A DNA stretch of 64,000 nucleotides from Desertimonas flava (GTDB lineage Bacteria; Actinomycetota; Acidimicrobiia; Acidimicrobiales; Ilumatobacteraceae). Shown piece after piece: positions 1 to 64,000 of this stretch. The notes beneath the pieces were generated by a model that worked only from the letters and a program-made list of their open reading frames with translations, had not been told where the DNA came from and made no database searches. The position numbers and the translations under genes are program-made. The stretch's first letter is position 1. Each line of letters begins with the position of its first letter. The DNA is taken from the NCBI RefSeq assembly GCF_003426815.1, contig NZ_QKYK01000011.1, positions 1 to 64,000 on the forward strand, read 5' to 3'.

Positions 1-215
1 GCCGCGGTGGACGGAACGGTCGTCGCGGCGTCGCCGGTGACGCCGCGGCCGGGGCGGCCGCCGACGGCGACGGCGACGAGGCCGGCGGCGGTGAGCCCCC
101 CGGCGCCGACGAGCAGCCGGCGCCGGGTGTACGTGGCCGCATCGTGGCGGCGGGCGCGCCGGAGCGGCGGCATCGCGCTCGGTTCGTCCGCCCAGTCCCA
201 GTCGTGCTCGGCCAC
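1..215 (-). CDS. Exported protein, N-terminal part only
   Basis: The left edge cuts this gene. A GTG at 215 opens a frame on the minus strand reading MAEHDWDWADEPSAM and then an arginine-rich stretch, TRRRLLVGAGG, followed by a hydrophobic alanine/glycine/valine segment at about residues 37-50. This is the layout of a twin-arginine-like signal or an N-terminal membrane anchor, so the mature protein is probably exported. Nothing of the mature domain is visible and no function can be assigned. Only a weak GGAG lies just before the GTG, and no better in-frame start was seen close upstream. Confidence 0.55.
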   Translation of the reverse strand, partial: MAEHDWDWADEPSAMPPLRRARRHDAATYTRRRLLVGAGGLTAAGLVAVAVGGRPGRGVTGDAATTVPSTA

Positions 216-353
216 TCCACACTTGTAGAGGCTCGAGACCCCCGGATCGTGTCATTTCTCGCCAGATTTTTTCTGCCGCGGCCCGCAGCGGCACATCGCA
301 CCCACCGTTCCGGGGACTCGGCCTACGCTGACGGTTCGCGAAAGGAGCCGCTC

Positions 354-599
354 ATGCCTGCGAGTGACGAGGACATCGTGCGCCAGATCGGGGCGCTGGT
401 CGACGAGGAGCACCGACTCAACAACCACCCCGGTGAGCCCCTCGGCGACGACGGCGCCGCCCGGCTGCGCGAGCTGGAGGTGCAGCTCGATCAGTGCTGG
501 GACCTGCTCCGGCAGCGACGGGCCAAGCGCGAGTTCGGCGATGATCCGGGCGAGGCGCACGTGCGCCCGGCCGACGTCGTCGAGCGCTATCAGCAGTAG
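354..599 (+). CDS. DUF2630 family small protein
   Basis: This 81-residue acidic, helical protein reads MPASDEDIVRQIGALVDEEH and continues with an LRELEVQLDQCWDLLRQRRA helix. It matches the remembered pattern of the actinobacterial DUF2630 family (about 80 residues, with a conserved LVDEEH..L near the N-terminus), whose function is unknown. The start is well supported by AAAGGAG at 341-347. A TACGCT hexamer at 324-329 could be its -10 element. It stands alone, convergent with the sugar dehydrogenase downstream. Family assignment is from motif memory, not a search. Confidence 0.8.
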   Translation: MPASDEDIVRQIGALVDEEHRLNNHPGEPLGDDGAARLRELEVQLDQCWDLLRQRRAKREFGDDPGEAHVRPADVVERYQQ

Positions 600-600
600 A

Positions 601-646
601 CGGCTCGCCGGCTACATCGGCGTAGCCGGCTCGCCGGCTACATCGG
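601..646. terminator. Inverted and direct repeat between convergent genes
   Basis: Arms GCCGGCTAC (607-615) and GTAGCCGGC (622-630) form a hairpin between the convergent DUF2630 and sugar dehydrogenase genes. A 20-bp unit beginning CGGCTCGCCGG is present twice (601-620 and 627-646). The probable role is a bidirectional terminator without a T-tract. Confidence 0.55.
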
Positions 647-647
647 C

Positions 648-1991
648 TCAGGCGGCGGGTGTGGCCGGGGCGAGATGGAAGGCGCCGTCGTTCATCGTCA
701 GGATGATCAGCTCGCCGTCGGGGGCGATGCCCCACCCGGTGACCGGCGCCGGCGACGCGATGCCGAGGCGCACCATCTGGTAGTCGGCGCCGATGGCGAA
801 GAGCTGTCCCGTCATGTCGGCGAACACGTACGCCCCCACGAGCGCCGGGCTCGCCGCGCCGCGGTACACGCACCCGCCGATCACCGCAGGGCCGATGTCG
901 CTGTGGTTGTACGCGAAGACCGGCGCCACCGCATCGGGGGGCACGGCATCGGGGTGGTTCACCTGGGTGCCCTCGACCGCCGGCCAGCCGTAGTTGGTAC
1001 CGGACGTCCCGGCCGGGAGGTGGTCGACCTCCTCCATCGTGTTGTTGCCCACGTCGCCCCACCACAGGTCGCCCGTGGCGTTGTCACGGCAGAACCCCCA
1101 CGGGTTGCGCAGCCCCTTGGCCCACATCTCGGGCGCCCGGCCCTCCTGACCGACGAAGGGATTGTCCGGCGGCACGGTGTAGCCCGGTCCGTCGGCGTTG
1201 GGGACGATGCGGATGATGCCGCCGAGCAGCTTGGAGTAGTCCTGGGCGTCGGCGCCGTTGCTGCCACCGCCGTCGCCGGAGGCGATGAAGAGCGTGCCGT
1301 CAGGGGTGAACGCCAGCCCGCCGCCCTTGTGTCCGAGCCCCGGCTGGTCGATCGCCAGCACCTCGCGTACCGACGCCGGATCGGGGCGCCCGGCGGCGTC
1401 GAGGGCATAGGAGACGACGTGGCTGTCGGGGTCGGGATCGTCGTCGGTGTAGTAGAGGAACATCCGTCCGTCGACCGGGTTGAAGGCGATGCCGAGCATG
1501 CCGCGCTCCGAGCCCGGTTGGTAGGCGGTGACGAGGCTGGACAGGTCGAGGACCTGTTCCGGCGCGGCGCCGTTGGCGACGCGAGAGACCTGGCCGCCCT
1601 GCGACGTGACGTAGATCGAGCCGTCGGCAGGCCGCGAGGCGAGCGCCGTCAGGAGCGGGACGTCGAACAGGTGACGCACCTCGAGCGCGGCCGACTCGAT
1701 GGTCGCCGCCGGCGGCAGCGGTGCGACCGGTGTGGTGGTGGTCGTCGGCGCCGCCGTCGTGGCCGGTCCGACCGACGTGGTCGGCCCGCTCGCCGTGGTG
1801 GCGGCGCCGGCGTCGGGACCCGATCCGGGCGACGCCGCCGGCAGCGATCCCGGCAGCGACGTCGCGTTCTCGGCGGTTGCCGCCGCGCTGTCAGCCGGTC
1901 CTGCGTCGCCATCGTCACCACCGCAACCCGACGCGGTGAGCGAGGCGCCGGCGAGCAGCGCCGCCACCACACCCCTCCTGCGTGTTCCCAT
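648..1991 (-). CDS. PQQ-type glucose/sorbosone dehydrogenase-like lipoprotein
   Basis: This is a secreted six-bladed propeller protein of the glucose/sorbosone dehydrogenase family, which oxidises sugars or related polyols with PQQ in characterised members. The N-terminus MGTRRRGVVAALLAGASL runs into TASGC, a lipobox-like site, so the protein is probably a lipoprotein. A Ser/Thr/Pro-rich linker of about 70 residues follows. The body carries family-typical stretches such as GHKGGGLAFTPDGTLF, SGDGGGS, GLRNPWGF and DLWWGDVG. The start at 1991 puts the signal peptide at the terminus; an in-frame ATG at 2024 would add 11 residues and fits less well. The substrate cannot be deduced. Confidence 0.82.
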   Translation of the reverse strand: MGTRRRGVVAALLAGASLTASGCGGDDGDAGPADSAAATAENATSLPGSLPAASPGSGPDAGAATTASGPTTSVGPATTAAPTTTTTPVAPLPPAATIESAALEVRHLFDVPLLTALASRPADGSIYVTSQGGQVSRVANGAAPEQVLDLSSLVTAYQPGSERGMLGIAFNPVDGRMFLYYTDDDPDPDSHVVSYALDAAGRPDPASVREVLAIDQPGLGHKGGGLAFTPDGTLFIASGDGGGSNGADAQDYSKLLGGIIRIVPNADGPGYTVPPDNPFVGQEGRAPEMWAKGLRNPWGFCRDNATGDLWWGDVGNNTMEEVDHLPAGTSGTNYGWPAVEGTQVNHPDAVPPDAVAPVFAYNHSDIGPAVIGGCVYRGAASPALVGAYVFADMTGQLFAIGADYQMVRLGIASPAPVTGWGIAPDGELIILTMNDGAFHLAPATPAA

Positions 1992-2068
1992 CCCGGCCAC
2001 CGTACCGGCGGGGCGCCCGGGCATCGGGTCACTCCGGCCCGAGCCCTCAGCACCCTCTCAGCCGATCC

Positions 2069-2788
2069 TCAGGGGTCGTCTGTGTGACGGCCGATCGCGT
2101 CCCGGCGGGATCGGGCAGCACACAGACGCGAGCGCATCGTCTCGGCGACCCAATCAGCCCGCTCCTCGAGGTCGCTCCTCGTGTACTCGTAGACGCGAAA
2201 GCCCTCGTCGATGAGCTCGTTGCGGCGTTGGGCGTCACGCTGGCGCTCGGCATCGGAGGCATGCCCCCTGCGGCCGGTGACCTCGACGACCACACGAAGG
2301 TCGGAGTACACGAAGTCGACCCGGCCGACGAGCCCGTTCGGTCCGTGGACCCGGTGTTGGGTCGTCGGGCGGGGGAGCCGGTGCTGGCGCATCAGCCGCA
2401 GGAACGCCCGCTCCAGAGGCGATTCGCCGCCGGTATCGGGCAGCAGCCGATCGATCGCCGTGACGCCGTGACGGCCCCGGGCGCGCAGGCGGGCGAGTCG
2501 CTCGGCGATCACGCTGCGGGCGGACAGCCGGCGACGTATGGCCGAGTCGATCGCCGCCGCCAACCGCACCTGCGGAACACGCAGGGCGGCGAGATCGATG
2601 ATCGTTCGCGTCGCCGAACTGCACCGCAAGCCGTCGACCGTGATGACGTCGTGGGGACCGACGTGCATGGTCGTGTGGACGCGGACCCCGTCGAGCGAGT
2701 GGTGCCGCCCCCGACGCACCGTGAACTCGCCCCGCCCGGGCAGGGCTCGGTCGCGGCCCAGCAAGGCCGCCGCCGCTTCGTGGCTCAC
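2069..2788 (-). CDS. DUF559/AbiEi-like protein, probably N-terminally truncated
   Basis: The C-terminal half (RVDFVYSDLRVVVEVTGRRG and then RRNELIDEGFRVYEYT) matches the DUF559 domain, a Vsr-like endonuclease fold common in actinobacteria, often behind an AbiEi-type winged helix. The first codon is GTG (VSHEAAAALLG). In full-length relatives that motif lies about 60 residues inside the protein. The in-frame sequence upstream has no start codon before a TGA about 90 bp away, so the usual N-terminal helix-turn-helix is missing. It may be a decayed gene. It lies head to head with the DNA methyltransferase gene, and a functional link is only a guess. Confidence 0.6.
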   Translation of the reverse strand: MSHEAAAALLGRDRALPGRGEFTVRRGRHHSLDGVRVHTTMHVGPHDVITVDGLRCSSATRTIIDLAALRVPQVRLAAAIDSAIRRRLSARSVIAERLARLRARGRHGVTAIDRLLPDTGGESPLERAFLRLMRQHRLPRPTTQHRVHGPNGLVGRVDFVYSDLRVVVEVTGRRGHASDAERQRDAQRRNELIDEGFRVYEYTRSDLEERADWVAETMRSRLCAARSRRDAIGRHTDDP

Positions 2789-2899
2789 CGAAACGGAAAT
2801 GGTTCCTCTGCGTGACTGGAGATCCCACGTACCGACGCTCTGGCATCACACGGACGGGAGATCACGCGGTCGCGCGTGTGTTCGATATACGCTAGAGCG

Positions 2900-4339
2900 A
2901 TGGCTGCTGGTCGCCGAGGCACGGTCACGTCGAACTTCGGAAGCGGCGCGCGCGAGAACCACGACGCCACGCCGTTCTACGAACGCTTCCGGGCGCCGGA
3001 ACTGTCGGCCGACGACACGGTGCTGCCACCGGTGCCGGTGGCCGAGCCGTTCGTCCACGGCGACGCCCGCGACATGTCGACGGTTGCCGACGGGTCGGTG
3101 GCCCTGGTGGTGACGTCGCCGCCGTACTTCGCCGGCAAGCAGTACGAGGAGGAGCTCGAGCGCGAGGGTGTGCCGGCGTCCTATCTCGAGTACCTCGAGA
3201 TGCTCACCGACGTGTTCCGCGATTGCGTCCGCACGTTGGAGCCGGGCGGCCGCATCGCGGTCAACGTCGCCAATCTCGGCCGCAAGCCCTACCGGAGCCT
3301 GTCGGCCGACGTCATCCGGATCCTCCAGCACGACCTCGGCCTCCTCCTGCGCGGCGAGCTGATCTGGCAGAAGGCCGAGGGGGCGACCGGTTCGTGCGCG
3401 TGGGGTTCGTTCCGCAGTCCCGCCAATCCCGTGCTGCGCGACATCACCGAGCGAGTCATCGTGGCCAGCAAGGGCCGCTTCGACCGCGCCCGGACGGCGC
3501 AGCAGCGAGCGGCCGAAGGACTCCCCCACGACAACACGATGCTCACCGAGGACTTCATGGCACTCACGCTCGACGTGTGGTCGATCCCGCCCGAGAGCGC
3601 CAAGCGGGTCGGCCACCCCGCGCCCTTCCCCGTCGAACTGCCCGAGCAGCTGATCCGCCTCTACACCTACGCGGACGACCTCGTGCTCGACCCGTTCATG
3701 GGCAGTGGCTCGACGCTTGTCGCCGCGGCGCGGCTGGGCCGTCGCTACGTGGGCTACGACCTCGATCCGTCCTACGTCGACATCGCCCGCCGCCGCGTGG
3801 CCGACGCCATCGAGGACACGTCGACCGCCGCGGACACCGCTGCTGCCGCGACCGACGCTGCGGTCGACGCCGGTACGGTCGCGGCCGACGGGCAGGGCGC
3901 CCGCAAGACAGCGGAGCGCCTCCTCACCGATGTCGGCTTCACCATCGTCGGATCGGCACGCCGCATCCGGGGCACCGGAGTGACCGTCGACGTCGTCGCC
4001 ACCGATGCCTCGGGTGACAAGTGGTGGTTCGACGTCGCCGGATCGTTCCTGACGCGCCGCGGTGGCCTGCGGTCCACCGAGGTCGTGTGGCGCACGCTCG
4101 GCGAGGCGGCGGCGCTGCGTCGCGCCCGCGGCACCACACCGCTCGTCGTGTTGAGCAGCCACCTGCCGAAGCAGCCGAGCGATGCCGATGCCGCCCTTCG
4201 GGCAGCCGGCCCGGACACGATCTTCGACGCCGTGGCCTTCACGTCACGCGCCGACATCGACCGCCTGCGCCTGTACGCCAAGGGCGGCTACACCGCGACC
4301 CCGCAGCCCGGCTTCTGGCGCCCCGCCGACCTGCCCTGA
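2900..4339 (+). CDS. Site-specific DNA methyltransferase with extra C-terminal domain
   Basis: This is a 479-residue N4-cytosine or N6-adenine class methyltransferase. The catalytic motif SPPY is at about residues 73-76 and the AdoMet-binding motif DPFMGSGST at about 264, giving the beta-class order. SPPY favours N4-cytosine methylation, but this is not decisive. After the catalytic domain comes an alanine/threonine-rich linker and about 130 residues containing VDVVATDASGDKWWFDVAGS, a layout reminiscent of nuclease-like folds but without a convincing D-ExK motif. No restriction gene is adjacent. The ATG at 2900 has no Shine-Dalgarno sequence; a TACGCT ending 6 bases before it suggests a leaderless transcript. 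Confidence 0.85.
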   Translation: MAAGRRGTVTSNFGSGARENHDATPFYERFRAPELSADDTVLPPVPVAEPFVHGDARDMSTVADGSVALVVTSPPYFAGKQYEEELEREGVPASYLEYLEMLTDVFRDCVRTLEPGGRIAVNVANLGRKPYRSLSADVIRILQHDLGLLLRGELIWQKAEGATGSCAWGSFRSPANPVLRDITERVIVASKGRFDRARTAQQRAAEGLPHDNTMLTEDFMALTLDVWSIPPESAKRVGHPAPFPVELPEQLIRLYTYADDLVLDPFMGSGSTLVAAARLGRRYVGYDLDPSYVDIARRRVADAIEDTSTAADTAAAATDAAVDAGTVAADGQGARKTAERLLTDVGFTIVGSARRIRGTGVTVDVVATDASGDKWWFDVAGSFLTRRGGLRSTEVVWRTLGEAAALRRARGTTPLVVLSSHLPKQPSDADAALRAAGPDTIFDAVAFTSRADIDRLRLYAKGGYTATPQPGFWRPADLP

Positions 4340-4356
4340 GGCAGCCCGGCCGGGCC

Positions 4357-5241
4357 TCAGATCGCCGGCACCGGCTCGCGTTCGGCGACGTGCGCCGGGC
4401 GGGGAGCCTCGGTGCCGAACGGGGGGTCGAGGCGGTTCGAGCATGCGTTGTAGACGAGGAAGGCGTTGCAGCGGCCGTGCAGTGAGATGTTGTCGGGCGA
4501 GCCGTGCATCAGGTTGCACTCGAAGAAGGCCACCGATCCCGGTGCCCCGGTGAACATCGCCACCTCGCCGCTCGGTTGCAGCGCCTGCAGCGCGGCGAGG
4601 TCGGGAACGCCGTACTCCTGCTCGCGCAGCGAGGTCCGATAGTGATCCTCCGGAGTGTGCCCGGCGAACGACAGGTATCGGTGGTGCGAACCGGGCAGCA
4701 TCAGCAATGGTCCGTTCCACGCAGTGTTGTCGGTCAGGGCGATCGACACGCTCACCGCGCGCATGGCGGGCATGCCGTCTTCGACGTGCCAGGTCTCGAA
4801 GTCGGAGTGCCACGGGAACGATCGTCCGGTGACCGCCGGCTTGAGGTTCACCCTGCTCTGGTGGATGTACACGTCGTCGTCGAGCAGCTGGCGAGCGACG
4901 CCGGCGAGCCGTTCGTCGGCGACGATCCGCTCGAACGTCGCACTCACCTTGTGCACCTCGAAGAGCGACCGTACGACCTCGGAACCGGGCTCGAGGACGA
5001 GCCGCTCGTTGGCGGCCAGTGCGGGATCGCGCCCGGCCGCCTCGGTGGCGGCGAGGCACTCGTCCACGGTGTCGTCGTCGAGCCAGCCGTCGAGCACGAC
5101 GAAGCCGTCACGCTCGTAGGCGGCGAGTTGGTCGGCACCGAGGGGTCCGGGCGCATCCCTGCCGCCCCACAAGACGGGGTCGGCGCGGTCGACGATGGTT
5201 CCCTCGCGTCCGACGCGCGACGGGTAGCGGTCGGCGCTCAT
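4357..5241 (-). CDS. ectD: Ectoine hydroxylase
   Basis: EctD is an Fe(II)/2-oxoglutarate dioxygenase that converts ectoine to 5-hydroxyectoine in the cytoplasm. The protein (294 residues) carries the family signature [10 protein letters not shown] followed by [18 protein letters not shown], whose HSD supplies the iron-binding H-x-D at about residues 144-146; a second histidine is in NLMHGSPDN at about 245. The length matches the family. It is the last gene of the ehu-ect operon, and its ATG overlaps the ectC stop as ATGA. An in-frame ATG at 5334 would add 31 residues of shadow sequence and is rejected. Confidence 0.95.
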
Positions 5242-5639
5242 CGGCTCACCGGTTCCTCGACGATCAACGGGTAGGCCCCCGTCTCGTCGTGCACCTCCTT
5301 GCCGGTCACCGGAGGGTTGAAGACGCACACGCACCTGATGTCGGTGGTCGGCCGGACGATGTGGCGATCGTGGGCGTCGAGGGCGTACACCACACCCGGA
5401 CGCAGCTGGTGGACGGTGCCGGTGGCGAGCTCGACGAGCTCACCTTCGCCGTCGATCACATAGACGGCCTCGAGATGATTCTGGTAGTGCATCGGAATCT
5501 CGGTGCCGGCGTAGAGCACGGTGTCGTGAACCGAGAAGCCCATCGCGTCTCGAGCGAGCAAAAGACGCCGCGATCGCCACGTGTCGGCGCGCACGTCCCG
5601 GTCGCTGCCGGCGATGTCGTCGAGCGTGCGAACGATCAC
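5238..5639 (-). CDS. ectC: L-ectoine synthase
   Basis: EctC is a cupin that cyclises N-gamma-acetyl-diaminobutyrate to ectoine. The 133-residue frame starts at a GTG ([11 protein letters not shown]) and contains [20 protein letters not shown], the recognisable EctC cupin strand, ending in EEPVSR. The GTG overlaps the ectB stop as GTGA and the stop overlaps the ectD start, so the three genes are translationally coupled. Length is as expected for the family. Confidence 0.95.
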
Positions 5640-6895
5640 GCCGCCACCACCTCGGTGATCGCGGCGGTGATGCGACCGAGCCCGTCGATCAACTGCTCCT
5701 CGCCGATCGTGAGCGGCGGCAGCAACTTCACCACCTCGTCGTCGGGTCCAGCCGTCTCCAGAAGCATCTGCCGTTCGAAGGCGGCCGAGCAGATGGCCGG
5801 CCCGAGCTTCGGCTCCGAGCACGAGATCCCCTGGATCAGGCCCCGGCCCCGCCGTTCGACGAACCGGTCGGGGTGCGCGTCGACGAGCCCGTCGAGGTGG
5901 GTCTCGACGACGTCGCCAAGGTGAGCCACACGCCGGGTCAGAGCGTCGTCGGACCACCAGTGGCGGAGGGCGGCCGCCGCCGTGACGAAGGCCAGGTTGT
6001 GCCCGCGGAACGTGCCGTTGTGCTCACCCGGCGCGAGGACGTCCCAGCGCGGATCGACGAGCACGATCGACAGTGGCACGCCGTAGGCGCTGAGCGACTT
6101 GGACAGGCAGATCATGTCCGGCTGATACGGCAGCTCCATCTTCTCGAACGAGAAGAACGGGCCGGTCCGCCCACAACCGACCTGGATGTCGTCGACGACG
6201 AGCAGCACCTCGTGCTCGTGACAGAGCTCGGACAAGCGGCGCATCCACTCCGCCGATGCGACGTTCACGCCACCCTCGGCCTGCACGGTCTCGACCACGA
6301 TCGCAGCGGGAAGGTCGACACCGCTGCCGTTGTCGGCCAGCAACGACCCGAGCAGCTCGAGCGAGTCGAACCCGTCGCCGTAGGCGCCCTCGAACGGCAT
6401 CTTGACCACGTGGTTGAGCGGCACGCCGGCGCCGGAGCGCTTGCCCCCGTTGCCGGTGAGCGCCAGGGCGCCCAGTGTCATGCCGTGGAAGGCGTTCGTG
6501 AAGCTGACGACGGTCTCCCGGCCGGTCGCCTTGCGGGCGATCTTCAACGCCGCCTCGATGGCGTTGGTTCCGGTGGGCCCGGGGAACACCACGCGGTAGT
6601 CGTGACCGCGCGGCCTGAGGATGAGGTCGTCGAGGGTGAGGAGGAAGTCCTCCTTGGCGGCCGTGGCCGTGTCGAGCGAATGCGTGACCCCGCGTCGCTC
6701 GATGTAGTCGACCAACGTGGCCGTCAGCTCCGGTGGGTTGTGGCCGTAGTTCAGCGCACCGGCGCCGGCGAAGAAGTCGAGGTATTCGCGACCTTCCGTG
6801 TCGACCTGGACGGCACCGGAGGCGGTCTCGAAGACGGTCGGCCAGCCGCGGCTGTAGGCACGTACCTCGGATTCGAGGCGGGCGAAGGTTTCCAT
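5636..6895 (-). CDS. ectB: Diaminobutyrate-2-oxoglutarate transaminase
   Basis: EctB is a class III PLP aminotransferase that makes L-2,4-diaminobutyrate from aspartate semialdehyde and glutamate. The sequence shows the typical EctB start [19 protein letters not shown], the glycine-rich [15 protein letters not shown], the [13 protein letters not shown] strand and the PLP lysine in LSKSLSAYG at about residue 266. The start at 6895 is set by GGAG about 11 bases upstream and by family length (419 residues); an upstream ATG at 6949 overlaps ectA and is unlikely. About 50 bp separate it from ectA. Confidence 0.95.
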
Positions 6896-6945
6896 GGTGG
6901 TGTCCTCTCCTGTGGGGTAGAGATCGTCGAGGGCGAGCGACGGCA

Positions 6946-7485
6946 TCACATCGGACCGATGCGCACGCGCCGCTCCGGCTCGTGCGCCGCCGGGTCGGGA
7001 AAGTGTTCGCGTTCGAACAGCGGCTGCCAGTCGACGGGTGCGCCGCGGGCGGCGGCGAAGCGCTCGAACAGACGCGCCGAGGGCTCGTTGGTGGGCGTGA
7101 CGGTCGCTTCGAGGAATCGCAGTGGCTGCAGTCGAGGACGGTCGACGAGATGGTCGAGCAGGCGCACGCCGAGCCGGTGCTGTCGATGCGCCGCGGCAAC
7201 GGCGATCTGCCAGATGAACAGCGTGTCGGGGGCCGCCGGTGGGCAGAACCCGGTGACGAAGCCGGCGAGGTTGCCGACGTCACCACCGCTGCTCGCGCCC
7301 GGCAGGGCGACGGCGCACGTGTCGGCGAAGTGCTCGGCCAGCATCAGGTAGCTGTACGGCGAGTTCACGTCGAGACCCTCGTGGGCGACGCGCCACATCG
7401 CCGCGGCGTCGGTGAGGAAGGGCGGCCGCACGAGGACGGTCTGGTCGCGGGGCGCGTCAGGTGAGAGGCCCGGAGGGTGCTTCAT
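6946..7485 (-). CDS. ectA: Diaminobutyrate acetyltransferase
   Basis: EctA is a GNAT enzyme that acetylates the gamma-amino group of L-2,4-diaminobutyrate with acetyl-CoA. It has 179 residues, with the family stretch LDVNSPYSYLMLAEHFADTC, the acetyl-CoA loop region AVAAAHRQHRLGVRLLDHL and EATVTPTNEPSARLFERFA. It follows ehuA by 10 bp, which places synthesis directly behind uptake in one transcript. Confidence 0.93.
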   Translation of the reverse strand: MKHPPGLSPDAPRDQTVLVRPPFLTDAAAMWRVAHEGLDVNSPYSYLMLAEHFADTCAVALPGASSGGDVGNLAGFVTGFCPPAAPDTLFIWQIAVAAAHRQHRLGVRLLDHLVDRPRLQPLRFLEATVTPTNEPSARLFERFAAARGAPVDWQPLFEREHFPDPAAHEPERRVRIGPM

Positions 7486-7495
7486 CGGTCGCCAG

Positions 7496-8357
<862 letters not shown>

Positions 8358-8371
<14 letters not shown>

Positions 8372-9050
8372 AGCCGTACCTCCGCTCGAGGTTGCGGGCG
8401 AGGATCGCCGCGGGGACGCTGACGGCGAGGAACAAGAGTCCCGCCATCGTGTAGGGCTCGAGGCCACGGAAGGTCCTTCCCGTGATCGACTGCGCTGTAC
8501 CCAGCACACCGAACACCGTGATGGTCGAGGCCAGCGGGGCGTCCTTGAAGCTGGCGACGAGGTAGTTGCCGAGCGCCGGGAGCGACGTCGGAATCGCCTG
8601 CGGGAGGATGACCGATGTCCACTGTTGGCGCCGCGACAGGTTGATCGCCGTCGCGGCCTCCCACTGGCCGCGGGCGATCGATTCGATGCCGGCGCGGTAC
8701 GCCTCCGAGGCGTAGCAGGCGTAGTGGATGCCGAGGCCCACGACACCGCACACGAACCCGCTCCAGCGGACGCCGTAGTTCGGCAACACATAGAAGATGA
8801 CGAACAGTTGAATGAGCAACGGCGTGCTGCGGATGAACTCGACGACGAGACCCACCGGCCAGGAGATGATCTTCAGGCGAGTGCGCCGGGCGATGGCCAG
8901 GGCGAGTCCGAGCACGAGGGCGATCCCCATGCCGAGGACGGCGATCTGGACCGTGATCCACAGGCCTTCGAGCAGGTCGGGCAGGAGGGAGCGGGCGTAG
9001 GCCCAGTCCCACGTCGGTGGTTCCTCACGCTGGAGGGGAATCCGGTTCAT
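8358..9050 (-). CDS. ehuD: Ectoine/hydroxyectoine ABC transporter permease
   Basis: This 230-residue inner-membrane permease belongs to the HisM/polar amino-acid family. It has about five hydrophobic helices and the conserved cytoplasmic loop EAYRAGIESIARGQWEAATAI that docks the ATPase. ATGA overlap with ehuC and 14-bp overlap with ehuA indicate one transcript. Naming it EhuD rather than EhuC rests on gene order in the B-C-D-A arrangement. Confidence 0.86.
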
Positions 9051-9721
9051 TTCACGGCCTTCGCCATTCGTCCGGTGTCCAACCCTCGGCCGTAGTGGCG
9101 TTCGAGGAGTCGGGTGATGCCGGTGATCGCCAGAGAGATCACGAAGTAGAGCACCAGGGCGGCGGCAAAGATGTCGATGGTGTCGGCCTCACGCAGCTGG
9201 CGCATGTTCTGGGCCCGCTGCGTGATGTCGCGCAGCGACACGAGATACACGAGCGATGAGGCCTTCATGACCTCGATGACGAGGTTGCCGTACGGCGGCA
9301 GCATCGTCACCATCGCCTGTGGCAGGACGATCGACCACATCCGTTGCCGGCCCGACAGATTGATCGCGATGCCTGCCTCGGTCTGTCCCTTCGGGAGGGC
9401 CTGCAGAGCGCCGCGGACGAGTTCGGCCCCGTAGGCCGACAGGTTGAGCCCGAGGGCCAGGACGCCAGCCTGCAGCGAGGAGAGCTCGGGCCCGAACAAT
9501 GGCAAGGCGAAGTACAGCCAGACGAGCAGGATGATTGCCGACACGCCGCGCACCACCTCGACGTAGACGCGCACCAGCCACCGCAGCGGAGCGACAGGCG
9601 ACAGGCTGCCGATCCCGAGGAGGATCGCGGCGACGGTTCCCCACGCGACGGCGAGCGCGGTCACCTGGACGGTGACGAGCGCGCCTTCGGCGAGGACGCG
9701 GAATTGTTCGGCGTTCAGCAT
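9047..9721 (-). CDS. ehuC: Ectoine/hydroxyectoine ABC transporter permease
   Basis: This 224-residue permease is of the same family as its neighbour, with membrane helices throughout and the docking loop ELVRGALQALPKGQTEAGIA. It would pair with EhuD to form the membrane pore of a periplasmic-binding-protein-dependent importer. A spacer of about 80 bp separates it from ehuB, typical where the binding protein is made in excess. Confidence 0.86.
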   Translation of the reverse strand: MLNAEQFRVLAEGALVTVQVTALAVAWGTVAAILLGIGSLSPVAPLRWLVRVYVEVVRGVSAIILLVWLYFALPLFGPELSSLQAGVLALGLNLSAYGAELVRGALQALPKGQTEAGIAINLSGRQRMWSIVLPQAMVTMLPPYGNLVIEVMKASSLVYLVSLRDITQRAQNMRQLREADTIDIFAAALVLYFVISLAITGITRLLERHYGRGLDTGRMAKAVK

Positions 9722-9802
9722 GGTCGTGTTGGATCGGGGCGAGCTGCCGAGCGGTCAGCGACGCTGTCCGCTCGGCAGTTCTCGGAGTCGAGCGGACGGC
9801 CG

Positions 9803-10906
9803 TCAGGCGGTCGTCGTCCCCGCCATCTCGTCGGCGGTGGCGCTGGCCGCGGTGTCGCCAGCGGTCGTACTGTCGTGGCTCATCTCGGTGCCATCGACGG
9901 CGGCGCTGTCATCGGTTTCGCCGCCGAGCAGCGATTCGAGCGTGACGTCGGCCGCGGCGTCGACCTCGGACGCGCTGAAGCCGAACTCCTCGATGAGCGC
10001 GAGGATCTCGCCGTCGGCCTTCATCTCGTTGAGCACATCGTTGAACTCGTCGCGGAAGTCCTCGTTCTCGTAGCGGAACGCGAACGCGCCGCAACCGAGC
10101 TGTTCTTCGCCGTCGATGACCGGGACGAATCCCTCGGTGGCCTCGAAACCGTCCAGGTCGGCCACCTGGGCGCGCACCGTGATGGCCGTCAACGCCACGG
10201 CGTCGACGCGGCCGGCGTCCAGGGCGTCGAAGAGGTCCGGCGTCGTCTGGAAGCCGCTGATCTGATCGTCGGCAACCCCCGCACCGATCGCATAGCCCTC
10301 CTCGACGGCACCGGCGAGCACCCCGAGCTGGGCGCCGCTGTCGATCACGCTGTCGAAGTCGTCGAGGTCGTCGGGATTGCCCTCGGGTACCGCGAAGGCG
10401 GTGGTCGCGCAGTAGTCGGGATCGGCGAACAGCACCTGTTCGGCACGCTCGGCGTTGATGAACATGCCGGCGGCGATGACGTCGACACGGCCGGCGTTGA
10501 GGCCGTTGATCAGGGCGCCGAAATCGATGACCTCGAAGTCGATCTCCTCGATGCCGAGCCGCGAGAAGACCTCGCGGGCGATCGCCGGGGCCTCGCCGGT
10601 GGCCTCGCCGTCCTCCTCGTAGCCGTACGGCCGCTCGTTGGCGATGCCGATCGTGATGCCCTCCTGGCGCGCCGTGGCGAGCAGCTCGCTCGGCTCACCC
10701 TCGGTCGCAGCCGTGCCGGTTGCCTCAGTGCGAGCGACGTCGGTGGCATCCGCCATGTCCGCGTCGCCACCGGCCTCGGTGTCGTCGGGCGGCGCGCTGG
10801 CGGCGGCCGATGCCGTGGTGACGGCGCCGGCGAGCGCGACCGCCGCCAATGCGGCAAAGGCGGATCGACGTCGACGTTGGGTGTGCAGGTGTCGGGCGAG
10901 GTGCAT
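9803..10906 (-). CDS. ehuB: Ectoine/hydroxyectoine-binding protein
   Basis: This is an extracellular solute-binding protein (367 residues) of family 3. A basic start and an alanine-rich hydrophobic segment form a signal peptide. An acidic low-complexity linker follows (about residues 40-75), and then ITIGIANERPYGYEEDG, FDVIDFGALINGLNAGRVDV-like strands and GMFINAERAEQVLFADP, which recall EhuB. A second acidic, threonine-rich tail closes the protein. I see no clear lipobox cysteine, so the anchoring mode is uncertain. GGGAG lies about 7 bases before the ATG. It is the first gene of the ehu-ect operon. Confidence 0.85.
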   Translation of the reverse strand: MHLARHLHTQRRRRSAFAALAAVALAGAVTTASAAASAPPDDTEAGGDADMADATDVARTEATGTAATEGEPSELLATARQEGITIGIANERPYGYEEDGEATGEAPAIAREVFSRLGIEEIDFEVIDFGALINGLNAGRVDVIAAGMFINAERAEQVLFADPDYCATTAFAVPEGNPDDLDDFDSVIDSGAQLGVLAGAVEEGYAIGAGVADDQISGFQTTPDLFDALDAGRVDAVALTAITVRAQVADLDGFEATEGFVPVIDGEEQLGCGAFAFRYENEDFRDEFNDVLNEMKADGEILALIEEFGFSASEVDAAADVTLESLLGGETDDSAAVDGTEMSHDSTTAGDTAASATADEMAGTTTA

Positions 10907-10942
10907 GTGATTGCTCCCGGTTGGCTTCGTGAGTCGTCACGA

Positions 10943-11030
10943 CCGGCCAGACACCAGGCCGGAACATCCGCTTTCAAACACGGACACTCGACACGGCGGC
11001 GCCATACAACCAGTCATGGCACCGCGCCAA
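10943..11030 (-). promoter_or_regulatory. Probable promoter and leader of the ehu-ect operon
   Basis: Reading on the minus strand, TTGGCG (11025-11030) and TATGGC (11001-11006) are separated by 18 bp and would give a leader of about 88 bases before ehuB. The leader contains an inverted repeat CCGGCC (10943-10948) / GGCCGG (10957-10962) with an 8-base loop, which could be an operator or an mRNA hairpin. The remainder of the gap, 11031-11383, shows nothing I can name. Confidence 0.4.
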
Positions 11031-11399
11031 GAACCACCCCATAACAAGGTCGCACCCGACGCAGCGACTGGCACGCACCGTAACACCGCAAGCAGCGCAG
11101 GCAAAGCTCTCCCGATGATCGGACGTCTAGCAGGACCTTCGCGCATCGTGACCTGAACGACATGGAGGATTGAGCACGCTGCTGATCTGTGGATCGGACT
11201 GAATCATCCTGATCCACCCACTCAGATTTACTCGTGACGAACGTCCTGTGAACCACGCATCTGGGATGTGTGGCGCGCTCTCGGCTGCCGACTGGCGACG
11301 ACCTCGACCGCTTCCGGATCGCGCGGTCGCGGACCCGTCGCGAACTGTTACGCCGGGGTCACGCGTCCGCGACGAACGGTCCGTAGGGTCCGCTCCACG

Positions 11400-12335
11400 A
11401 TGAGTACCGCGGTGGCGATCACGCTGCGCAGGTGGTGCTGGCGTGGCGGCGACGGACGATGGACCCCTCTCGTGGGGTGGACGTTGCTGGCCGCGTCTAC
11501 CACCGGCGCCGTGGCGTTGCGACGCCAGCTGCCCTGGATACCCGTCGCCTATCTGACCGTCGTCATCGGCGCCGGCACGGCGCTGTGGCGCTTCGCCCGC
11601 TGGCATTCGGCGTCGCGGCGATGGGTGCGCTGGCCCGGTCTGTCGCTGTGCGGGCTCGTCCTCGTCGCGATGTGCCCGATCCCGTGGCTGACCGCCAATC
11701 TGGCGCACCCGCCCGGATCGGCGTGGCGTCTCGACGGCAACCTGACCGTCGACGGCCACACCGTCGATCCGCCCGGCCGGTGGTACTGGCTCACGGTCGG
11801 CCGACCACCGCTGGTGGCCGAACTCGTGCTCGGCGAGCTGTTCTCCGACCACGCGCCCGCCAAGGATCTCCGGGACGGGTCGCACAAGAGGCGGCCCCGC
11901 TACAGCGAGCCGGCGGCCGCGGCCGTCGGCCTCCGCCAGGCCCACGCCGACGGAGCGATCGAGCGGGTCGGCGAGGTCGAGGCCGTCGTCGGAGGCCCGT
12001 GGGCAGACACGCCGATCGGACGGTGGTGGCGCGACCTCGGGCTCGGGCGGTCGCACGGGATGATGGTCGCGCTGGTCACCTACGCCGACGCCGAAGGAAT
12101 CGATCTCGCCCACGGCCGAGCGATCGCCGGCACCGGCGGCATCAACGCCGACGGGACGGTGTCGACGATCAGCGGGCTCGTGGCGAAGGCGACCGCGGCG
12201 CGCCGGGTCGGCGCCGACGTGCTGCTCTATCCGGCCGCTCAGTCGGATGAGCTGTCGGGGTTCGCGGCCGGCACGATGCGACTCGTGCCGGTCCGCACCC
12301 TCGACGACGCGATCGCCGCCCTCCGGGCGTTGTAG
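11400..12335 (+). CDS. Membrane-anchored Lon-like (S16) serine protease
   Basis: This 311-residue protein has about three hydrophobic segments in its first 100 residues and then a soluble domain. The C-terminal part matches the Lon proteolytic fold: GRSHGMMVAL holds the candidate nucleophile serine (about residue 218), IAGTGGINADGTVSTISGLV is the Lon-type glycine strand, and VAKATAARRVGADV holds the candidate general-base lysine (about 263). YlbL-type relatives carry a PDZ domain here, and none is obvious in this protein. TAGGGT at 11384-11389 ends 10 bases before the ATG, and there is no Shine-Dalgarno, so it may be leaderless or nearly so. Its substrate is unknown. Confidence 0.72.
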   Translation: MSTAVAITLRRWCWRGGDGRWTPLVGWTLLAASTTGAVALRRQLPWIPVAYLTVVIGAGTALWRFARWHSASRRWVRWPGLSLCGLVLVAMCPIPWLTANLAHPPGSAWRLDGNLTVDGHTVDPPGRWYWLTVGRPPLVAELVLGELFSDHAPAKDLRDGSHKRRPRYSEPAAAAVGLRQAHADGAIERVGEVEAVVGGPWADTPIGRWWRDLGLGRSHGMMVALVTYADAEGIDLAHGRAIAGTGGINADGTVSTISGLVAKATAARRVGADVLLYPAAQSDELSGFAAGTMRLVPVRTLDDAIAALRAL

Positions 12336-12357
12336 CCGACCACGTCGCGCCGGCTAC
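12332..12357. terminator. Hairpin between convergent genes
   Basis: GTAGCCG (12332-12338) and CGGCTAC (12351-12357) pair across a 12-base loop. The hairpin overlaps the stop of the Lon-like gene and the end of the LPXTG gene, and probably serves as a bidirectional terminator. Confidence 0.45.
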
Positions 12358-13350
12358 GCGGGCGACGAGCGGCGGGTCCGCTGGACGAGCACAGCGCCAC
12401 TCAACGTCAGCAGCGCACCGATCGCCGTGACGACGGCGGGCGTCGTGCTCCCGGTGCGGGGAAGCTGCGTCGGGGTTCCACCCGCCGGTCCCAGCGGCCG
12501 CTGTGGTCGGCGCCGGGCCGCCGGTCGTGGTCGGCGCGTCGGTCTGACCCGGGGCACCGGTCGTGGTCGGCGCGTCGGTCTGACCCGGGGCACCGGACGT
12601 GGTCGGCGCGTCGGTCTGACCCGGGGCACCGGACGTGGTTGGGGCCACGGTGGTCGTCGACGCCACGGCTGGGCAGGCCGTGGCATCGAACGACCATGTG
12701 TCCTCGACGGCGACGACCGCACCGTCGGGGTCGTAGACCCGCAGGAACAGGAAGTAGCTGTCGGGGTCCTGGGGGTCCCAGCCGGGCCAGTCGATGGGCG
12801 CCAGGCTGACGGCGTGCGTCTGGGGCGACGACGTGGCCGTCACGCCTGCAGCCGGACCCTCGTAGTCCCCGGCCTCGCCGCCACCTTGGAGTTGGACCGT
12901 GAACGCGCCGGTACCCGACGTGGTGAACGTGACCGACACCGTGCATCCGGCCGTCGACACGTCGTTGAGCGTCGCACCGTACGTGTCGTCTGCCGTCACC
13001 TCGACGGTCGTCGAGAACGTGTTGGTGCCGTCGGAAATGGTGACCGTCCAGGTCCCCGGCCCACGGAAGGGGGTCATCGAGTCGCCGAGGGTGAGCGTGA
13101 AGTTGCCCTCGGGATCAGGGACGACGCCCATGTAGGGCGAGTGCGACCAGCCGTCGCCGAACGGGTCAGTGCCCGTGACGGTCAGCGGGGCCCCTGGCGT
13201 GAACTCGGACCCGGTGATCGTGACCGAGCCGCCGACGTCGATCGTGGCGGGCGTCGGGACGATGTCCGCGTGCACGGGCGCGACGCCCAGTAATCCCCCG
13301 CCCAATGCCGCAGCCACGGCAACGACGAGACTCAAGAAGAGGCGCTTCAT
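12354..13350 (-). CDS. LPXTG cell-wall protein, broken by an apparent single-base frameshift
   Basis: The gene begins MKRLFLSLVVAVAAALGGGL, a clear signal peptide, behind an AGAAGGA ribosome site. Two beta-rich extracellular regions follow (residues about 35-120 and 125-235), then a proline/threonine repeat linker. The in-frame protein then runs into nonsense-looking arginine-rich sequence, ending at 12169 inside the neighbouring gene. One base over, a perfect sorting signal appears: LPRTG, a hydrophobic helix (VVTAIGALLTLSGAVLV) and the basic tail RTRRSSPA, ending at 12354. Frames switch near 12474-12492, in a G-run (rc GGCGGGTGG). Coordinates given assume the repaired product of about 331 residues. 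A real mutation, a phase switch or a sequencing error could explain it. Confidence 0.75.
12523..12630 (-). repeat. Three tandem 36-bp units coding for a Pro/Thr linker
   Basis: Three nearly identical 36-bp units encode APGQTDAPTT(S/T)G repeated, a flexible stalk between the extracellular domains and the sorting signal. A fourth partial unit follows at 12631. Such in-frame repeats are prone to copy-number change. Confidence 0.85.
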
Positions 13351-13481
13351 CGCATGTTCCTTCTCTGTGCCACCCTGAACACCGCTCATACGGTGCGGGA
13401 TGTGACGCTACGCATACATGACAAAATCGGGAAGACTCTGGGCGATATTTGGTTCAATCCATGAGTAAGTTCGCCCGAGTA

Positions 13482-15422
13482 TTAGCCCGTTCTGCGCGGG
13501 GGCCACAGCCAGCCGTTGTTGTCGGTGCCGTATGGTCGGGTGGGTCCGGGTTGGCAGGTCTGTTGGCCGGAGCCGACGATCAATGCGGCGGCGCCGGTGG
13601 CGGTGACGCGTCCTTCGCTGTCGATCAGCCAGACCCCGTCACCGAACAACGGACGCACGGTCGTGTAGGCGACGCCGCTGCCGGCGGTGGCGGGCGCGGG
13701 GTTGGGGAACGACCACGGACCGATACCGATCGTGCACACCTGACGACGCTCGGCGGCCTGCAACGACCAGAACGGATCCCGCGGAGAGCCCGAAGGGTCG
13801 CGGATCTCGAAGTGCACGTGCGGCACCGAGAACTCCGAGTTCCCCGAATCACCCATGTAACCGATGATCTGACCGGCGCGGACCCGATCACCGGGCTGCA
13901 GACCGGGCGGGAACTGCCACACCCGGTCGGCCCGACCATCGTCGGAGCCCGGGTTGTCGTTGTTGGTGTGGAAGTAGTTGTAATGCCAGCCGTCATCGCC
14001 AGAGACCGTCACGCCGTACCCGGCGAGCTCGCTGCCCCGATACCCGACAGCACTGATCGTGCCGTCGACCGCGGCCAGCAACGGCTGCATCCGCACCCCG
14101 ACCAAGTCGACACCCTCATGACGGCGCGAACAATCCACCTCACGACAATCGTTCCAACCCGGGTAATACGACACCGGACCCAACACCGGAAACGCAATCG
14201 AACGCATCGCCCCCGACCCATGCACACCAAGAGACGGCGGCGCCGCCCGCGGATCGCGACGCGCCATGTCCCCCGGCCCGTCCGACAACGTCGGCCCGTC
14301 GATCACCACCGGACCCGCCGCATCGTCCCCTACCCCAACGTCGACGTCGACGTCGACGTCGACGTCGACGTCAGCCGTCTCCCCGGCGGGGGCGTACACC
14401 CCGAGCCAACGCTCCACGAACAACTCCGTCGACAAACGATGCTCGGCGGGGAAGTCCTCCCACCACGCCGTGCCCTCAGCACGCTCCACGAACCACCGGC
14501 CAATGGCACCGACAAGATCACCGTCAGTGCCGACCAACAGCCGCTGCACATCGGCACGGGCCCTGGCATCCTGCACCGACGCCGGCGCGTCACCAGCCAC
14601 GCCATAACCGGCATAGCCGGCCCACTGGTCGGCGCTATAGCCGTACGCACCCGACCGGCCATCGGCATCCGGGGCCACCGCGTAGTCACCACCCGACTCC
14701 AACTCGGCCAGCACGATGACGGCCCGTTCCAGATCGACCACCAACTCACCATCCACCACCATCTCGCCGACGGCGGCCGGCGGCGCCTCCGGCACCGTCG
14801 TCGCGGCGCTCGCCGCCCGGCGCGGCGACGTCAAACCCGACGGAGCCCACGCCGCCGTGCTGGCCGCCGGCACCCGACCCGGCACCGGCCAACCAGCACC
14901 ACCAGGCCCCCCACCCCAACGGCCACCACCCGCGATCCACGTCGTGTTCCACGCAGGCAACGGCCCGAACACCTCCACCGGCAACAGCGTCGTCGTGGTC
15001 GTCGACGTCGTCGTGGTGGGGGCGATCGTCGTGGTCGAGCCGGCATCACTCGACGGAGGGGGCTCACTGCTGTCCACGGGGTCGGAGTCGACCGGGTCCG
15101 AGCCGACCGGATCCGAGTCCACGGGATCCGAGTCGGCCGGGCCCGAGCCGACCGGTTCCGAACCCACCGGGTCGGAACCAGAAGGGTCGCTCGACGGAGG
15201 CGCCGTCGAGGAGGTCGTCGTGGTCGTCGATGTCGGCGGTGCCGTCGTCGATGTCGTGGTGGTCATGGTGGTCGTCGTGGCCGTTGCCGTGGTCGGCGGC
15301 AGCGGCGGAGGCGTCGGGCTGCTGGCGACGACCGGACCGCCACCGGCCAGCCCGCATACGGCGAGCGCACCCACGAGCGCTCGCCGCAGCGGGGCGAACC
15401 AGCAGCGGTCGAGGCAAGTCAT
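13482..15422 (-). CDS. Two-domain peptidoglycan hydrolase: transglycosylase-like plus M23 endopeptidase
   Basis: This is a 646-residue exported protein. A signal peptide (about residues 15-35) is followed by a long Thr/Pro/Ser/Asp-rich stalk with SDPVGSEPVG-type repeats. A lysozyme-like region follows with VLAELESGGDYAV and GAYGYSADQWAGY, where the glutamate at about 241 resembles a lytic transglycosylase catalytic residue. A DVDVDV linker leads to an M23 (LytM) metallopeptidase with HEGVDL near 435 and PHVHFEI near 535, the zinc ligands. It would cut both glycan and peptide bonds. The ATG overlaps the L,D-transpeptidase stop as ATGA, so the two are co-translated. Confidence 0.8.
   Translation of the reverse strand: MTCLDRCWFAPLRRALVGALAVCGLAGGGPVVASSPTPPPLPPTTATATTTTMTTTTSTTAPPTSTTTTTSSTAPPSSDPSGSDPVGSEPVGSGPADSDPVDSDPVGSDPVDSDPVDSSEPPPSSDAGSTTTIAPTTTTSTTTTTLLPVEVFGPLPAWNTTWIAGGGRWGGGPGGAGWPVPGRVPAASTAAWAPSGLTSPRRAASAATTVPEAPPAAVGEMVVDGELVVDLERAVIVLAELESGGDYAVAPDADGRSGAYGYSADQWAGYAGYGVAGDAPASVQDARARADVQRLLVGTDGDLVGAIGRWFVERAEGTAWWEDFPAEHRLSTELFVERWLGVYAPAGETADVDVDVDVDVDVGVGDDAAGPVVIDGPTLSDGPGDMARRDPRAAPPSLGVHGSGAMRSIAFPVLGPVSYYPGWNDCREVDCSRRHEGVDLVGVRMQPLLAAVDGTISAVGYRGSELAGYGVTVSGDDGWHYNYFHTNNDNPGSDDGRADRVWQFPPGLQPGDRVRAGQIIGYMGDSGNSEFSVPHVHFEIRDPSGSPRDPFWSLQAAERRQVCTIGIGPWSFPNPAPATAGSGVAYTTVRPLFGDGVWLIDSEGRVTATGAAALIVGSGQQTCQPGPTRPYGTDNNGWLWPPRRTG
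14340..14372. repeat. GTCGAC hexamer run
   Basis: Five and a half perfect GTCGAC units encode an alternating Asp-Val linker in the peptidoglycan hydrolase. As a hexamer repeat it can change length without breaking the frame. Confidence 0.85.
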
Positions 15423-16243
15423 CGACCCGCCGATGAGTCGATGACGTCGATCGGTGTGCCGGCCGGCAGCTGCCGGAGCACCTCGAGGTCGTCGAGCTGA
15501 AGCCGGATACAACCATGGGAGACCCGAGCCCCGGTCTCACCGATCTCGTCGGCGGCACCGAGCGGACCATGGATCGCCGCGATCGCATCACCCGACGACT
15601 GAAAGTCCGAAATCGTCTCGGAATGCGACGACGTCACCACCACGAACGGACCCCACCCCGACGTCGTATCCGGCGGCTCCTGCATGAACGCCACGAAGAA
15701 GCTGCCCACCGTCGTCGGCGCATCCTCGGTACCGATCCCCGCCGGCGCATCGAGGATCTCCACCCCCGACTCGAACACCCGCAACCGCGTCGTCGCCACA
15801 TCGATCTCCACCCGGAACGGCGTCGACGCCAACGTCACATCACCACGACGCACCCACGCCGTCGACCCGTTCGGCCGCTGCGCCAAACGCACCCGCAACC
15901 ACCCCGGCACCTCATCGATCACCGGCAACACACTCGGCCGGTCATGCCACCTCGCCGGCACCACCCCCACCTCCTTGCCATCAGGCCCATCAAAGCTCGG
16001 CGTGTCCGCAACGAAACTCGCCACCAACGTCGGCGACGCATCGATCGCCTCCGACGACGACGGTGCCTGTGATGCGCTGTCGGGCGTCGTCGACGCCACC
16101 GACACCGTGACGAGATCATCCACCGGCACGGTCGGCGCGACCTCGTCAGGATCATCGCCCGGCCACAACACGACACTGGCCGTCACCGCCGCGACGAGGA
16201 CCACGACAGCGGCGATGACGAACTTGATCGGTGACCGAGTCAT
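15419..16243 (-). CDS. L,D-transpeptidase (YkuD)
   Basis: This 274-residue membrane-anchored enzyme would form 3-3 cross-links in peptidoglycan or attach proteins to it. The N-terminus MTRSPIKFVIAAVVVLVAAV is an uncleaved anchor or signal. A Thr/Ser/Asp linker and an SH3-like region (about 80-135, ending WLRVRLAQRPNGSTAWV) precede the YkuD domain. The catalytic signature IHGPLG followed by RVSHGCIRL is intact, with the cysteine near residue 243. AAGGAGG precedes the ATG. It lies between the giant surface protein and the peptidoglycan hydrolase on one strand, which suggests a joint envelope role. Confidence 0.9.
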   Translation of the reverse strand: MTRSPIKFVIAAVVVLVAAVTASVVLWPGDDPDEVAPTVPVDDLVTVSVASTTPDSASQAPSSSEAIDASPTLVASFVADTPSFDGPDGKEVGVVPARWHDRPSVLPVIDEVPGWLRVRLAQRPNGSTAWVRRGDVTLASTPFRVEIDVATTRLRVFESGVEILDAPAGIGTEDAPTTVGSFFVAFMQEPPDTTSGWGPFVVVTSSHSETISDFQSSGDAIAAIHGPLGAADEIGETGARVSHGCIRLQLDDLEVLRQLPAGTPIDVIDSSAGR

Positions 16244-16287
16244 GGCGGGGGTCCTCCTTCGAACGGGTTTGATCTCGAACCGGTGCG

Positions 16288-16327
16288 GTACGGCCCCACC
16301 GACAGGTGGGCGCCGACGGGGCCGTAC
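16288..16327 (-). terminator. Hairpin with two alternative foldings
   Basis: Perfect arms GTACGGCCCC (16288-16297) and GGGGCCGTAC (16318-16327) enclose 20 bases. A competing hairpin CCCACC-GACA-GGTGGG (16295-16310) uses part of the first arm. It sits in the 99-bp gap between the giant surface gene and ldt, and could terminate or attenuate read-through. Confidence 0.5.
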
Positions 16328-16342
16328 TCGCTCTTGATGCCG

Positions 16343-19300
16343 CTAGCCGGTGACCGGGATGGGCCCGGGTGTGATCGGCGCGGGGGGTGCGGCAGGCGGT
16401 GGGATGCGCGTCACCGTGTTGCACTCCGGGTCGACCGTGTCGGGCGCACAGTTGGACAACACCGCCGACACCGTGTTGTGCAGCTCACCGGGACCTGTGA
16501 CCACCTGGTGCACACGCACCGAATAGGTCATCGTCACCGTCTCGCCGACAGCGAGCGGCCCGGACCACGTGAGCGTCGGCGCCGTGAACGACAGGCTGCC
16601 GCTGCTGGCGGATGCCGTGTCGAGCCACGTGGCGTCGTCGAGTACGTCGGTCAGATCGTCGACGGCGACGGCGGGATCGGCCTCGGTGAAGTCGACGTTG
16701 CCCGAGTTCGTCACCGTGACCGTGTACGTCAGAGTGCCGTTGGGCTGCACCGTCGTCGCCGACACCACCTTGCTCACCGTCAGCTCCGGATCACCTGGTG
16801 TCTCGGCGCAGGCGTCGTCGGTCAGCTCGTCTCCGTTCGCACGTACCGTGGCCGTGTTGAGGAGGCCGGTGCCCGACTCCCCCGTGGTCAGCGTGCAGTC
16901 GCGGGCCTCGGCCGTCGCGTCGCCGGCCGCGTCGACCAGGACCACGGCGGTCACGAGGTACACGTGCTGGCTCCCTGCCGCGAGTTCCTCGGCCGTGACG
17001 ACCACGATCTCGTCCTCGCCGTTCCACGAAGGGTCGGTGACGATGCCACCCGGCTCGGTGTTGGCGATCGCTGCCGACTCGACCGTGATGCCGTCCCCGA
17101 ATCGGAACCGGTCATCGAGGTCGTAGCTGCCCGCACCGGTGCCGTCGTTGCTCACCGTGATCGAGTAGGAGATCTCGTAGCGGTTGTCGCCGAGGTCGGT
17201 CGGACCGGATGCGATGTCCTTGACGAGGGTGATCTCCGGCGAGGGGAACGGCGTGCACGTGTCGGCGTCCGCCTCCTCGTCGTTCACCGTCATCGTCGCC
17301 GTGTTGAACAGGCCGGTGCCGTCGTCCGTACCGAGCTCGCAATCGGAGTTCGCCGCCGTGACGAGGGCCGGATCGACGGACACCTCGACCGACACGACGT
17401 ACGCGTGGACGGTCGGGGCATCGGGAGCACCCGCCGTGATCGGCTGGTCATCGACGATGACCAGTGTCGTCGTGTCCGCGTCCCACGTGCCGAGCGTCGG
17501 GATGCCACCGGGTTCGGAGTTGGTGACGGTCGGCGTGCCCTCGATCGTGACGGCGTTGCTGAAGCGGAAGTCGTCGACGAGGTCATATGTGCTGGCCGCG
17601 GCGCCGGCGTTGGTGACCTCGATGGTGAACTCGACGGAGTAGTTGCCGTTGCCGAGAAGTTCCGGTCCTGCCGTGATGGTCTTGGTGTGCAGCGGCTCGG
17701 AGATCGGCGGGCACGCGTCCCGGTCCGCCTCCTCTCCGTTGACGTCGAGCGTCGCCCTGTTGAACAGCCCGGTGCCGGTCTCGCTGTCGGCGAGCGCGCA
17801 GTCGGTGTCCTCGAACGTCACCGTCTCGGCGTCGACCGACACCTGGACCGTGACGACGTAGGCGTGGACCTCGGGAGCACCTGGGGCGCCGGCGGCGATC
17901 GGTTCGCCGTCGACGATCGCCAGCGTGGTGGCCGTCGGGTTCCACGAGCCGAGCGTGGCGATGCCACCGGGCACCGTGTTGACCACGGTCGGTGTGCCCT
18001 CGATCGTGACCGATTCGCCGAACTGGAAGTCGTCCACGAGGTCGTACTCGCTGTCCGCGGCGCCGGTGTTGGTGACCTCGATCGTGTACTCGACCTCGTA
18101 GAGGCCGTTCCCGATCGGGGTGGGGCCGCCGGTGACGGTCTTGGCGTGCAACGGCTCGGAGATCGGCGCGCACGCGTCGTCGTTCTCCACGTACCCGCCG
18201 AGCGTCAGGGTGGACTCGTTGAAGAGGCCGGTGCCGTCGTCGCCGCCCATCTCACAGTCGGTGTTCTCGAACGTCACCGTGTCGGCGTCGAGCGACACGA
18301 CGGCAGTGACCACGTAGCTGTGCGTGGTCGGACCGTCGGCCGTGCCGGCGGGAATCGGCTGACCGTCCACGACGGCGAGTGTCGTCGCCGCCGGGTCCCA
18401 GGTACCGAGCGTGGCGATGTCGCCCGGCTCGGTATTGGTCACCGTCGGGGTGCCTTCGATCGTCACCGACTCGCCGAACATGAACTCGTCGGAGAGGTCG
18501 TACACGTCCGGGGCGGCCCCCATGCTGTGGACGTCGATCGTGTACTCGACCGTGTAGGTGCCGTCCCCGTTCGGGGTCGGTCCGGCGGTGAGCTCCTTGT
18601 CGTGCGTCGTGTACGGCAGCTCGGCGCAGGCCTCGGCCTCGAGGTCGACGTCCTCGACGGTGAGGGCCGCAGTGTTGAGCAGACCGGTGCCGGTCTCGCC
18701 GCCCTCCAGGGCGCAGTCGGTGCTCTCGAACGTGGCCGTCGCCTCGTCGAGAGTCACGTTGGACGTCACCGTGTACACGTGGGTGACGCCGTCGGCGATC
18801 GGTACGTCGTCGGCGATCGTGAGCGTCGTCGTCGCCGCGTCGTACGTGTTGACGAGCGTGATCGATCCGTCGCCGGGGTCGACGTTCGCCGCCACCGGGT
18901 CGCCGTTCAACGTGACGCCGTCGCCGTACTGCAGCGTGTCGGACAGGTCGTAGCCCGGACCGCTGCCCGTGCGGGTGTTGCTGATCGTGAACACGACGTC
19001 GAACGTGCCGTCGTCATTGCGTACCAGCGAGTCGAGCTCTTTGACCAGCACGTCCTCGTACAGCTCGATCAGCGCCGAGGTACGCATCACGAGCACCGTG
19101 TTCTCGGAACGGGCCTGGGCCCGGTTGACGTACACGTCGCCGGGTTCGGCGCCGGACGTCTCGAGCTCGAGCTGGAACTCGAACGTCGCGCCGGGGGCCA
19201 GTTCCGGGCCGATCACGCGGATCGCCGTCACGTCGCCGAGGTCGGCCGGCGGCGTGGTGGTCCAGCCGACGGTGTTGCCGGCCGGATCGCCGGCGGCGCC

Positions 19301-22300
19301 GTTGCTCGCGTCGGCCGGGTCGTCGCTCAGCGTGGTCGGATCGGCGGTCGCGTAGTACACGGTCCCGCCGTCGGGCGTGGCGACCTCGCCGAGGGCGTGG
19401 TCACCGCTGAACTGCGTCCCACGGCCGTCACCGTTGTACGGGAGGATGTCGATCGTGTCGGTGAACGCCTGCGCGACCGGATCGAACGACGAGATCGTGA
19501 CCGTCCACGGCAGCGTCACGGCCCCGGTCTCGTCGGTGATCTGGACCTGCTCGTCCGTCGCCGTCTTGACGATGGCCGTGCGCCCGTTCGTCGAGGTGGT
19601 CACGGTTGCGGTCGTCGGACGGGTGGATTGGTCGTCGACGCTGGCGACGGCGGAGTTCGTCAGCCGTGTCCCGCCGGCGACGTCGGCGTCGGGCCCGGCT
19701 TGGTAGGTCAGCGTCTGCAGAGTGTTCGTCGGGACCCCGTCGAGGTTCCACGTGAGCACCTGCTGGCCGTCGGGGTTCGTCGCCACGCTGGTCGGCGCAG
19801 GTGTGGCCGAGCCGTCGACATAGGTCATGCCTTCGGGCAGGGTGTCGACGATCTCGAAGTCGTCCACGGTCGGCGCGATCGCTCCCGTTCCGTTGGCCGC
19901 GTAGGTGAGCGTGAACGTCGCCGGCTGCCCGGGCAGCACCGTCGGACGATCGACCGACTTCTCGATGGACGGAGTCACGCCGACCACGTAGAGCACGTCG
20001 CGGCCGCTACCGATGTAGGGGTAGCGCATGCCGGGCGTGCGCGGTCCGCCGCCGTCGGTCGGGCTGAGCGTGCGGCTCGGCCGCTGCCACACCCCGTCGA
20101 TCGCCAACTCGCCGAACTGCCAGACGTCCTGGCCGACGGGGGCGTCGTCGTTCAACGTCGCCCGCACGTTCAACAGACCGAGGGGTAGGCCGCTGATGGA
20201 GGAATGCGGGTAGGAGGCCCGAACTGCCTTGACGGTGGACAGGTCGGCCGGCAGCGTCGTCGTCCAGCCACCGGGATCGGTCGCGCAGGTGAACGCGTTC
20301 GGGTCGTACCCGGCGCTCCCCGGATCGACCGTGGCGGCGCCACCGACGTAGTACTCGATCGTCGCGTCGGGGATCGGCGTGCCGCCCCACCTGCCCCGCA
20401 GATAGTGCTCCTGGTACGTGACCCACCTGGTGTCCATGATGATGCACTGGGAGATGATGTCGGTCGGGTCGCGCGGCTCGGTGCCGAGCTGGTGAACGTT
20501 GACCATGTCCACCGGTGCTCCGGCTGACACGTAGAGCTGGTTGCTCCACCACGATGGCGCCGAGACGCCCATGGTCTCGGGGCGCCAGGCGTTCGACCAC
20601 CCGCCCCGCGTGATGGTCTTGTCGGAGCGGTTGTTGTCAGGGTCGTCGCTCGCCGTGGCGCCCGACACCGACGTGTACGTCGGTGCGTTCGAGACCAGCG
20701 TGATGCTGTTGTTCGCTGCGGACTGGATGCGGAACCAGACCGAACCGCTGGCGATTGCCGACCGATCGACCGGCAGGAGCTGATCGGCGGAGTCGGTGGT
20801 CGGTACCTGGGCCAACGAGTAGTCGATACCGGTGAGCGTGAGCTCGAACGTGTCGGCGTCGATCTGCGTCAGTGTGCACGAATCGACGAACGGAGCCATC
20901 TGCTCGGTCGGGTGCGTACCACCCGACCAGGGATGGCCGCCAGCGGGTCCATCCGTGAACGGCGTGCATGCGTTGGGGCCGACGACGAGGCCGGCCGCGA
21001 TCCCGTCGGTCACGGTGAGCTCGTAGGTCACCGAGTCCGGACCGGCCTCGCTGAAGTCTTGGAGGAAGAGCGTCCACTCGAGGTCGACATCGACGTAGCC
21101 CGTGCCGTACTCCCGGAAGTTGGTCGCGCCCTGCCAGGCGATGTCCATGCCGAACGTGTTGACGATCGGGATCGGGTCGGGCGTGACGGTCTGGCCGGCG
21201 ATGGAACCTTCGATCGACAGCTCGCTGCCGGTCGGGCCGTTGGCCGTCACGGGCGTCTGCACGGCCACCGCCGAGCCGGCGTTCACCGTGCCGAAGTTGC
21301 ACGTCAGCGTCAACCCGTCGGTGGAGATGCTCGACGCCGGAGTGACGCCGGTGGTGAGGCAGGCGTCGGGGATGCCCTCGAACCGGCCGTTGCCCACGGT
21401 GAACGTGGCGGTCACGTCGTCCACCGGGTCGTTGCCCGGCGGATCGGCGCTGTCATTGACGTTGACGTACCACTGGGCCACCACCGGGTCGCCGCTGGCC
21501 ACCTCGGCCGGCGGCGTGATCCAGTCGCCGGCGATCTCGTACTCGGGAGGCCCGGCCAGCGCCAACGGCGCGAAGAGGCCGTCGTCCGCCGCCGGCGGCA
21601 CGTCCTCGGTCGTCGCGGGCACGTCCTCGGTCGTCGCGGGCACGTCCTCGGTCGTCGTGGGCACGTCCTCGGTCGTGGTGGGGGGCACGTCCTCGGTCGT
21701 GGTGGGGGGCACGTCCGCTGTCGTCGCGGGCACGTCCTCGGTCGCCGGTCCGAAGGTCACCTCGGACTCGCCAGGGGCGTGGAGCCCGATCGTCTCGACG
21801 TTGTCGGGTCCGAGCGCATAGGTGCCTTCGTCGTCGGCGACGACGGCGACCGTGAACGTCGCCGACGTCGCACCGGCGACCAGCTCACCGTGGGCCTCGA
21901 CGATGTTGGAACCGACCTCGGCCGTCACGGCGATGCCGTCGGTTCCGGCGACCGGCTCGGCCACCGTGAGACCCGCGGGCAGCGTGGCCGTGAACGACCA
22001 GCCCGACTTGGAGCCCAGCTCCGTCGTATTGGTCACGGTGAAGGTCAGCGGCACGACATCGCCCGCCGCGGCATCGTCGGAAGCGCCGAGCTCGAGATCG
22101 AGCTGGGGTGTCACGTCGACCAGCCGGAGATTGTCGAGGGCGCCGACACCGGCGCCGCCGGGGCTGGCGCTCACCACGATCTGGAGCGAACCGCCGGGCG
22201 CCATCACCGCCACGTCGCCGAGCGCTGTTCCGACGGCGATGTCTCCCGCCACGACGGCGGGGCGGGCGCAGACGTCGACCGCGGTCGACGACGCGGGCAG

Positions 22301-23167
22301 TTGCGTGCCGTCGGCCACGAGCGACAGGTCGAATCGGGGCGCACCGGCACAGTTCGCCGACGCGAAGTCCGCGGCGACGGTGTAGTAGTGGCCGGGTTCG
22401 ACACTGACCGGAGCCGTCGCGACGACGGCGCTGCCGGCGCCACCCGGAACCGGTGTGACGACGTGGTTGCCCTGCGACTGCGTCACCCCACCCCATTGAC
22501 CGAGCACGTCGGCCAGAGTGCGCACGACGTTCCACTCCTCGGCGGTGCCGGGCCACCCGTTCGGAGCGATCGCGTCACCGTAGGAGGCGACGATTCCGCT
22601 GGCACTCACCGGCTGGCCCACCTCGAAGTCGTCGGCGAAGACCAGGACAGGGGGTTGCGGTGTTCCGGGCAGACCCGGCACCGATGCGGCACCGAAGGCC
22701 ACGTCACTGGCCGGCACCCCGGAGACGAGCGGTGCGTCGGCCGGCGAGGCGATCGTCGTGGCCGGCGGCGTCGAATCGACCGGTTCGGACGGAGGCGCGG
22801 AAGCGTCGGTGGTGGGCGCCGGGTCCGTCCCAGTCGATGTCGGCGGAAGCGATGACGGCGGCGACGTGGTCGTCGCGGCGGCCGCGGTCGTTGCGGGTGG
22901 CGATTCGGTGTTCGGTGGCGTCGGCGCCGGCTCGGTTGGTGTCGTCGCCGGCTCGGTTGGTGTCGTGGCCGGCTCGGTGGCTGGTGGCTCCGGCGGCGGG
23001 GTCGAGGCGTCGGCGACACTCATCGGGACGACCAGCCCGGACAGCAACGTGGTCGTCACGAGCAGGACGTTGACGGCCCAACGGTGGCGTCGAGAGCGGT
23101 GGTTGCCGAGTCGCGATGAGGGCGCGTTCGTTGCTCTCGTGTGAGCCAAACCTCGAGCGTTCTCCAC
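16343..23167 (-). CDS. Giant repeat-containing surface protein ending in IPVTG
   Basis: This is a 2,274-residue exported protein. The GTG at 23167 follows AGAAGG by 9 bases; an ATG at 23230 would add 21 residues and lacks such a site. A basic region (RSRRHRW) and hydrophobic helix end in SVADA near residue 54, a signal peptidase I-like site. A Pro/Thr stalk (about 52-139), a jelly-roll-like region (about 175-360), a DUF11-like domain, an EDVPxTT repeat (about 474-523), a long unassigned region, a DUF11 domain (about 1056-1176) and five tandem domains of about 150 residues (1366-2126) follow, then a last DUF11-like domain. It ends IPVTG and stop, with no membrane helix. It is probably an adhesin or S-layer-like filament. 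Confidence 0.8.
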   Translation of the reverse strand: MENARGLAHTRATNAPSSRLGNHRSRRHRWAVNVLLVTTTLLSGLVVPMSVADASTPPPEPPATEPATTPTEPATTPTEPAPTPPNTESPPATTAAAATTTSPPSSLPPTSTGTDPAPTTDASAPPSEPVDSTPPATTIASPADAPLVSGVPASDVAFGAASVPGLPGTPQPPVLVFADDFEVGQPVSASGIVASYGDAIAPNGWPGTAEEWNVVRTLADVLGQWGGVTQSQGNHVVTPVPGGAGSAVVATAPVSVEPGHYYTVAADFASANCAGAPRFDLSLVADGTQLPASSTAVDVCARPAVVAGDIAVGTALGDVAVMAPGGSLQIVVSASPGGAGVGALDNLRLVDVTPQLDLELGASDDAAAGDVVPLTFTVTNTTELGSKSGWSFTATLPAGLTVAEPVAGTDGIAVTAEVGSNIVEAHGELVAGATSATFTVAVVADDEGTYALGPDNVETIGLHAPGESEVTFGPATEDVPATTADVPPTTTEDVPPTTTEDVPTTTEDVPATTEDVPATTEDVPPAADDGLFAPLALAGPPEYEIAGDWITPPAEVASGDPVVAQWYVNVNDSADPPGNDPVDDVTATFTVGNGRFEGIPDACLTTGVTPASSISTDGLTLTCNFGTVNAGSAVAVQTPVTANGPTGSELSIEGSIAGQTVTPDPIPIVNTFGMDIAWQGATNFREYGTGYVDVDLEWTLFLQDFSEAGPDSVTYELTVTDGIAAGLVVGPNACTPFTDGPAGGHPWSGGTHPTEQMAPFVDSCTLTQIDADTFELTLTGIDYSLAQVPTTDSADQLLPVDRSAIASGSVWFRIQSAANNSITLVSNAPTYTSVSGATASDDPDNNRSDKTITRGGWSNAWRPETMGVSAPSWWSNQLYVSAGAPVDMVNVHQLGTEPRDPTDIISQCIIMDTRWVTYQEHYLRGRWGGTPIPDATIEYYVGGAATVDPGSAGYDPNAFTCATDPGGWTTTLPADLSTVKAVRASYPHSSISGLPLGLLNVRATLNDDAPVGQDVWQFGELAIDGVWQRPSRTLSPTDGGGPRTPGMRYPYIGSGRDVLYVVGVTPSIEKSVDRPTVLPGQPATFTLTYAANGTGAIAPTVDDFEIVDTLPEGMTYVDGSATPAPTSVATNPDGQQVLTWNLDGVPTNTLQTLTYQAGPDADVAGGTRLTNSAVASVDDQSTRPTTATVTTSTNGRTAIVKTATDEQVQITDETGAVTLPWTVTISSFDPVAQAFTDTIDILPYNGDGRGTQFSGDHALGEVATPDGGTVYYATADPTTLSDDPADASNGAAGDPAGNTVGWTTTPPADLGDVTAIRVIGPELAPGATFEFQLELETSGAEPGDVYVNRAQARSENTVLVMRTSALIELYEDVLVKELDSLVRNDDGTFDVVFTISNTRTGSGPGYDLSDTLQYGDGVTLNGDPVAANVDPGDGSITLVNTYDAATTTLTIADDVPIADGVTHVYTVTSNVTLDEATATFESTDCALEGGETGTGLLNTAALTVEDVDLEAEACAELPYTTHDKELTAGPTPNGDGTYTVEYTIDVHSMGAAPDVYDLSDEFMFGESVTIEGTPTVTNTEPGDIATLGTWDPAATTLAVVDGQPIPAGTADGPTTHSYVVTAVVSLDADTVTFENTDCEMGGDDGTGLFNESTLTLGGYVENDDACAPISEPLHAKTVTGGPTPIGNGLYEVEYTIEVTNTGAADSEYDLVDDFQFGESVTIEGTPTVVNTVPGGIATLGSWNPTATTLAIVDGEPIAAGAPGAPEVHAYVVTVQVSVDAETVTFEDTDCALADSETGTGLFNRATLDVNGEEADRDACPPISEPLHTKTITAGPELLGNGNYSVEFTIEVTNAGAAASTYDLVDDFRFSNAVTIEGTPTVTNSEPGGIPTLGTWDADTTTLVIVDDQPITAGAPDAPTVHAYVVSVEVSVDPALVTAANSDCELGTDDGTGLFNTATMTVNDEEADADTCTPFPSPEITLVKDIASGPTDLGDNRYEISYSITVSNDGTGAGSYDLDDRFRFGDGITVESAAIANTEPGGIVTDPSWNGEDEIVVVTAEELAAGSQHVYLVTAVVLVDAAGDATAEARDCTLTTGESGTGLLNTATVRANGDELTDDACAETPGDPELTVSKVVSATTVQPNGTLTYTVTVTNSGNVDFTEADPAVAVDDLTDVLDDATWLDTASASSGSLSFTAPTLTWSGPLAVGETVTMTYSVRVHQVVTGPGELHNTVSAVLSNCAPDTVDPECNTVTRIPPPAAPPAPITPGPIPVTG
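16790..19070 (-). repeat. Five tandem units of about 460 bp in the giant surface gene
   Basis: Units start near KELDSLV, HDKELTAGP, HAKTVTGGP, HTKTITAGP and VKDIASGP and share YDL.D.F.FG..VTIEGTPTV, GTWD..TTTL and TDCxLxxxxxGTGL(F/L)N. The middle three are most alike, suggesting recent internal duplication. Each unit carries two conserved cysteines. Confidence 0.8.
21598..21745 (-). repeat. EDVPxTT stalk repeats
   Basis: About eight short units coding EDVPATT/EDVPPTTT form an acidic, threonine-rich stalk. Near-identical 21-24 bp DNA units make the stretch unstable in length. Confidence 0.8.
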
Positions 23168-23258
23168 TGTGCACCACCTTCTCTCCACCCACGAACCAAC
23201 TGATTCGCAGGACCCATCACCGGAATTCATGACTAACGACAGGGTCGGGTGGCCGGCG

Positions 23259-25925
23259 ATGACGAAATGTGCTCAGATTCCGGCGTCCTCATGCCCCGGA
23301 TGTCTGGTTAGCGTCAGGTACGTGGGCGAACTGCGCGTGGGTGCTGCTTCGATCGCCGGCGTCGTCGACCGACCGCGCCTGTCGACGATCCTCGACTCCG
23401 ACCTTCTGCAGGTCTGTGTGGTGCAGGGGCCGAGCGGCTCGGGCAAGACGACCTTGGTTCGCAGCTGGGCCTTGCAGCAGACGTCGGACCACCCCGTCGC
23501 TTGGATCTCGGTGAACAAGCTGCTGGCAAGCCGGCACTCCTTTTGGCAACACGTCGTCAACAGCGCCCACCGCTTGGGCCTTCTTGCCGACGACACGGCC
23601 CGTTCACTCAGCGATCAGCTGACCGTCACCGCCGATCCGATCAGGATCGCGACGGCGCTCGTCGCGGAGTCTCGACGGCTCACATTGGTGTTCGACACCT
23701 ACGAGAACCTCGGAGCTCTCACACCGGAGATCGACAACGACGTCACACGAATCGTCGCAACCGTTCCCACTGCACGCGTCCTGATCACCACAAGAGGCCC
23801 CACGGCGCTGGCCGACCAGGACCTCCCGGCCGGTCGCATCTCACGGGTGATCACGATGAGCGAGCTGGCCTTCACCCCAGACGAGATCCACACACTCGTC
23901 GCGAGTCAGACCGGCCTGGACGACGTGCACTTGGCTCGCTCGATCGCCCGCTCGACGCGGGGATACGCACTCGAGGTGCGCGCCGCCGTGCTCGCCGTGG
24001 CGAACCTCGGGACCGTGCCACGGGCCGACTCGGCCGAGTGGAGCACCGTTCTCGAAAGTCGACTCGAGGCCTTGCTGCCCGACCCGCTGGCTGCCCGGTT
24101 CGTCGCCGACACGAGCGTCCCCCCGTACTTCGACATCGACCTGGCCGCCCGGCTGACCGGACATCCCGACGCCGAAGGTCTGCTGTCAGTCTTGGAGCGC
24201 AACGGCTTCGGACGGTGGATCCCGTACGCCCGTGGGCGTCCCGTCTTCCAGTACGTCGAGGCGGTCCGCGACGTCTTCCGCACACGAGCGGCCGACGACG
24301 ACGAGCGGCTCCGGCGATCCTCCAGAACGACCGCTCACTGGCTCCTCGACAACGGCGACCTCGACCAGTCGCTGCAGTTCGCCATCGCCGGCGGTGACTA
24401 CGCCACCGCTCAACTGATCTTCCTGCTGTTGTTGATCACCGATCCCGACAGCTACATCTCCGACCGATTCCTCGTCCCGCTGCAGCAGATCCCGCACGAG
24501 GAGCTGGAGCCGCACCCACTCCTCGCCTTCGCCCTCGGTCTGGCGTTGATGGCCAACCCCATCCTGCGGCAGGAAGCGCCGAGTGCGTTCGCCATCTCGA
24601 TCGCTTCGACCGCGATGCCGGTGAAGCTCTCTCCGCAATTGGACCGGTTCTGCTCGGCCAGCCTGAAGGCCGTGGCGCGTCGGCTGATCTTCCGGTTCCG
24701 GGAGTCCGCCGACGCCAGTCTGGAGGCGGCTCAGCTCGTGGACGCCATCGACGCAGACGTCGTCGAGCAGTTCCGCGAGCACATCGGGACGATCTTGCGC
24801 CAGCTCAGCTACTCGTTGCTCCAGGGCGGCAAGATCGACGACGCCCTGGTCATCATGGCCCGCTCGGCAGCCCTGTGCGTGAACGAGACATCGCGGAACT
24901 ACTCGATCGCCTATGCCGCGGGAACGAGTGCGTTCGCCGGGGACATCGCCAAGGCCAAGGCCTTCCAGTTGGCCATCGACACGAGTGCGTGGCCCGCCGA
25001 TCTCAGGCAGTCGTACATGAACGGCCTCGGCCTCGTGGCCGAGGGCTTCATTCGCCTCGACAGCCTCGACTTCGCGGGAGCGCTCGACGTGCTCGGCGAG
25101 TCGGAGTCGTACATCCAGACCGCCGAGTTCTGGCCCTTCCTCACGGCGATCTCGATGGCAGCACGATTCGGCCTCGGGCAGGGTCTCGCCGAGGCCGAGC
25201 GCGTGACCGCGGAACTGTCGAAGCCGGTTCCGCCACCGGGCATCGGCGACAACGTCGGGACCGAGCTCCTCAACGCGTGGCTCGCCCACTTGTGGCTGCA
25301 AGGCGGAGAGCCCCGGCGGGCCGCCGGCGTGCTCGAGAACCAGCGGGCCGACAGCCCTCACCTCGCGTGGGCGCGCGTCGAGGTGTTGCTCGAGGCCGGC
25401 CATGCGCGCCGTGCCCTCGACCTCGCGTCGGTGCTCCTCGAACTTCCAGGTCACACACTTCGCTCCCGCGCGGCGACGCAGACCGTGGCGGCCGTCGCCG
25501 CCGCACGGCAGGGTGCACCAGACGTGGCGATCTCGTTGCTGAACCGGGCGGCAGTCATCTACGAGACGTACGGCGCCCGACTGCACGTGGCGCGTCTGCC
25601 GCTCGCCGATCGCGTCGTCCTGTTGGAGCTGGCGCGGCGATCCGGATCGACGAGCCTGCAGCACTATCTCGAGCTGCCGACCGGCGTGACGCCGGAAGCG
25701 GGTCGCCCGACGGTCGAGCTGACACCCCGCGAGCGGGTGGTCCTCGCCGCTCTCGCCGAGCACGGCACCACGCGCTCGATCGCCCACGCCCTGGTCGTGT
25801 CGCCCCACACGATCAAGTCGCAGCTGCATGCCATCTATCGAAAGCTCGGGGTGTCGTCGCGCGACTCGGCATTGAGGGTGGCGCGTGAGTACGGCTTGCT
25901 CGACAGGACCGAAGTCGGCTCCTGA
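23259..25925 (+). CDS. LAL/MalT-type LuxR family regulator
   Basis: This is a large ATP-binding transcriptional activator of about 888 residues. It has a P-loop, VVQGPSGSGKTTLVRSW, a Walker B-like LTLVFDTYENL, a long tetratricopeptide-like middle, and a C-terminal LuxR helix-turn-helix, LTPRERVVLAALAEHGTTRS, SPHTIKSQLHAIYRKLGV. In MalT-type proteins an inducer and ATP drive oligomerisation on direct repeats. It is divergent from the giant surface gene, with starts less than 160 bp apart, so it may control that gene. The start is uncertain: ATG at 23229 or 23259, or GTG at 23322, which would put the P-loop at the usual distance from the N-terminus. Confidence 0.82.
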   Translation: MTKCAQIPASSCPGCLVSVRYVGELRVGAASIAGVVDRPRLSTILDSDLLQVCVVQGPSGSGKTTLVRSWALQQTSDHPVAWISVNKLLASRHSFWQHVVNSAHRLGLLADDTARSLSDQLTVTADPIRIATALVAESRRLTLVFDTYENLGALTPEIDNDVTRIVATVPTARVLITTRGPTALADQDLPAGRISRVITMSELAFTPDEIHTLVASQTGLDDVHLARSIARSTRGYALEVRAAVLAVANLGTVPRADSAEWSTVLESRLEALLPDPLAARFVADTSVPPYFDIDLAARLTGHPDAEGLLSVLERNGFGRWIPYARGRPVFQYVEAVRDVFRTRAADDDERLRRSSRTTAHWLLDNGDLDQSLQFAIAGGDYATAQLIFLLLLITDPDSYISDRFLVPLQQIPHEELEPHPLLAFALGLALMANPILRQEAPSAFAISIASTAMPVKLSPQLDRFCSASLKAVARRLIFRFRESADASLEAAQLVDAIDADVVEQFREHIGTILRQLSYSLLQGGKIDDALVIMARSAALCVNETSRNYSIAYAAGTSAFAGDIAKAKAFQLAIDTSAWPADLRQSYMNGLGLVAEGFIRLDSLDFAGALDVLGESESYIQTAEFWPFLTAISMAARFGLGQGLAEAERVTAELSKPVPPPGIGDNVGTELLNAWLAHLWLQGGEPRRAAGVLENQRADSPHLAWARVEVLLEAGHARRALDLASVLLELPGHTLRSRAATQTVAAVAAARQGAPDVAISLLNRAAVIYETYGARLHVARLPLADRVVLLELARRSGSTSLQHYLELPTGVTPEAGRPTVELTPRERVVLAALAEHGTTRSIAHALVVSPHTIKSQLHAIYRKLGVSSRDSALRVAREYGLLDRTEVGS

Positions 25926-25961
25926 CGGCTTCATCCCGAGTCGACGCGGTCTAGTCCCAGG

Positions 25962-26003
25962 ACCAATTCGGAGCCATCCGGTACCAATTCGATCCCATCG
26001 ACG
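25962..26003. promoter_or_regulatory. Tandem 21-bp direct repeats upstream of the sigma factor gene
   Basis: ACCAATTCG begins two adjacent 21-bp units (25962-25982 and 25983-26003), which also share CCATC. Spacing of two helical turns is typical of activator sites bound on one DNA face. They sit between the LuxR stop and the ECF sigma factor start at 26070. Confidence 0.45.
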
Positions 26004-26069
26004 TCACAGCCCGCATTCGGCGCCCTTGTACATGGTCGCAGAGACCAGACGAGAGAGTGGGTATGTCCA

Positions 26070-26912
26070 ATGGAGCCGCCGCAAGCGAGACCGACCACGT
26101 CCAACACACGCGCCCCGAGACGGGACGATCTGCGAGATTCGAGTGATGGCGAACTCCTCAGGCTCGTCGGCGACGGTGACAACGAGGCGCTCGCGACGCT
26201 GTACGAGCGGCACTATCACGATGCCCTTCGATTCGCCCAGCGGCTGTCGTCCGGCTCGGGTCTTCGATCCGCCGAAGACATCGTGGCCGAGGCCGTTCGC
26301 CGCGTCCTCACAGCACTCGACGGTGGCAGCGGTCCCGTCATCGGGTTTCGCGAATATCTCTTCACGGCCGTCCGCTCCGTGTCGATGAGCCCGCCGCGCA
26401 GCTTCCACGTCGAAGCGCCGCACGAGTCACCGGCCGCCGGCGAGGTGCCAGCGGTGGACGAGGCGCTCGACGGTCTCGTCGTGCGGCAGGCCTTCGCGTC
26501 CCTTCCGGCGCGTTGGCAGCATGCGCTGTGGATGGTCATCGTCACGGGGATGAAGCCCATCGAGCTGGGGCCGGTGCTCGGCCTCAGCCCCAACGCCGTC
26601 GCCGCCCTCGTCAAGCGAGCGCGTGACGCCCTACGGATCGCCTACGTCCGGGCCTACCTTCCGCGCCCGGCCGCGCTCGCCTGCCGGCGGGCGATCGATC
26701 AGCTGGCGCGTTGCACCGTGACGTCCCTCGGCGACGGCCCGCAACGCGCGCTCGATGCGCACCTCACCGCGTGCGACGACTGCCGGCGTGCCGCCGCGAC
26801 GATCGGCGAGGAGATCGCGACGTGGCGACGATCCACGGGCCGCACTCGGGGATGTACCCGATTGCCGCGGGACGCGAGCCCCGGCGAGCGCCACACCGAA
26901 GCGGTCGCCTGA
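26070..26912 (+). CDS. ECF sigma factor with C-terminal zinc-finger-like tail
   Basis: The 280-residue protein has a sigma-70 region 2-like part (DNEALATLYERHYHDALRFA, SAEDIVAEAVRRVL) and a region 4-like part (LPARWQHALWMVIVTGMKPI, LGLSPNAVAALVKRARDALR). After region 4 comes HLTACDDCRRA, an H-x3-C-x2-C pattern like that of zinc-binding anti-sigma factors. No separate anti-sigma gene is next to it, so the control domain may be fused. Region 2 is somewhat degenerate. It follows the LuxR gene by 144 bp on the same strand. Confidence 0.75.
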   Translation: MEPPQARPTTSNTRAPRRDDLRDSSDGELLRLVGDGDNEALATLYERHYHDALRFAQRLSSGSGLRSAEDIVAEAVRRVLTALDGGSGPVIGFREYLFTAVRSVSMSPPRSFHVEAPHESPAAGEVPAVDEALDGLVVRQAFASLPARWQHALWMVIVTGMKPIELGPVLGLSPNAVAALVKRARDALRIAYVRAYLPRPAALACRRAIDQLARCTVTSLGDGPQRALDAHLTACDDCRRAAATIGEEIATWRRSTGRTRGCTRLPRDASPGERHTEAVA

Positions 26913-27120
26913 CGGCTTCCGCGAGGTATTCTCGAGTCGATTGGTCAACTTTGAGCACGGCGTCCAGCCGTCGCTGCGGTAACCTGGGGGTCACCCACTT
27001 GGGCGAGTTCGTGCCGCCGGCCACGCCGGCGTCGTCTGCTCGACCGAGCAGACGTCAGGAGCTCGTCATCAGCAGACCGTTCGACCGTTCCAAGTTCGCC
27101 ACGTCATCGCGCGGCCCGTC

Positions 27121-27399
27121 ATGGTGACCAAGAAGTCGGCCAAGGGTGCGGCCAACCCCTACCTGGGGGACGGCGACATCGACGCCCTCTCGCCGGCCAA
27201 CCGGCTCGCGTACGAGATCATCGCCGACCGCCGTGATGTCCTGCCGTCTGTAGAGCGGATCATGAACGCCGGGCTCGCCGAGCCCGACACCGTGAACGCA
27301 CTGACCTTGTTCCGGACCGCGCTCGGCAGCCTGGACGATCCCAACCGGGACCCGCGGGCGGCCGTCGCCGCAGCGACGGCGGCCTCTTCGGGGTCATGA
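27121..27399 (+). CDS. Hypothetical protein, 92 residues
   Basis: This small protein begins MVTKKSAKGAANPYLGDGDI and has a helical middle (LAYEIIADRRDVLPSVERIM) and an alanine-rich tail. I do not recognise a family. The stop overlaps the next start as ATGA, which supports both as genes. The 208 bp before it (26913-27120) hold no feature I can name. Confidence 0.6.
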   Translation: MVTKKSAKGAANPYLGDGDIDALSPANRLAYEIIADRRDVLPSVERIMNAGLAEPDTVNALTLFRTALGSLDDPNRDPRAAVAAATAASSGS

Positions 27400-27647
27400 G
27401 CCAGGCTAGGTTCCAGAAGCAGCAGCGCGAGAAGCAGCGCCGAGAGCGCGCCGCGGCGAAGTTCGCCAAGAAGACGGAGCGACGCGAGGCGGCCGAGGAC
27501 GCACCGCCGCCTCTGGCCCCCGCCGAGGAAGCCGAGATCCTCGCTGCACTCGCCGACCTCCACGCTCGGTACGGTCGCGACGAGATCGAGCTCGAGGACT
27601 TCGAGGCCCAGCGGGACGAGCTCACCGGGCGCCTGGGCTCGCTCTGA
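27396..27647 (+). CDS. Small basic coiled protein with SHOCT-like end
   Basis: This 83-residue protein starts with a strongly basic, charged helix (KQQREKQRRERAAAKFAKKT) and ends LADLHARYGRDEIELEDFEA, which resembles the short SHOCT-type C-terminal module found in many unrelated bacterial proteins. It is translationally coupled to the preceding small gene. Function unknown. Confidence 0.6.
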   Translation: MSQARFQKQQREKQRRERAAAKFAKKTERREAAEDAPPPLAPAEEAEILAALADLHARYGRDEIELEDFEAQRDELTGRLGSL

Positions 27648-27658
27648 GTCCCCCGCAC

Positions 27659-27678
27659 CAGGTCGATCGATCGACCTG
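27659..27678. terminator. 20-bp perfect palindrome after the small-gene pair
   Basis: CAGGTCGATCGATCGACCTG is fully self-complementary and begins 11 bp after the stop at 27647. As RNA it would form an 8-bp stem with a TCGA loop. It is a probable terminator, although a protein-binding site is possible. Confidence 0.5.
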
Positions 27679-28015
27679 AGCCCGGGAGGCGGTCGCAGAA
27701 GCCTCGCCGGGGTCCGGCAGCCCGGCCCCGAACTGCGCCAGCCCGCACCACGCTCACGACCGACCCGTCTGGCGACCGAATAGGCCCAGGTCGGTGCCAT
27801 CAGCGCGCACGATGTCGACCGGTGACCCCTCGGCCCGATAACGTGAACGTCGCGGCACGGGGCGGAGGTGGTGGAACCTCGGGTTCGGTGTCGATGCCGT
27901 GGACTGCGTCCGAACCGCACAAGAGCGCAAGGAATCCCGGCCCATCGCGGCACCCGCCGTGGTGTTCGGCGCGAAGTGCGTTGCCGCGTGCACACGCGGC
28001 CGAGAACGAGGATCG
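27679..28015. other. Intergenic region before the helicase gene
   Basis: These 337 bp contain no open frame with plausible coding character and no clear promoter hexamers. The helicase promoter must lie here, but I cannot place it. Confidence 0.5.
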
Positions 28016-31000
28016 ATGCTCGACTTGAACCAACTCGAAGACGTCGTCTGGTCGGTCGCCGACGGGCGGGCGACCGACGACGAGATCGCGTTGCTGCACG
28101 CCGACAAGGCGGCATCACTGCGAACGATCGACCGGCTCATCGCCGAGGCCGAGGAAGACCTCGAGGCGGTCCGTTCACTCCCCGGCGAGGAACGTGATCA
28201 GGTGGTCGCCGACTTCAACGAGATGCTCGAGAGCCTCCACTCGACGGCGGCCCGGCTGCGCCCGCCGCCCCCGGTCGTCCACGTGCCGTCACCGCCCGAG
28301 CTCGAGGACGAGCCGGTCGTGGTGGGCGAGGTGGAACTGCAGGCCTCCTGGATCGGCGGCCAAGTCGTGGCCTGGGCCGGCGGCCGAGGCACACCGACCG
28401 AGGACAACGAGCAGCTCGCCGCCCGCCTGGAATCGATCGGCGGACCCCCGCTCGGCTGGGAGGTCCATCCGGGCGTCACCCTCCCCGGCGGGCAGCGCGC
28501 CGAGTCGGTCGCCATCCCCCTGTCCGCGGCGTTGGGCTGGCTGGTCGCCGTCGGCAGCACCGAGACGCCCGAGGGCGTGGGGCTCAGCGTTCGCTGGCTC
28601 GGCCGGGTGGCCGTCGAGGCCGTCCGGCTCGTCGCCAGGGGGGCCATCGTGCCCACCCTCCGGGTCGGGCGCCGCGGCGCCGACGGCACCGTCGCTGCGT
28701 CGGTCCACTGGACGCCGGCACTCCTCGACAACGCCCTGATCGACGCCCTCGCCGCGGCGATGCCGGGCACCGTCGTCCCCGCCGACGGCGGCAACGGCAA
28801 CGGCGTGCGCCGGTCAGTGGTCATCGACGTCATCACCACTGCCGTCGAGACGATCGTCGGCACGAGCGTCGAGCGCATGGACCTGCCGCCGGCCCCGGAC
28901 TCCGCCCTCACCGCCGACGACCTGCAGGCCGCCGTGATCGCCCGCATGGACGGCACGCCGTTCCGGGCCCACGCCACGCTGGCATCCGATCTGTCCCAGC
29001 AGCTCGCCCGCTGGTCCCGCGTGCTCACCGACCCCAAGCGGCCCCGACTGGTACTGCAGCTCGCCGCTCCCGACCACGGCGGGGTGTGGATGCTGTCGGT
29101 CCTCGCCCCCCTGGGCCACCGCGGCCTGCTCCGCCTCGACGAGGCGACGCGCATCGAGCGTCACAACGGTCCCGTCACCAACGAGTGGAAGCGCCTCGGC
29201 GACATGCTGCCCGAGCGCCAGCGCGCCGCCCTCACCCGCGGCGGCCAGGTGGCCCTCAGCCAGGACGAGGCGTGGCGCTTCATGACCGACGGCGGCCCGG
29301 TGCTGGCCGGCATCGGATTCGACGTGCGTGTGCCCGCCCTGTCGCGCCGCAAGGCCAAGCCCTCGCTCCGCCTCTTCACCGAAGCGGTGTCGGGTTCGGT
29401 CGTCGGCGCCCACCAGCTCAGCAACGTGTCCTGGACGGCCCTGTTCGACGACGTCGAGCTGACATCGGCCGAGATCCGCGTGCTCGCCAAGCAGGCCCGG
29501 CCCCTCGTGCAGTCGCACGGCCGCTGGGTCGAGGTCGATCGCGTCGACCTCGAGGCGGCGGCGGCGGCACTCGCCGAACGGGAGTCGATCACCCAGCTGT
29601 CGGGGGCCGAGATCCTCCGCCACAGCATCGGCATCGACGGCTCAGGGCTCGCCGGTGGGGTGGTCGTCGAGGGCGACGGTTGGGCCAGCGACATCGTGCG
29701 CCGGGCGACCGAGACCTCCCTGGCCCCGGTCGAGGCGCCCGACGGCTTCGTCGGCACGCTGCGCTCGTACCAGGCCGAGGCCGTCGGCTGGATCGGCTTC
29801 CTCGAGGCGGCCGGACTCGGTGGGTGCCTCGCCCTCGACATGGGTCTCGGCAAGACGCCCACCGTCCTCGCCCACCTCGCCCGCACGGCCGCCGACGCCA
29901 AGGCGCTCGTCATCGCCCCCGCCGCAGTCGTCGGCAACTGGGCCGCCGAGGCGGCGAAGTTCGTCCCCGGCCGGCGGGTGATGGTGCACCACGGCGCGTC
30001 CCGGTCGACCGCCGAGGAGTTCGCCGCGGCCGCCGCCGACGCCGACATCGTCATCACGACGTACGCCACCGCCGTGCGTGACGTCGAGACGTTGGCCCGG
30101 ACCGAGTGGCACAGCCTCGTGCTCGACGAGGCCCAGGCGATCAAGAACGCCACCAGCGAGACTGCGCAGCAACTGCGTCGCCTCGCCGCCCACACCAAGC
30201 TGGCCCTCACCGGCACGCCGATCGAGAACGGCCTCGGCGACCTGTGGGCGATCCTCGATTTCACCAACCCCGGTCTCGTCGGCAGCCGGCCGGCCTTCAT
30301 CGCCCAGATGTCCGGCGACGGCGAGACCGCCCTGCGGGCGCTCAACGGCATCTTGCTGTTCCGCCGCACGAAGGCCGAGCCCGAGGTCGCCGCCGAGCTG
30401 CCGGACAAGATCGACGAGCTCGACCACTGTTCGATGACCGCCGAGCAGATCGGTCTCTACCAGGCGGTGCTCGACGAGCTGGTGCAGAACGTCGAGAGCG
30501 ACACGTCGGGCGAGCCCAAGCAGGGCGCCATCCTCGCCGCCATCACCGCCCTCAAGCAGATCTGCAACCACCCCGCCGCGTACCGCGACGACGGCCAGCC
30601 GCTGGCGGGCCGCTCGGGCAAGCTGGCCCGGCTCGAGGAGCTGGTCGAGTCGGTGTTCGAGTCCGGCGAGCGGATCCTGATCTTCACGCACTTCGCGTCG
30701 TGGGGCCGGCGCCTCGCCGACCATCTCACCGAGGTCACCGGCGTGCCGATCTCGTGCTACGACGGCAGCCTCAGCCGCACGGCGCGCGATCGCCTCGTCA
30801 GCGAGTTCCAGACCGGCGAGGGCCCCGGCGCCCTCGTCCTGTCCCTGAAGGCGGGTGGCACCGGGCTCAACCTCACGGCGGCGAACCACGTGGTGCTGTA
30901 CGACCGATGGTGGAACCCGGCCGTCGAGGACCAGGCTCGCGACCGGGCGTGGCGCATCGGCCAGGGCCGCACGGTGATCTCGCACCGGTTGGTGTGCCCC

Positions 31001-31162
31001 GGCACCATCGACGAACGGGTCGAGGAAGTGGTCGCCGGCAAGCGGCACATCGCCAACCTCGTCCTGCCCAAGTCCAGTTCCCTCGCCGACCTCGAGCCCG
31101 ATCAGCTGCGCATGGCGCTCGGGCTGCAGGCCGATGAGTTGATCGTGGAGGATGACCAATGA
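28016..31162 (+). CDS. SNF2-family DEAD/DEAH-like helicase
   Basis: This 1,048-residue SWI2/SNF2-type ATPase translocates on double-stranded DNA. The N-terminal 550 residues are a bacterial-specific region with a predicted SNF2-associated domain (PALSRRKAKPSLRL onwards). The motor carries motif I DMGLGKTPT (about 608), motif II DEAQ (about 703), LTGTPIENGLGDLW, and the C-terminal SLKAGGTGLNLTAANHV, YDRWWNPAVEDQARDR and RIGQ. ATG 28016 follows GAGG; an upstream GTG at 27899 is not needed. Bacterial members act in DNA repair or transcription recycling; no partner nuclease is adjacent. Confidence 0.9.
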   Translation: MLDLNQLEDVVWSVADGRATDDEIALLHADKAASLRTIDRLIAEAEEDLEAVRSLPGEERDQVVADFNEMLESLHSTAARLRPPPPVVHVPSPPELEDEPVVVGEVELQASWIGGQVVAWAGGRGTPTEDNEQLAARLESIGGPPLGWEVHPGVTLPGGQRAESVAIPLSAALGWLVAVGSTETPEGVGLSVRWLGRVAVEAVRLVARGAIVPTLRVGRRGADGTVAASVHWTPALLDNALIDALAAAMPGTVVPADGGNGNGVRRSVVIDVITTAVETIVGTSVERMDLPPAPDSALTADDLQAAVIARMDGTPFRAHATLASDLSQQLARWSRVLTDPKRPRLVLQLAAPDHGGVWMLSVLAPLGHRGLLRLDEATRIERHNGPVTNEWKRLGDMLPERQRAALTRGGQVALSQDEAWRFMTDGGPVLAGIGFDVRVPALSRRKAKPSLRLFTEAVSGSVVGAHQLSNVSWTALFDDVELTSAEIRVLAKQARPLVQSHGRWVEVDRVDLEAAAAALAERESITQLSGAEILRHSIGIDGSGLAGGVVVEGDGWASDIVRRATETSLAPVEAPDGFVGTLRSYQAEAVGWIGFLEAAGLGGCLALDMGLGKTPTVLAHLARTAADAKALVIAPAAVVGNWAAEAAKFVPGRRVMVHHGASRSTAEEFAAAAADADIVITTYATAVRDVETLARTEWHSLVLDEAQAIKNATSETAQQLRRLAAHTKLALTGTPIENGLGDLWAILDFTNPGLVGSRPAFIAQMSGDGETALRALNGILLFRRTKAEPEVAAELPDKIDELDHCSMTAEQIGLYQAVLDELVQNVESDTSGEPKQGAILAAITALKQICNHPAAYRDDGQPLAGRSGKLARLEELVESVFESGERILIFTHFASWGRRLADHLTEVTGVPISCYDGSLSRTARDRLVSEFQTGEGPGALVLSLKAGGTGLNLTAANHVVLYDRWWNPAVEDQARDRAWRIGQGRTVISHRLVCPGTIDERVEEVVAGKRHIANLVLPKSSSLADLEPDQLRMALGLQADELIVEDDQ

Positions 31163-31201
31163 ACGAGCGAAGCGAGAGAACCTTCGACACGTCGCCGAAG
31201 G

Positions 31202-31267
31202 CTCACAGGTGCCCCTTGAGCCGATGCCGGTCCGCCATCCCCGCTGGAACAGGGGGGCACCTGTGAG
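31202..31267. repeat. Inverted repeat with 14-bp arms overlapping a start codon
   Basis: CTCACAGGTGCCCC (31202-31215) and GGGGCACCTGTGAG (31254-31267) are exact complements around 38 bases. The right arm contains the GTG start at 31263. The preceding sequence AACGAGCGAAGCGAG (31162-31176) and a CCTTCG/CGAAGG hairpin make this 110-bp spacer look like a mobile palindromic element. Confidence 0.55.
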
Positions 31268-31529
31268 TCGCAATGATTCGCGGCGACGGCGTGGCCGGCG
31301 GGCCCAGCGCTCGACGGCGGTCGACATCTGGCGCGCGCCGGCGCCCATGCCCGAGCTCGAACCGCTGATCACGCCGCCGGTGCCGAGCGCTCTGCTGCGC
31401 TCGCTCGGCCTGCCTCCGCTGCCCGATGCCGTCGGGGCGCAGCACCATTTCGCCACCGTGGTCGACCGGGCGTCGGTCATCGCGTCGGCGCTGGCCCTCA
31501 GCGCCGACCTCATCGAGCACCCCGACTGA
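31263..31529 (+). CDS. Hypothetical basic protein after the helicase
   Basis: This 88-residue frame starts at GTG (MSRNDSRRRRGRRAQ) and contains VDIWRAPAPMPELEPLITPP and ALLRSLGLPPLPDAVGAQHH, a composition more protein-like than its shadows. An alternative ATG at 31152 overlaps the helicase end and would translate the palindromic spacer. I do not recognise the family. It is likely co-transcribed with the helicase. Confidence 0.5.
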   Translation: MSRNDSRRRRGRRAQRSTAVDIWRAPAPMPELEPLITPPVPSALLRSLGLPPLPDAVGAQHHFATVVDRASVIASALALSADLIEHPD

Positions 31530-31542
31530 GCACCCATCGCCG

Positions 31543-32637
31543 TCAGGCGAAGTGGACCGCGGCAATCGGTGGGAGGTCGTTGGTGACGTTGGTGAAGTGA
31601 TCGCCGGCGTCGTCGCTCACCCACAGCGACCCGCTGGTGGACCCGAGGACGAGGCGCTCCCCCGTCTCGTCGACGTCGAGCCCGTGCCGATACACGAGGT
31701 GGTAGCCGTGCTGCTGGGGCAGCCCGTCACAGAGCGTCTCGAACGTCTGGCCGCCGTCGGTGGTTCGGGTCACGACCATCCGGCCGTCGACGGGCACGCG
31801 CACCTCGTCGCTCTGCGACGGGACGAACCAGGCGGTGCCGGGATCGCTCGGATGGGCGGCCACGGCGAACCCGAACGTCGACGGGTCGACGTCGACGATC
31901 TCGGTCCAGTTGGCCCCGCCGTCGGTGGAACGGAACATGCCGCTGTGGTGTTGGGTCCACATCGCCGCCGGCTCGTCACGGCACCGGACGACCCGGTGCG
32001 GGTCCTGGATGTACGGGTTCTCGGCCTGGTCGGGAGGCATGAAGCCGGCCTTGAGCCCCGAGCCGACCTGCCACGTGACGCCGCGGTCGTGCGTGATCCA
32101 CACGCCGCCGCACGAGATGCCGACGACGAGCGTGTCGGCGTCGGAGGGATCGACCGACACGGAGTGGATGCCGGGGCTGTCGTAGCCGCCGCCGAACCAC
32201 TGCGGCCGTGACGGGTCGTCCCACAGCGAACGCACCAGCTCCCACGACTCCCCGCGGTCCTCGCTGCGGAACAGACCGCCGGGGATGGTGCCGCACCACA
32301 GCGCGTCGGTGTCGTCGTCGTGGCCGGCGGCCAGCGTCCAGATCAACGACGTCGACCACACGACGTCGTCGCCACGGACGGGGTCGACGTCGGCGGCGTC
32401 GACGGGGCGGGGTGGGTAGGTGGGCGGCGACGACTCGACGAACGTCGCCCCGCCGTCGTCGGAGTAGTGCGTCTTGCAACCGAAGTGCCCGTGGTCGACG
32501 GCGACGTGGAGCCGTCCGTCGCGGCGGTCGTGCAACACGTTGGTGACCGGCACGCCGAGGAACCCGACGAGTTCGAGCTCGCCCTGGCGGTGGCGGAACA
32601 GCCCCTTGCGGGTGCCGATGAAGATGTCGTTGTTCAT
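31543..32637 (-). CDS. BNR/sialidase-like beta-propeller protein
   Basis: This 364-residue propeller has repeated Asp-box-like signatures: YSDDGGATF, FRSEDRGESW, ITHDRGVTW, FRSTDGGANW, TRTTDGGQTF and VSDDAGDHF. There is no signal peptide (MNNDIFIGTRKGLFRH), so it is probably cytoplasmic, unlike true secreted sialidases, and no sialidase arginine triad is evident. It is the last gene after padR-GNAT and the MoaD-like gene, with GGGGGAG before its ATG. Its role is unknown; such Asp-box propellers are often annotated exo-alpha-sialidase without evidence. Confidence 0.75.
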   Translation of the reverse strand: MNNDIFIGTRKGLFRHRQGELELVGFLGVPVTNVLHDRRDGRLHVAVDHGHFGCKTHYSDDGGATFVESSPPTYPPRPVDAADVDPVRGDDVVWSTSLIWTLAAGHDDDTDALWCGTIPGGLFRSEDRGESWELVRSLWDDPSRPQWFGGGYDSPGIHSVSVDPSDADTLVVGISCGGVWITHDRGVTWQVGSGLKAGFMPPDQAENPYIQDPHRVVRCRDEPAAMWTQHHSGMFRSTDGGANWTEIVDVDPSTFGFAVAAHPSDPGTAWFVPSQSDEVRVPVDGRMVVTRTTDGGQTFETLCDGLPQQHGYHLVYRHGLDVDETGERLVLGSTSGSLWVSDDAGDHFTNVTNDLPPIAAVHFA

Positions 32638-32665
32638 GGGATCTCCCCCCGGTGTGGTGCGGGCG

Positions 32666-32947
32666 TCAGCCGCCCGACAGTGCTTGGAAGACGTGGACGG
32701 TGGTGCCGTCGGGGACCGCGGTGGACAGCGCGTCGCGGTGGGGCACCTGGTCGTTGGCGATGAAGACCGTGACGTGGCGGCGCAGCGCTCCGGCGTCGTC
32801 GAGGACGTAGGTTCGCACGGCGGGCCGGCGGGCGAAGTACTCGTCGAGCACGCGCTGCAACGTCGGCGGTTCCCGACCGGCCGCGATCTCCTCGTCGGGA
32901 CAGTCGACGTGGCGACGGAACGCCTTGGCGAAGGTGACGGCGATCAT
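32666..32947 (-). CDS. MoaD/ThiS-like sulfur-carrier or ubiquitin-like protein
   Basis: This 93-residue protein has a beta-grasp pattern (MIAVTFAKAFRRHVDC, TLQRVLDEYFARRP, VFIANDQVPHRDALS) and ends in HVFQALSGG. The terminal Gly-Gly is what E1-like enzymes adenylate in MoaD, ThiS and CysO. No moeB/thiF-like or target-pathway gene is adjacent, so the carrier's destination is open. The ATG overlaps the padR-GNAT stop as ATGA. Confidence 0.75.
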   Translation of the reverse strand: MIAVTFAKAFRRHVDCPDEEIAAGREPPTLQRVLDEYFARRPAVRTYVLDDAGALRRHVTVFIANDQVPHRDALSTAVPDGTTVHVFQALSGG

Positions 32948-34029
32948 CGACGTGGACGTCCTCTCCCCGTGCGGCCGAGCGAGCCCTCGGCGACGTACTC
33001 CATCAGCAGCCCGTCGTGGAACGACCCGTCGGCGCCCTGCTCGTAGGCGTGCATCACGCCCACCTCGCGGAATCCCGCCTTGCGGTAGCACGCGATCGCC
33101 GCGGCGTTGTCGGCGGCCGGATCGATGACCACTCGGTGATGGCCCCGATCGCCCACGAGGTGAGCCAGCAGCGTGCGCACGGTGTCGGTGCCGAGCCCGG
33201 TGCCGTGCCGCCCCGCATCGACGAAGATGTCGATGCCGGCGTGGCGGTACTGCGGATCCTCCTCCTCGGCCCACTGGACGAAGCCGGCCACCGCGCCGTC
33301 CCGATCGACGACGGCATAGCCGTGCACCCCGGGGTCGTCCGGCCACGCCGGCGACGGCTCACCCCAGACCCGAATGATCTCGGGTTGCCGGTGGATCTCG
33401 CGCAGCCGCTGCACGCCCTCGTCGTCGAGGTCGGAGACCGGGACGAGCGTGACGAGGCTGCCGTCGAGAGGATGATCGACGACGAACGGTCGGCGGGCTT
33501 CGGGGTCGTCGAGCAGGTCGGCGAGCTCGTCGAGGCGGGCGATCATGTCGCGGAAGTAGCGGTCGCCCCAGTTGGCGACGAGCCACGCCCATCCCAGTTG
33601 CTCGTGGTTGGGGTCGAGCGAGCCGAGCACGACGTCGAGCTCGTCGAGCGCGTGACGGACCCGGTCCCGCTCGGTGGCCACGTCGACGGCCAGGCGCTGG
33701 GGGCCGACGAGGTGCCCGACCACGAGGCGCAGCGCGAGGTGGCTCTTGAACACCGTGGCGGCGAGAGGGTCGTCGGCGAGCCAGCGGCGCAGTTCGTCCC
33801 GTCCGGAGTCGGTGAGGGCGAAGCGTCGGGACTCCCTGGCGCCGCGGGTCGTGTCGGTGGAATCGACGAGCCCGGCCGATGCCAGCCGGTCGAGCTCGGT
33901 GTAGAGCTGGCTCATCGCCGGGGCGTTGAAGAAGAACCGCAGGGTGCGGTCGGCCCGCTGCTTGAGCTCGTAGCCGGTGGCCTCACCGAACGCCAACAGC
34001 ACGAGCGCGGCGTAGGCGGTACGACCCAT
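32944..34029 (-). CDS. PadR-type regulator fused to a GNAT acetyltransferase
   Basis: Residues 1 to about 175 are a PadR repressor: winged helix (AYAALVLLAFGEATGYELKQ, YTELDRLASAGLVDS) and C-terminal dimer helices. Residues about 185-361 are a GNAT domain resembling aminoglycoside-type acetyltransferases (REIHRQPEIIRVWGEP, GRHGTGLGTDTVRTLLAHLV, NAAAIACYRKAGFREVGV). The start at 34029 lies 7 bases after a TACAAT -10 hexamer, suggesting a leaderless message; an ATG at 34038 is less likely because it lies inside the -10. It is divergent from an ABC-2 exporter, which it may repress. The acetyl acceptor could be the exporter's substrate. Confidence 0.85.
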   Translation of the reverse strand: MGRTAYAALVLLAFGEATGYELKQRADRTLRFFFNAPAMSQLYTELDRLASAGLVDSTDTTRGARESRRFALTDSGRDELRRWLADDPLAATVFKSHLALRLVVGHLVGPQRLAVDVATERDRVRHALDELDVVLGSLDPNHEQLGWAWLVANWGDRYFRDMIARLDELADLLDDPEARRPFVVDHPLDGSLVTLVPVSDLDDEGVQRLREIHRQPEIIRVWGEPSPAWPDDPGVHGYAVVDRDGAVAGFVQWAEEEDPQYRHAGIDIFVDAGRHGTGLGTDTVRTLLAHLVGDRGHHRVVIDPAADNAAAIACYRKAGFREVGVMHAYEQGADGSFHDGLLMEYVAEGSLGRTGRGRPRR

Positions 34030-34036
34030 GCAGCGC

Positions 34037-34055
34037 ATTGTATTCCAATTTGGAA
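34037..34055 (-). promoter_or_regulatory. Palindromic operator within the padR-GNAT promoter
   Basis: TTCCAATTTGGAA (34043-34055) is a perfect palindrome around a central T. It abuts TACAAT on the minus strand (34037-34042), the probable -10 of padR-GNAT, and so lies in the spacer of that promoter. The probable function is autorepression, and possibly control of the divergent ABC genes. Confidence 0.6.
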
Positions 34056-34118
34056 CATGTCGGGGCCGCGGCAAACCTGATCGCGGTCGGTCGCCGGCCG
34101 CCGTTAGGGTCGCCGTTC

Positions 34119-35051
34119 GTGGACGACCGGGGACTGATGGTCGAGGCCCGCGGGCTCGTGAAGCGGTTCGGGGACTTCACCGCGGTCGACGGCATCGACG
34201 TCGAGGTACGGCGCGGCGAGGCGTTCGGCTTCCTCGGACCGAACGGGGCAGGCAAGTCGTCGACGATGCGGATGATCGGGTGCACCTCGCCGGCCAGCGG
34301 GGGCACGTTGCGAATCCTCGGGCTCGACGCAGCCACCCACGGCCAGCAGATCCGGGCCCGCCTCGGCGTCGTCCCCCAGGCCGATCAGCTCGACAACGAG
34401 CTGACGGTGGAGGAAAACCTCGTCGTCTACGGGCGCTACTTCGACCTGCCGCGCAAGGAGTGCCGTCGTCGCGCCGCCGAGTTGCTCGAGTTCGTCCAGC
34501 TCAGCGAGCGGGCGACGAGCAAGGTGGAACCACTGTCGGGGGGTATGAAACGACGGGTCACGATCGCTCGCAGCCTCGTCAACGAACCCGACCTGTTGCT
34601 GCTCGACGAACCCACGACGGGACTCGATCCGCAGGCGCGGCACGTGCTGTGGGACCGCCTGTACCGGCTCAAGCAGCAGGGCGTCACGCTCGTGCTCACC
34701 ACCCATTACATGGACGAGGCCGAGCAGTTGTGCGATCGCCTCGTGGTGATGGACAAGGGACGCATCGTCGCCGAGGGATCGCCCCGCGAGCTGATCGAGT
34801 CCCACTCCACCCGTGAGGTCCTCGAGCTGCGCTTCCCGGCCGGGACCAACGACGAGCGGGCGCCGCATGTCGCCGGCATCGGGGACCGGCACGAGGTGCT
34901 GCCCGATCGTGTGCTGGTCTACGCCGACGACGGGGAGAAGGCCCTCGCCATGGTGCACGACCGGGGCGTGGTGCCCGAGAGTGCACTGGTGCGCCGCTCG
35001 AGTCTCGAAGACGTGTTCTTGCGCCTCACCGGGCGCTCGCTGGTGGACTGA
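34119..35051 (+). CDS. ABC-2 type exporter ATPase (DrrA/NodI-like)
   Basis: This 310-residue ATPase shows Walker A GPNGAGKSS, signature LSGGMKRRVTIARSL and Walker B LLLLDEPTTGLDPQ, with the C-terminal extension typical of the DrrA/NodI group that pairs with ABC-2 permeases to expel drugs or lipids. GTG 34119 lies 8 bases after TAGGGT (34105-34110) and fits a leaderless start; ATG 34137 (MVEARGLVKRFG) is the conventional alternative. Two permease genes follow in tight order. Confidence 0.88.
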   Translation: MDDRGLMVEARGLVKRFGDFTAVDGIDVEVRRGEAFGFLGPNGAGKSSTMRMIGCTSPASGGTLRILGLDAATHGQQIRARLGVVPQADQLDNELTVEENLVVYGRYFDLPRKECRRRAAELLEFVQLSERATSKVEPLSGGMKRRVTIARSLVNEPDLLLLDEPTTGLDPQARHVLWDRLYRLKQQGVTLVLTTHYMDEAEQLCDRLVVMDKGRIVAEGSPRELIESHSTREVLELRFPAGTNDERAPHVAGIGDRHEVLPDRVLVYADDGEKALAMVHDRGVVPESALVRRSSLEDVFLRLTGRSLVD

Positions 35052-35058
35052 GCCGGCC

Positions 35059-35844
35059 GTGTCCACCCCAGCCGCGCTGCGCGTGTGGGAGAGCGGCTTC
35101 GCCGTGTATCGCCGCATCTGGCGCGCCAACCTGCTCAGCTCGCTGGTGCAACCGTTCCTCTACCTGCTCGGCATGGGCGTCGGTGTCGGGGCCCTCGTCG
35201 ACGACCGAGCGGGCTCGACCGAGCTGCTGGGCGGGACGAGCTACCTCGGGTTCCTCGCCCCGTCGTTGATCGCCGTCACGGCGATGATGGTGCTCGCCCA
35301 GGAGGCGATGTGGCCGGTGATGGACGGCTTCATGTGGTCCAACGCCTATCGCTCGATGTACGCCACGCCGCTCGAGCCGGGCCAGATCGCCGCGGGCGTC
35401 GCGCTCTGGCAAGCGACCCGGGGCGCGCTCGCCTGCGGCGGCGTCGCGGTCGCTCTGGTGTTGTTCGACGACACGCGGTCGTGGGGCCTCCTGTCCGCCG
35501 TCGTCTTCGGCGTGTTGACCGGTCTCGCAGTGGCCTTGCCGATCACTGCCTGGTCCGCATCGCGCGAAGCCGGCGACCAGTCGTTCCCCGCGATCATGCG
35601 GTTCGGCATCATGCCGATGTTCCTGTTCGGCGGCGCGTTCTACCCCATCGATCAGCTCCCCGACTGGTTGCAGTGGGTCGCCCGCGTCACGCCGCTCTAC
35701 CACGGCGTCGAGCTGTGCCGCGGTTCCGTGCTCGGCACCCTCGAGGCCGGACCGGCGCTCGCCCACTCCGCCGTGCTCGTGTCCTTCGCCGCGATCGGCC
35801 ACGTCGTCGCGCGGCGCGTCTTCGCCAGGAGGCTCGCCACATGA
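35059..35844 (+). CDS. ABC-2 type permease, subunit 1
   Basis: This 261-residue integral membrane protein starts at GTG, 7 bp after the ATPase stop. It has about six helices and the ABC-2 signature region (FGGAFYPIDQLPDWLQWVAR, TPLYHGVELCRG). It would form a heterodimeric channel with the next gene product. Confidence 0.85.
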   Translation: MSTPAALRVWESGFAVYRRIWRANLLSSLVQPFLYLLGMGVGVGALVDDRAGSTELLGGTSYLGFLAPSLIAVTAMMVLAQEAMWPVMDGFMWSNAYRSMYATPLEPGQIAAGVALWQATRGALACGGVAVALVLFDDTRSWGLLSAVVFGVLTGLAVALPITAWSASREAGDQSFPAIMRFGIMPMFLFGGAFYPIDQLPDWLQWVARVTPLYHGVELCRGSVLGTLEAGPALAHSAVLVSFAAIGHVVARRVFARRLAT

Positions 35845-36656
35845 GCGCCGTCGCCCGCGTCGCGCCGGGTCTGCGAATCGTTCCCCCGGCCCTGCTGCGC
35901 GCCCGCCGGCCACACCGGATGATCGAGCGCAGCCTCCACGTCGTCCGGCGTAGCCCCCTCATCTACGTCACAGGCTTCTTCGAGCCGCTCTTCTATCTGC
36001 TGTCGATCCGTATCGGCTTCACCGAGCTCGTCGGCGACATCGACGTCGCCGGCCGGTCCGTCGGCTACGCGGCGTTCGTCGCGCCGGCGCTGATGGCCTC
36101 GTCGGCGATGAACGGTGCCGTCTACGACTCGACGATGAACATCTTCTTCAAGCTGCGTCACGCCAAGCTCTATGACGCCGTCCTGGCCACGCCGATGACG
36201 CCCGACGACGTGGCGCTCGGCGAGATCGCCTTCGCCGTGCTCCGCGGCTTCCTCTACTCCGTCGCGTTCCTGGTCACGATGTGGGCGATGGGCATGGTCG
36301 GTTCGCCGCTGGTGCTGCTGGCGCTGCCGGTGTGCCTGCTCATCGGCTTCGCCTTCGCCGCCATCGGCATGGCGTGCACCACCTACATGCGCTCGTGGGC
36401 CGACTTCGAGTACGTCAGCGCGATCACGTTGCCGCTCTTCCTGTTCTCGGCGACGTTCTACCCGGTGTCGTCCTACGGCGAGTGGGGCTGGGTGCTCCAA
36501 CTCAGCCCGCTGTACCACGGTGTCGCCCTCGTGCGTTCGCTGAACCTCGGCCACCTCGAGTGGTCGATGCTCGGTCACGTCGGCGTCCTCCTCGGACTCG
36601 CCGTGATCGGCGTCACCGTCGCCTCCCGGCGCGTGGCCAGTCTGCTCTTGACGTGA
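35841..36656 (+). CDS. ABC-2 type permease, subunit 2
   Basis: This 271-residue permease overlaps subunit 1 as ATGA. It has the matching ABC-2 region FSATFYPVSSYGEWGWVLQL and SPLYHGVALVR. The two permeases are clearly related, which points to an old duplication. The transcript ends at the hairpin beginning at 36658. Confidence 0.85.
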   Translation: MSAVARVAPGLRIVPPALLRARRPHRMIERSLHVVRRSPLIYVTGFFEPLFYLLSIRIGFTELVGDIDVAGRSVGYAAFVAPALMASSAMNGAVYDSTMNIFFKLRHAKLYDAVLATPMTPDDVALGEIAFAVLRGFLYSVAFLVTMWAMGMVGSPLVLLALPVCLLIGFAFAAIGMACTTYMRSWADFEYVSAITLPLFLFSATFYPVSSYGEWGWVLQLSPLYHGVALVRSLNLGHLEWSMLGHVGVLLGLAVIGVTVASRRVASLLLT

Positions 36657-36657
36657 C

Positions 36658-36692
36658 GTGACGGTTGGTGCCGGCCGGGCACCAACCGTCAC
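36658..36692. terminator. Perfect 15-bp hairpin between convergent units
   Basis: GTGACGGTTGGTGCC (36658-36672) pairs with GGCACCAACCGTCAC (36678-36692) around GGCCG. It lies between the exporter operon and the SRPBCC operon and can serve both strands. No T-tract follows. Confidence 0.75.
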
Positions 36693-36708
36693 GCTGCGGT
36701 GGGGCCGG

Positions 36709-37152
36709 TCAGGTCCAGTTGCTGATGGCGACCTGCTCCGGGTAGGGCTCGCCGGCGCCGGTCTCGGCATACTGCTTCAGGCTCAGCAGGAACGTCGCCC
36801 ACCGGGTGCTGCAGTGAGCCATGAACTCCACCGGCTCGCGCCATCCCTCGTGCTTGAAGAGGACGATCGTGTAGCCGTCGACCGAGGCGAGGTCGAAGCT
36901 GACGTGCGTGCCGATCCATTCGGCGGGTCCGTCGATCACCTCCCATTCCACCCGGGCGGCGGGGCGCCGGTCGAGCACCCGCATGTCGAAGCCGCCCGCT
37001 TCGCCGAAGCGGAACTTGATCGTGCCACCGGTGGCGGGATCACCGGTGGTGTCGTTGGTCCACCAGCCGGCGAGACCGTCGAGGGTGGTGAGGGCGTCGT
37101 ACACCGTGTCCGGTGTCGTCGTCGTGCCGATGCGGTGGATGATGTCAGCCAT
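36709..37152 (-). CDS. SRPBCC/AHSA1 family protein
   Basis: This 147-residue START-like domain protein has the AHSA1 pattern TPDTVYDALTTLDGLAGWWT and GWREPVEFMAHCSTRWATFL. It is co-transcribed with the ArsR-type regulator upstream, its start lying inside the regulator's end (8-bp overlap). Such pairs are common in actinobacteria, and the ligand is unknown. Confidence 0.8.
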   Translation of the reverse strand: MADIIHRIGTTTTPDTVYDALTTLDGLAGWWTNDTTGDPATGGTIKFRFGEAGGFDMRVLDRRPAARVEWEVIDGPAEWIGTHVSFDLASVDGYTIVLFKHEGWREPVEFMAHCSTRWATFLLSLKQYAETGAGEPYPEQVAISNWT

Positions 37153-37504
37153 TTTCCTTCTCCTTGTCGTTGTCTTTTTGTGAACGTTCGATCGTCTCGG
37201 CGATCGTCTTGATGCGCTGCAGTCGGGCGTCCCAGATGGTGCCGACGGCAGAGAGTTGGGCGACGGCCCGGGCGAGCTGGGTCTCGTCCACCTGGAAGCG
37301 CCGCTCGCGACCGTGGGGCTCGGCGTGGACCAGTCCGGTCCGGGCGAGCACGTCGAGGTGCTTGGCCACCGCCTGGCGGGTCACCGGCAGGTGCTCACTG
37401 AGACTGGTGGCCGTGCCCGAGCCGTCGCGCAGCAGCTGATCGAGCATGCGGCGCCGCGTGGGATCGCCGACGGCCGACCACAGGTCGTCGTCGATGACGA
37501 TCAT
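37145..37504 (-). CDS. ArsR-family winged-helix regulator
   Basis: This 119-residue protein has the helix-turn-helix core DPTRRRMLDQLL, LSEHLPVTRQAVAKHLDVL and a basic wing (PHGRERRFQVD). No metal-binding ELCVCDL box is present, so it belongs to the AHSA1-associated, non-metal group. It sits between two SRPBCC genes; the upstream stop and its start share one base (TGATG). It is the obvious candidate to bind the twin inverted repeats at 37982-38044. Confidence 0.85.
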   Translation of the reverse strand: MIVIDDDLWSAVGDPTRRRMLDQLLRDGSGTATSLSEHLPVTRQAVAKHLDVLARTGLVHAEPHGRERRFQVDETQLARAVAQLSAVGTIWDARLQRIKTIAETIERSQKDNDKEKENG

Positions 37505-37968
37505 CACCGGGTCGACACCTGACGCAGGGCGACCTCGGCGATGCGCGGGACGTAGAAGTCCCAGCCGCTGACGTGGTCGCGGTAGATCTCCTCGAGCTTG
37601 GCGATCTCCCAGCCGCGCTCGCGAAAACCCGACTCGACCATCCGCAGCGTCGTGCCGTCGGCGGTCGGCGTCAGGTCGAACGTGACGAGCATCGAGTTCG
37701 TCGCGGTCGCCGACTCGCCGGGCTCGTGCGTCCAGCGGAACGAGAAGTGCTCGTACGGCCGGGCGTCGACGACGGTGATCGGCACGACGTCGACCCGACC
37801 CGAGGCCTCGTCGCGCCAGGTCAGCTCGCTCGAGGAGCCGGCCACCGGTTCGATGTCGGTGTCGGCGCTCCACCAGTCACGGATGTGCTCGGGGCGGCTG
37901 ACGACGTCGAACACCACCTCAGGCGAGGCGGCGATGTGGATCTCCCGTTCGATCGTTCCGTACTCCAT
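37504..37968 (-). CDS. SRPBCC/AHSA1 family protein
   Basis: This 154-residue START-like protein has HIAASPEVVFDVVSRPEHIR, DWWSADTDIEPV and a C-terminal amphipathic helix (GWEIAKLEEIYRDHVSGWDF). It is the first gene of a three-gene unit (SRPBCC-ArsR-SRPBCC), with AAGGAG before its ATG and a well-formed regulated promoter upstream. Confidence 0.82.
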   Translation of the reverse strand: MEYGTIEREIHIAASPEVVFDVVSRPEHIRDWWSADTDIEPVAGSSSELTWRDEASGRVDVVPITVVDARPYEHFSFRWTHEPGESATATNSMLVTFDLTPTADGTTLRMVESGFRERGWEIAKLEEIYRDHVSGWDFYVPRIAEVALRQVSTR

Positions 37969-37981
37969 GGCGATGCTCCTT

Positions 37982-38044
37982 GTGCAACTATCGGTTGCAC
38001 GTCACCATAGAGCAGGTTCAGCCAACGCGCAACCTTTTGTTGCG
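37982..38044 (-). promoter_or_regulatory. Promoter with twin operators for the SRPBCC-ArsR operon
   Basis: On the minus strand TTGCGC (38027-38032) and TATGGT (38004-38009) are 17 bp apart. An inverted repeat GTGCAAC-N5-GTTGCAC (37982-38000) covers the expected transcription start, and a second, CGCAAC-N5-GTTGCG (38028-38044), overlaps the -35. Both share GCAAC-N5-GTTGC, with centres 45 bp apart. Confidence 0.75.
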
Positions 38045-38105
38045 TGGTGGTGCCAGCACCAGCAGAAGGGGCGCCCTTGACCCCCGCCCGGCGATCGCCG
38101 AGTCT
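38041..38105 (+). promoter_or_regulatory. Island promoter signature, copy E (LLM gene)
   Basis: A 36-bp upstream block (38041-38076) with CCAGCACCAGCAGAAG is followed by TTGACC (38077-38082), 17 bp, and GAGTCT (38100-38105). It aligns without gaps to four other copies in the island. It drives the LLM oxidoreductase gene, whose ATG is 21 bases after the -10-like hexamer. Confidence 0.65.
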
Positions 38106-38126
38106 GGCTCTGATGAGGACGACCCC

Positions 38127-38966
38127 ATGATGGACTTCGGCCTGGTGACCGGTCTCACCGACCTCGCGCCGCGACCGGGCGAGCTCGCCGCCGAGGCCGA
38201 GGCGCGCGGCTACACCACGCTGTTCCTCGCCGATCACACCCACATCCCGTCGTCGACGCCGTACAACCCGCGCGTCGGCGACCTGCCCACCGACTTCTCA
38301 CGGCTGCTCGACCCCTTCTGCGCGTTGACCGAGGCGGCCGCGGCGACCACGTCGATCCGGCTCGGCACCGGCATCTGCCTCGTCGCCCAGCGCGACCCGA
38401 TCGTCCTCGCCAAGCAGGTCGCGACGATCGACTACCTCTCGGGCGGACGGTTCATCTTCGGCGTCGGCTACGGCTGGAACGAGGCCGAGATGCGCCAGCA
38501 CGGCGTCGAGCCCAGGCATCGCCGGCGGATACTCCGCGAGAAGGTCCTCGCCATGAAGGAGATCTGGACGAACGACGAGGCGTCGTTCCACGGCGAGTTC
38601 GTGCACATCGAGCCGTTCTCGTCGTGGCCCAAGCCGGTGCAGCGGCCGCACCCGCCGATCTGGCTCGGCGGCAGCGGTCCCACGGCCTTCGCCCACATCG
38701 CCGAGTTCGCCGACGGCTGGTTCCCGCCCGCGGGCGGCGTCACCAAGCATCGCGAGCAACTCGAGAAGGCGCTCGCCGAACACGGTAGGGACGTCGGCTC
38801 CGTGACGTTCGCCGTCAACGGTCCGCGCCCGTCGGTCGAGGCGTTCCGGCACTACGAGGCGCACGGCGCCACACACGTCACCTTGATGGTGCCCGCCGAG
38901 CGCGACGAGGCGTTCCGCGAGCTCGACCGTCTCGACGAGATCGTCGCCGCCTACCGCGCCGGCTGA
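38127..38966 (+). CDS. LLM-class, probably F420-dependent oxidoreductase
   Basis: This 279-residue TIM-barrel flavin/F420 enzyme has TTLFLADHTHIPSS near the N-terminus, TGICLVAQRDPIVLAKQVAT, SGGRFIFGVGYGWNEAEM and PPIWLGGSGP, the order seen in mycobacterial F420-dependent LLM proteins. The ATG at 38127 follows GAGGA. The substrate is unknown, but the gene carries the same promoter signature as the catabolic operons and probably contributes a redox step to the same pathway. Confidence 0.85.
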   Translation: MMDFGLVTGLTDLAPRPGELAAEAEARGYTTLFLADHTHIPSSTPYNPRVGDLPTDFSRLLDPFCALTEAAAATTSIRLGTGICLVAQRDPIVLAKQVATIDYLSGGRFIFGVGYGWNEAEMRQHGVEPRHRRRILREKVLAMKEIWTNDEASFHGEFVHIEPFSSWPKPVQRPHPPIWLGGSGPTAFAHIAEFADGWFPPAGGVTKHREQLEKALAEHGRDVGSVTFAVNGPRPSVEAFRHYEAHGATHVTLMVPAERDEAFRELDRLDEIVAAYRAG

Positions 38967-38969
38967 CAG

Positions 38970-39002
38970 CTTCCGAGATAGTGCCAGGCACTATCTCGGA
39001 AG
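38970..39002. terminator. Perfect 16-bp inverted repeat with one-base centre
   Basis: CTTCCGAGATAGTGCC (38970-38985) and GGCACTATCTCGGAAG (38987-39002) flank a single A. It lies between the LLM gene and the convergent MaoC-type gene, whose stop codon is inside the right arm. It is a probable bidirectional terminator. Confidence 0.75.
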
Positions 39003-40205
39003 GCGGCGGTCGGAGGGGCGGATGTCGCTGCCGCGAGTGGGGAGAGCGACGACCGCGCTGCCGGGCATGACGTCGTCGCCTCGGCGGTTGCGCGCGGTTG
39101 TCTCGATGCGGACGCACGCCTCGCCGTCGTCGTCGACGAACTTCTCGGTCACCGTGCCGGAGAGCTCGACGACGTCGCCGAGGTGCACGAACGACCGCAG
39201 CTCGGACGCCGCCTGCACCACCCAGCCGTCGTCGCCCATCCAGTCGGTCAGCAGGTGGATCTGCCAGCACTGCCGCTGGAACCCCACGTCGTACTGCGTC
39301 GCCACGCCCATCGCCCGCGCCGCCTGGCTGTTGTAGTGCACGGCGTAGATCGGCTCGAGGGCGCCGGTCTCGGGATCGCGGAAGCTCCACGCCGGGTGCC
39401 GGCGGTACTCCAGGAGGGCGGCACGGTGGGCGGCGAACCGCGGGATCGGCGTGCCGCCCCCGACGATGTAGGCGATCTCGTCGGTCAGACCGATCGGACC
39501 CTTGACGATCGGGTCGAGCCGGTCGCCCACCGCGACGTCGTCCCACCACCGCACGTCGGCGCCGCGGGGTCGCTCGGCCAGGACGCGTTCCTCCAGGGCC
39601 GCGAGCTCCTCCTGACTCCAACCCGGCGAGACCTCACCTCGCTTCCCCTCGGACGACGACACCGGCTCCTTCGGTCGCACGTGACCGCGCTCGAAATGCA
39701 CCACGTCCCAACGGTTCTCGGCCACGAGCGTGCCGTGCTGGTTCGTGTAGCGAGTGGTGAAGTGGTCGACGACGACCTGGCGGGCGAACCGGCTCGGTCG
39801 CGGGCCGCTGAAGCCGTCGTAGCGGCACGTCGCCTCGATGCGATCGCCGAGCCGCACCGGGACGTGGAACCGGAAGTCGCTGGCCGAGTGGAACGCGCCG
39901 AGCCCCTCCCACCCGAACTGGATGGCGGCGAACACCGACACGACCCACGAGGGCGGGGCGACGCAGCAGCCGTAGCGGGTGCCGGCTGCGTAGGTGGCGT
40001 CGGTCCACAACGGGTTGGTGTCGCCGATGCCGGCGGCGAACTTGGCGACGGCGAGACGCGTCGCCTCCTCGTTGTGCACCGAGTGGTCGATGCGCAGCTC
40101 CACCCCGATGCGGGCGGTCATCGCCTCGATCATCTCTGGCGTGATCTCGGCCGTGGCCATCCTCACGTCGCGCCGCTCGCCCACCGCGTCGCCAGCACCC
40201 GTCAT
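38991..40205 (-). CDS. MaoC-type double hot-dog acyl dehydratase
   Basis: This 404-residue protein has two hot-dog halves. The N-terminal half resembles the FAS1-like dehydratase domain (DTNPLWTDATYAAGTRYGC, APPSWVVSVF). The C-terminal half carries PIYAVHYNSQAARAMG and LRSFVHLGDVVELSGTVTEK. It would hydrate or dehydrate an enoyl-CoA. The first ATG (40205) overlaps the ligase stop as ATGA. It is the last gene of a seven-gene minus-strand operon starting at the Rieske gene at 46275. Confidence 0.8.
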   Translation of the reverse strand: MTGAGDAVGERRDVRMATAEITPEMIEAMTARIGVELRIDHSVHNEEATRLAVAKFAAGIGDTNPLWTDATYAAGTRYGCCVAPPSWVVSVFAAIQFGWEGLGAFHSASDFRFHVPVRLGDRIEATCRYDGFSGPRPSRFARQVVVDHFTTRYTNQHGTLVAENRWDVVHFERGHVRPKEPVSSSEGKRGEVSPGWSQEELAALEERVLAERPRGADVRWWDDVAVGDRLDPIVKGPIGLTDEIAYIVGGGTPIPRFAAHRAALLEYRRHPAWSFRDPETGALEPIYAVHYNSQAARAMGVATQYDVGFQRQCWQIHLLTDWMGDDGWVVQAASELRSFVHLGDVVELSGTVTEKFVDDDGEACVRIETTARNRRGDDVMPGSAVVALPTRGSDIRPSDRRLPR

Positions 40206-41836
40206 GTCGCGCTCTGCGTCTCGAGCTCGGCGACCGGCCATTCACGGACGAGCCGGAGCTTGTCGACCTTGCCCACGCTGTTGAGCGGAAGGCCGTCGTG
40301 GCGGATGCACCACCGGGTCGGACGCTCGAAGTAGGCGAGGTGCTGCTTGGCGTGGGCACGCAGCCGCTCGGTGAGGTCATCGGAGCCCGGCGCGACGAAG
40401 ACGGCCGCGGCCACCTCCTCGCCGAGGTCCTCGTGAGGGAGTCCGAGCACGGCCACCTCGAGCACGCCGGGGCACGATCCGAGGACGCGTTCGACGTGGG
40501 CGGCGGCGACGTTCTCACCGCCCCGGATGATTAGATCCTTCGAGCGCCCGGTGAGGAAGAGCCGCCCGTCGTCGTCGAGCCGACCGAGGTCACCGGTGTG
40601 CAGCCAACCGTCGGCGTCGATCACGCCGTCGCCGGTCGTCCCGAGGTAGCCGGTCATCTGCGTGGGCGTGCGGGCGACGATCTCGCCGATGCCCGCCTCG
40701 TCGGGCCGGTCGATGCGGAGCTCCACGAGCGGCATCGGTTGGCCCACCAGGCCGGGCTGCGACGCCGAGTCGTCGCGCGACGAGGTGGAGGTGAGCGTGC
40801 CGCCGGCTTCCGTCAGTCCGTACACCTGGGAGACGTGGCGGGAGGCGTTCGGGAAGGCCTGCTGCATGCGTTCCAGCAGGCCCGCCGGCAGCGCCGAGCC
40901 GCCGACGGCGAGCGAGCGCACGCTCGACACATCGCGGTCCGGCAGCGATGGATGGTCGAGCACGCGCTGCAACATCGTGGGCACGGCCGGCCATCGCTCG
41001 ACCCGGCGTGACTCGATGACGTCGAGCACCTCACCGGCGTCGAATCGACCGCGGAGGAAGACGAGCGTGCGCCCGAACAGCAGCGCCTGCAACAGGGCGT
41101 AGATGCCGCCGATGTGGAACAGCGGCCCGGTCGACAGCATCACGTCGGGCGGCGCGGACCCGGGCTCGTAGGGGAGGCGGCGGGTCACGTAGAGCGTGGA
41201 GTGCAGCGCGGCGATCAAGGCCCGATGGGAGAGGATGGCACCCTTTGCCTTGCCGGTGGTGCCCGACGTGAACAGCACGACGGCCGGGTCGGACTCGTCC
41301 GGCCCGCCGGCCACCACGGCCGGTGGGGTCGACGGCGCCGGCGAGGCGTCGCCGTCGCCGTCGCCGTCGCCAGCCAGCAGTGACGACCACTCGATGACGG
41401 GGGCGTCGTGCGATGCGCGAGCGGCGAGCCGGGCGGCGATGGCCGCGTCGGCCACGATCACGTCGGGCGTCGACACGGCGAGGGCGTGGGCGAGTTCGTC
41501 GTCGCTCCACCAGGCGTTCCCGAGGGTGACCACGCCTCCGGCCGCGACGATGGCCCAGAAGCCCACCACCCACTCCGGGGCCCCGTGGCCGACGAGCATC
41601 ACCCGGCCACCGCCCCGCAGCCCCGACGCACGCAACGTGGCCGCGACGCGGTGCGCGCCGTCGACGACCTCGGCGAACGTGAGCTCGCGATCGCCCTGGA
41701 CGAGATGCACGCGATCGCCCCACGCCTCGCCGTCGGTGAGCACGGCGGACAGATGGCGCGGTCGGGGGTGGAAGAGCCGCAACGGGACGCCGCCGGCGAT
41801 CTCCACACCGATCTCGGTCCCCCACGGGCCGGTCAT
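40202..41836 (-). CDS. Acyl-CoA synthetase (AMP-forming)
   Basis: This 544-residue ANL-family ligase activates a carboxylic acid to its CoA thioester through an acyl-AMP. The ATP-loop LFTSGTTGKAKGAI, YGLTEAGG, the hinge region TGDLGRLDDDGRLF and GRSKDLIIRGGENV, and the C-terminal lysine in LNSVGKVDKLRL are all present. It contains a GDGDGDGD acidic run of unclear use. The acid cannot be predicted. ATG 41836 overlaps the VOC stop. Confidence 0.88.
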   Translation of the reverse strand: MTGPWGTEIGVEIAGGVPLRLFHPRPRHLSAVLTDGEAWGDRVHLVQGDRELTFAEVVDGAHRVAATLRASGLRGGGRVMLVGHGAPEWVVGFWAIVAAGGVVTLGNAWWSDDELAHALAVSTPDVIVADAAIAARLAARASHDAPVIEWSSLLAGDGDGDGDASPAPSTPPAVVAGGPDESDPAVVLFTSGTTGKAKGAILSHRALIAALHSTLYVTRRLPYEPGSAPPDVMLSTGPLFHIGGIYALLQALLFGRTLVFLRGRFDAGEVLDVIESRRVERWPAVPTMLQRVLDHPSLPDRDVSSVRSLAVGGSALPAGLLERMQQAFPNASRHVSQVYGLTEAGGTLTSTSSRDDSASQPGLVGQPMPLVELRIDRPDEAGIGEIVARTPTQMTGYLGTTGDGVIDADGWLHTGDLGRLDDDGRLFLTGRSKDLIIRGGENVAAAHVERVLGSCPGVLEVAVLGLPHEDLGEEVAAAVFVAPGSDDLTERLRAHAKQHLAYFERPTRWCIRHDGLPLNSVGKVDKLRLVREWPVAELETQSAT

Positions 41837-42312
41837 CGCACGTCTCCCAACACCGCGGCCTGCCCGGCCGGGTACTCGACGAGCTCGATGCGCACGCCGT
41901 CGGGATCGGCGCACATCTGGAAGCGTGCGGTCAGCTCGGGCCGGTCGAACTCGGCGCGCTGGGACGGCACGATGGTCCCACCGTGCTCGACGATCCCCGC
42001 CGCGGCGGCGTCGAGATCGTCGACCCACAGGGCGAGGTGCGTGAAGCCGAGCTGGTTGAGGGGTGCCGCTGCCGGTGGCGGCACGTGGCCCGACTCGGGG
42101 TGGATCAGCTCGATCGACATGCCGTCGCGGCGGAGGATCGTCATCGTCATCTTCACGTCGTCCACACCGGTCAGCCGGCTCATGGTGTCGCCCTGGATGA
42201 ACGTGGAGTGGACGACCTCGAAGCCCAGCCCGTCGCAGTAGAACCTCATCGACCGGTCACGGTCGGCGACGCAGATGCCGACGTGGCCGATGGCCTTGAT
42301 CGCGATCGTCAT
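41833..42312 (-). CDS. VOC (glyoxalase/dioxygenase-like) family protein
   Basis: This 159-residue vicinal-oxygen-chelate fold protein has GHVGICVADRDRSMRFYCDG and FTHLALWVDDLDAAAAGIVE, with PDGVRIELVEYP supplying the typical C-terminal metal-ligand glutamate. It may be an extradiol-type enzyme or an epimerase. The length fits one VOC unit pair. It is coupled to both neighbours by ATGA overlaps within the ring-oxidation operon. Confidence 0.82.
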   Translation of the reverse strand: MTIAIKAIGHVGICVADRDRSMRFYCDGLGFEVVHSTFIQGDTMSRLTGVDDVKMTMTILRRDGMSIELIHPESGHVPPPAAAPLNQLGFTHLALWVDDLDAAAAGIVEHGGTIVPSQRAEFDRPELTARFQMCADPDGVRIELVEYPAGQAAVLGDVR

Positions 42313-42857
42313 CGGGATGTGAGCTCGGCGTCGTCGTCGGCGTGCCGGTAGACGACGTCCTCGGGGTACCGGAGGCCGCGGACGAACGTCGCGGTGGCCG
42401 CCCACTCGCTCGAGACAAGCCGCGAGGCGTAGTCGATCGTCGCCGTTCGCCGGGCGATCTTCCACTCACCGTCGCGGCGCTCCAGCCTGTCGATGTACCG
42501 GCCGTGGACGATCTCGACGTTCGGCTCGTCGCCGCCGGGTTGATGGCCCCTCGTGGCGAGCACGTACGTCTCGCTGTAGGCCACGTCGCCGTCGACCTCG
42601 ATGATCGACTGGCCCAGCTGGTGGTGGCGCTCGACCGTGCGGAACTCCTCGGGGTCGAACGTGTCGATCCAGTCGTGGCTCAGTCCGTGGAACGGCCCGT
42701 GCGACTCGATGGCGTCGGGGTGGAAGACGCTGCGCACCAGGTCGAGGTCGTAGCGGTCGATGCCGCGTGTGTAGCGGGCGAGCACGTCGCGGATGGCGTC
42801 CTTGTCCAGCAGCACCTGGATGCGCGGGTCGGGCTGGGCTGTGCTGACGTCGTTCAT
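42309..42857 (-). CDS. SnoaL-like/NTF2-fold protein
   Basis: This 182-residue protein has an NTF2-like fold (DKDAIRDVLARYTRGIDRYD, VHGRYIDRLERRDGEWKIAR) of the SnoaL_4 type found in catabolic clusters as isomerases, hydratases or small hydroxylase partners. GAGGA precedes its ATG, and 25 bp separate it from the enoyl-CoA hydratase stop. Catalytic role unknown. Confidence 0.82.
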   Translation of the reverse strand: MNDVSTAQPDPRIQVLLDKDAIRDVLARYTRGIDRYDLDLVRSVFHPDAIESHGPFHGLSHDWIDTFDPEEFRTVERHHQLGQSIIEVDGDVAYSETYVLATRGHQPGGDEPNVEIVHGRYIDRLERRDGEWKIARRTATIDYASRLVSSEWAATATFVRGLRYPEDVVYRHADDDAELTSR

Positions 42858-42882
42858 GGTGGGTCCTCGTGTGGTGGTCGGA

Positions 42883-43683
42883 TCAGGAGGCCGTCGAGGG
42901 CAGGTACGGGCTCAGCGCCGCTTCGGTGTCGGGGTCGCCGAAGCTCAGGGTCTCGAACGCCAGACCGAGGTTGAACGCCGTCGTCATCCCGTGGGCGAGC
43001 CAACCGTTGACGGCCCGCTTGGTGAGCTGCACCGCAGCCGGGTTCAGCGCGCTCAGCCGCTCGGCCCATTCCATCGCCCGCTCGAACGAGGCGCCGTCGT
43101 CGACGACCTCGGTGACGAGGCCGCAGCGCTCGGCCTCCTCGGCGCCGAACCAGTCGCCGCTGAGCAGGTAGCGCTTGGCCCTGACGATGCCCATCGCCAA
43201 CGGGAGCGTCAGGACTCCCCCGTCGCCGGCAGCCATGCCGTGGCGCACGTGGCCGTCGGCGAACGTGGCGCTGCGTTCGGCCACGATGATGTCGCACAGC
43301 AGGGCGAGGGCCGCGCCGGCGCCCGAGCACTGCCCCTGCACAGCGACGACCACGGGCTTCTCGAGATCGATCTGGGCCTGGACGAGGTCGCGGGCCATCC
43401 GCTGCGTGCGCAGGCGCGCCCGGTGGTCACCGCGGACGGTCTCCTCGACGAGGCCGAGGTCGCCGCCGACGCAGAACGATCGTCCTGCGCCGCGCAGCAC
43501 GAGCACCCTGGTGTCGTCGTCCTCGGGGACCGTGCGCAACAGCTGGGTCAGCTCGTCGTGGTCGGCGCGGCGCAGGGCGTTGAGCTTGTCGGGCCGGTTC
43601 AGCGTTGCGACGAGAATGCCCGGCGCCGGCCGTTCGATGCCGAGATGCTCGAAGCCTTCGTACAGGACCCCAGGGCCGGTCAC
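42883..43683 (-). CDS. Enoyl-CoA hydratase/isomerase family protein
   Basis: This 266-residue crotonase-fold protein has the CoA-binding LNALRRADHDEL, oxyanion-hole stretches GRSFCVGGDLGL and VQGQCSGAGAALALLCDI, and FADGHVRHGMAAGDGG. The glutamates of classical hydratases are not clearly placed, so it may instead be an isomerase or ring-cleaving member. The GTG start overlaps the ligase stop as GTGA. Confidence 0.85.
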   Translation of the reverse strand: MTGPGVLYEGFEHLGIERPAPGILVATLNRPDKLNALRRADHDELTQLLRTVPEDDDTRVLVLRGAGRSFCVGGDLGLVEETVRGDHRARLRTQRMARDLVQAQIDLEKPVVVAVQGQCSGAGAALALLCDIIVAERSATFADGHVRHGMAAGDGGVLTLPLAMGIVRAKRYLLSGDWFGAEEAERCGLVTEVVDDGASFERAMEWAERLSALNPAAVQLTKRAVNGWLAHGMTTAFNLGLAFETLSFGDPDTEAALSPYLPSTAS

Positions 43684-45296
43684 CGTCGCACCTCGAAACC
43701 GGCGGCGACCCGGTCCCACGTCTCGGGCGTGACGCCCCGCTTGCGCAGCAGATGCTTCTGCACCTTGCCGCTCGGCGTGTGCGGGAGCTCGTCGACGAAC
43801 TCGATGTAGCGGGGAACCATGAAGTACGGCGCCGTGTCGTTGATGAACGCGGCCAGCTCCTCGGCGGTCAGCGCCGCGTCCGGGGCCCTGACCACGCAGA
43901 GCTTGAGCTCGTCCTCCTGCGCCAGCTCGTCGACCGGGACGCCGTGGGCGGCCACCTCGTACACACCGGCATGGGCGATGGCGGCGCGCTCGGCGTCGAA
44001 CGACGACAGGTTGCGTCCTTTGTGTCGCACGAAGTCGGCCTTGCGGTCGACGAAGAACACCTCGCCGTCCTCGTCGATGCGACCGAGGTCCCCGGTGTGG
44101 AGCCACAGGTTGCGGAACGTCTCCAGCGTCACGTCGGGCTGACGGAAGTAGCCGGAGAACGTGGTGAACGGGATGCGGGGACGGACGCAGATCTCACCGA
44201 CCTCGCCGACGGGCACCTCGCGGTCGGTGTCGTCGAGGATCTTCAGCTCGATGTCGTCACGCGGCCGGCCCGCCGATCCCGGCTTGAACGTGTCGAGGGC
44301 GCCGCTGATCACCGCCAGCGGCGTCTCGGTCTGGCCGAAGCCGGTCCACATCCCCTCGAGCCCGAAGCGCTCGATGAACGGGCCGCGCAGCTCGTGGGGC
44401 AGCGGCGCGCTCCCGCAGATGCGCAGCGGATTGTCGCGGTCGGCCGGCGACGCCGGGGCCTCCAGCAGATACACGAGCATCGCGCCGAGCACGAGCGCCT
44501 GGGTGGCGCCGTAGTAGCGGATCCGGTCCCAGAAGCCGCCGACGGAGAACGCCTTGTCGAGGGCGACGGGCAGACCGGCGTACAGGCCCTCCCAGATGCT
44601 CAGCCAGGCGGCGCCGTAGTACATCGGCATGTACGAGTAGTAGACATCGCCAGGACGGGCGTCCTTCATGGCCAGCCACGCCGGCACCTGGTTGGGGATG
44701 TACCCGTGGCTGAGCATCGCCCCCTTGGCGCGACCGGTCGTGCCCGACGTCCAGATGATCGTGGCCAGGTCGGCGTACTCGACGTCGACATTGGGCTCGT
44801 CGGTGCGACCGGAGTCGAGCTGGGCGAACGGCAGCCATTGGATGCCGCCCTCCTCGACCACCTCGGATCGCCCGAGCACGACCGCCCGCTTGAGCGAGTT
44901 GCCGCCGTCGGCCCCCAGCCCCAACACCCGGTCGACGAACCGGTCGTCGACGACGAGCAGGCTGGCGTCGCTGCCCTCGATCGCCTGACCGAGCCAGTGC
45001 CCGAAGTACGACGTGTTGATCGGCGACCAGACGGCACCGATCTTGTTGGCGGCCAGAGCGACGAGGACGAACTCCAACGAGTTCTCCATCAGGACGCTGA
45101 TCCGGTCGCCCTTGCCGACGCCCAGCTCGGTCAGGCCGAAGGCGATCGAGTTCACCGTGGTGTTGACGTCGTCGAACGTGAGGGTGCGCTCGTCCATGCG
45201 CAGATAGGTGTCGTCGCCGGCGACGGCGGCCTGGTCACGCAGGACGGTGCCGAGCACCTCCGACGAGAGGGCGAGTCGGTCAGTCCGTTGCGGCAC
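43680..45296 (-). CDS. Acyl-CoA synthetase (AMP-forming)
   Basis: This 538-residue ANL ligase has IIWTSGTTGRAKGAML, GFGQTETPL, LHTGDLGRIDEDGEVFFVDR and PSGKVQKHLLRKRG. It resembles CaiC/FadD-like ligases used for large acids. GTG 45296 follows AAGGAG by 7 bases and overlaps the Rieske gene by 17 bp. It is one of three ligases in the island; the three share only general family motifs, so they probably act on different intermediates. Confidence 0.87.
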   Translation of the reverse strand: MPQRTDRLALSSEVLGTVLRDQAAVAGDDTYLRMDERTLTFDDVNTTVNSIAFGLTELGVGKGDRISVLMENSLEFVLVALAANKIGAVWSPINTSYFGHWLGQAIEGSDASLLVVDDRFVDRVLGLGADGGNSLKRAVVLGRSEVVEEGGIQWLPFAQLDSGRTDEPNVDVEYADLATIIWTSGTTGRAKGAMLSHGYIPNQVPAWLAMKDARPGDVYYSYMPMYYGAAWLSIWEGLYAGLPVALDKAFSVGGFWDRIRYYGATQALVLGAMLVYLLEAPASPADRDNPLRICGSAPLPHELRGPFIERFGLEGMWTGFGQTETPLAVISGALDTFKPGSAGRPRDDIELKILDDTDREVPVGEVGEICVRPRIPFTTFSGYFRQPDVTLETFRNLWLHTGDLGRIDEDGEVFFVDRKADFVRHKGRNLSSFDAERAAIAHAGVYEVAAHGVPVDELAQEDELKLCVVRAPDAALTAEELAAFINDTAPYFMVPRYIEFVDELPHTPSGKVQKHLLRKRGVTPETWDRVAAGFEVRR

Positions 45297-46275
45297 GGCG
45301 ATCTCCTTGGTTCGGGACGTCGGGGTAGAACTGCGTGGCCCACTCCCGCAGCGAGCGGAAGACCTCGGTCTCCTCCGGGGTGGTGGAGGGCCGCACGCGC
45401 CAGCGCATGTGCTCCCACACACGCCAGTCGGGCTCGGCCTGGGTGCGTTGCGCGGCGTAGTAGCGCTTGACGGCCGCCGGCAGCGCCTCGGGGTCGGTCG
45501 GTGTCTCGGCGTCGGCAGCCCGCAGCGCCCAGTCCGACACGAAGTAGTTGCTGTACTCGTGGTCGATCGGGGTGACGGCCGTGAACACGAGACCGCCGAC
45601 CATGCCGTCGAAGACGTCCCGGAAGACCGACCGGGCGATCGCCACGCCATACAGCTCGTTGGTGAGGAAGCCGCCGGTCGGGTAGTGCGCCCGGTTGCGC
45701 CACCGGTGCCCGTCGGTCTCGAAGCTCACCAGTTCGGGGACAAGTCGAGCGCGGTGCACGTACTTCAGGTGGGCGAGGTCGGCGGCGTTCTCCACCATCA
45801 TCTGCGGGTACATGCGCAGCCTGTTGCGGACCGTGTCGCCCGGGTAGACGATCTCCCCGCCGAGTACCTCCGGCGGATCCCACTGCGGCGCCGCGCCGGA
45901 GGCGTCGTGCCACACGAAGACGATGCCGTCGTGTTCGGCGAGGGGCCAAGCCCGCAAGCGGTTGGCCGTTCGTCGCCGCTGCGAGTAGGGCACGTCGACG
46001 TTGTGGCCGTCACCGTCGAAGCGCCAGGCATGGAACGGGCAGATGATGTCGTCGCCCTCCACGCAGCCGCCGTGGCCGAGGTGGGCGCCGAAATGGGGGC
46101 AGAAGGCGTCGAAGACCCGGACCGTGCCGGACTCACCCCGATAGGCGACGAGCTCGCGGGAGAAGTACGTCAACGGGCGGGCCTCCCCGTCGGGGAAGTC
46201 CGCCGACCAGCCGAGCTGGAACCAACCGGTGGGATGGGCGCGGTAGGGAAACCCGCGGCGATCCTCGTTGCCCAT
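45280..46275 (-). CDS. Rieske oxygenase, terminal subunit (KshA-like)
   Basis: This 331-residue oxygenase contains a Rieske cluster site C59-P-H61 and C79-P-F-H82 (CPHFGAHLGHGG, ICPFHAW) and a mononuclear iron motif in ENAADLAHLKYVH. The layout, and phrases such as WRFDGDGHNVDVPYSQR, recall 3-ketosteroid 9-alpha-hydroxylase and related ring hydroxylases, but the substrate is not established. ATG 46275 follows AAGGAG by 9 bases; ATG 46299 is an alternative. No dedicated ferredoxin reductase gene is nearby. It heads the long minus-strand operon. Confidence 0.85.
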   Translation of the reverse strand: MGNEDRRGFPYRAHPTGWFQLGWSADFPDGEARPLTYFSRELVAYRGESGTVRVFDAFCPHFGAHLGHGGCVEGDDIICPFHAWRFDGDGHNVDVPYSQRRRTANRLRAWPLAEHDGIVFVWHDASGAAPQWDPPEVLGGEIVYPGDTVRNRLRMYPQMMVENAADLAHLKYVHRARLVPELVSFETDGHRWRNRAHYPTGGFLTNELYGVAIARSVFRDVFDGMVGGLVFTAVTPIDHEYSNYFVSDWALRAADAETPTDPEALPAAVKRYYAAQRTQAEPDWRVWEHMRWRVRPSTTPEETEVFRSLREWATQFYPDVPNQGDRRAATD

Positions 46276-46335
46276 CTCGACGTTCTCCTTGAGTCGCATC
46301 CTCGTGTCGGGTCCGCGGCCGGACCCCCTCCCGGC

Positions 46336-46400
46336 AGCTTGCGGTCGGCGCGCGAGGAGGACAAGAGGTCTGCCGATGCTGTTGTTGCAACTGCCACGAC
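46336..46400 (-). promoter_or_regulatory. Island promoter signature, copy D (Rieske-ligase operon)
   Basis: On the minus strand a 36-bp block (46365-46400) with TTGCAACAACAGCA is followed by TTGTCC (46359-46364), 17 bp, and CAAGCT (46336-46341). It is the most divergent copy in the -10-like position. It lies between the XRE regulator's stop and the Rieske operon. Confidence 0.6.
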
Positions 46401-46404
46401 CGGG

Positions 46405-47241
46405 TCACAGCAGCCGGGCCAGCCGGTCGCGGGACTCCTCGTCGGCGTAGCGGTAGATGGCGAGGAGCAGGCTCGGCTGGTCGACGGGACGCAACTGCAG
46501 GAGCTGCATGCGAATGACACCGACGTCGGGATGGTCCATCGTCAACGGGTGCGGGATGTAACGACGGACGCGCTGGCGGGCCCAGAGCGTCTCGAACTCC
46601 TCGCTCGCCTCCGAGACCTCGGCGATCACCTCCTGGAAGCGGGCGTTGCCGGGATACCGGGCCGCCTCGGCGCGGAATACCTCGACCAGCTCCTCCATGC
46701 CGAGCTTCCACTCGAGCAGGCGCTCGCGCGCCTCGCTGCCGACGACGAACATCCACAACGAATTGCGCCGTGACGGCGGCAGCATGAGCGGATCGCCGAA
46801 GAGCCTGGCGTAGGTGGCGTTCCAGGCGACGAGGTCGTACGGCCCGGTCGTCAGCAGGGCCGGGCACGGCAGCATGTCATCCACGAGATGCTCGAGCTCG
46901 GGCACGGCATCGGGCGGCGGGGGTGGCGGCTCTGCTACGGGCGTGCCGGCGAGGCGGCGGAGGTGCCGCCATCCGTCACGGTCCAGCCGGAGCGCCCGGG
47001 CGATCGAGTCGAGGACGTCGGTGCTCACCTGGATGTCGCGGCCCTGCTCGAGCCACGTGTACCACGTCATGCTGACCGCGGCGAGGTCGGCGACCTCGTT
47101 GCGCCGGAGACCGGCGACGCGGCGTCGGCCGCGCCGGACCAGGCCGACGTCCTCCGGTTGCACCTCGTCGCGGCGGGCCTTCAGGAACTCGGCGAGCTCC
47201 AGGCGTTGACGCGACCTCTCCGCTGCCGTGTTCTGTTGCAT
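46405..47241 (-). CDS. XRE-family regulator with MmyB-like ligand domain
   Basis: This 278-residue regulator has an N-terminal helix-turn-helix (RRRVAGLRRNEVADLAAVSM, TWYTWLEQGRDIQVSTDVLD) followed by a PAS-like MmyB domain (PCPALLTTGPYDLVAWNATY, DHPDVGVIRMQLLQLRPVDQ). In actinobacteria such proteins often bind fatty-acid-like ligands and control neighbouring redox genes. AGGGGG precedes the ATG. It lies between promoter copies A and D, divergent from the CoA-transferase gene, making it the best candidate regulator of the island. Confidence 0.88.
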   Translation of the reverse strand: MQQNTAAERSRQRLELAEFLKARRDEVQPEDVGLVRRGRRRVAGLRRNEVADLAAVSMTWYTWLEQGRDIQVSTDVLDSIARALRLDRDGWRHLRRLAGTPVAEPPPPPPDAVPELEHLVDDMLPCPALLTTGPYDLVAWNATYARLFGDPLMLPPSRRNSLWMFVVGSEARERLLEWKLGMEELVEVFRAEAARYPGNARFQEVIAEVSEASEEFETLWARQRVRRYIPHPLTMDHPDVGVIRMQLLQLRPVDQPSLLLAIYRYADEESRDRLARLL

Positions 47242-47302
47242 CGCAACCCCCTTGAATCGGATGCTATCACCTGTACTCGTGTAGCCAGCCGGGCGGGCAG
47301 AC

Positions 47303-47367
47303 GTCCTGGTAGCGGCAGCAACAGCAGAACTGGCCCTCTTGTCCGGGCCGTGCCGATCTCGGAGATT
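47303..47367 (+). promoter_or_regulatory. Island promoter signature, copy A (CoA-transferase operon)
   Basis: A 36-bp block (47303-47338) with GGCAGCAACAGCAGAAC is followed by TTGTCC (47339-47344), 17 bp, and GAGATT (47362-47367). The CoA-transferase ATG is only 9 bases after the -10-like hexamer, so the message would be leaderless or nearly so. Confidence 0.65.
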
Positions 47368-47376
47368 GAGCACGAC

Positions 47377-48702
47377 ATGTTCGACTTCCTCAACGACGTC
47401 CGCGTGCTCGAGTGCAGCATGCTGATCAACGGCTGCTCGCTCGGCAACTTCTTCGGAGACGCCGGCGCCGACGTGATCAAGATCGAGCCGCCGCCCCTCG
47501 GCGACTACATCCGCGATGCGATGGGCTCTGTCGCCCCCCGGCAGAGCCCGGTGCATCTCCAGCTCAACAAGAACAAGCGGAGCCTGATCCTCGACCTGCG
47601 CACGGACGAGGGCAAGGAGGTGTTCTGGGATCTCCTCGACACGGCCGACGTGTTCGTGGACGGGTTCATCGTCGGGGCGTGCGATCGCCTCGGGATCGGT
47701 TACGAGGAGCAGCGCAAGCGCAAGCCCGGCATCGTCTACGTGCAATACACGGGCTACGGCGCCACCGAACCGTACGCACGCATCCCCACCCACGGCCGGA
47801 TGATGAGCGCGGCGGCGGCGCGGTTCCGCGTGGCGGTGAGCGACGACGGACTCATCCGTCCCGCCGCCAACGGCGAGAAGGACGGACCCTTCGACGGCAT
47901 CTCCGAGGGCGGTGAGGCGAGCTGGGTGGGAGCGATCCAGGCCGCCTACTACGCCGTGTGCGCGCTCCACGCTCGGGCGCGCACCGGGGAGGGGTGCTAC
48001 ATCGACGTGTCGGCCGCCGACGCCGTGGTCACGAGCGCCTGGGCCGGCGCCCTCTACGCCGTCAACGAGGACCGCCTCACCGGGTGGAACGCGATGCCGG
48101 CTGCCGACGCCGACTCGAAGGCGCTCGTCACGCCGTCGCCAGCGCCCGCCCTGGACGGCGCCAAGTACTTCTTCTACGAGACGAAGGACCACGCCATGGT
48201 CCTGTTCGCCTGCGTGGAGCGCAAGTGGTGGGAGGCGTTCTGCCAGCTGGTGGAGCGGCCCGACCTGGCGTCCCGGCACAACACCGAGGAGGCGGCCGAC
48301 ATGGCGATCGGCGACGTCGACCTCTACTTCACGCTGCGCGCGATCATGCTCACCCGCACCCGCGACGAGTGGGTGGCCCTGGCCGCCGACCACGACCTGC
48401 CGATCGGACCCGTCAACCTGCGCGTCGCCGACCTCGTGGCCGACCCGCAGTTCCGGGCGCGCAACGTGTTCGTCGAGCACCACCATCCCTACGCCGGCGA
48501 CTTCACCTACATCGGCCCGCCGCTGCTGGTGCACGGCCGCCCCTACGAGATCCGCCGCCCGGCACCGCTCGCCGGTGAGCACTCGAGCGAGGTGCTGGCG
48601 GAGCTGGGCTACGACCGCGACCGCATCGAGCGGCTCACCGAACAGGGTGTCGTGCGGGTCGCCGACGACACCTCCCTGATTCCGACCGGGGGCGCGAAAT
48701 GA
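47377..48702 (+). CDS. Family III (CaiB/BaiF) CoA-transferase
   Basis: This 441-residue enzyme moves CoA between acyl groups. The family hallmarks FFGDAGADVIKIEPP (with a likely catalytic Asp further on), LNKNKRSLILDLRTDEGKE and GYGATEPYA are present. ATG 47377 starts at the usual point before VLECSMLI; an in-frame GTG at 47350 lies inside the promoter signature. It is the first gene of a plus-strand operon running to the molybdopterin oxidoreductase. Confidence 0.85.
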   Translation: MFDFLNDVRVLECSMLINGCSLGNFFGDAGADVIKIEPPPLGDYIRDAMGSVAPRQSPVHLQLNKNKRSLILDLRTDEGKEVFWDLLDTADVFVDGFIVGACDRLGIGYEEQRKRKPGIVYVQYTGYGATEPYARIPTHGRMMSAAAARFRVAVSDDGLIRPAANGEKDGPFDGISEGGEASWVGAIQAAYYAVCALHARARTGEGCYIDVSAADAVVTSAWAGALYAVNEDRLTGWNAMPAADADSKALVTPSPAPALDGAKYFFYETKDHAMVLFACVERKWWEAFCQLVERPDLASRHNTEEAADMAIGDVDLYFTLRAIMLTRTRDEWVALAADHDLPIGPVNLRVADLVADPQFRARNVFVEHHHPYAGDFTYIGPPLLVHGRPYEIRRPAPLAGEHSSEVLAELGYDRDRIERLTEQGVVRVADDTSLIPTGGAK

Positions 48703-49556
48703 CCGGAACGACCGACAGCACCGGCTTCGAGACGATCCTCTACGAGACACCGGCGCCCAAGGTGGCGCGGATCGTGCTGAACCGCGTCGACGCGCGCAAC
48801 GCCCAGAGCACACGGCTGCTCTACGAGCTGAACGCGGCGTTCGACGCCGCGGCCCGGGACGACACGATCTCCGTCATCGTCCTCGCCGCCAACGGCCCGC
48901 ACTTCTCGTCGGGCCACGACCTCCGCGAGCGGGGCCGGCTGGCGTCGATGACGGAGCACACCACCGTCGGCACCTGGTGCGGCTTCGGCTGCGAGGGGGC
49001 CGAAGGAACGATGGCCTTCGAGAAGGAGCTGTACCTCGGCCTCTGCGAGCGCTGGCGCAACATCCCCAAGCCGACGATCGCCGAGGTGCACGGCAAGGTG
49101 ATCGCCGGCGGCCTGATGCTCGTATGGCCGTGCGACCTGATCGTCGCGTCCGACGACGCGACGTTCGTCGACAACACGGTCTCGATGGGCGTCGCTGGCG
49201 CCGAGTTCTTCCAGCACCCGTGGGAGCTCGGCGTGCGCAAGGCCAAGGAGATGCTGTTCACGTCGTCGGTCATCACCGCCGAGGAGGCGAGCCGGTTCGG
49301 CATGGTGAACCACGTCGTGCCCCGCGCCGAGCTCAGCGCGTTCACGCTGGACCTGGCGGCGCGGATCGCCGAGAAGCCGTTGTTCGCCCTGAAGCTGGCG
49401 AAGGAGGCCGTGAACGCCGCCCAGGACGGTCAGGGCCGCGCCAACGCGATGCAGACGTCGTTCGCCCTCCACCAGCTGTCGCACTCACACAACATGCAGG
49501 TGCACGGGCTGCCGATCGCGCCCGCGTACCTCGAGGGAGAGGTCGTCAAGTCATGA
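48699..49556 (+). CDS. Enoyl-CoA hydratase/isomerase family protein
   Basis: This 285-residue crotonase-fold protein has NRVDARNAQSTRLLYEL, the oxyanion-hole stretch GPHFSSGHDLRERG, VHGKVIAGGLMLVWPCDLIV and the C-terminal ITAEEASRFGMVNHVV. It overlaps the CoA-transferase stop as ATGA. Its role is probably hydration or isomerisation of the CoA ester produced upstream. Confidence 0.86.
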   Translation: MTGTTDSTGFETILYETPAPKVARIVLNRVDARNAQSTRLLYELNAAFDAAARDDTISVIVLAANGPHFSSGHDLRERGRLASMTEHTTVGTWCGFGCEGAEGTMAFEKELYLGLCERWRNIPKPTIAEVHGKVIAGGLMLVWPCDLIVASDDATFVDNTVSMGVAGAEFFQHPWELGVRKAKEMLFTSSVITAEEASRFGMVNHVVPRAELSAFTLDLAARIAEKPLFALKLAKEAVNAAQDGQGRANAMQTSFALHQLSHSHNMQVHGLPIAPAYLEGEVVKS

Positions 49557-49659
49557 GCGAGGGACGAGCGAATGACGGCTGTCCGCGCGAGCGCCAGCGA
49601 GCCGGACTGCGATGGGGCGCGAGCGCAGCGAGCGGGGGCGCAGCCCCCGGGGTGAAGTC
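49557..49659. repeat. GC-rich palindromic spacer with a strong hairpin
   Basis: The 103-bp gap between two operon genes is filled with GAGCGAG-type repeats and the hairpin GGGGGC-GCA-GCCCCC (49634-49648). Its opening (GAGGGACGAGCGAATGACGG) resembles the spacer after the helicase at 31160. It may be a small dispersed repeat that also tunes read-through or mRNA stability. Confidence 0.5.
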
Positions 49660-50844
49660 ATGAGTGAGCGTGTGTTCGTGATCGGGGTCGGGATGACGGC
49701 GTTCGAGAAGCCTGGCCGCCGGGAGTGGGACTATCCCGACATGGCGCGCGAGGCCGGCCAGGCCGCCCTCGCCGACGGGGGCATCGACTACGCCGACGTG
49801 GAGCAGGTGTTCGCCTCCTACTGCTACGGCGACTCCACGTCCGGTCAGCGGGCGGTCTATGAGCTGGGCCACACCGGCGTTCCCGTGGTCAACGTCAACA
49901 ACAACTGCGCGAGCGGTTCGTCGGCGCTGTACCTCGGCAAGCGGCTGATCGAGGGTGGTGTGCTCGACTGCGTCCTCTCCGTCGGCTTCGAGAAGATGCA
50001 GCGGGGCTCGCTGGGTGAGCAGTGGTCCGACCGGGAGAACCCGATGCGTCCGCACTTCCGGGACATGAAGCGGCGCCGGGGCCTCAGCATGGAGGCACCG
50101 ATGGCGCCGCAGATCTTCGGCAACGCCGCGCGCGAGTACATGGAGCGCTACGGCGTCCGGCGCGAGTCGCTCGCCCGGATCGCCGAGAAGAACCACCGGC
50201 ACTCGGTGCACAACCCCAACTCGCAGTTCCGCGACGAGTACTCGCTGGACGACATCCTCGCCTCGCCGACGATCTTCGATCCACTGACGAAGCTGCAGTG
50301 CTGCCCGACGAGCGACGGCGGCGCGGCGGCGGTGCTGGCCAGCGAACGGTTCGTGCGCGAGCGCGGCCTCGAGGATCGGGCGGTCGAGATCGTCGGCATG
50401 GCGTTGACGACGGATCGTCCGGACACGTTCGGCGGGTCGGACATGTCGCTGGCCGGATTCGAGATGACCAGGTCGGCGGCGACCGCCGTCTTCGAGCAGT
50501 CGGGCGTCGGTCCGGGCGACGTGGACGTCGTCGAATTGCACGACTGCTTCTCGGCCAACGAGCTGATCACCTACGAGGGTCTGGGACTGTGCCAGGAGGG
50601 CCAGGCCGGCGAGCTCATCGATTCCGGGGCCGTCACCTACGGCGGCGACGTGGTGGTCAATCCGTCGGGCGGTCTCATCTCCAAGGGGCACCCGCTCGGC
50701 GCCACCGGGCTGGCCCAATGCGCCGAGCTCACGTGGCAGTTGCGCGGCGACGCCGGCGATCGCCAGGTGACCGGCGCTCGGGTCGGTCTCCAGCACAACC
50801 TCGGTCTCGGCGGCGCCGTCGTCGTGACGATGTACCGCAAGTGA
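49660..50844 (+). CDS. Thiolase (SCP-x/acetyl-CoA acetyltransferase type)
   Basis: This 394-residue thiolase-fold enzyme has the nucleophile cysteine at about residue 83 ([12 protein letters not shown]), the histidine in [13 protein letters not shown] and the C-terminal [14 protein letters not shown]. The spacing fits the SCP2-thiolase group used for branched or sterol-like side chains rather than FadA; that is inference. ATG 49660 follows GGTGA after the palindromic spacer; earlier in-frame starts would translate the repeat. Confidence 0.88.
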
Positions 50845-50858
50845 ACGTGGAGGAATCC

Positions 50859-52082
50859 GTGGAGCAGCCGACCCTCGACGAGTTCCGCGAGCGCTGCCGC
50901 AGCTGGCTCGCCGACAACGCCGAACGGCGGACGGCGGAACCCCGCAAGTTCGTGTGGGGCGAGGGGTCCGACTCGGTCGCCCTCTTTAGCAACATCACCT
51001 TGGAGGAGGAGGCCGAGGTGCATGCTGCCTCGCGCCGCTGGGAGCAACTCAAGGCCGACGCCGGCCTCGGCTCGATCAGTTGGGATCCGCAATACGGCGG
51101 TCTCGGCCTGCCGCGCGAGTACGAACGGGTCTACCGCTCGGAGGAAGCCCGCTTCGTGGTGCCCGAGAGTCACGAGCTGATCCAGATCTCGCGCAACATC
51201 GTCGCCGCGACGATCGCCGTGCACGGCACCGGCGAGCAGCGCGCTTTCTTCGTCCGCGCCATGCGGCGGGCCGATCTGGTGTCGTGCCAGCTGTTCTCCG
51301 AGCCCGGCGCCGGATCCGACCTCGCCTCGATCGCCATGCGCGCCGAGCGCGACGGCGACGAGTGGGTCGTCAGCGGGCAGAAGGTCTGGACGACCGGCGC
51401 CCGCTTCGCCGACTGGGGTTACGTGCTGTGCCGGACGGGGACGGCGGAGGAGCGCCATCGCGGCCTCACCGCGTTCCTCGTGCGCATGGAGACGCCCGGC
51501 ATCGAGGTGCGCCCTCTGCGCCAGATGACGGGCGGATCGTCGTTCAACGAGGTGTTCTTCGACTCCGTACGGGTCCCCGACTCACAGCGCCTCGACGGCG
51601 TCGGTGAGGGATGGCGCGTCGCCATGACCACGCTGGGGTTCGAGCGCAGCCAGAGCATGTCGAACGGCCGGGTGGGGGCGCCGTGGGTGCAGTACCTGGC
51701 TCTCGCCCACCACATCGGGGTCGCCGACGATCCGGTGGGCCGGCAACTGCTGGCCCGGCTCTACAGCCAGATGCAGGCCGATCGGTGGACGTCGCTGCGC
51801 GGCCTGGCCCGGATCAAGCAGGGCAAGGCGCCCGGCCCGGAGGGCTCGATCGCCAAGCTGGCGTGGACGAACCAGAATCAGCTCGCCTCGACAGTCGTCA
51901 CGCACCTGCTCGGCGCCGGCCTGCTGGCCGACAGCGGCGAGTGGGGCACGTACGCGTGGACCGAGCTGATCGTCGGCACGCCAGGTACGCGGCTCGCCGG
52001 CGGCACCGACGAGATCCAACGCAAGATCATCGGCGAGCGGGCGCTGGGTCTCCCGCCCGAGCCGCGTCCCGACGGCGGCTGA
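50859..52082 (+). CDS. Acyl-CoA dehydrogenase
   Basis: This 407-residue FAD enzyme has the signatures LFSEPGAGSDLASIAMRAER, SGQKVWTTGARFADWG and the C-terminal GGTDEIQRKIIGERALGLP. It would introduce the alpha-beta double bond of an acyl-CoA. GTG 50859 has GGAGG 5 bases upstream; GTG 50841 overlaps the thiolase stop as GTGA and is the alternative start. It is fourth in the operon. Confidence 0.88.
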   Translation: MEQPTLDEFRERCRSWLADNAERRTAEPRKFVWGEGSDSVALFSNITLEEEAEVHAASRRWEQLKADAGLGSISWDPQYGGLGLPREYERVYRSEEARFVVPESHELIQISRNIVAATIAVHGTGEQRAFFVRAMRRADLVSCQLFSEPGAGSDLASIAMRAERDGDEWVVSGQKVWTTGARFADWGYVLCRTGTAEERHRGLTAFLVRMETPGIEVRPLRQMTGGSSFNEVFFDSVRVPDSQRLDGVGEGWRVAMTTLGFERSQSMSNGRVGAPWVQYLALAHHIGVADDPVGRQLLARLYSQMQADRWTSLRGLARIKQGKAPGPEGSIAKLAWTNQNQLASTVVTHLLGAGLLADSGEWGTYAWTELIVGTPGTRLAGGTDEIQRKIIGERALGLPPEPRPDGG

Positions 52083-52083
52083 C

Positions 52084-54168
52084 GTGCCGGGGACCGCCGC
52101 ACGCGGACAGGCGGTTCGCACGTTCTGCCGGATCTGCGAACCGTCGTGCGGTCTCGTCGCGTCGGTCGACGACGGCGCGCTCGTCAAGCTGTCGCCCGAC
52201 CGTGACCACGCCGTCACCAAGGGCTTCGCCTGCCACAAGGGCCTCGCCGCCGTCGACGTCCACCATGACCCCGCTCGGCTCGACGTCCCGCTGGTCCGCG
52301 GGGCTGACGGTGCGTTGCATGCGGTCTCGTGGGCCGAGGCGATGGCCGAGATCGGCGGACGGCTGCGAGCGATCGTCGACGCCCACGGCAGCTCGGCGAT
52401 CGGCGCCTACCTCGGCAACCCCCTGGCGTTCAACGCCCTCGGCGAGCAGCACATGGTCGAGATGCTGCGCGGGCTGGGCGTCCGGCGGCGCTTCTCGGCG
52501 GGCACGCAGGACTGCGCCAACAAGTGGGCGGCGTCGGAAGCGGTCTTCGGCACCCGCAGCGTGCATCCCATCCCCGACCTGCGACGTACCGACCTGTGCC
52601 TCGTGATCGGCGAGAACCCGCGGGTGTCGCAGACGAGCTTCTTCTCGGTCCCCAACGTGCTCGGCGAGATGCGTCGCTCCGCCGGTCGCGGCGCGCGGTT
52701 CGTCTTCGTCAACCCGCGCCGCATCGAGACACCCGAACGCGGTGTGGGCGACACGGTGCTCATCCGGCCCGACACCGACGTGTGGTTCCTCGCCGCCCTG
52801 CTCCACGAGATCGATCGGCTCGGTGGGTTCGACGAGTCGGTCGTCGCCCGGCACGGCCGCAACGTCGACGGTCTGCGGTCGTTCATCGGTCCCTACCAAG
52901 CCGACGCCGTCGGCGCGGTCACCGGCATCGAACCCGGCACCATTCGCGAGCTGGCTCGGGCCTGGGTGGACACACCGCGCGCGTCGGTGCACGCGTCCAC
53001 AGGCCTCAACATGGGCCGCCAGGGCACGCTCGCCTACTGGCTCGTGCACATGCTGTCGTTCGTGACCGGTCACCTCGACACCGAGGGCGGCAATCTCAAG
53101 AGCGACGGCTTCTACCCCAACGCCCGGTCCGGCGCCGGCGACCCGCAGCGCGGCTACATCGACACCGAGTTCGGCAAGCTCCGCCGGGGCGGCATGCCGG
53201 GAACCCTGCTGTCGCACTCGATCCTCGACAGCGCCGAGCCGATCCGGGCGATGATCGTCGTCGCCGGCAACCCACTGCTGTCGATCCCCGGCGAGCGACG
53301 CCTGCGCGAGGCCTTCGGTCGGCTCGAGCTCCTCGTCTCCGTCGACATCTACCTCAACGCGACGTCCGGGCTGGCCCACGTGGTGCTGCCGGCCACCGAC
53401 ATGTACGAGCGTGACGATCTCAACGTGATCAACGTCGGCACCAGTGCCCGGCCCTTCGTGCAGTACACGCCCGCCGTCGTCGCAGCGAAGGCGCTGCGGC
53501 GACCGGAATGGTGGATCGCCCACCGCCTCCTCCAGGAGATGGGCCAGCCGTCGCTGCTCGATTCGGAACAGCCCGATCCGTGGGCCAAGCTCCGCTACAT
53601 GCTGCGCTCCGGCAGCGGCATCGACCTCGACGAGCTGCAGCACAGCGGCGAGCCGGTGCTGCTGCCGGAGCCCCCACCGGGCACGTTCTACGACACGCAG
53701 GTGCACACGCCCGACGGGCGCGTCGACTGCTGCCCCACCACGTTCGCCGCGGCGATCGGCCGCTGCCACCGCCTCTTCGCCGAGTCGGCGGCCGCCGTGG
53801 ATGACGGCCGGCTGCTCCTCATCCACGGTCGTGACCGATGGATGCACAACTCGTGGATCGCCAGCGGGCGGCCGGACCGATCGCGGGCTCCCCTCTCCAT
53901 GCATCCGGCCGATGCGGCCGCGCTCGGCCTGGCCGATGGGGATGCGATCGAGGTCACCAGCGACCACGGCGAGCTCGAGACGACGGTGGCCATCGACGAT
54001 TCGCTGATGCGCGGAGTCGTGTGGATGGTGCACGGCGGAGGCGGGCGTGCGGAAGGCGCCAATCCCAACGCGCTGCTGCCCACCGGTGCGGGCAGCTACG
54101 AACCGCTGTCCAGCCAGGCGCACATGACGGGGATCCCCGTGACCGTCGCTGCCTCATCCGAGTGTTGA
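52084..54168 (+). CDS. Molybdopterin-dependent oxidoreductase (DMSO reductase family)
   Basis: This 694-residue protein has an N-terminal 4Fe-4S site (CRICEPSCGL and then GFACHKG) and the bis-MGD family body (GENPRVSQTSFFSVPNVLGE, VLPATDMYERDDLNVIN, and the C-terminal barrel MHNSWIASGRPDRS). No Tat signal is visible, so it is probably cytoplasmic. A GTG at 52084 starts it, 2 bp after the dehydrogenase. Related enzymes hydroxylate or dehydrogenate unactivated carbons, and such a step on the CoA pathway is inferred. No partner electron-transfer gene follows. Confidence 0.85.
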   Translation: MPGTAARGQAVRTFCRICEPSCGLVASVDDGALVKLSPDRDHAVTKGFACHKGLAAVDVHHDPARLDVPLVRGADGALHAVSWAEAMAEIGGRLRAIVDAHGSSAIGAYLGNPLAFNALGEQHMVEMLRGLGVRRRFSAGTQDCANKWAASEAVFGTRSVHPIPDLRRTDLCLVIGENPRVSQTSFFSVPNVLGEMRRSAGRGARFVFVNPRRIETPERGVGDTVLIRPDTDVWFLAALLHEIDRLGGFDESVVARHGRNVDGLRSFIGPYQADAVGAVTGIEPGTIRELARAWVDTPRASVHASTGLNMGRQGTLAYWLVHMLSFVTGHLDTEGGNLKSDGFYPNARSGAGDPQRGYIDTEFGKLRRGGMPGTLLSHSILDSAEPIRAMIVVAGNPLLSIPGERRLREAFGRLELLVSVDIYLNATSGLAHVVLPATDMYERDDLNVINVGTSARPFVQYTPAVVAAKALRRPEWWIAHRLLQEMGQPSLLDSEQPDPWAKLRYMLRSGSGIDLDELQHSGEPVLLPEPPPGTFYDTQVHTPDGRVDCCPTTFAAAIGRCHRLFAESAAAVDDGRLLLIHGRDRWMHNSWIASGRPDRSRAPLSMHPADAAALGLADGDAIEVTSDHGELETTVAIDDSLMRGVVWMVHGGGGRAEGANPNALLPTGAGSYEPLSSQAHMTGIPVTVAASSEC

Positions 54169-54219
54169 ACGTCCCCCTGTCGGGCGCTCCACACTCGGGC
54201 GCGGTTCAACACTCGGATG
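54155..54219. terminator. Hairpin with perfect 16-bp arms between convergent operons
   Basis: CATCCGAGTGTTGAAC (54155-54170) and GTTCAACACTCGGATG (54204-54219) pair around 33 bases. The left arm includes the stop of the molybdopterin gene. It is a probable bidirectional terminator. Confidence 0.75.
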
Positions 54220-54233
54220 GGTCGGGACGGGAG

Positions 54234-55816
<1,583 letters not shown>

Positions 55817-55820
<4 letters not shown>

Positions 55821-56821
55821 GTCCGCATCGCCACCGGCGTGGCACCGCGTTCGAGCTCGTCCATCGTCGCCTTCGGGTAGTCGCGCTGGTAGCGCATGTA
55901 CTGCACGAGCTTCTTGTCGGAGCTGGTGAAGTTCGCCTTGCCGACCCGGATGGTGCTCAGCACGTCCATGTCCTCGTTGGCGATGTTGGTGTGCATCTGC
56001 GCCTGGTGCTCGAGGATCGTCTCGGCGTTGGCGAGGTCGTTGGTGACGACGACCACGAAGACCTTGGTGCCCTGCTCGCCCATCGGCACGGTGGTGGCGA
56101 TGTGGCCGATGATCGTGCCGTCGGCTTGCGGCTGCACCGAGCGCACCGAGTTGGTGCCGAAGAGCTCGATGTCCCAGTTGATCTCGCCGACCTCGGGCCG
56201 CGAGAAGCTCCACTTCATCGCCGCACCCCAGTCGTTCCACTCCACGTCGGGGTTGCCGACGTCGACGTTGTGGAGGCTTTTGAGGTGCTGGAAGTCCATC
56301 ACGTTGGCGGCGAACACCCAAGGTTCGACGTGCACGGCGGCGGTCAGCGGCACCTCGAAGGTCCGCACGGCCCACTCGCCCTCGAACGACGAGAACGACG
56401 GGACCTCATAGGCCGGCGTGTCCCCCCACCACACCCACAGCAGTCCGTCGTGCTCCTCGATCGGCAGCGTCCGGACGACGGCTGCGCCAGGAATGCGGTC
56501 GCCGGTGGCGATCTTGGTGCACCGCCCGTCGCCGCCGTACTGCCAGTGGTGGAACGCGCAACGGATGTCGTTGCCCACGACGTCGCCGACGCTGAGGTCG
56601 GCGCCCATGTGCGCGCAGTACGGCAGCATCGCCCGGGCGACGCCGTCCTCACCCCGGAACAGGACGATGCGGCCGTCGCAGAGATCGATGCCCCGGACCT
56701 GCCCGGCGGCCAGGTCGGACGACAGGCCGACCGGGTACCAGCAAGTGTGGTGGCCGGCGCCGACCGATTGGTACAGGCCGGCGCCCTCCGTGCTGACGAG
56801 TGCTTCCTGGTCGACGCTCAT
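55817..56821 (-). CDS. Rieske oxygenase, terminal subunit
   Basis: This 334-residue protein has Rieske ligands C69-A-H71 and C88-A-F-H91 (YCAHMGADLSV, CAFHHWQYGG) and the iron site in NVMDFQHLKSLH. It differs clearly from the first Rieske protein and belongs to the same KshA-like oxygenase class. AAGGGGG precedes its ATG. A reductase partner is not encoded nearby. Its substrate is unknown. Confidence 0.85.
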
Positions 56822-56879
56822 CGTGTTCCCCCTTGTGGTCGTGTGCGGATGCGTGTGAACGGTTCGGTCGTCCCCGCCG

Positions 56880-57725
56880 TCAGGCCGGGGACACGGTGTG
56901 GCCGGCGCCGTAGCTCAGCAGCGGTGCCGGATTGCGCTGGTCGAGGATCGTCGTCACGTGCTCACCGAAGACCTGGTCGAGCCAGTCCTCGTGCGTGAAC
57001 ACGTAGAGCTGCCGGGTGCGGATCGCCGCCTCGACGAGCTCGGCCACGGCGTCGGCGCTGATGCCCGCGGCGAGGGCGCGGGCGACGTTGGCCCCACCGT
57101 CGGACCCGTTCGGCGACACGTCGTAGATGCTCTTCCACGCGTTGGTGTCGACCGGCCCGGGACACAGCGCAGTCACGCCGATGCGTCCGCCCTCGATCGC
57201 CATCTCGTGGTACAGCGCGACGGTCAGGCCGAAGAGTGCGTGTTTGGTCGCCGCGTACGGAGCGACGAACGGACCCGGCTTGAGCCCCGACGCCGACACC
57301 GTGTTGACGATGTGGCCCTCCTCGCCGTGGGCCAGCATCGGCGGGACGAACGCGCGCAGACCGTGGATCACACCCCAGAGGTTGACCCCGAGGATGCGTT
57401 CCCAGTCGCCACGAGGAACCTCACTCAGTAGGCCGTACGGCCCGCCGATACCGGCGTTGTTGCACAGAACGTGCACGGGACCGAAGCGGCGCTGGGCGAG
57501 CGCGGCCAGGGCGAAGAGATCGTCTTCCTGGGCGACATCCGTGCGCACCCCGACGACCTCGCCGCGGAGCCCACGGAGCTCGGCCTCGACGTCGTCGAGT
57601 TGAGCGATGTCGACGTCGGCGACGACGACGTTCATGCCGGCGCCGGCGAACCGTCGGGCCATCGCCCGGCCGATGCCGCTTGCTCCACCCGTCACGACGG
57701 CCGTCCGGCCGGCGAGCTCCTTCAC
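56880..57725 (-). CDS. Short-chain dehydrogenase/reductase
   Basis: This 281-residue classical SDR has the NAD(P) loop TGGASGIG near residue 11, CNNAGIGG and the active-site PYAATKHALFGL (Tyr-x3-Lys). The start is the GTG at 57725 behind AAGGGA. It would oxidise a hydroxyl or reduce a ketone on the pathway intermediate. First gene of the SDR-Rieske-ligase unit under promoter copy C. Confidence 0.88.
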   Translation of the reverse strand: MKELAGRTAVVTGGASGIGRAMARRFAGAGMNVVVADVDIAQLDDVEAELRGLRGEVVGVRTDVAQEDDLFALAALAQRRFGPVHVLCNNAGIGGPYGLLSEVPRGDWERILGVNLWGVIHGLRAFVPPMLAHGEEGHIVNTVSASGLKPGPFVAPYAATKHALFGLTVALYHEMAIEGGRIGVTALCPGPVDTNAWKSIYDVSPNGSDGGANVARALAAGISADAVAELVEAAIRTRQLYVFTHEDWLDQVFGEHVTTILDQRNPAPLLSYGAGHTVSPA

Positions 57726-57764
57726 GATGTCCCTTCCTCGTTCGGCATGCGCTTCGAGATGCCC

Positions 57765-57829
57765 AATCTCGGCGACGCGATGGTGGTGGTCAAGGGTTCC
57801 GCTTGTGCTGTCATCACCACCACCACGAC
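57765..57829 (-). promoter_or_regulatory. Island promoter signature, copy C (SDR-Rieske-ligase operon)
   Basis: On the minus strand a 36-bp block (57794-57829) with GACAGCACAAGCGGAACCC is followed by TTGACC (57788-57793), 17 bp, and GAGATT (57765-57770). The SDR GTG lies 39 bases further. Confidence 0.65.
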
Positions 57830-57932
57830 CCAGCCCATATTTCCTGAGAGACGAGCAACATGCGAGTTGACACCTCATCTTCACTGCGCTGAAACTGCAC
57901 ACGATTTGACGTGGAGACCGAAGGAGCGATCG

Positions 57933-58763
57933 ATGGATTTTGCAGGACGCACGGCAGTGGTGACGGGCGGGGGCAGCGGGATCGGCCGGGGCCTGGCGCT
58001 GACGTGGGCCGCCGAGGGGATGAACGTGGTGGTCGCCGATCTCCGGACCGAAGCGGCCGAGGCGGTCGCCGACGAGGTCCGCGCCATGGGTCGTGAGGCC
58101 GAAGCCGTGGCGTGCGACGTGGCCGCGCAGCCGTCGGTCGAGGAACTGGCGGCGCGTGCGTACGAGCGCTTCGGTTCAGTCGAGCTGCTGTGCAACAACG
58201 CTGGTGTCGGCACATACGGAGCGGTGCTCGACGCCACACCCGCCGACTGGGACTGGATCCTGTCGGTGAACCTCTACGGCATCGTCCACGGGGTCGGCGC
58301 GTTCGTCCCGCGCATGCGCGCCCAGGGCGGTCCGGCCCACGTCCTGAACACCGGCTCGGCCGCCACGATCACCGCCGGGAACTTCGGCAACGGCCTCTAT
58401 CTGGCGTCGAAGGCCGCTGTCTCGGCCCTGACCGAGCGGCTCCGCAAGGAGCTCAGGCCCGACGGCATCGGGGTGTCGCTGCTGCTGGCCAGCCGGGTGG
58501 CCACGGCGATCCACCAGACGTCAGCGCAGAACCGCCCGGCCGAGCTCGGTCCGATGCCCGAGCATCGCCCCGACCCCGTGTCCAACGACGCACCGACGCT
58601 GGCAGCACTCGACCCACTCGAGGTGGGGCGGATCGCCCGTGACGGGGTGAAGGCGAACCGGGCGTTCATCCACACCGATCGCGCGCTGCGCGCCGGTGTC
58701 CTCGAGCGCAACGCCGACATCGTCGAGGCGTTCGCGTTCGTCGAGGCCGCGTCTCGCGAGTAG
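57933..58763 (+). CDS. Short-chain dehydrogenase/reductase
   Basis: This 276-residue SDR (MDFAGRTAVVTGGGSGIGRG, CNNAGVGTYG, YLASKAAVSAL) is paralogous to the divergent SDR at 56880. AAGGAG precedes the ATG. Its own promoter may be the TTGACA at about 57874, with no clear -10; the C copy on the other strand is close by. It probably acts on a related hydroxyl group. Confidence 0.88.
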   Translation: MDFAGRTAVVTGGGSGIGRGLALTWAAEGMNVVVADLRTEAAEAVADEVRAMGREAEAVACDVAAQPSVEELAARAYERFGSVELLCNNAGVGTYGAVLDATPADWDWILSVNLYGIVHGVGAFVPRMRAQGGPAHVLNTGSAATITAGNFGNGLYLASKAAVSALTERLRKELRPDGIGVSLLLASRVATAIHQTSAQNRPAELGPMPEHRPDPVSNDAPTLAALDPLEVGRIARDGVKANRAFIHTDRALRAGVLERNADIVEAFAFVEAASRE

Positions 58764-58810
58764 ACCGCGCTGCCGGCCGAAGAGACGCCACCGGCGAGCC
58801 ACGAGTCCGG

Positions 58811-58875
58811 GTCGTGGTAGTCGCAGCAACAGCAGAAGCGGAACCCTTGACCACCACCCTCACATCCCGGAGATT
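58811..58875 (+). promoter_or_regulatory. Island promoter signature, copy B (liv-type importer)
   Basis: A 36-bp block (58811-58846) with CGCAGCAACAGCAGAAGCGG is followed by TTGACC (58847-58852), 17 bp, and GAGATT (58870-58875). The binding-protein ATG is 86 bases further. This copy is the closest to the consensus. Confidence 0.65.
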
Positions 58876-58961
58876 GGCATCGAGAAACGCGTGCCGAGCG
58901 ACCGGGCAAATACCGCTCGAAGAATTCGTGCCGGCACGCATGAATGTCCAAGGGGGACTCG

Positions 58962-60203
58962 ATGACTACACGGCGTACGTCGTGGCAGAAGCTTGCCGTC
59001 GCGGTGACCGGAGGCGCGCTCGCCGTGGGCGGTGGCGTCGCCCGAGCGGCCGGCGGGACCGACCCGCTCGAACCCGAGGGCGGCGCGGTGGCAGCCACTG
59101 GCGATCCGGTGAAGGTGGGCATCATCAACGTCGAGGGCGGCCAGACCATCAGCGCACCCGACAGCCGCAAGACCGGGGAGGCGGCCGCCCAGTACGCCAA
59201 CGAGTACCTCGGTGGCATCGGTGGCCGTCCGATCGAGCTCGTGCCGTGCCTCACGCTTGGCACACCGGAGTCGACGATCAGCTGCGCCAACGAGATGGCG
59301 AGCAACGACGAGCTCGTCGCCGTCGCCCTGGCCACCGAGTCGTCGAGCGACCTGATCGTTCCCATCGTCACGGGGGCGGGCATCCCCTACGTCACGGCGG
59401 TCGGTCCGAGCCGGGCCGACCTCACGACGCCCGGGTCGTTCGCGATCACCGGCGGTGCGGTGTCCAACTACGGCGGCATGGCCAAGCACGCCCAGGACTC
59501 GGGCTACGAGCACGTGACGATGATCGCCATGAACATCAGCGGCATCACCGTGGGCATCGACGAGTTCGCCGTGCCGGCGTTCGAGGGAGCCGGCGTCGAG
59601 CTCGAGGTGGTGTACGCCGACCCGGGGACGGCCGACATGACGCCGACGGTGACGTCGGCCGTGCAGAACGGCAGCGATGCCATCGCCATCTTGGGCAGCG
59701 ACCCGTTCTGTGCCGCCACGCTGCTCGCCGTGGAGGCAGTCGGGGCGACGGATCTCGACATCTTCGGCAGCGGGCGCTGTGCGTCGGAGCAGGTGATCGA
59801 CGTGGCTCCGCCCGACGTGCTCGAGGGCATGACGATCATCAACTTCTACTACGCCGGTGCCGACGAGCCCGTCGGTCAGCTGTATCACGACATCGTCGAG
59901 CGGTACGCGCCCGGCACCGACGGCCGCGGCACCAACGCCTCGGGTTACGTGTCGGTGCTCGGTCTCGTGCGGGCGACCGCCGGGCTCGAGGGCGAGGTCA
60001 CCCGCGAGACGGTGATGGAGGCCTTGACCACGTCGAACGGCATCCTCTCGCCGCTGACCGCCGATGAGACCTTCAGCTGCGATGGTTCGGTGGTCGCCGC
60101 CTACCCGGGCGCCTGCTCCGCCGCCTACACCGTGTCCACGGTCGACCGCGACGGCATCGAGCACTTCGTGTCGACCGGCGACGCCAGCGACCTGTTCCGT
60201 TGA
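58962..60203 (+). CDS. Branched-chain-amino-acid-type ABC binding protein
   Basis: This 413-residue extracellular binding protein has a signal peptide with a twin-arginine-like start (MTTRRTSWQKLAVAVTGGAL) and a LivJ-like fold (VKVGIINVEGGQ, GGRPIELVPC, PYVTAVGPSRADL). AAGGGGG sets the start at 58962. Substrates of this family in catabolic islands are often aromatic or carboxylic acids rather than amino acids; here it is unknown. It opens a four-gene importer operon. Confidence 0.88.
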   Translation: MTTRRTSWQKLAVAVTGGALAVGGGVARAAGGTDPLEPEGGAVAATGDPVKVGIINVEGGQTISAPDSRKTGEAAAQYANEYLGGIGGRPIELVPCLTLGTPESTISCANEMASNDELVAVALATESSSDLIVPIVTGAGIPYVTAVGPSRADLTTPGSFAITGGAVSNYGGMAKHAQDSGYEHVTMIAMNISGITVGIDEFAVPAFEGAGVELEVVYADPGTADMTPTVTSAVQNGSDAIAILGSDPFCAATLLAVEAVGATDLDIFGSGRCASEQVIDVAPPDVLEGMTIINFYYAGADEPVGQLYHDIVERYAPGTDGRGTNASGYVSVLGLVRATAGLEGEVTRETVMEALTTSNGILSPLTADETFSCDGSVVAAYPGACSAAYTVSTVDRDGIEHFVSTGDASDLFR

Positions 60204-62170
60204 GCCAGCACCTCGGGTACCTGCTTCTGGGCCTCGGCTCGGGAGGTGTCGCCGCCGGGCTGGCGCTCGGTGTGGTCATCACCTACCGCAGCTCACAGGT
60301 CCTGAACCTGGCAACCGGGGCGATGGCGCTGTTCGCCGCCTACACCTACGCCTTCCTCCGGCGGGGCGAACTGTTCATCCCGGTGCCGGGTCTGCCGACG
60401 TCGATCCAGTTGGCCGACAGCCTGCCGGCGGTGGTGGCGCTCCCTGTCGCCATCGCCATCAACGCGCTGTTGTCGCTGCTCGTCTACGTGGCGGTGTTCC
60501 GCCCGCTGCGGCAGGCCCGGCCCGTGGCCCGCGGGGTGGCGTCGGTCGGCGTGATGATCGTCATCCAGTCGGCCCTCGTCATCCGCGTCGGCACGGCGCC
60601 GGTGGTCGTCGAGCGCCTGTTCCCCTCGGGGCGATGGTCGGTGGGCTCGACGTCGATCCCGAAGGACCGGGCGTTGCTGGCGGTGACCGTGGTGCTGGTG
60701 GCCGTGGTCCTGGCCTGCGCCGACCGTTTCACACGGTTCGGCCTCGCCACGCGCGCCGTGGCCGAGACCGAGAAGGGTGCGATCGTCGTCGGGCTGAAGC
60801 CCGATCGGGTGGCCCTCGCCAACTGGGCGATCACGGGGGCGGTGGCCGGCCTCGCCGGCATCCTCATCGCCCCGATCGTGCCGCTGGTGCCGGTGTCCTA
60901 CACGATGCTGATCGTTCCGGCGCTCGCCGCCGCCGCCCTCGGCCGCTTCGTGCTGATCGGCCCGGCCGTGATCGGCGGCATCGTCATCGGGATGCTGCAG
61001 TCGCACGCCGTCTATCTCGTCGGCCAGTGGGACTGGCTGCCACGCGCCGGGCTGCCCGAGCTGATCCCGTTCGCCGTCGTGCTCGTCACCCTCGCCGTGC
61101 GCGGTGGACCGCTGCCGACACGCGGCGCCGTCATCGAGCGCAGCCTCGGCCGCTCGCCGCGGCCCACACGCATCCTCACCCCGGCCGTGTGCGGTGGCGC
61201 GGTCGCCGTGGCCGCGCTGTTCGCCACCGGCCACGCCTACCGGGCCGGGTTGATCACGTCGTTGATCCTCGGCGTGCTCGGACTGTCGTTCGTCGTGCTC
61301 ACCGGGTACACCGGTCAGGTCGCCCTCGCCCAGTGGGCGCTGGCCGGAGTGAGCGGCTTCGCGCTGAGCGGGCTCACGTCCGGGTGGGGCGTGCCCTTCC
61401 CCGTGGCACCGCTGCTCGCCGCGACGTTGGCGGGAGCGATCGGGACGGTCGCCGGGCTGCCGGCCGTACGGGTCCGAGGACTGAGCCTCGCCGTGGTCAC
61501 GCTGGCGCTGGCCGTGGCCATCTCCGGGCTGGTGTTCGCCAACTCGTCGTTCAACGGCGGTGCCGACGGTGCGCAGCTCGCCAAGCCGACACTGTTCGGC
61601 CTCGACCTGTCGGCCGGCAGCGGCCGGGAGTTCCCGCGCGTGGAGTTCGGGCTGGTGTGCGTCGTCGTGCTCGTGCTCGCGGCGAGCGCCGTGGCGCTGC
61701 TGCGTCGTAGCAGCGTCGGTGTCGCCATGCTCACGGTGCGTTCCAACGAGCGCGCAGCTGCGGCGAGCGGCATCAACGTGGCCGCCGTGAAGCTGCTCGC
61801 CTTCGCCGTCTCGTCGTTCCTCGCCGGCCTCGCCGGGTCGCTCTACGCCTACCACCAGACCGTCGTGTCGGCGGCGTCGTTCGACCTCTTCGTCGGCCTC
61901 GGTCTGTTCGCCGCCGTGTTCCTCGGCGGCATCACCAGCGTGGCCGGCGGCATCTGCGCCGGCTTCCTCGCCGCCCACGGACTGCTGTACGTCATCTTGG
62001 AGCGGGCCGGCGCCACCGGCCGCTGGTACGACCTGGTCGGCGGCATCGGCCTCGTCCTCGCTGTGATCATGCATCCGAGCGGACTGGCCGGCACCGTCAC
62101 CGACCTCTGGTCGTCACGGCGACGTCGCGCCGTCCGCGTCGAGCTCGCGCTGCAGGGCGACGCCCGATGA
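60200..62170 (+). CDS. Fused LivH-LivM permease
   Basis: This 656-residue membrane protein joins a LivH-like half (residues 1 to about 290, VITYRSSQVLNLATGAMALF) and a LivM-like half (from about 330, FVVLTGYTGQVALAQWALAG, VRSNERAAAASGINV, TSVAGGI). About 16 helices are expected. Transport of a planar carboxylate or amino acid is the family role. It begins at a TTG overlapping the binding-protein stop (TTGA). The two halves are usually separate genes. Confidence 0.87.
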   Translation: MSQHLGYLLLGLGSGGVAAGLALGVVITYRSSQVLNLATGAMALFAAYTYAFLRRGELFIPVPGLPTSIQLADSLPAVVALPVAIAINALLSLLVYVAVFRPLRQARPVARGVASVGVMIVIQSALVIRVGTAPVVVERLFPSGRWSVGSTSIPKDRALLAVTVVLVAVVLACADRFTRFGLATRAVAETEKGAIVVGLKPDRVALANWAITGAVAGLAGILIAPIVPLVPVSYTMLIVPALAAAALGRFVLIGPAVIGGIVIGMLQSHAVYLVGQWDWLPRAGLPELIPFAVVLVTLAVRGGPLPTRGAVIERSLGRSPRPTRILTPAVCGGAVAVAALFATGHAYRAGLITSLILGVLGLSFVVLTGYTGQVALAQWALAGVSGFALSGLTSGWGVPFPVAPLLAATLAGAIGTVAGLPAVRVRGLSLAVVTLALAVAISGLVFANSSFNGGADGAQLAKPTLFGLDLSAGSGREFPRVEFGLVCVVVLVLAASAVALLRRSSVGVAMLTVRSNERAAAASGINVAAVKLLAFAVSSFLAGLAGSLYAYHQTVVSAASFDLFVGLGLFAAVFLGGITSVAGGICAGFLAAHGLLYVILERAGATGRWYDLVGGIGLVLAVIMHPSGLAGTVTDLWSSRRRRAVRVELALQGDAR

Positions 62171-62958
62171 TGCCGACGATCAGCGAGCAGGGTGACGTCT
62201 CGCCCGACGACGTCGACCCGACGCCGTCCCAAGGTGCTGCCCTGCTCGAGATCCGTGACGTCAGCGTGCGTTTCGGAGGCGTACACGCCCTCGAGGGCGT
62301 CACCTTCGGAGTGCCGGCCGGTTCGCTCACCGGGCTCATCGGACCCAACGGCGCCGGCAAGTCGACGCTCATCGACGCCATCTGCGGCGTGGTGCCGGCG
62401 AGCGGCGTCGTGGTCTTCGAAGGCCACGATCTCCGCGGACTCCGGCCGCACGTCCGTGCTCGTCGCGGTCTCGCCCGTGTCTTCCAGTCGGGCGAGCTGT
62501 GCGACGACCTGACCGTGTTGGAGAACGTCGTGGTCGGACCCTTCCGCTCGCGCCGGCGGCGGGCCGATCACGCGCGCGACGTACTCCAGCGACTGCAGCT
62601 CGATGCCGACGCCGATCGTCACGTCGACGAGCTGTCGACCGGTCGGCGCCGGCTCGTCGCCATCGCCCGGGCCCTCGCGCAGGAGCCGAGGCTGCTGCTG
62701 CTCGACGAGCCGGCCGCCGGCCTCGACAGCCGCGAGAGCGACTGGCTCGGCCAGCAGCTGATCGCCGTGCGGGACTCGGGGGTCACCATCGTGATGATCG
62801 AGCACGACCTCCAGCTGCTGATGCGCATCTGCGACCACCTCCACGTGCTCAACTTCGGCCGGCTGATCGCGTCCGGCCCTCCGGCCGTCGTCGCCCGTCA
62901 TCCCGAGGTCGTCGCCGCGTACCTCGGCGGTGCCCACGTCGCGGCGGAGCCGGCGTGA
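62167..62958 (+). CDS. livG: LivG-type ABC ATPase
   Basis: This 263-residue ATPase has Walker A GPNGAGKST, Walker B LLLLDEPAAGLD and the signature ELSTGRRRLVAIARAL, a variant of LSGGQ. An N-terminal tail (MMPTISEQGDVSPDDVDPTP) is longer than usual. ATGA overlap with the permease. Pairs with the next gene. Confidence 0.88.
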   Translation: MMPTISEQGDVSPDDVDPTPSQGAALLEIRDVSVRFGGVHALEGVTFGVPAGSLTGLIGPNGAGKSTLIDAICGVVPASGVVVFEGHDLRGLRPHVRARRGLARVFQSGELCDDLTVLENVVVGPFRSRRRRADHARDVLQRLQLDADADRHVDELSTGRRRLVAIARALAQEPRLLLLDEPAAGLDSRESDWLGQQLIAVRDSGVTIVMIEHDLQLLMRICDHLHVLNFGRLIASGPPAVVARHPEVVAAYLGGAHVAAEPA

Positions 62959-63662
62959 TGGACCCGGTTCTCGAGTGCCGGCGGCTCACGTGCGGCTACG
63001 GCCGCGTCGCCGTCGTCCGCGACCTCGATCTCACGGTGACCAAGGGCGAGGTGGTCGCCATCATCGGACCCAACGGCGCCGGCAAGACCACGCTGCTGTC
63101 GACGATCGCCGGGTTCGCCCGGCCGCTCGATGGTCAGGTGCTGCTCAACGGCCAGCCCTTGGCTGGGGGCAGTCCCACGGCCGCCGCCTCCGCCGGCATC
63201 GTGCTCGTACCCGACGATCGTTCGCTGTTCACCCAGCTGTCGGTGTTGCAGAACCTCAAGCTCGCCCAGGCCCGCGGTGGACGCACCGTCGACGACGTGC
63301 TCGACCTGTTCCCCGCCCTCCGACGCCGCATCCGCTCCCACGCCGGGGTTCTCTCGGGCGGCGAGCAACAGATGCTGACGCTCGGTCGGGGTCTCATGCG
63401 ACCGGGCCACGTGCTCCTCATCGACGAGATGAGCATGGGCCTCGCCCCCACCGTCGTCGCCGACCTGCTGCCCGCTCTGCAGCGCGCCTGCAGCGAGACC
63501 GACACCGCCGTGCTCCTCGTCGAGCAGCACGCCGAGGTGGTCGAGACGATCGCCGACCAGATCATCGTCATGGTCCACGGCGACGTGGCCTACCGCGGCA
63601 GCGCCGAACGAGCCAGCACCGATCGCGACGCCATCGAAGCCGCCTACCTCGGCCAACGCTGA
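62958..63662 (+). CDS. livF: LivF-type ABC ATPase
   Basis: This 234-residue ATPase has Walker A GPNGAGKTT, LSGGEQQMLTLGRGLM and LLIDEMSMGLAP, typical of LivF. It overlaps the LivG stop by one base (TGATG); an in-frame GTG at 62955 is also possible. It completes the importer operon. Confidence 0.9.
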   Translation: MDPVLECRRLTCGYGRVAVVRDLDLTVTKGEVVAIIGPNGAGKTTLLSTIAGFARPLDGQVLLNGQPLAGGSPTAAASAGIVLVPDDRSLFTQLSVLQNLKLAQARGGRTVDDVLDLFPALRRRIRSHAGVLSGGEQQMLTLGRGLMRPGHVLLIDEMSMGLAPTVVADLLPALQRACSETDTAVLLVEQHAEVVETIADQIIVMVHGDVAYRGSAERASTDRDAIEAAYLGQR

Positions 63663-63688
63663 CGGTGCCTTCCCGTGCGCGACCGGAG

Positions 63689-63764
63689 GGTACATACCTG
63701 ACGGAAGCGTCCGGTAAATACCCTTCGGTCCCGGAGGTGGGCAAATACCCTCCCGTTCTAAGGT
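63689..63764 (+). promoter_or_regulatory. Triple palindrome and leaderless promoter before the CocE gene
   Basis: GGTACATACC (63689-63698), GGTAAATACC (63713-63722) and GGCAAATACC (63740-63749) share GGTANNTACC; centres are 24 and 27 bp apart. TAAGGT (63759-63764) ends 6 bases before the GTG at 63771, matching a leaderless -10. Repressor sites are likely. Confidence 0.55.
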
Positions 63765-63770
63765 GCCGTC

Positions 63771-64000
63771 GTGTCGAGCACTCGATTGCGTGCAGCGCGC
63801 ACGCCTCCACGCGGATCTGCGCGACGACGTCTGAGGCTGCTGGCTCGTCCGCTGGCCGAGATCACCGACCCGCCGTCGGAGATCGTCGTCGAGCGGGACG
63901 TCGAGGTCGTCGCCCGAGACGGTCTGGTCTTACGGGTCAACGTCCATCGACCGTCGGTGCCCGGGTGCTACCCGGTGCTGTTGTGCGCGCACCCGTATGG
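63771..64000 (+). CDS. CocE/NonD family hydrolase, N-terminal part only
   Basis: The right edge cuts this gene. The GTG frame reads MSSTRLRAARTPPRGSARRR and then EIVVERDVEVVARDGLVL and YPVLLCAHPYG, the opening strand pattern of the X-Pro dipeptidyl-peptidase/cocaine-esterase family. The catalytic serine lies beyond the window. No Shine-Dalgarno sequence is present, consistent with a leaderless message. The family hydrolyses acyl esters or amides; the substrate is unknown. Confidence 0.7.
   Translation, partial: MSSTRLRAARTPPRGSARRRLRLLARPLAEITDPPSEIVVERDVEVVARDGLVLRVNVHRPSVPGCYPVLLCAHPY

Follow-up and report, generated by a model that had tools for sequence, protein, structure and literature searches.

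A Conserved C-Terminal Tag Beside L,D-Transpeptidase Genes Suggests an Undescribed Route for Fixing Proteins to the Bacterial Wall

In Desertimonas flava a giant secreted repeat protein ends IPVTG directly before its stop codon, no membrane helix follows, and the next gene encodes a predicted L,D-transpeptidase (LDT) of the YkuD type. The tail is conserved in a second gene set of the same genome and in Ornithinicoccus halotolerans, each time beside an LDT gene, and in a second LDT group all 38 loci have a neighboring gene whose product has a related ending, C-terminal [YF][TA]G. A conserved tag in this position suggests an undescribed route for fixing proteins to the bacterial wall. The reading we favor, though at no more than an even chance, is that the giant terminates in a full cell-wall sorting signal of a type not yet described, which would be read by the adjoining LDT. 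Somewhat more tentative, just short of evenly balanced, is the wider proposal of a sorting system in the Actinomycetota in which YkuD LDTs would function as "sortases" of reversed polarity, with C-terminal L-Thr/Ala-Gly as acyl donor, with [YF/V]-[TA]-G-COOH as tag and with several substrates per genome, wall hydrolases included.

The Giant Protein and Its Neighbors

The window, by which the whole stretch of 64,000 nucleotides is meant, carries the following features of the locus, all on the minus strand:

16343..23230, minus: giant secreted repeat protein, 2295 aa, ending IPVTG-stop, with DUF11/B_ant_repeat matches
23006..23083, minus: signal-peptide region, about residues 50-75 (hydropathy; limits set by eye)
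16802..19081, minus: five tandem all-beta repeats of ~150 aa with two Cys each (alignment, structure model)
16412..16777, minus: last domain of the giant, DUF7927/DUF11 type (domain match)
16346..16399, minus: Pro-rich C-terminal tag, last 18 residues PPAAPPAPITPGPIPVTG (similar ends in the paralogue and in O. halotolerans)
15419..16243, minus: L,D-transpeptidase with N-terminal helix, SH3-like domain and YkuD domain (domain match; model)
15503..15520, minus: LDT active-site motif SHGCIR (alignments)
13482..15422, minus: M23 peptidase/transglycosylase-like protein, ending RRTG-stop; its start overlaps the LDT stop as ATGA

The initial annotation let the giant begin at 23167 (2274 aa), whereas the ATG at 23230 gives 2295 aa; the C-terminal end is the same. 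The protein contains domains of the DUF11 type and of the B_ant_repeat type, and its strongest hydrophobic segment is the signal peptide near residue 55, there being none in the last 60 residues. The description "five recent tandem domains" was confirmed as to the number of domains, each of which has about 150 aa and two Cys, but not as to "recent": overall identity is 35–66%, pairwise 55–66% among the three middle copies and 35–44% for the first and the last, and because identities span this range only the three middle repeats are close. Similarly, the paired cysteines, which had been called unusual, are real but are a trait of the whole repeat family and no oddity of the giant. It should be noted that the copies counted (5 in the window, 14 in the paralogue and 12 in O. 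halotolerans) were found by a pattern that includes both Cys, and the count is therefore no test for Cys-less copies. Structure prediction of one repeat, a check that had been proposed, gave an all-beta model with a mean pLDDT of 93.7, for which Foldseek found 9 matches at E 0.001 or better, all of them pilin chains and all weak (TM on query 0.40–0.44). Divergent from the giant, at 23169-25925 on the plus strand, lies a gene for a LuxR-type regulator with a STAND-like ATPase, whose longest open reading frame (ORF) overlaps the start of the giant.

The neighbor at 15419..16243 is a predicted YkuD L,D-transpeptidase by domain (PF03734, E 8.1e-12), by its SxGC motif and by its modeled fold: the model has a pLDDT of 94.8 for residues 70-274 and matches YkuD and mycobacterial LDT (LdtMt) folds, e.g., 1y7m with VIA Z 17.7, rmsd 3.9 and 140 aligned.

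A Tail That Ends at Glycine

It had been stated that the giant ends IPVTG followed at once by TAG and that no sortase-type tail is encoded downstream. Both statements were borne out: the last residues are PITPGPIPVTG, the stop was confirmed, and a hydrophobic helix with a basic tail is absent after TAG in all three frames (240 nt read in each). Frame 0 is open beyond TAG into the LDT gene, whose start codon follows 34 codons on and whose product has its own N-terminal helix; the spacing from the tag to this helix is wrong for a sorting signal. The opening is not common to the relatives, the LDT of the paralogue being in another frame and that of O. halotolerans being in the same frame with a stop before it. 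Of the features of LPXTG-type sortase substrates the giant thus has the LPXTG-like pentapeptide near the C-terminus (IPVTG) and lacks the helix and the basic residues, and the C-terminal Lys that acts as acceptor in proteins of the Lpp type has no counterpart, the last 18 residues being without Lys.

Loss of a tail by a nonsense mutation or a sequencing error, a possibility that the initial annotation wished to see examined in orthologues, is ruled out by the same end in two relatives. The ending IPVTG-stop or VPVTG-stop recurs in the second cassette of the same genome and in O. halotolerans, in each case beside an LDT of one clade, with Gly directly before the stop and no full sorting signal; therefore, the end of the giant is conserved and not broken. 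The suggestion that the protein is anchored otherwise, for example by the neighboring L,D-transpeptidase, gains support from an LDT association that reaches far beyond the locus in the window.

The Same Tail in a Second Cassette and in Ornithinicoccus halotolerans

In the D. flava genome, [ILM]-P-x-T-G directly before TRR occurs at 19 places; a true stop is present at 8 of these, and two of the 8 terminate long ORFs, those of the window giant and of a paralogue on contig C13. The C13 giant ends ELPPPPAPPAPPTPSPIPVTG (...PSPIPVTG, then stop), has at least 14 repeat copies in an ORF that runs off the contig and is, by reading, without the last DUF11 domain before the tail; the tail is nevertheless kept. 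Its cassette has the window order giant-LDT-M23, its LDT is 66% identical to that of the window, and in both cassettes the LDT and M23 genes overlap as ATGA and the M23 proteins end TG-stop. The second cassette adjoins apparent ribosomal protein genes and also an ordinary sortase substrate with LPETG, helix and RRR (L020:5148-6458, plus strand). There are two sortases in the D. flava genome, both on contigs other than that of the window, and four in O. halotolerans.

When a collection of species genomes was searched with the LDT pair, seven relatives were found. In one of them, O. halotolerans (Intrasporangiaceae), the giant is at least 3208 aa long, carries the same repeat in 12 copies, ends EPAPPPAPPAPVTPDPVPVTG (...PDPVPVTG, then stop) and is directly followed by an LDT that is 63% identical to the window LDT and has SLGC in place of SHGC. 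The remaining six (three from Frankia, one each from Microthrixaceae, an Acidimicrobiales MAG and Paractinoplanes) had no such upstream end in the flanks examined. In a tree of 37 LDT rows the three cassette LDTs form one clade with a support of 96/88 (all 37 rows were used for the tree, 33 of them for the structure alignment A4, from which L077, L079, L081 and L084 were left out).

A peptide-pattern search of the genome_contigs collection for relatives of the giant matched 12 stretches, none of which was confirmed, and the C-terminal domain of the giant had matches in 2 of 268 genomes of the order, its own and G273, where the locus examined stops short of the C-terminus. With the LDT, a match was found only in the own genome, both among 101 genomes of the family and among 396 genomes of the phylum at E 1e-55. 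The pattern P-x-P-[ILVM]-P-V-T-G followed by a stop or TGG was present at 4 places in 3 of 397 genomes of the order, the two own ones being the only real ORF ends; with [IVM] at the variable position 8 of 394 class genomes had a match, the real ends being those of O. halotolerans and L094. The latter, in an ORF open for 286 aa that looks hydrolase-like by eye and has no LDT in the ~750 nt read downstream, was taken as a chance match. Among the 31 genomes of the O. halotolerans genus set O. halotolerans alone was found.

A Second Group of L,D-Transpeptidases With Tagged Neighbors

LDT relatives were also sought by the LDT profile alone: 396 genomes from the order to which O. halotolerans belongs were searched with a cut-off of E 1e-30, and up to 6 candidates were scored per genome. 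The 48 matches in 47 genomes comprised the LDT of O. halotolerans, 9 LDTs that are cassette-like and 38 of a second group, which a 100/100 branch of the tree separates from the cassette side (20 of the 38 were included). Eight of the 9 cassette-like loci were examined with longer flanks (G722 was left out); these LDTs (L148-L155) have no tagged neighbor, and in 6 of 8-9 the upstream ends are PASTA-like by eye.

In the 38 loci of the second group TG is the commonest C-terminal dipeptide of the called ORFs (31 of 233; the next, AA, occurs 10 times), as compared with 0 of 65 ORFs in 8 cassette-like loci and 3 of 348 in 20 control regions treated with the same simple gene caller. The control regions were 20 kb in each of 20 genomes with second-group LDTs, their positions being hand-chosen and not program-drawn. 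The first motif, C-terminal [YFVW]TG in ORFs of at least 80 aa, was present in 32 of 38 second-group loci, 0 of 8 cassette-like loci and 3 of 20 controls, with the matches at L125 (CCWTG) and L127 (TVTG) seeming spurious by eye. Because all six loci that lacked it had a neighbor ending [YF]AG, the motif was widened to [YF][TA]G, which, with the same minimum length of 80 aa, closes 45 ORFs in 302 kb and is present at every one of the 38 loci, a count that is partly after the fact since A at −2 was admitted only when the six misses had been read; the cassette-like loci have it in 0 of 8 (83 kb) and the controls in 2 of 20 (2 ORFs in 400 kb). The two control matches are L159, a choice-of-anchor U protein with the C-terminus ATFTG whose genome also encodes a second-group LDT, and L160, ending DLEYAG. 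Fisher's test on loci (38/38 vs 2/20) gives 4e-13, which is only a guide, since the loci include many orthologues and the motif had been broadened once the data were seen.

In the second-group loci the same scan gave no ORF ending in [YF][TA]A, [YF][TA]S, [YF][TA]R, [YF]G[TA] or [HQ][TA]G, and three ending in [YF][VL]G. Among ORFs that by a crude rule have a signal peptide and no other helix, [YF][TA]G closes 18 of 73 near the LDTs, none of 15 in the cassette-like loci and a single one of 52 in the controls.

Partner Proteins and Tail Consensus

At every one of the 38 loci the nearest tagged protein, hereafter partner, is 75-519 nt away from the aligned LDT segment, 12 times upstream on the same strand, 24 times convergent and twice divergent, and at some loci (L116, L140, L145, L147) there are two or three partners per LDT. 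At L116:54-5169 three separate proteins with C-terminal YTG and nearly identical tails surround one LDT. When the tails were removed, 43 partners (the spurious L132, SLLFTG, 1 of the 45 ORFs, and one 109-aa ORF having been left out) fell into 12 blastp clusters, the largest with 28 members and eight consisting of a single protein. The loci are not independent because 28 of the 43 partners are in one linked cluster, and the number of 12 itself overstates independence, the short Pro/Thr-rich partners of several clusters being alike by eye. A signal-peptide-like start was found in 28 of 31 complete partners. Only 1 of 12 partners scanned had a match in Pfam, and 2 of 16 had one above the cut-off in NCBIfam, both choice-of-anchor Q domains that end not more than 40 residues from the tail. 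In the NCBI nomenclature "choice-of-anchor" domains are those that precede differing C-terminal sorting signals.

The tail consensus of the partners is A-x-P-V-x5-[YF]-[TA]-G at the C-terminus. Of 37 distinct tails, 32 have V at −9, 30 have A at −12 and 31 have T, not A, at −2, with Y in 22 and F in 15 at −3; since the search itself dictates the letters at −1 to −3, free observations are confined to −9 and −12. The window tag agrees with the consensus in its final Gly, in the Thr before it and in A at −12, and the giant also has the LDT neighbor, a signal peptide and no C-terminal helix. Because V at −3 (not Y/F) and T at −9 (with I at −10) break the consensus, the window tag is considered a sister version rather than a member.

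Further variants were met on plasmids, where LDT searches gave few actinobacterial matches (Amycolatopsis, and Miltoncostaea twice; those from Bacillus, Paenibacillus and Bosea were left out). For example, the gene after the LDT on plasmid NZ_CP024895.1 of Amycolatopsis sp. AA4 encodes WP_009086095.1, which ends PKPGHQPVTG. On a plasmid of Miltoncostaea oceani an SdrD-B/DUF11 surface protein (L135:875-4465) overlaps the LDT start and ends ARPVPVTR, so that Gly is not universal; this protein and its LDT adjoin a TasA-family protein and signal peptidase I. The second M. oceani LDT has no TG partner. In two genomes of the second-group set, similar ORFs on the other side of the LDT (L137:3438-5123 and L141:5762-7447) end LPIPTG in the one and VPIPTE in the other.

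How an L,D-Transpeptidase Could Read the Tag

LDTs require a tetrapeptide donor, the last residue of which is released (PMC12729407, excerpt), and they can exchange D-Ala4 for glycine (PMC10434034, excerpt). Because Gly is achiral, L-Thr-Gly or L-Ala-Gly with a free carboxylate would fit this donor rule, and the fit would explain why the tag has to be strictly terminal and can do without a helix. After secretion of the giant via its signal peptide, the Pro-rich tail would bring the free C-terminal ...Val-Thr-Gly-COOH to the LDT. The terminal Thr-Gly-COOH would mimic the end of the stem peptide: the catalytic Cys (SHGC) would attack the Thr carbonyl as it does the L-center of mDAP in the mDAP-D-Ala tetrapeptide stem, and Gly would leave in place of D-Ala. 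The acyl-enzyme would then transfer the protein onto a stem-peptide amine (DAP), by which the C-terminus would become fixed to peptidoglycan. A membrane helix would be unnecessary because the enzyme would need the carboxylate to be free immediately beyond the bond that it cuts. That the LDT works on the tag, in this direction and with this covalent product, is inferred; the PVTG form of the window and the [YF][TA]G form presumably work alike.

This does not mean that all observations point the same way. In the LDT-protein bonds described in PMC12274547 and PMC12729407 (excerpts) the protein is the acceptor via Lys or an N-terminal amine, which is the opposite direction to the one proposed and counts against it. 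Also to be counted against a tag read by LDTs are the PVTR end of Miltoncostaea, the untagged LDTs of Frankia, Microthrixaceae and Acidimicrobiales, which belong to the same large clade, V at −3 in the window tag, SLGC in O. halotolerans and the presence of sortases in both genomes. Indeed, the tag-less Frankia and cassette-like LDTs indicate that not every related LDT has a tagged neighbor.

Alternative Explanations

The tag could be a docking peptide that binds the LDT, e.g., its SH3-like domain, with no covalent C-terminal bond and with attachment via the N-terminus or none at all. An SH3-like domain precedes YkuD in these LDTs by sequence, model and alignment, and attachment by Lys or N-terminal amines is how known LDT-linked proteins are bound (excerpts cited above). 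Docking, however, would not need a motif fixed to the very last residue, altered forms of which were found in 0 ORFs of the same loci, and the cassette-like LDTs outside the cassettes share the SH3-like domain yet have no tagged neighbor in 8 of 8 loci; we regard docking as rather unlikely. Clearly less probable is that a sortase cuts the tail-less IPVTG between Thr and Gly while the LDT merely remodels the wall at the site. The motif is LPXTG-like, sortases are encoded in both genomes (two and four), and there is a precedent in the streptococcal AbpA, whose LPKTS-AVK end without a hydrophobic domain is anchored by SrtB of the same locus (PMC4974636, excerpt). Against a sortase stand the location of both D. 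flava sortases on other contigs, the ordinary LPETG signal with helix and basic tail beside the second cassette of the same genome, and the wider tag [YF][TA]G, which is not LPXTG-like and stands beside an LDT in all 38 loci.

That the protein is simply released, its membrane tail having been lost, would agree with the look of IPVTG as a shortened sortase motif, but the end and the Pro-rich run leading up to it are common to three proteins, and a vestige would hardly keep both the end and the LDT neighbor; the probability of release is accordingly judged very small. Smaller still, and almost negligible, is that of read-through of TAG into a giant-LDT fusion held by the LDT helix, for which frame 0 of the window is open and which is disfavored in 2 of 3 loci by the other frame of the LDT in the paralogue and by the stop before the LDT in O. 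halotolerans.

Relation to Known Sorting Systems

With the sortase/LPXTG system the proposed LDT route would share a C-terminal Thr-Gly motif on secreted proteins, several substrates per enzyme and the expected bond between Thr and peptidoglycan; the tag here, however, ends at Gly without helix or basic tail, and the linked enzyme is of the YkuD type and no sortase. AbpA and SrtB of oral streptococci likewise combine a very short, helix-less C-terminal signal with an enzyme at the same locus, but the enzyme is a sortase B and in AbpA three residues follow the motif (PMC4974636, excerpt). In Lpp, OprI, OutB and beta-barrel OMPs it is YkuD enzymes that fix proteins to the DAP of peptidoglycan (PMC10434034, PMC12274547, and PMC12729407, excerpts); these systems are Gram-negative and the protein is the amine acceptor (a C-terminal Lys in the Lpp type, an N-terminal Gly or Ala freed by signal cleavage in the OMP type), whereas the tag would donate its C-terminal carboxyl. 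PEP-CTERM/exosortase, GlyGly-CTERM/rhombosortase and MYXO-CTERM/myxosortase are similar in having a C-terminal sorting tag on many substrates, and different in that their tags consist of motif, helix and basic cluster and their enzymes are intramembrane or membrane-spanning proteases (PMC11980579, excerpt); relatives of myxosortase were traced via the two-gene neighborhood of enzyme and target (PMC11980579, excerpt). The giant has the domain type of DUF11/B_ant_repeat surface proteins but a different C-terminal end. In Corynebacterium glutamicum, PorH and ProtX are reported to be probably covalently linked to the wall (PMC12632848, excerpt). A literature search gave no report of such a tag among the matches listed; its scope lay mostly outside subscription papers and part of it was aimed elsewhere.

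If the proposal is true, many secreted hypothetical proteins of Actinomycetota would be wall-anchored, the role of a subset of their L,D-transpeptidases would be explained, and there would be a second covalent C-terminal wall-sorting route in Gram-positives, as far as we know. The tag of about 12 residues without a helix might find use in protein display, inhibitors of LDTs such as carbapenems would be predicted to block surface display also, and a direct prediction for mass spectrometry would follow.

A Further Secreted Protein in the Window

At 12354-13350 on the minus strand the window encodes a secreted protein with Thr-rich 36-bp repeats, of which an ordinary LPRTG-helix-RR end lies one frame off the N-terminal part; this offset is probably a frameshift or an assembly error.
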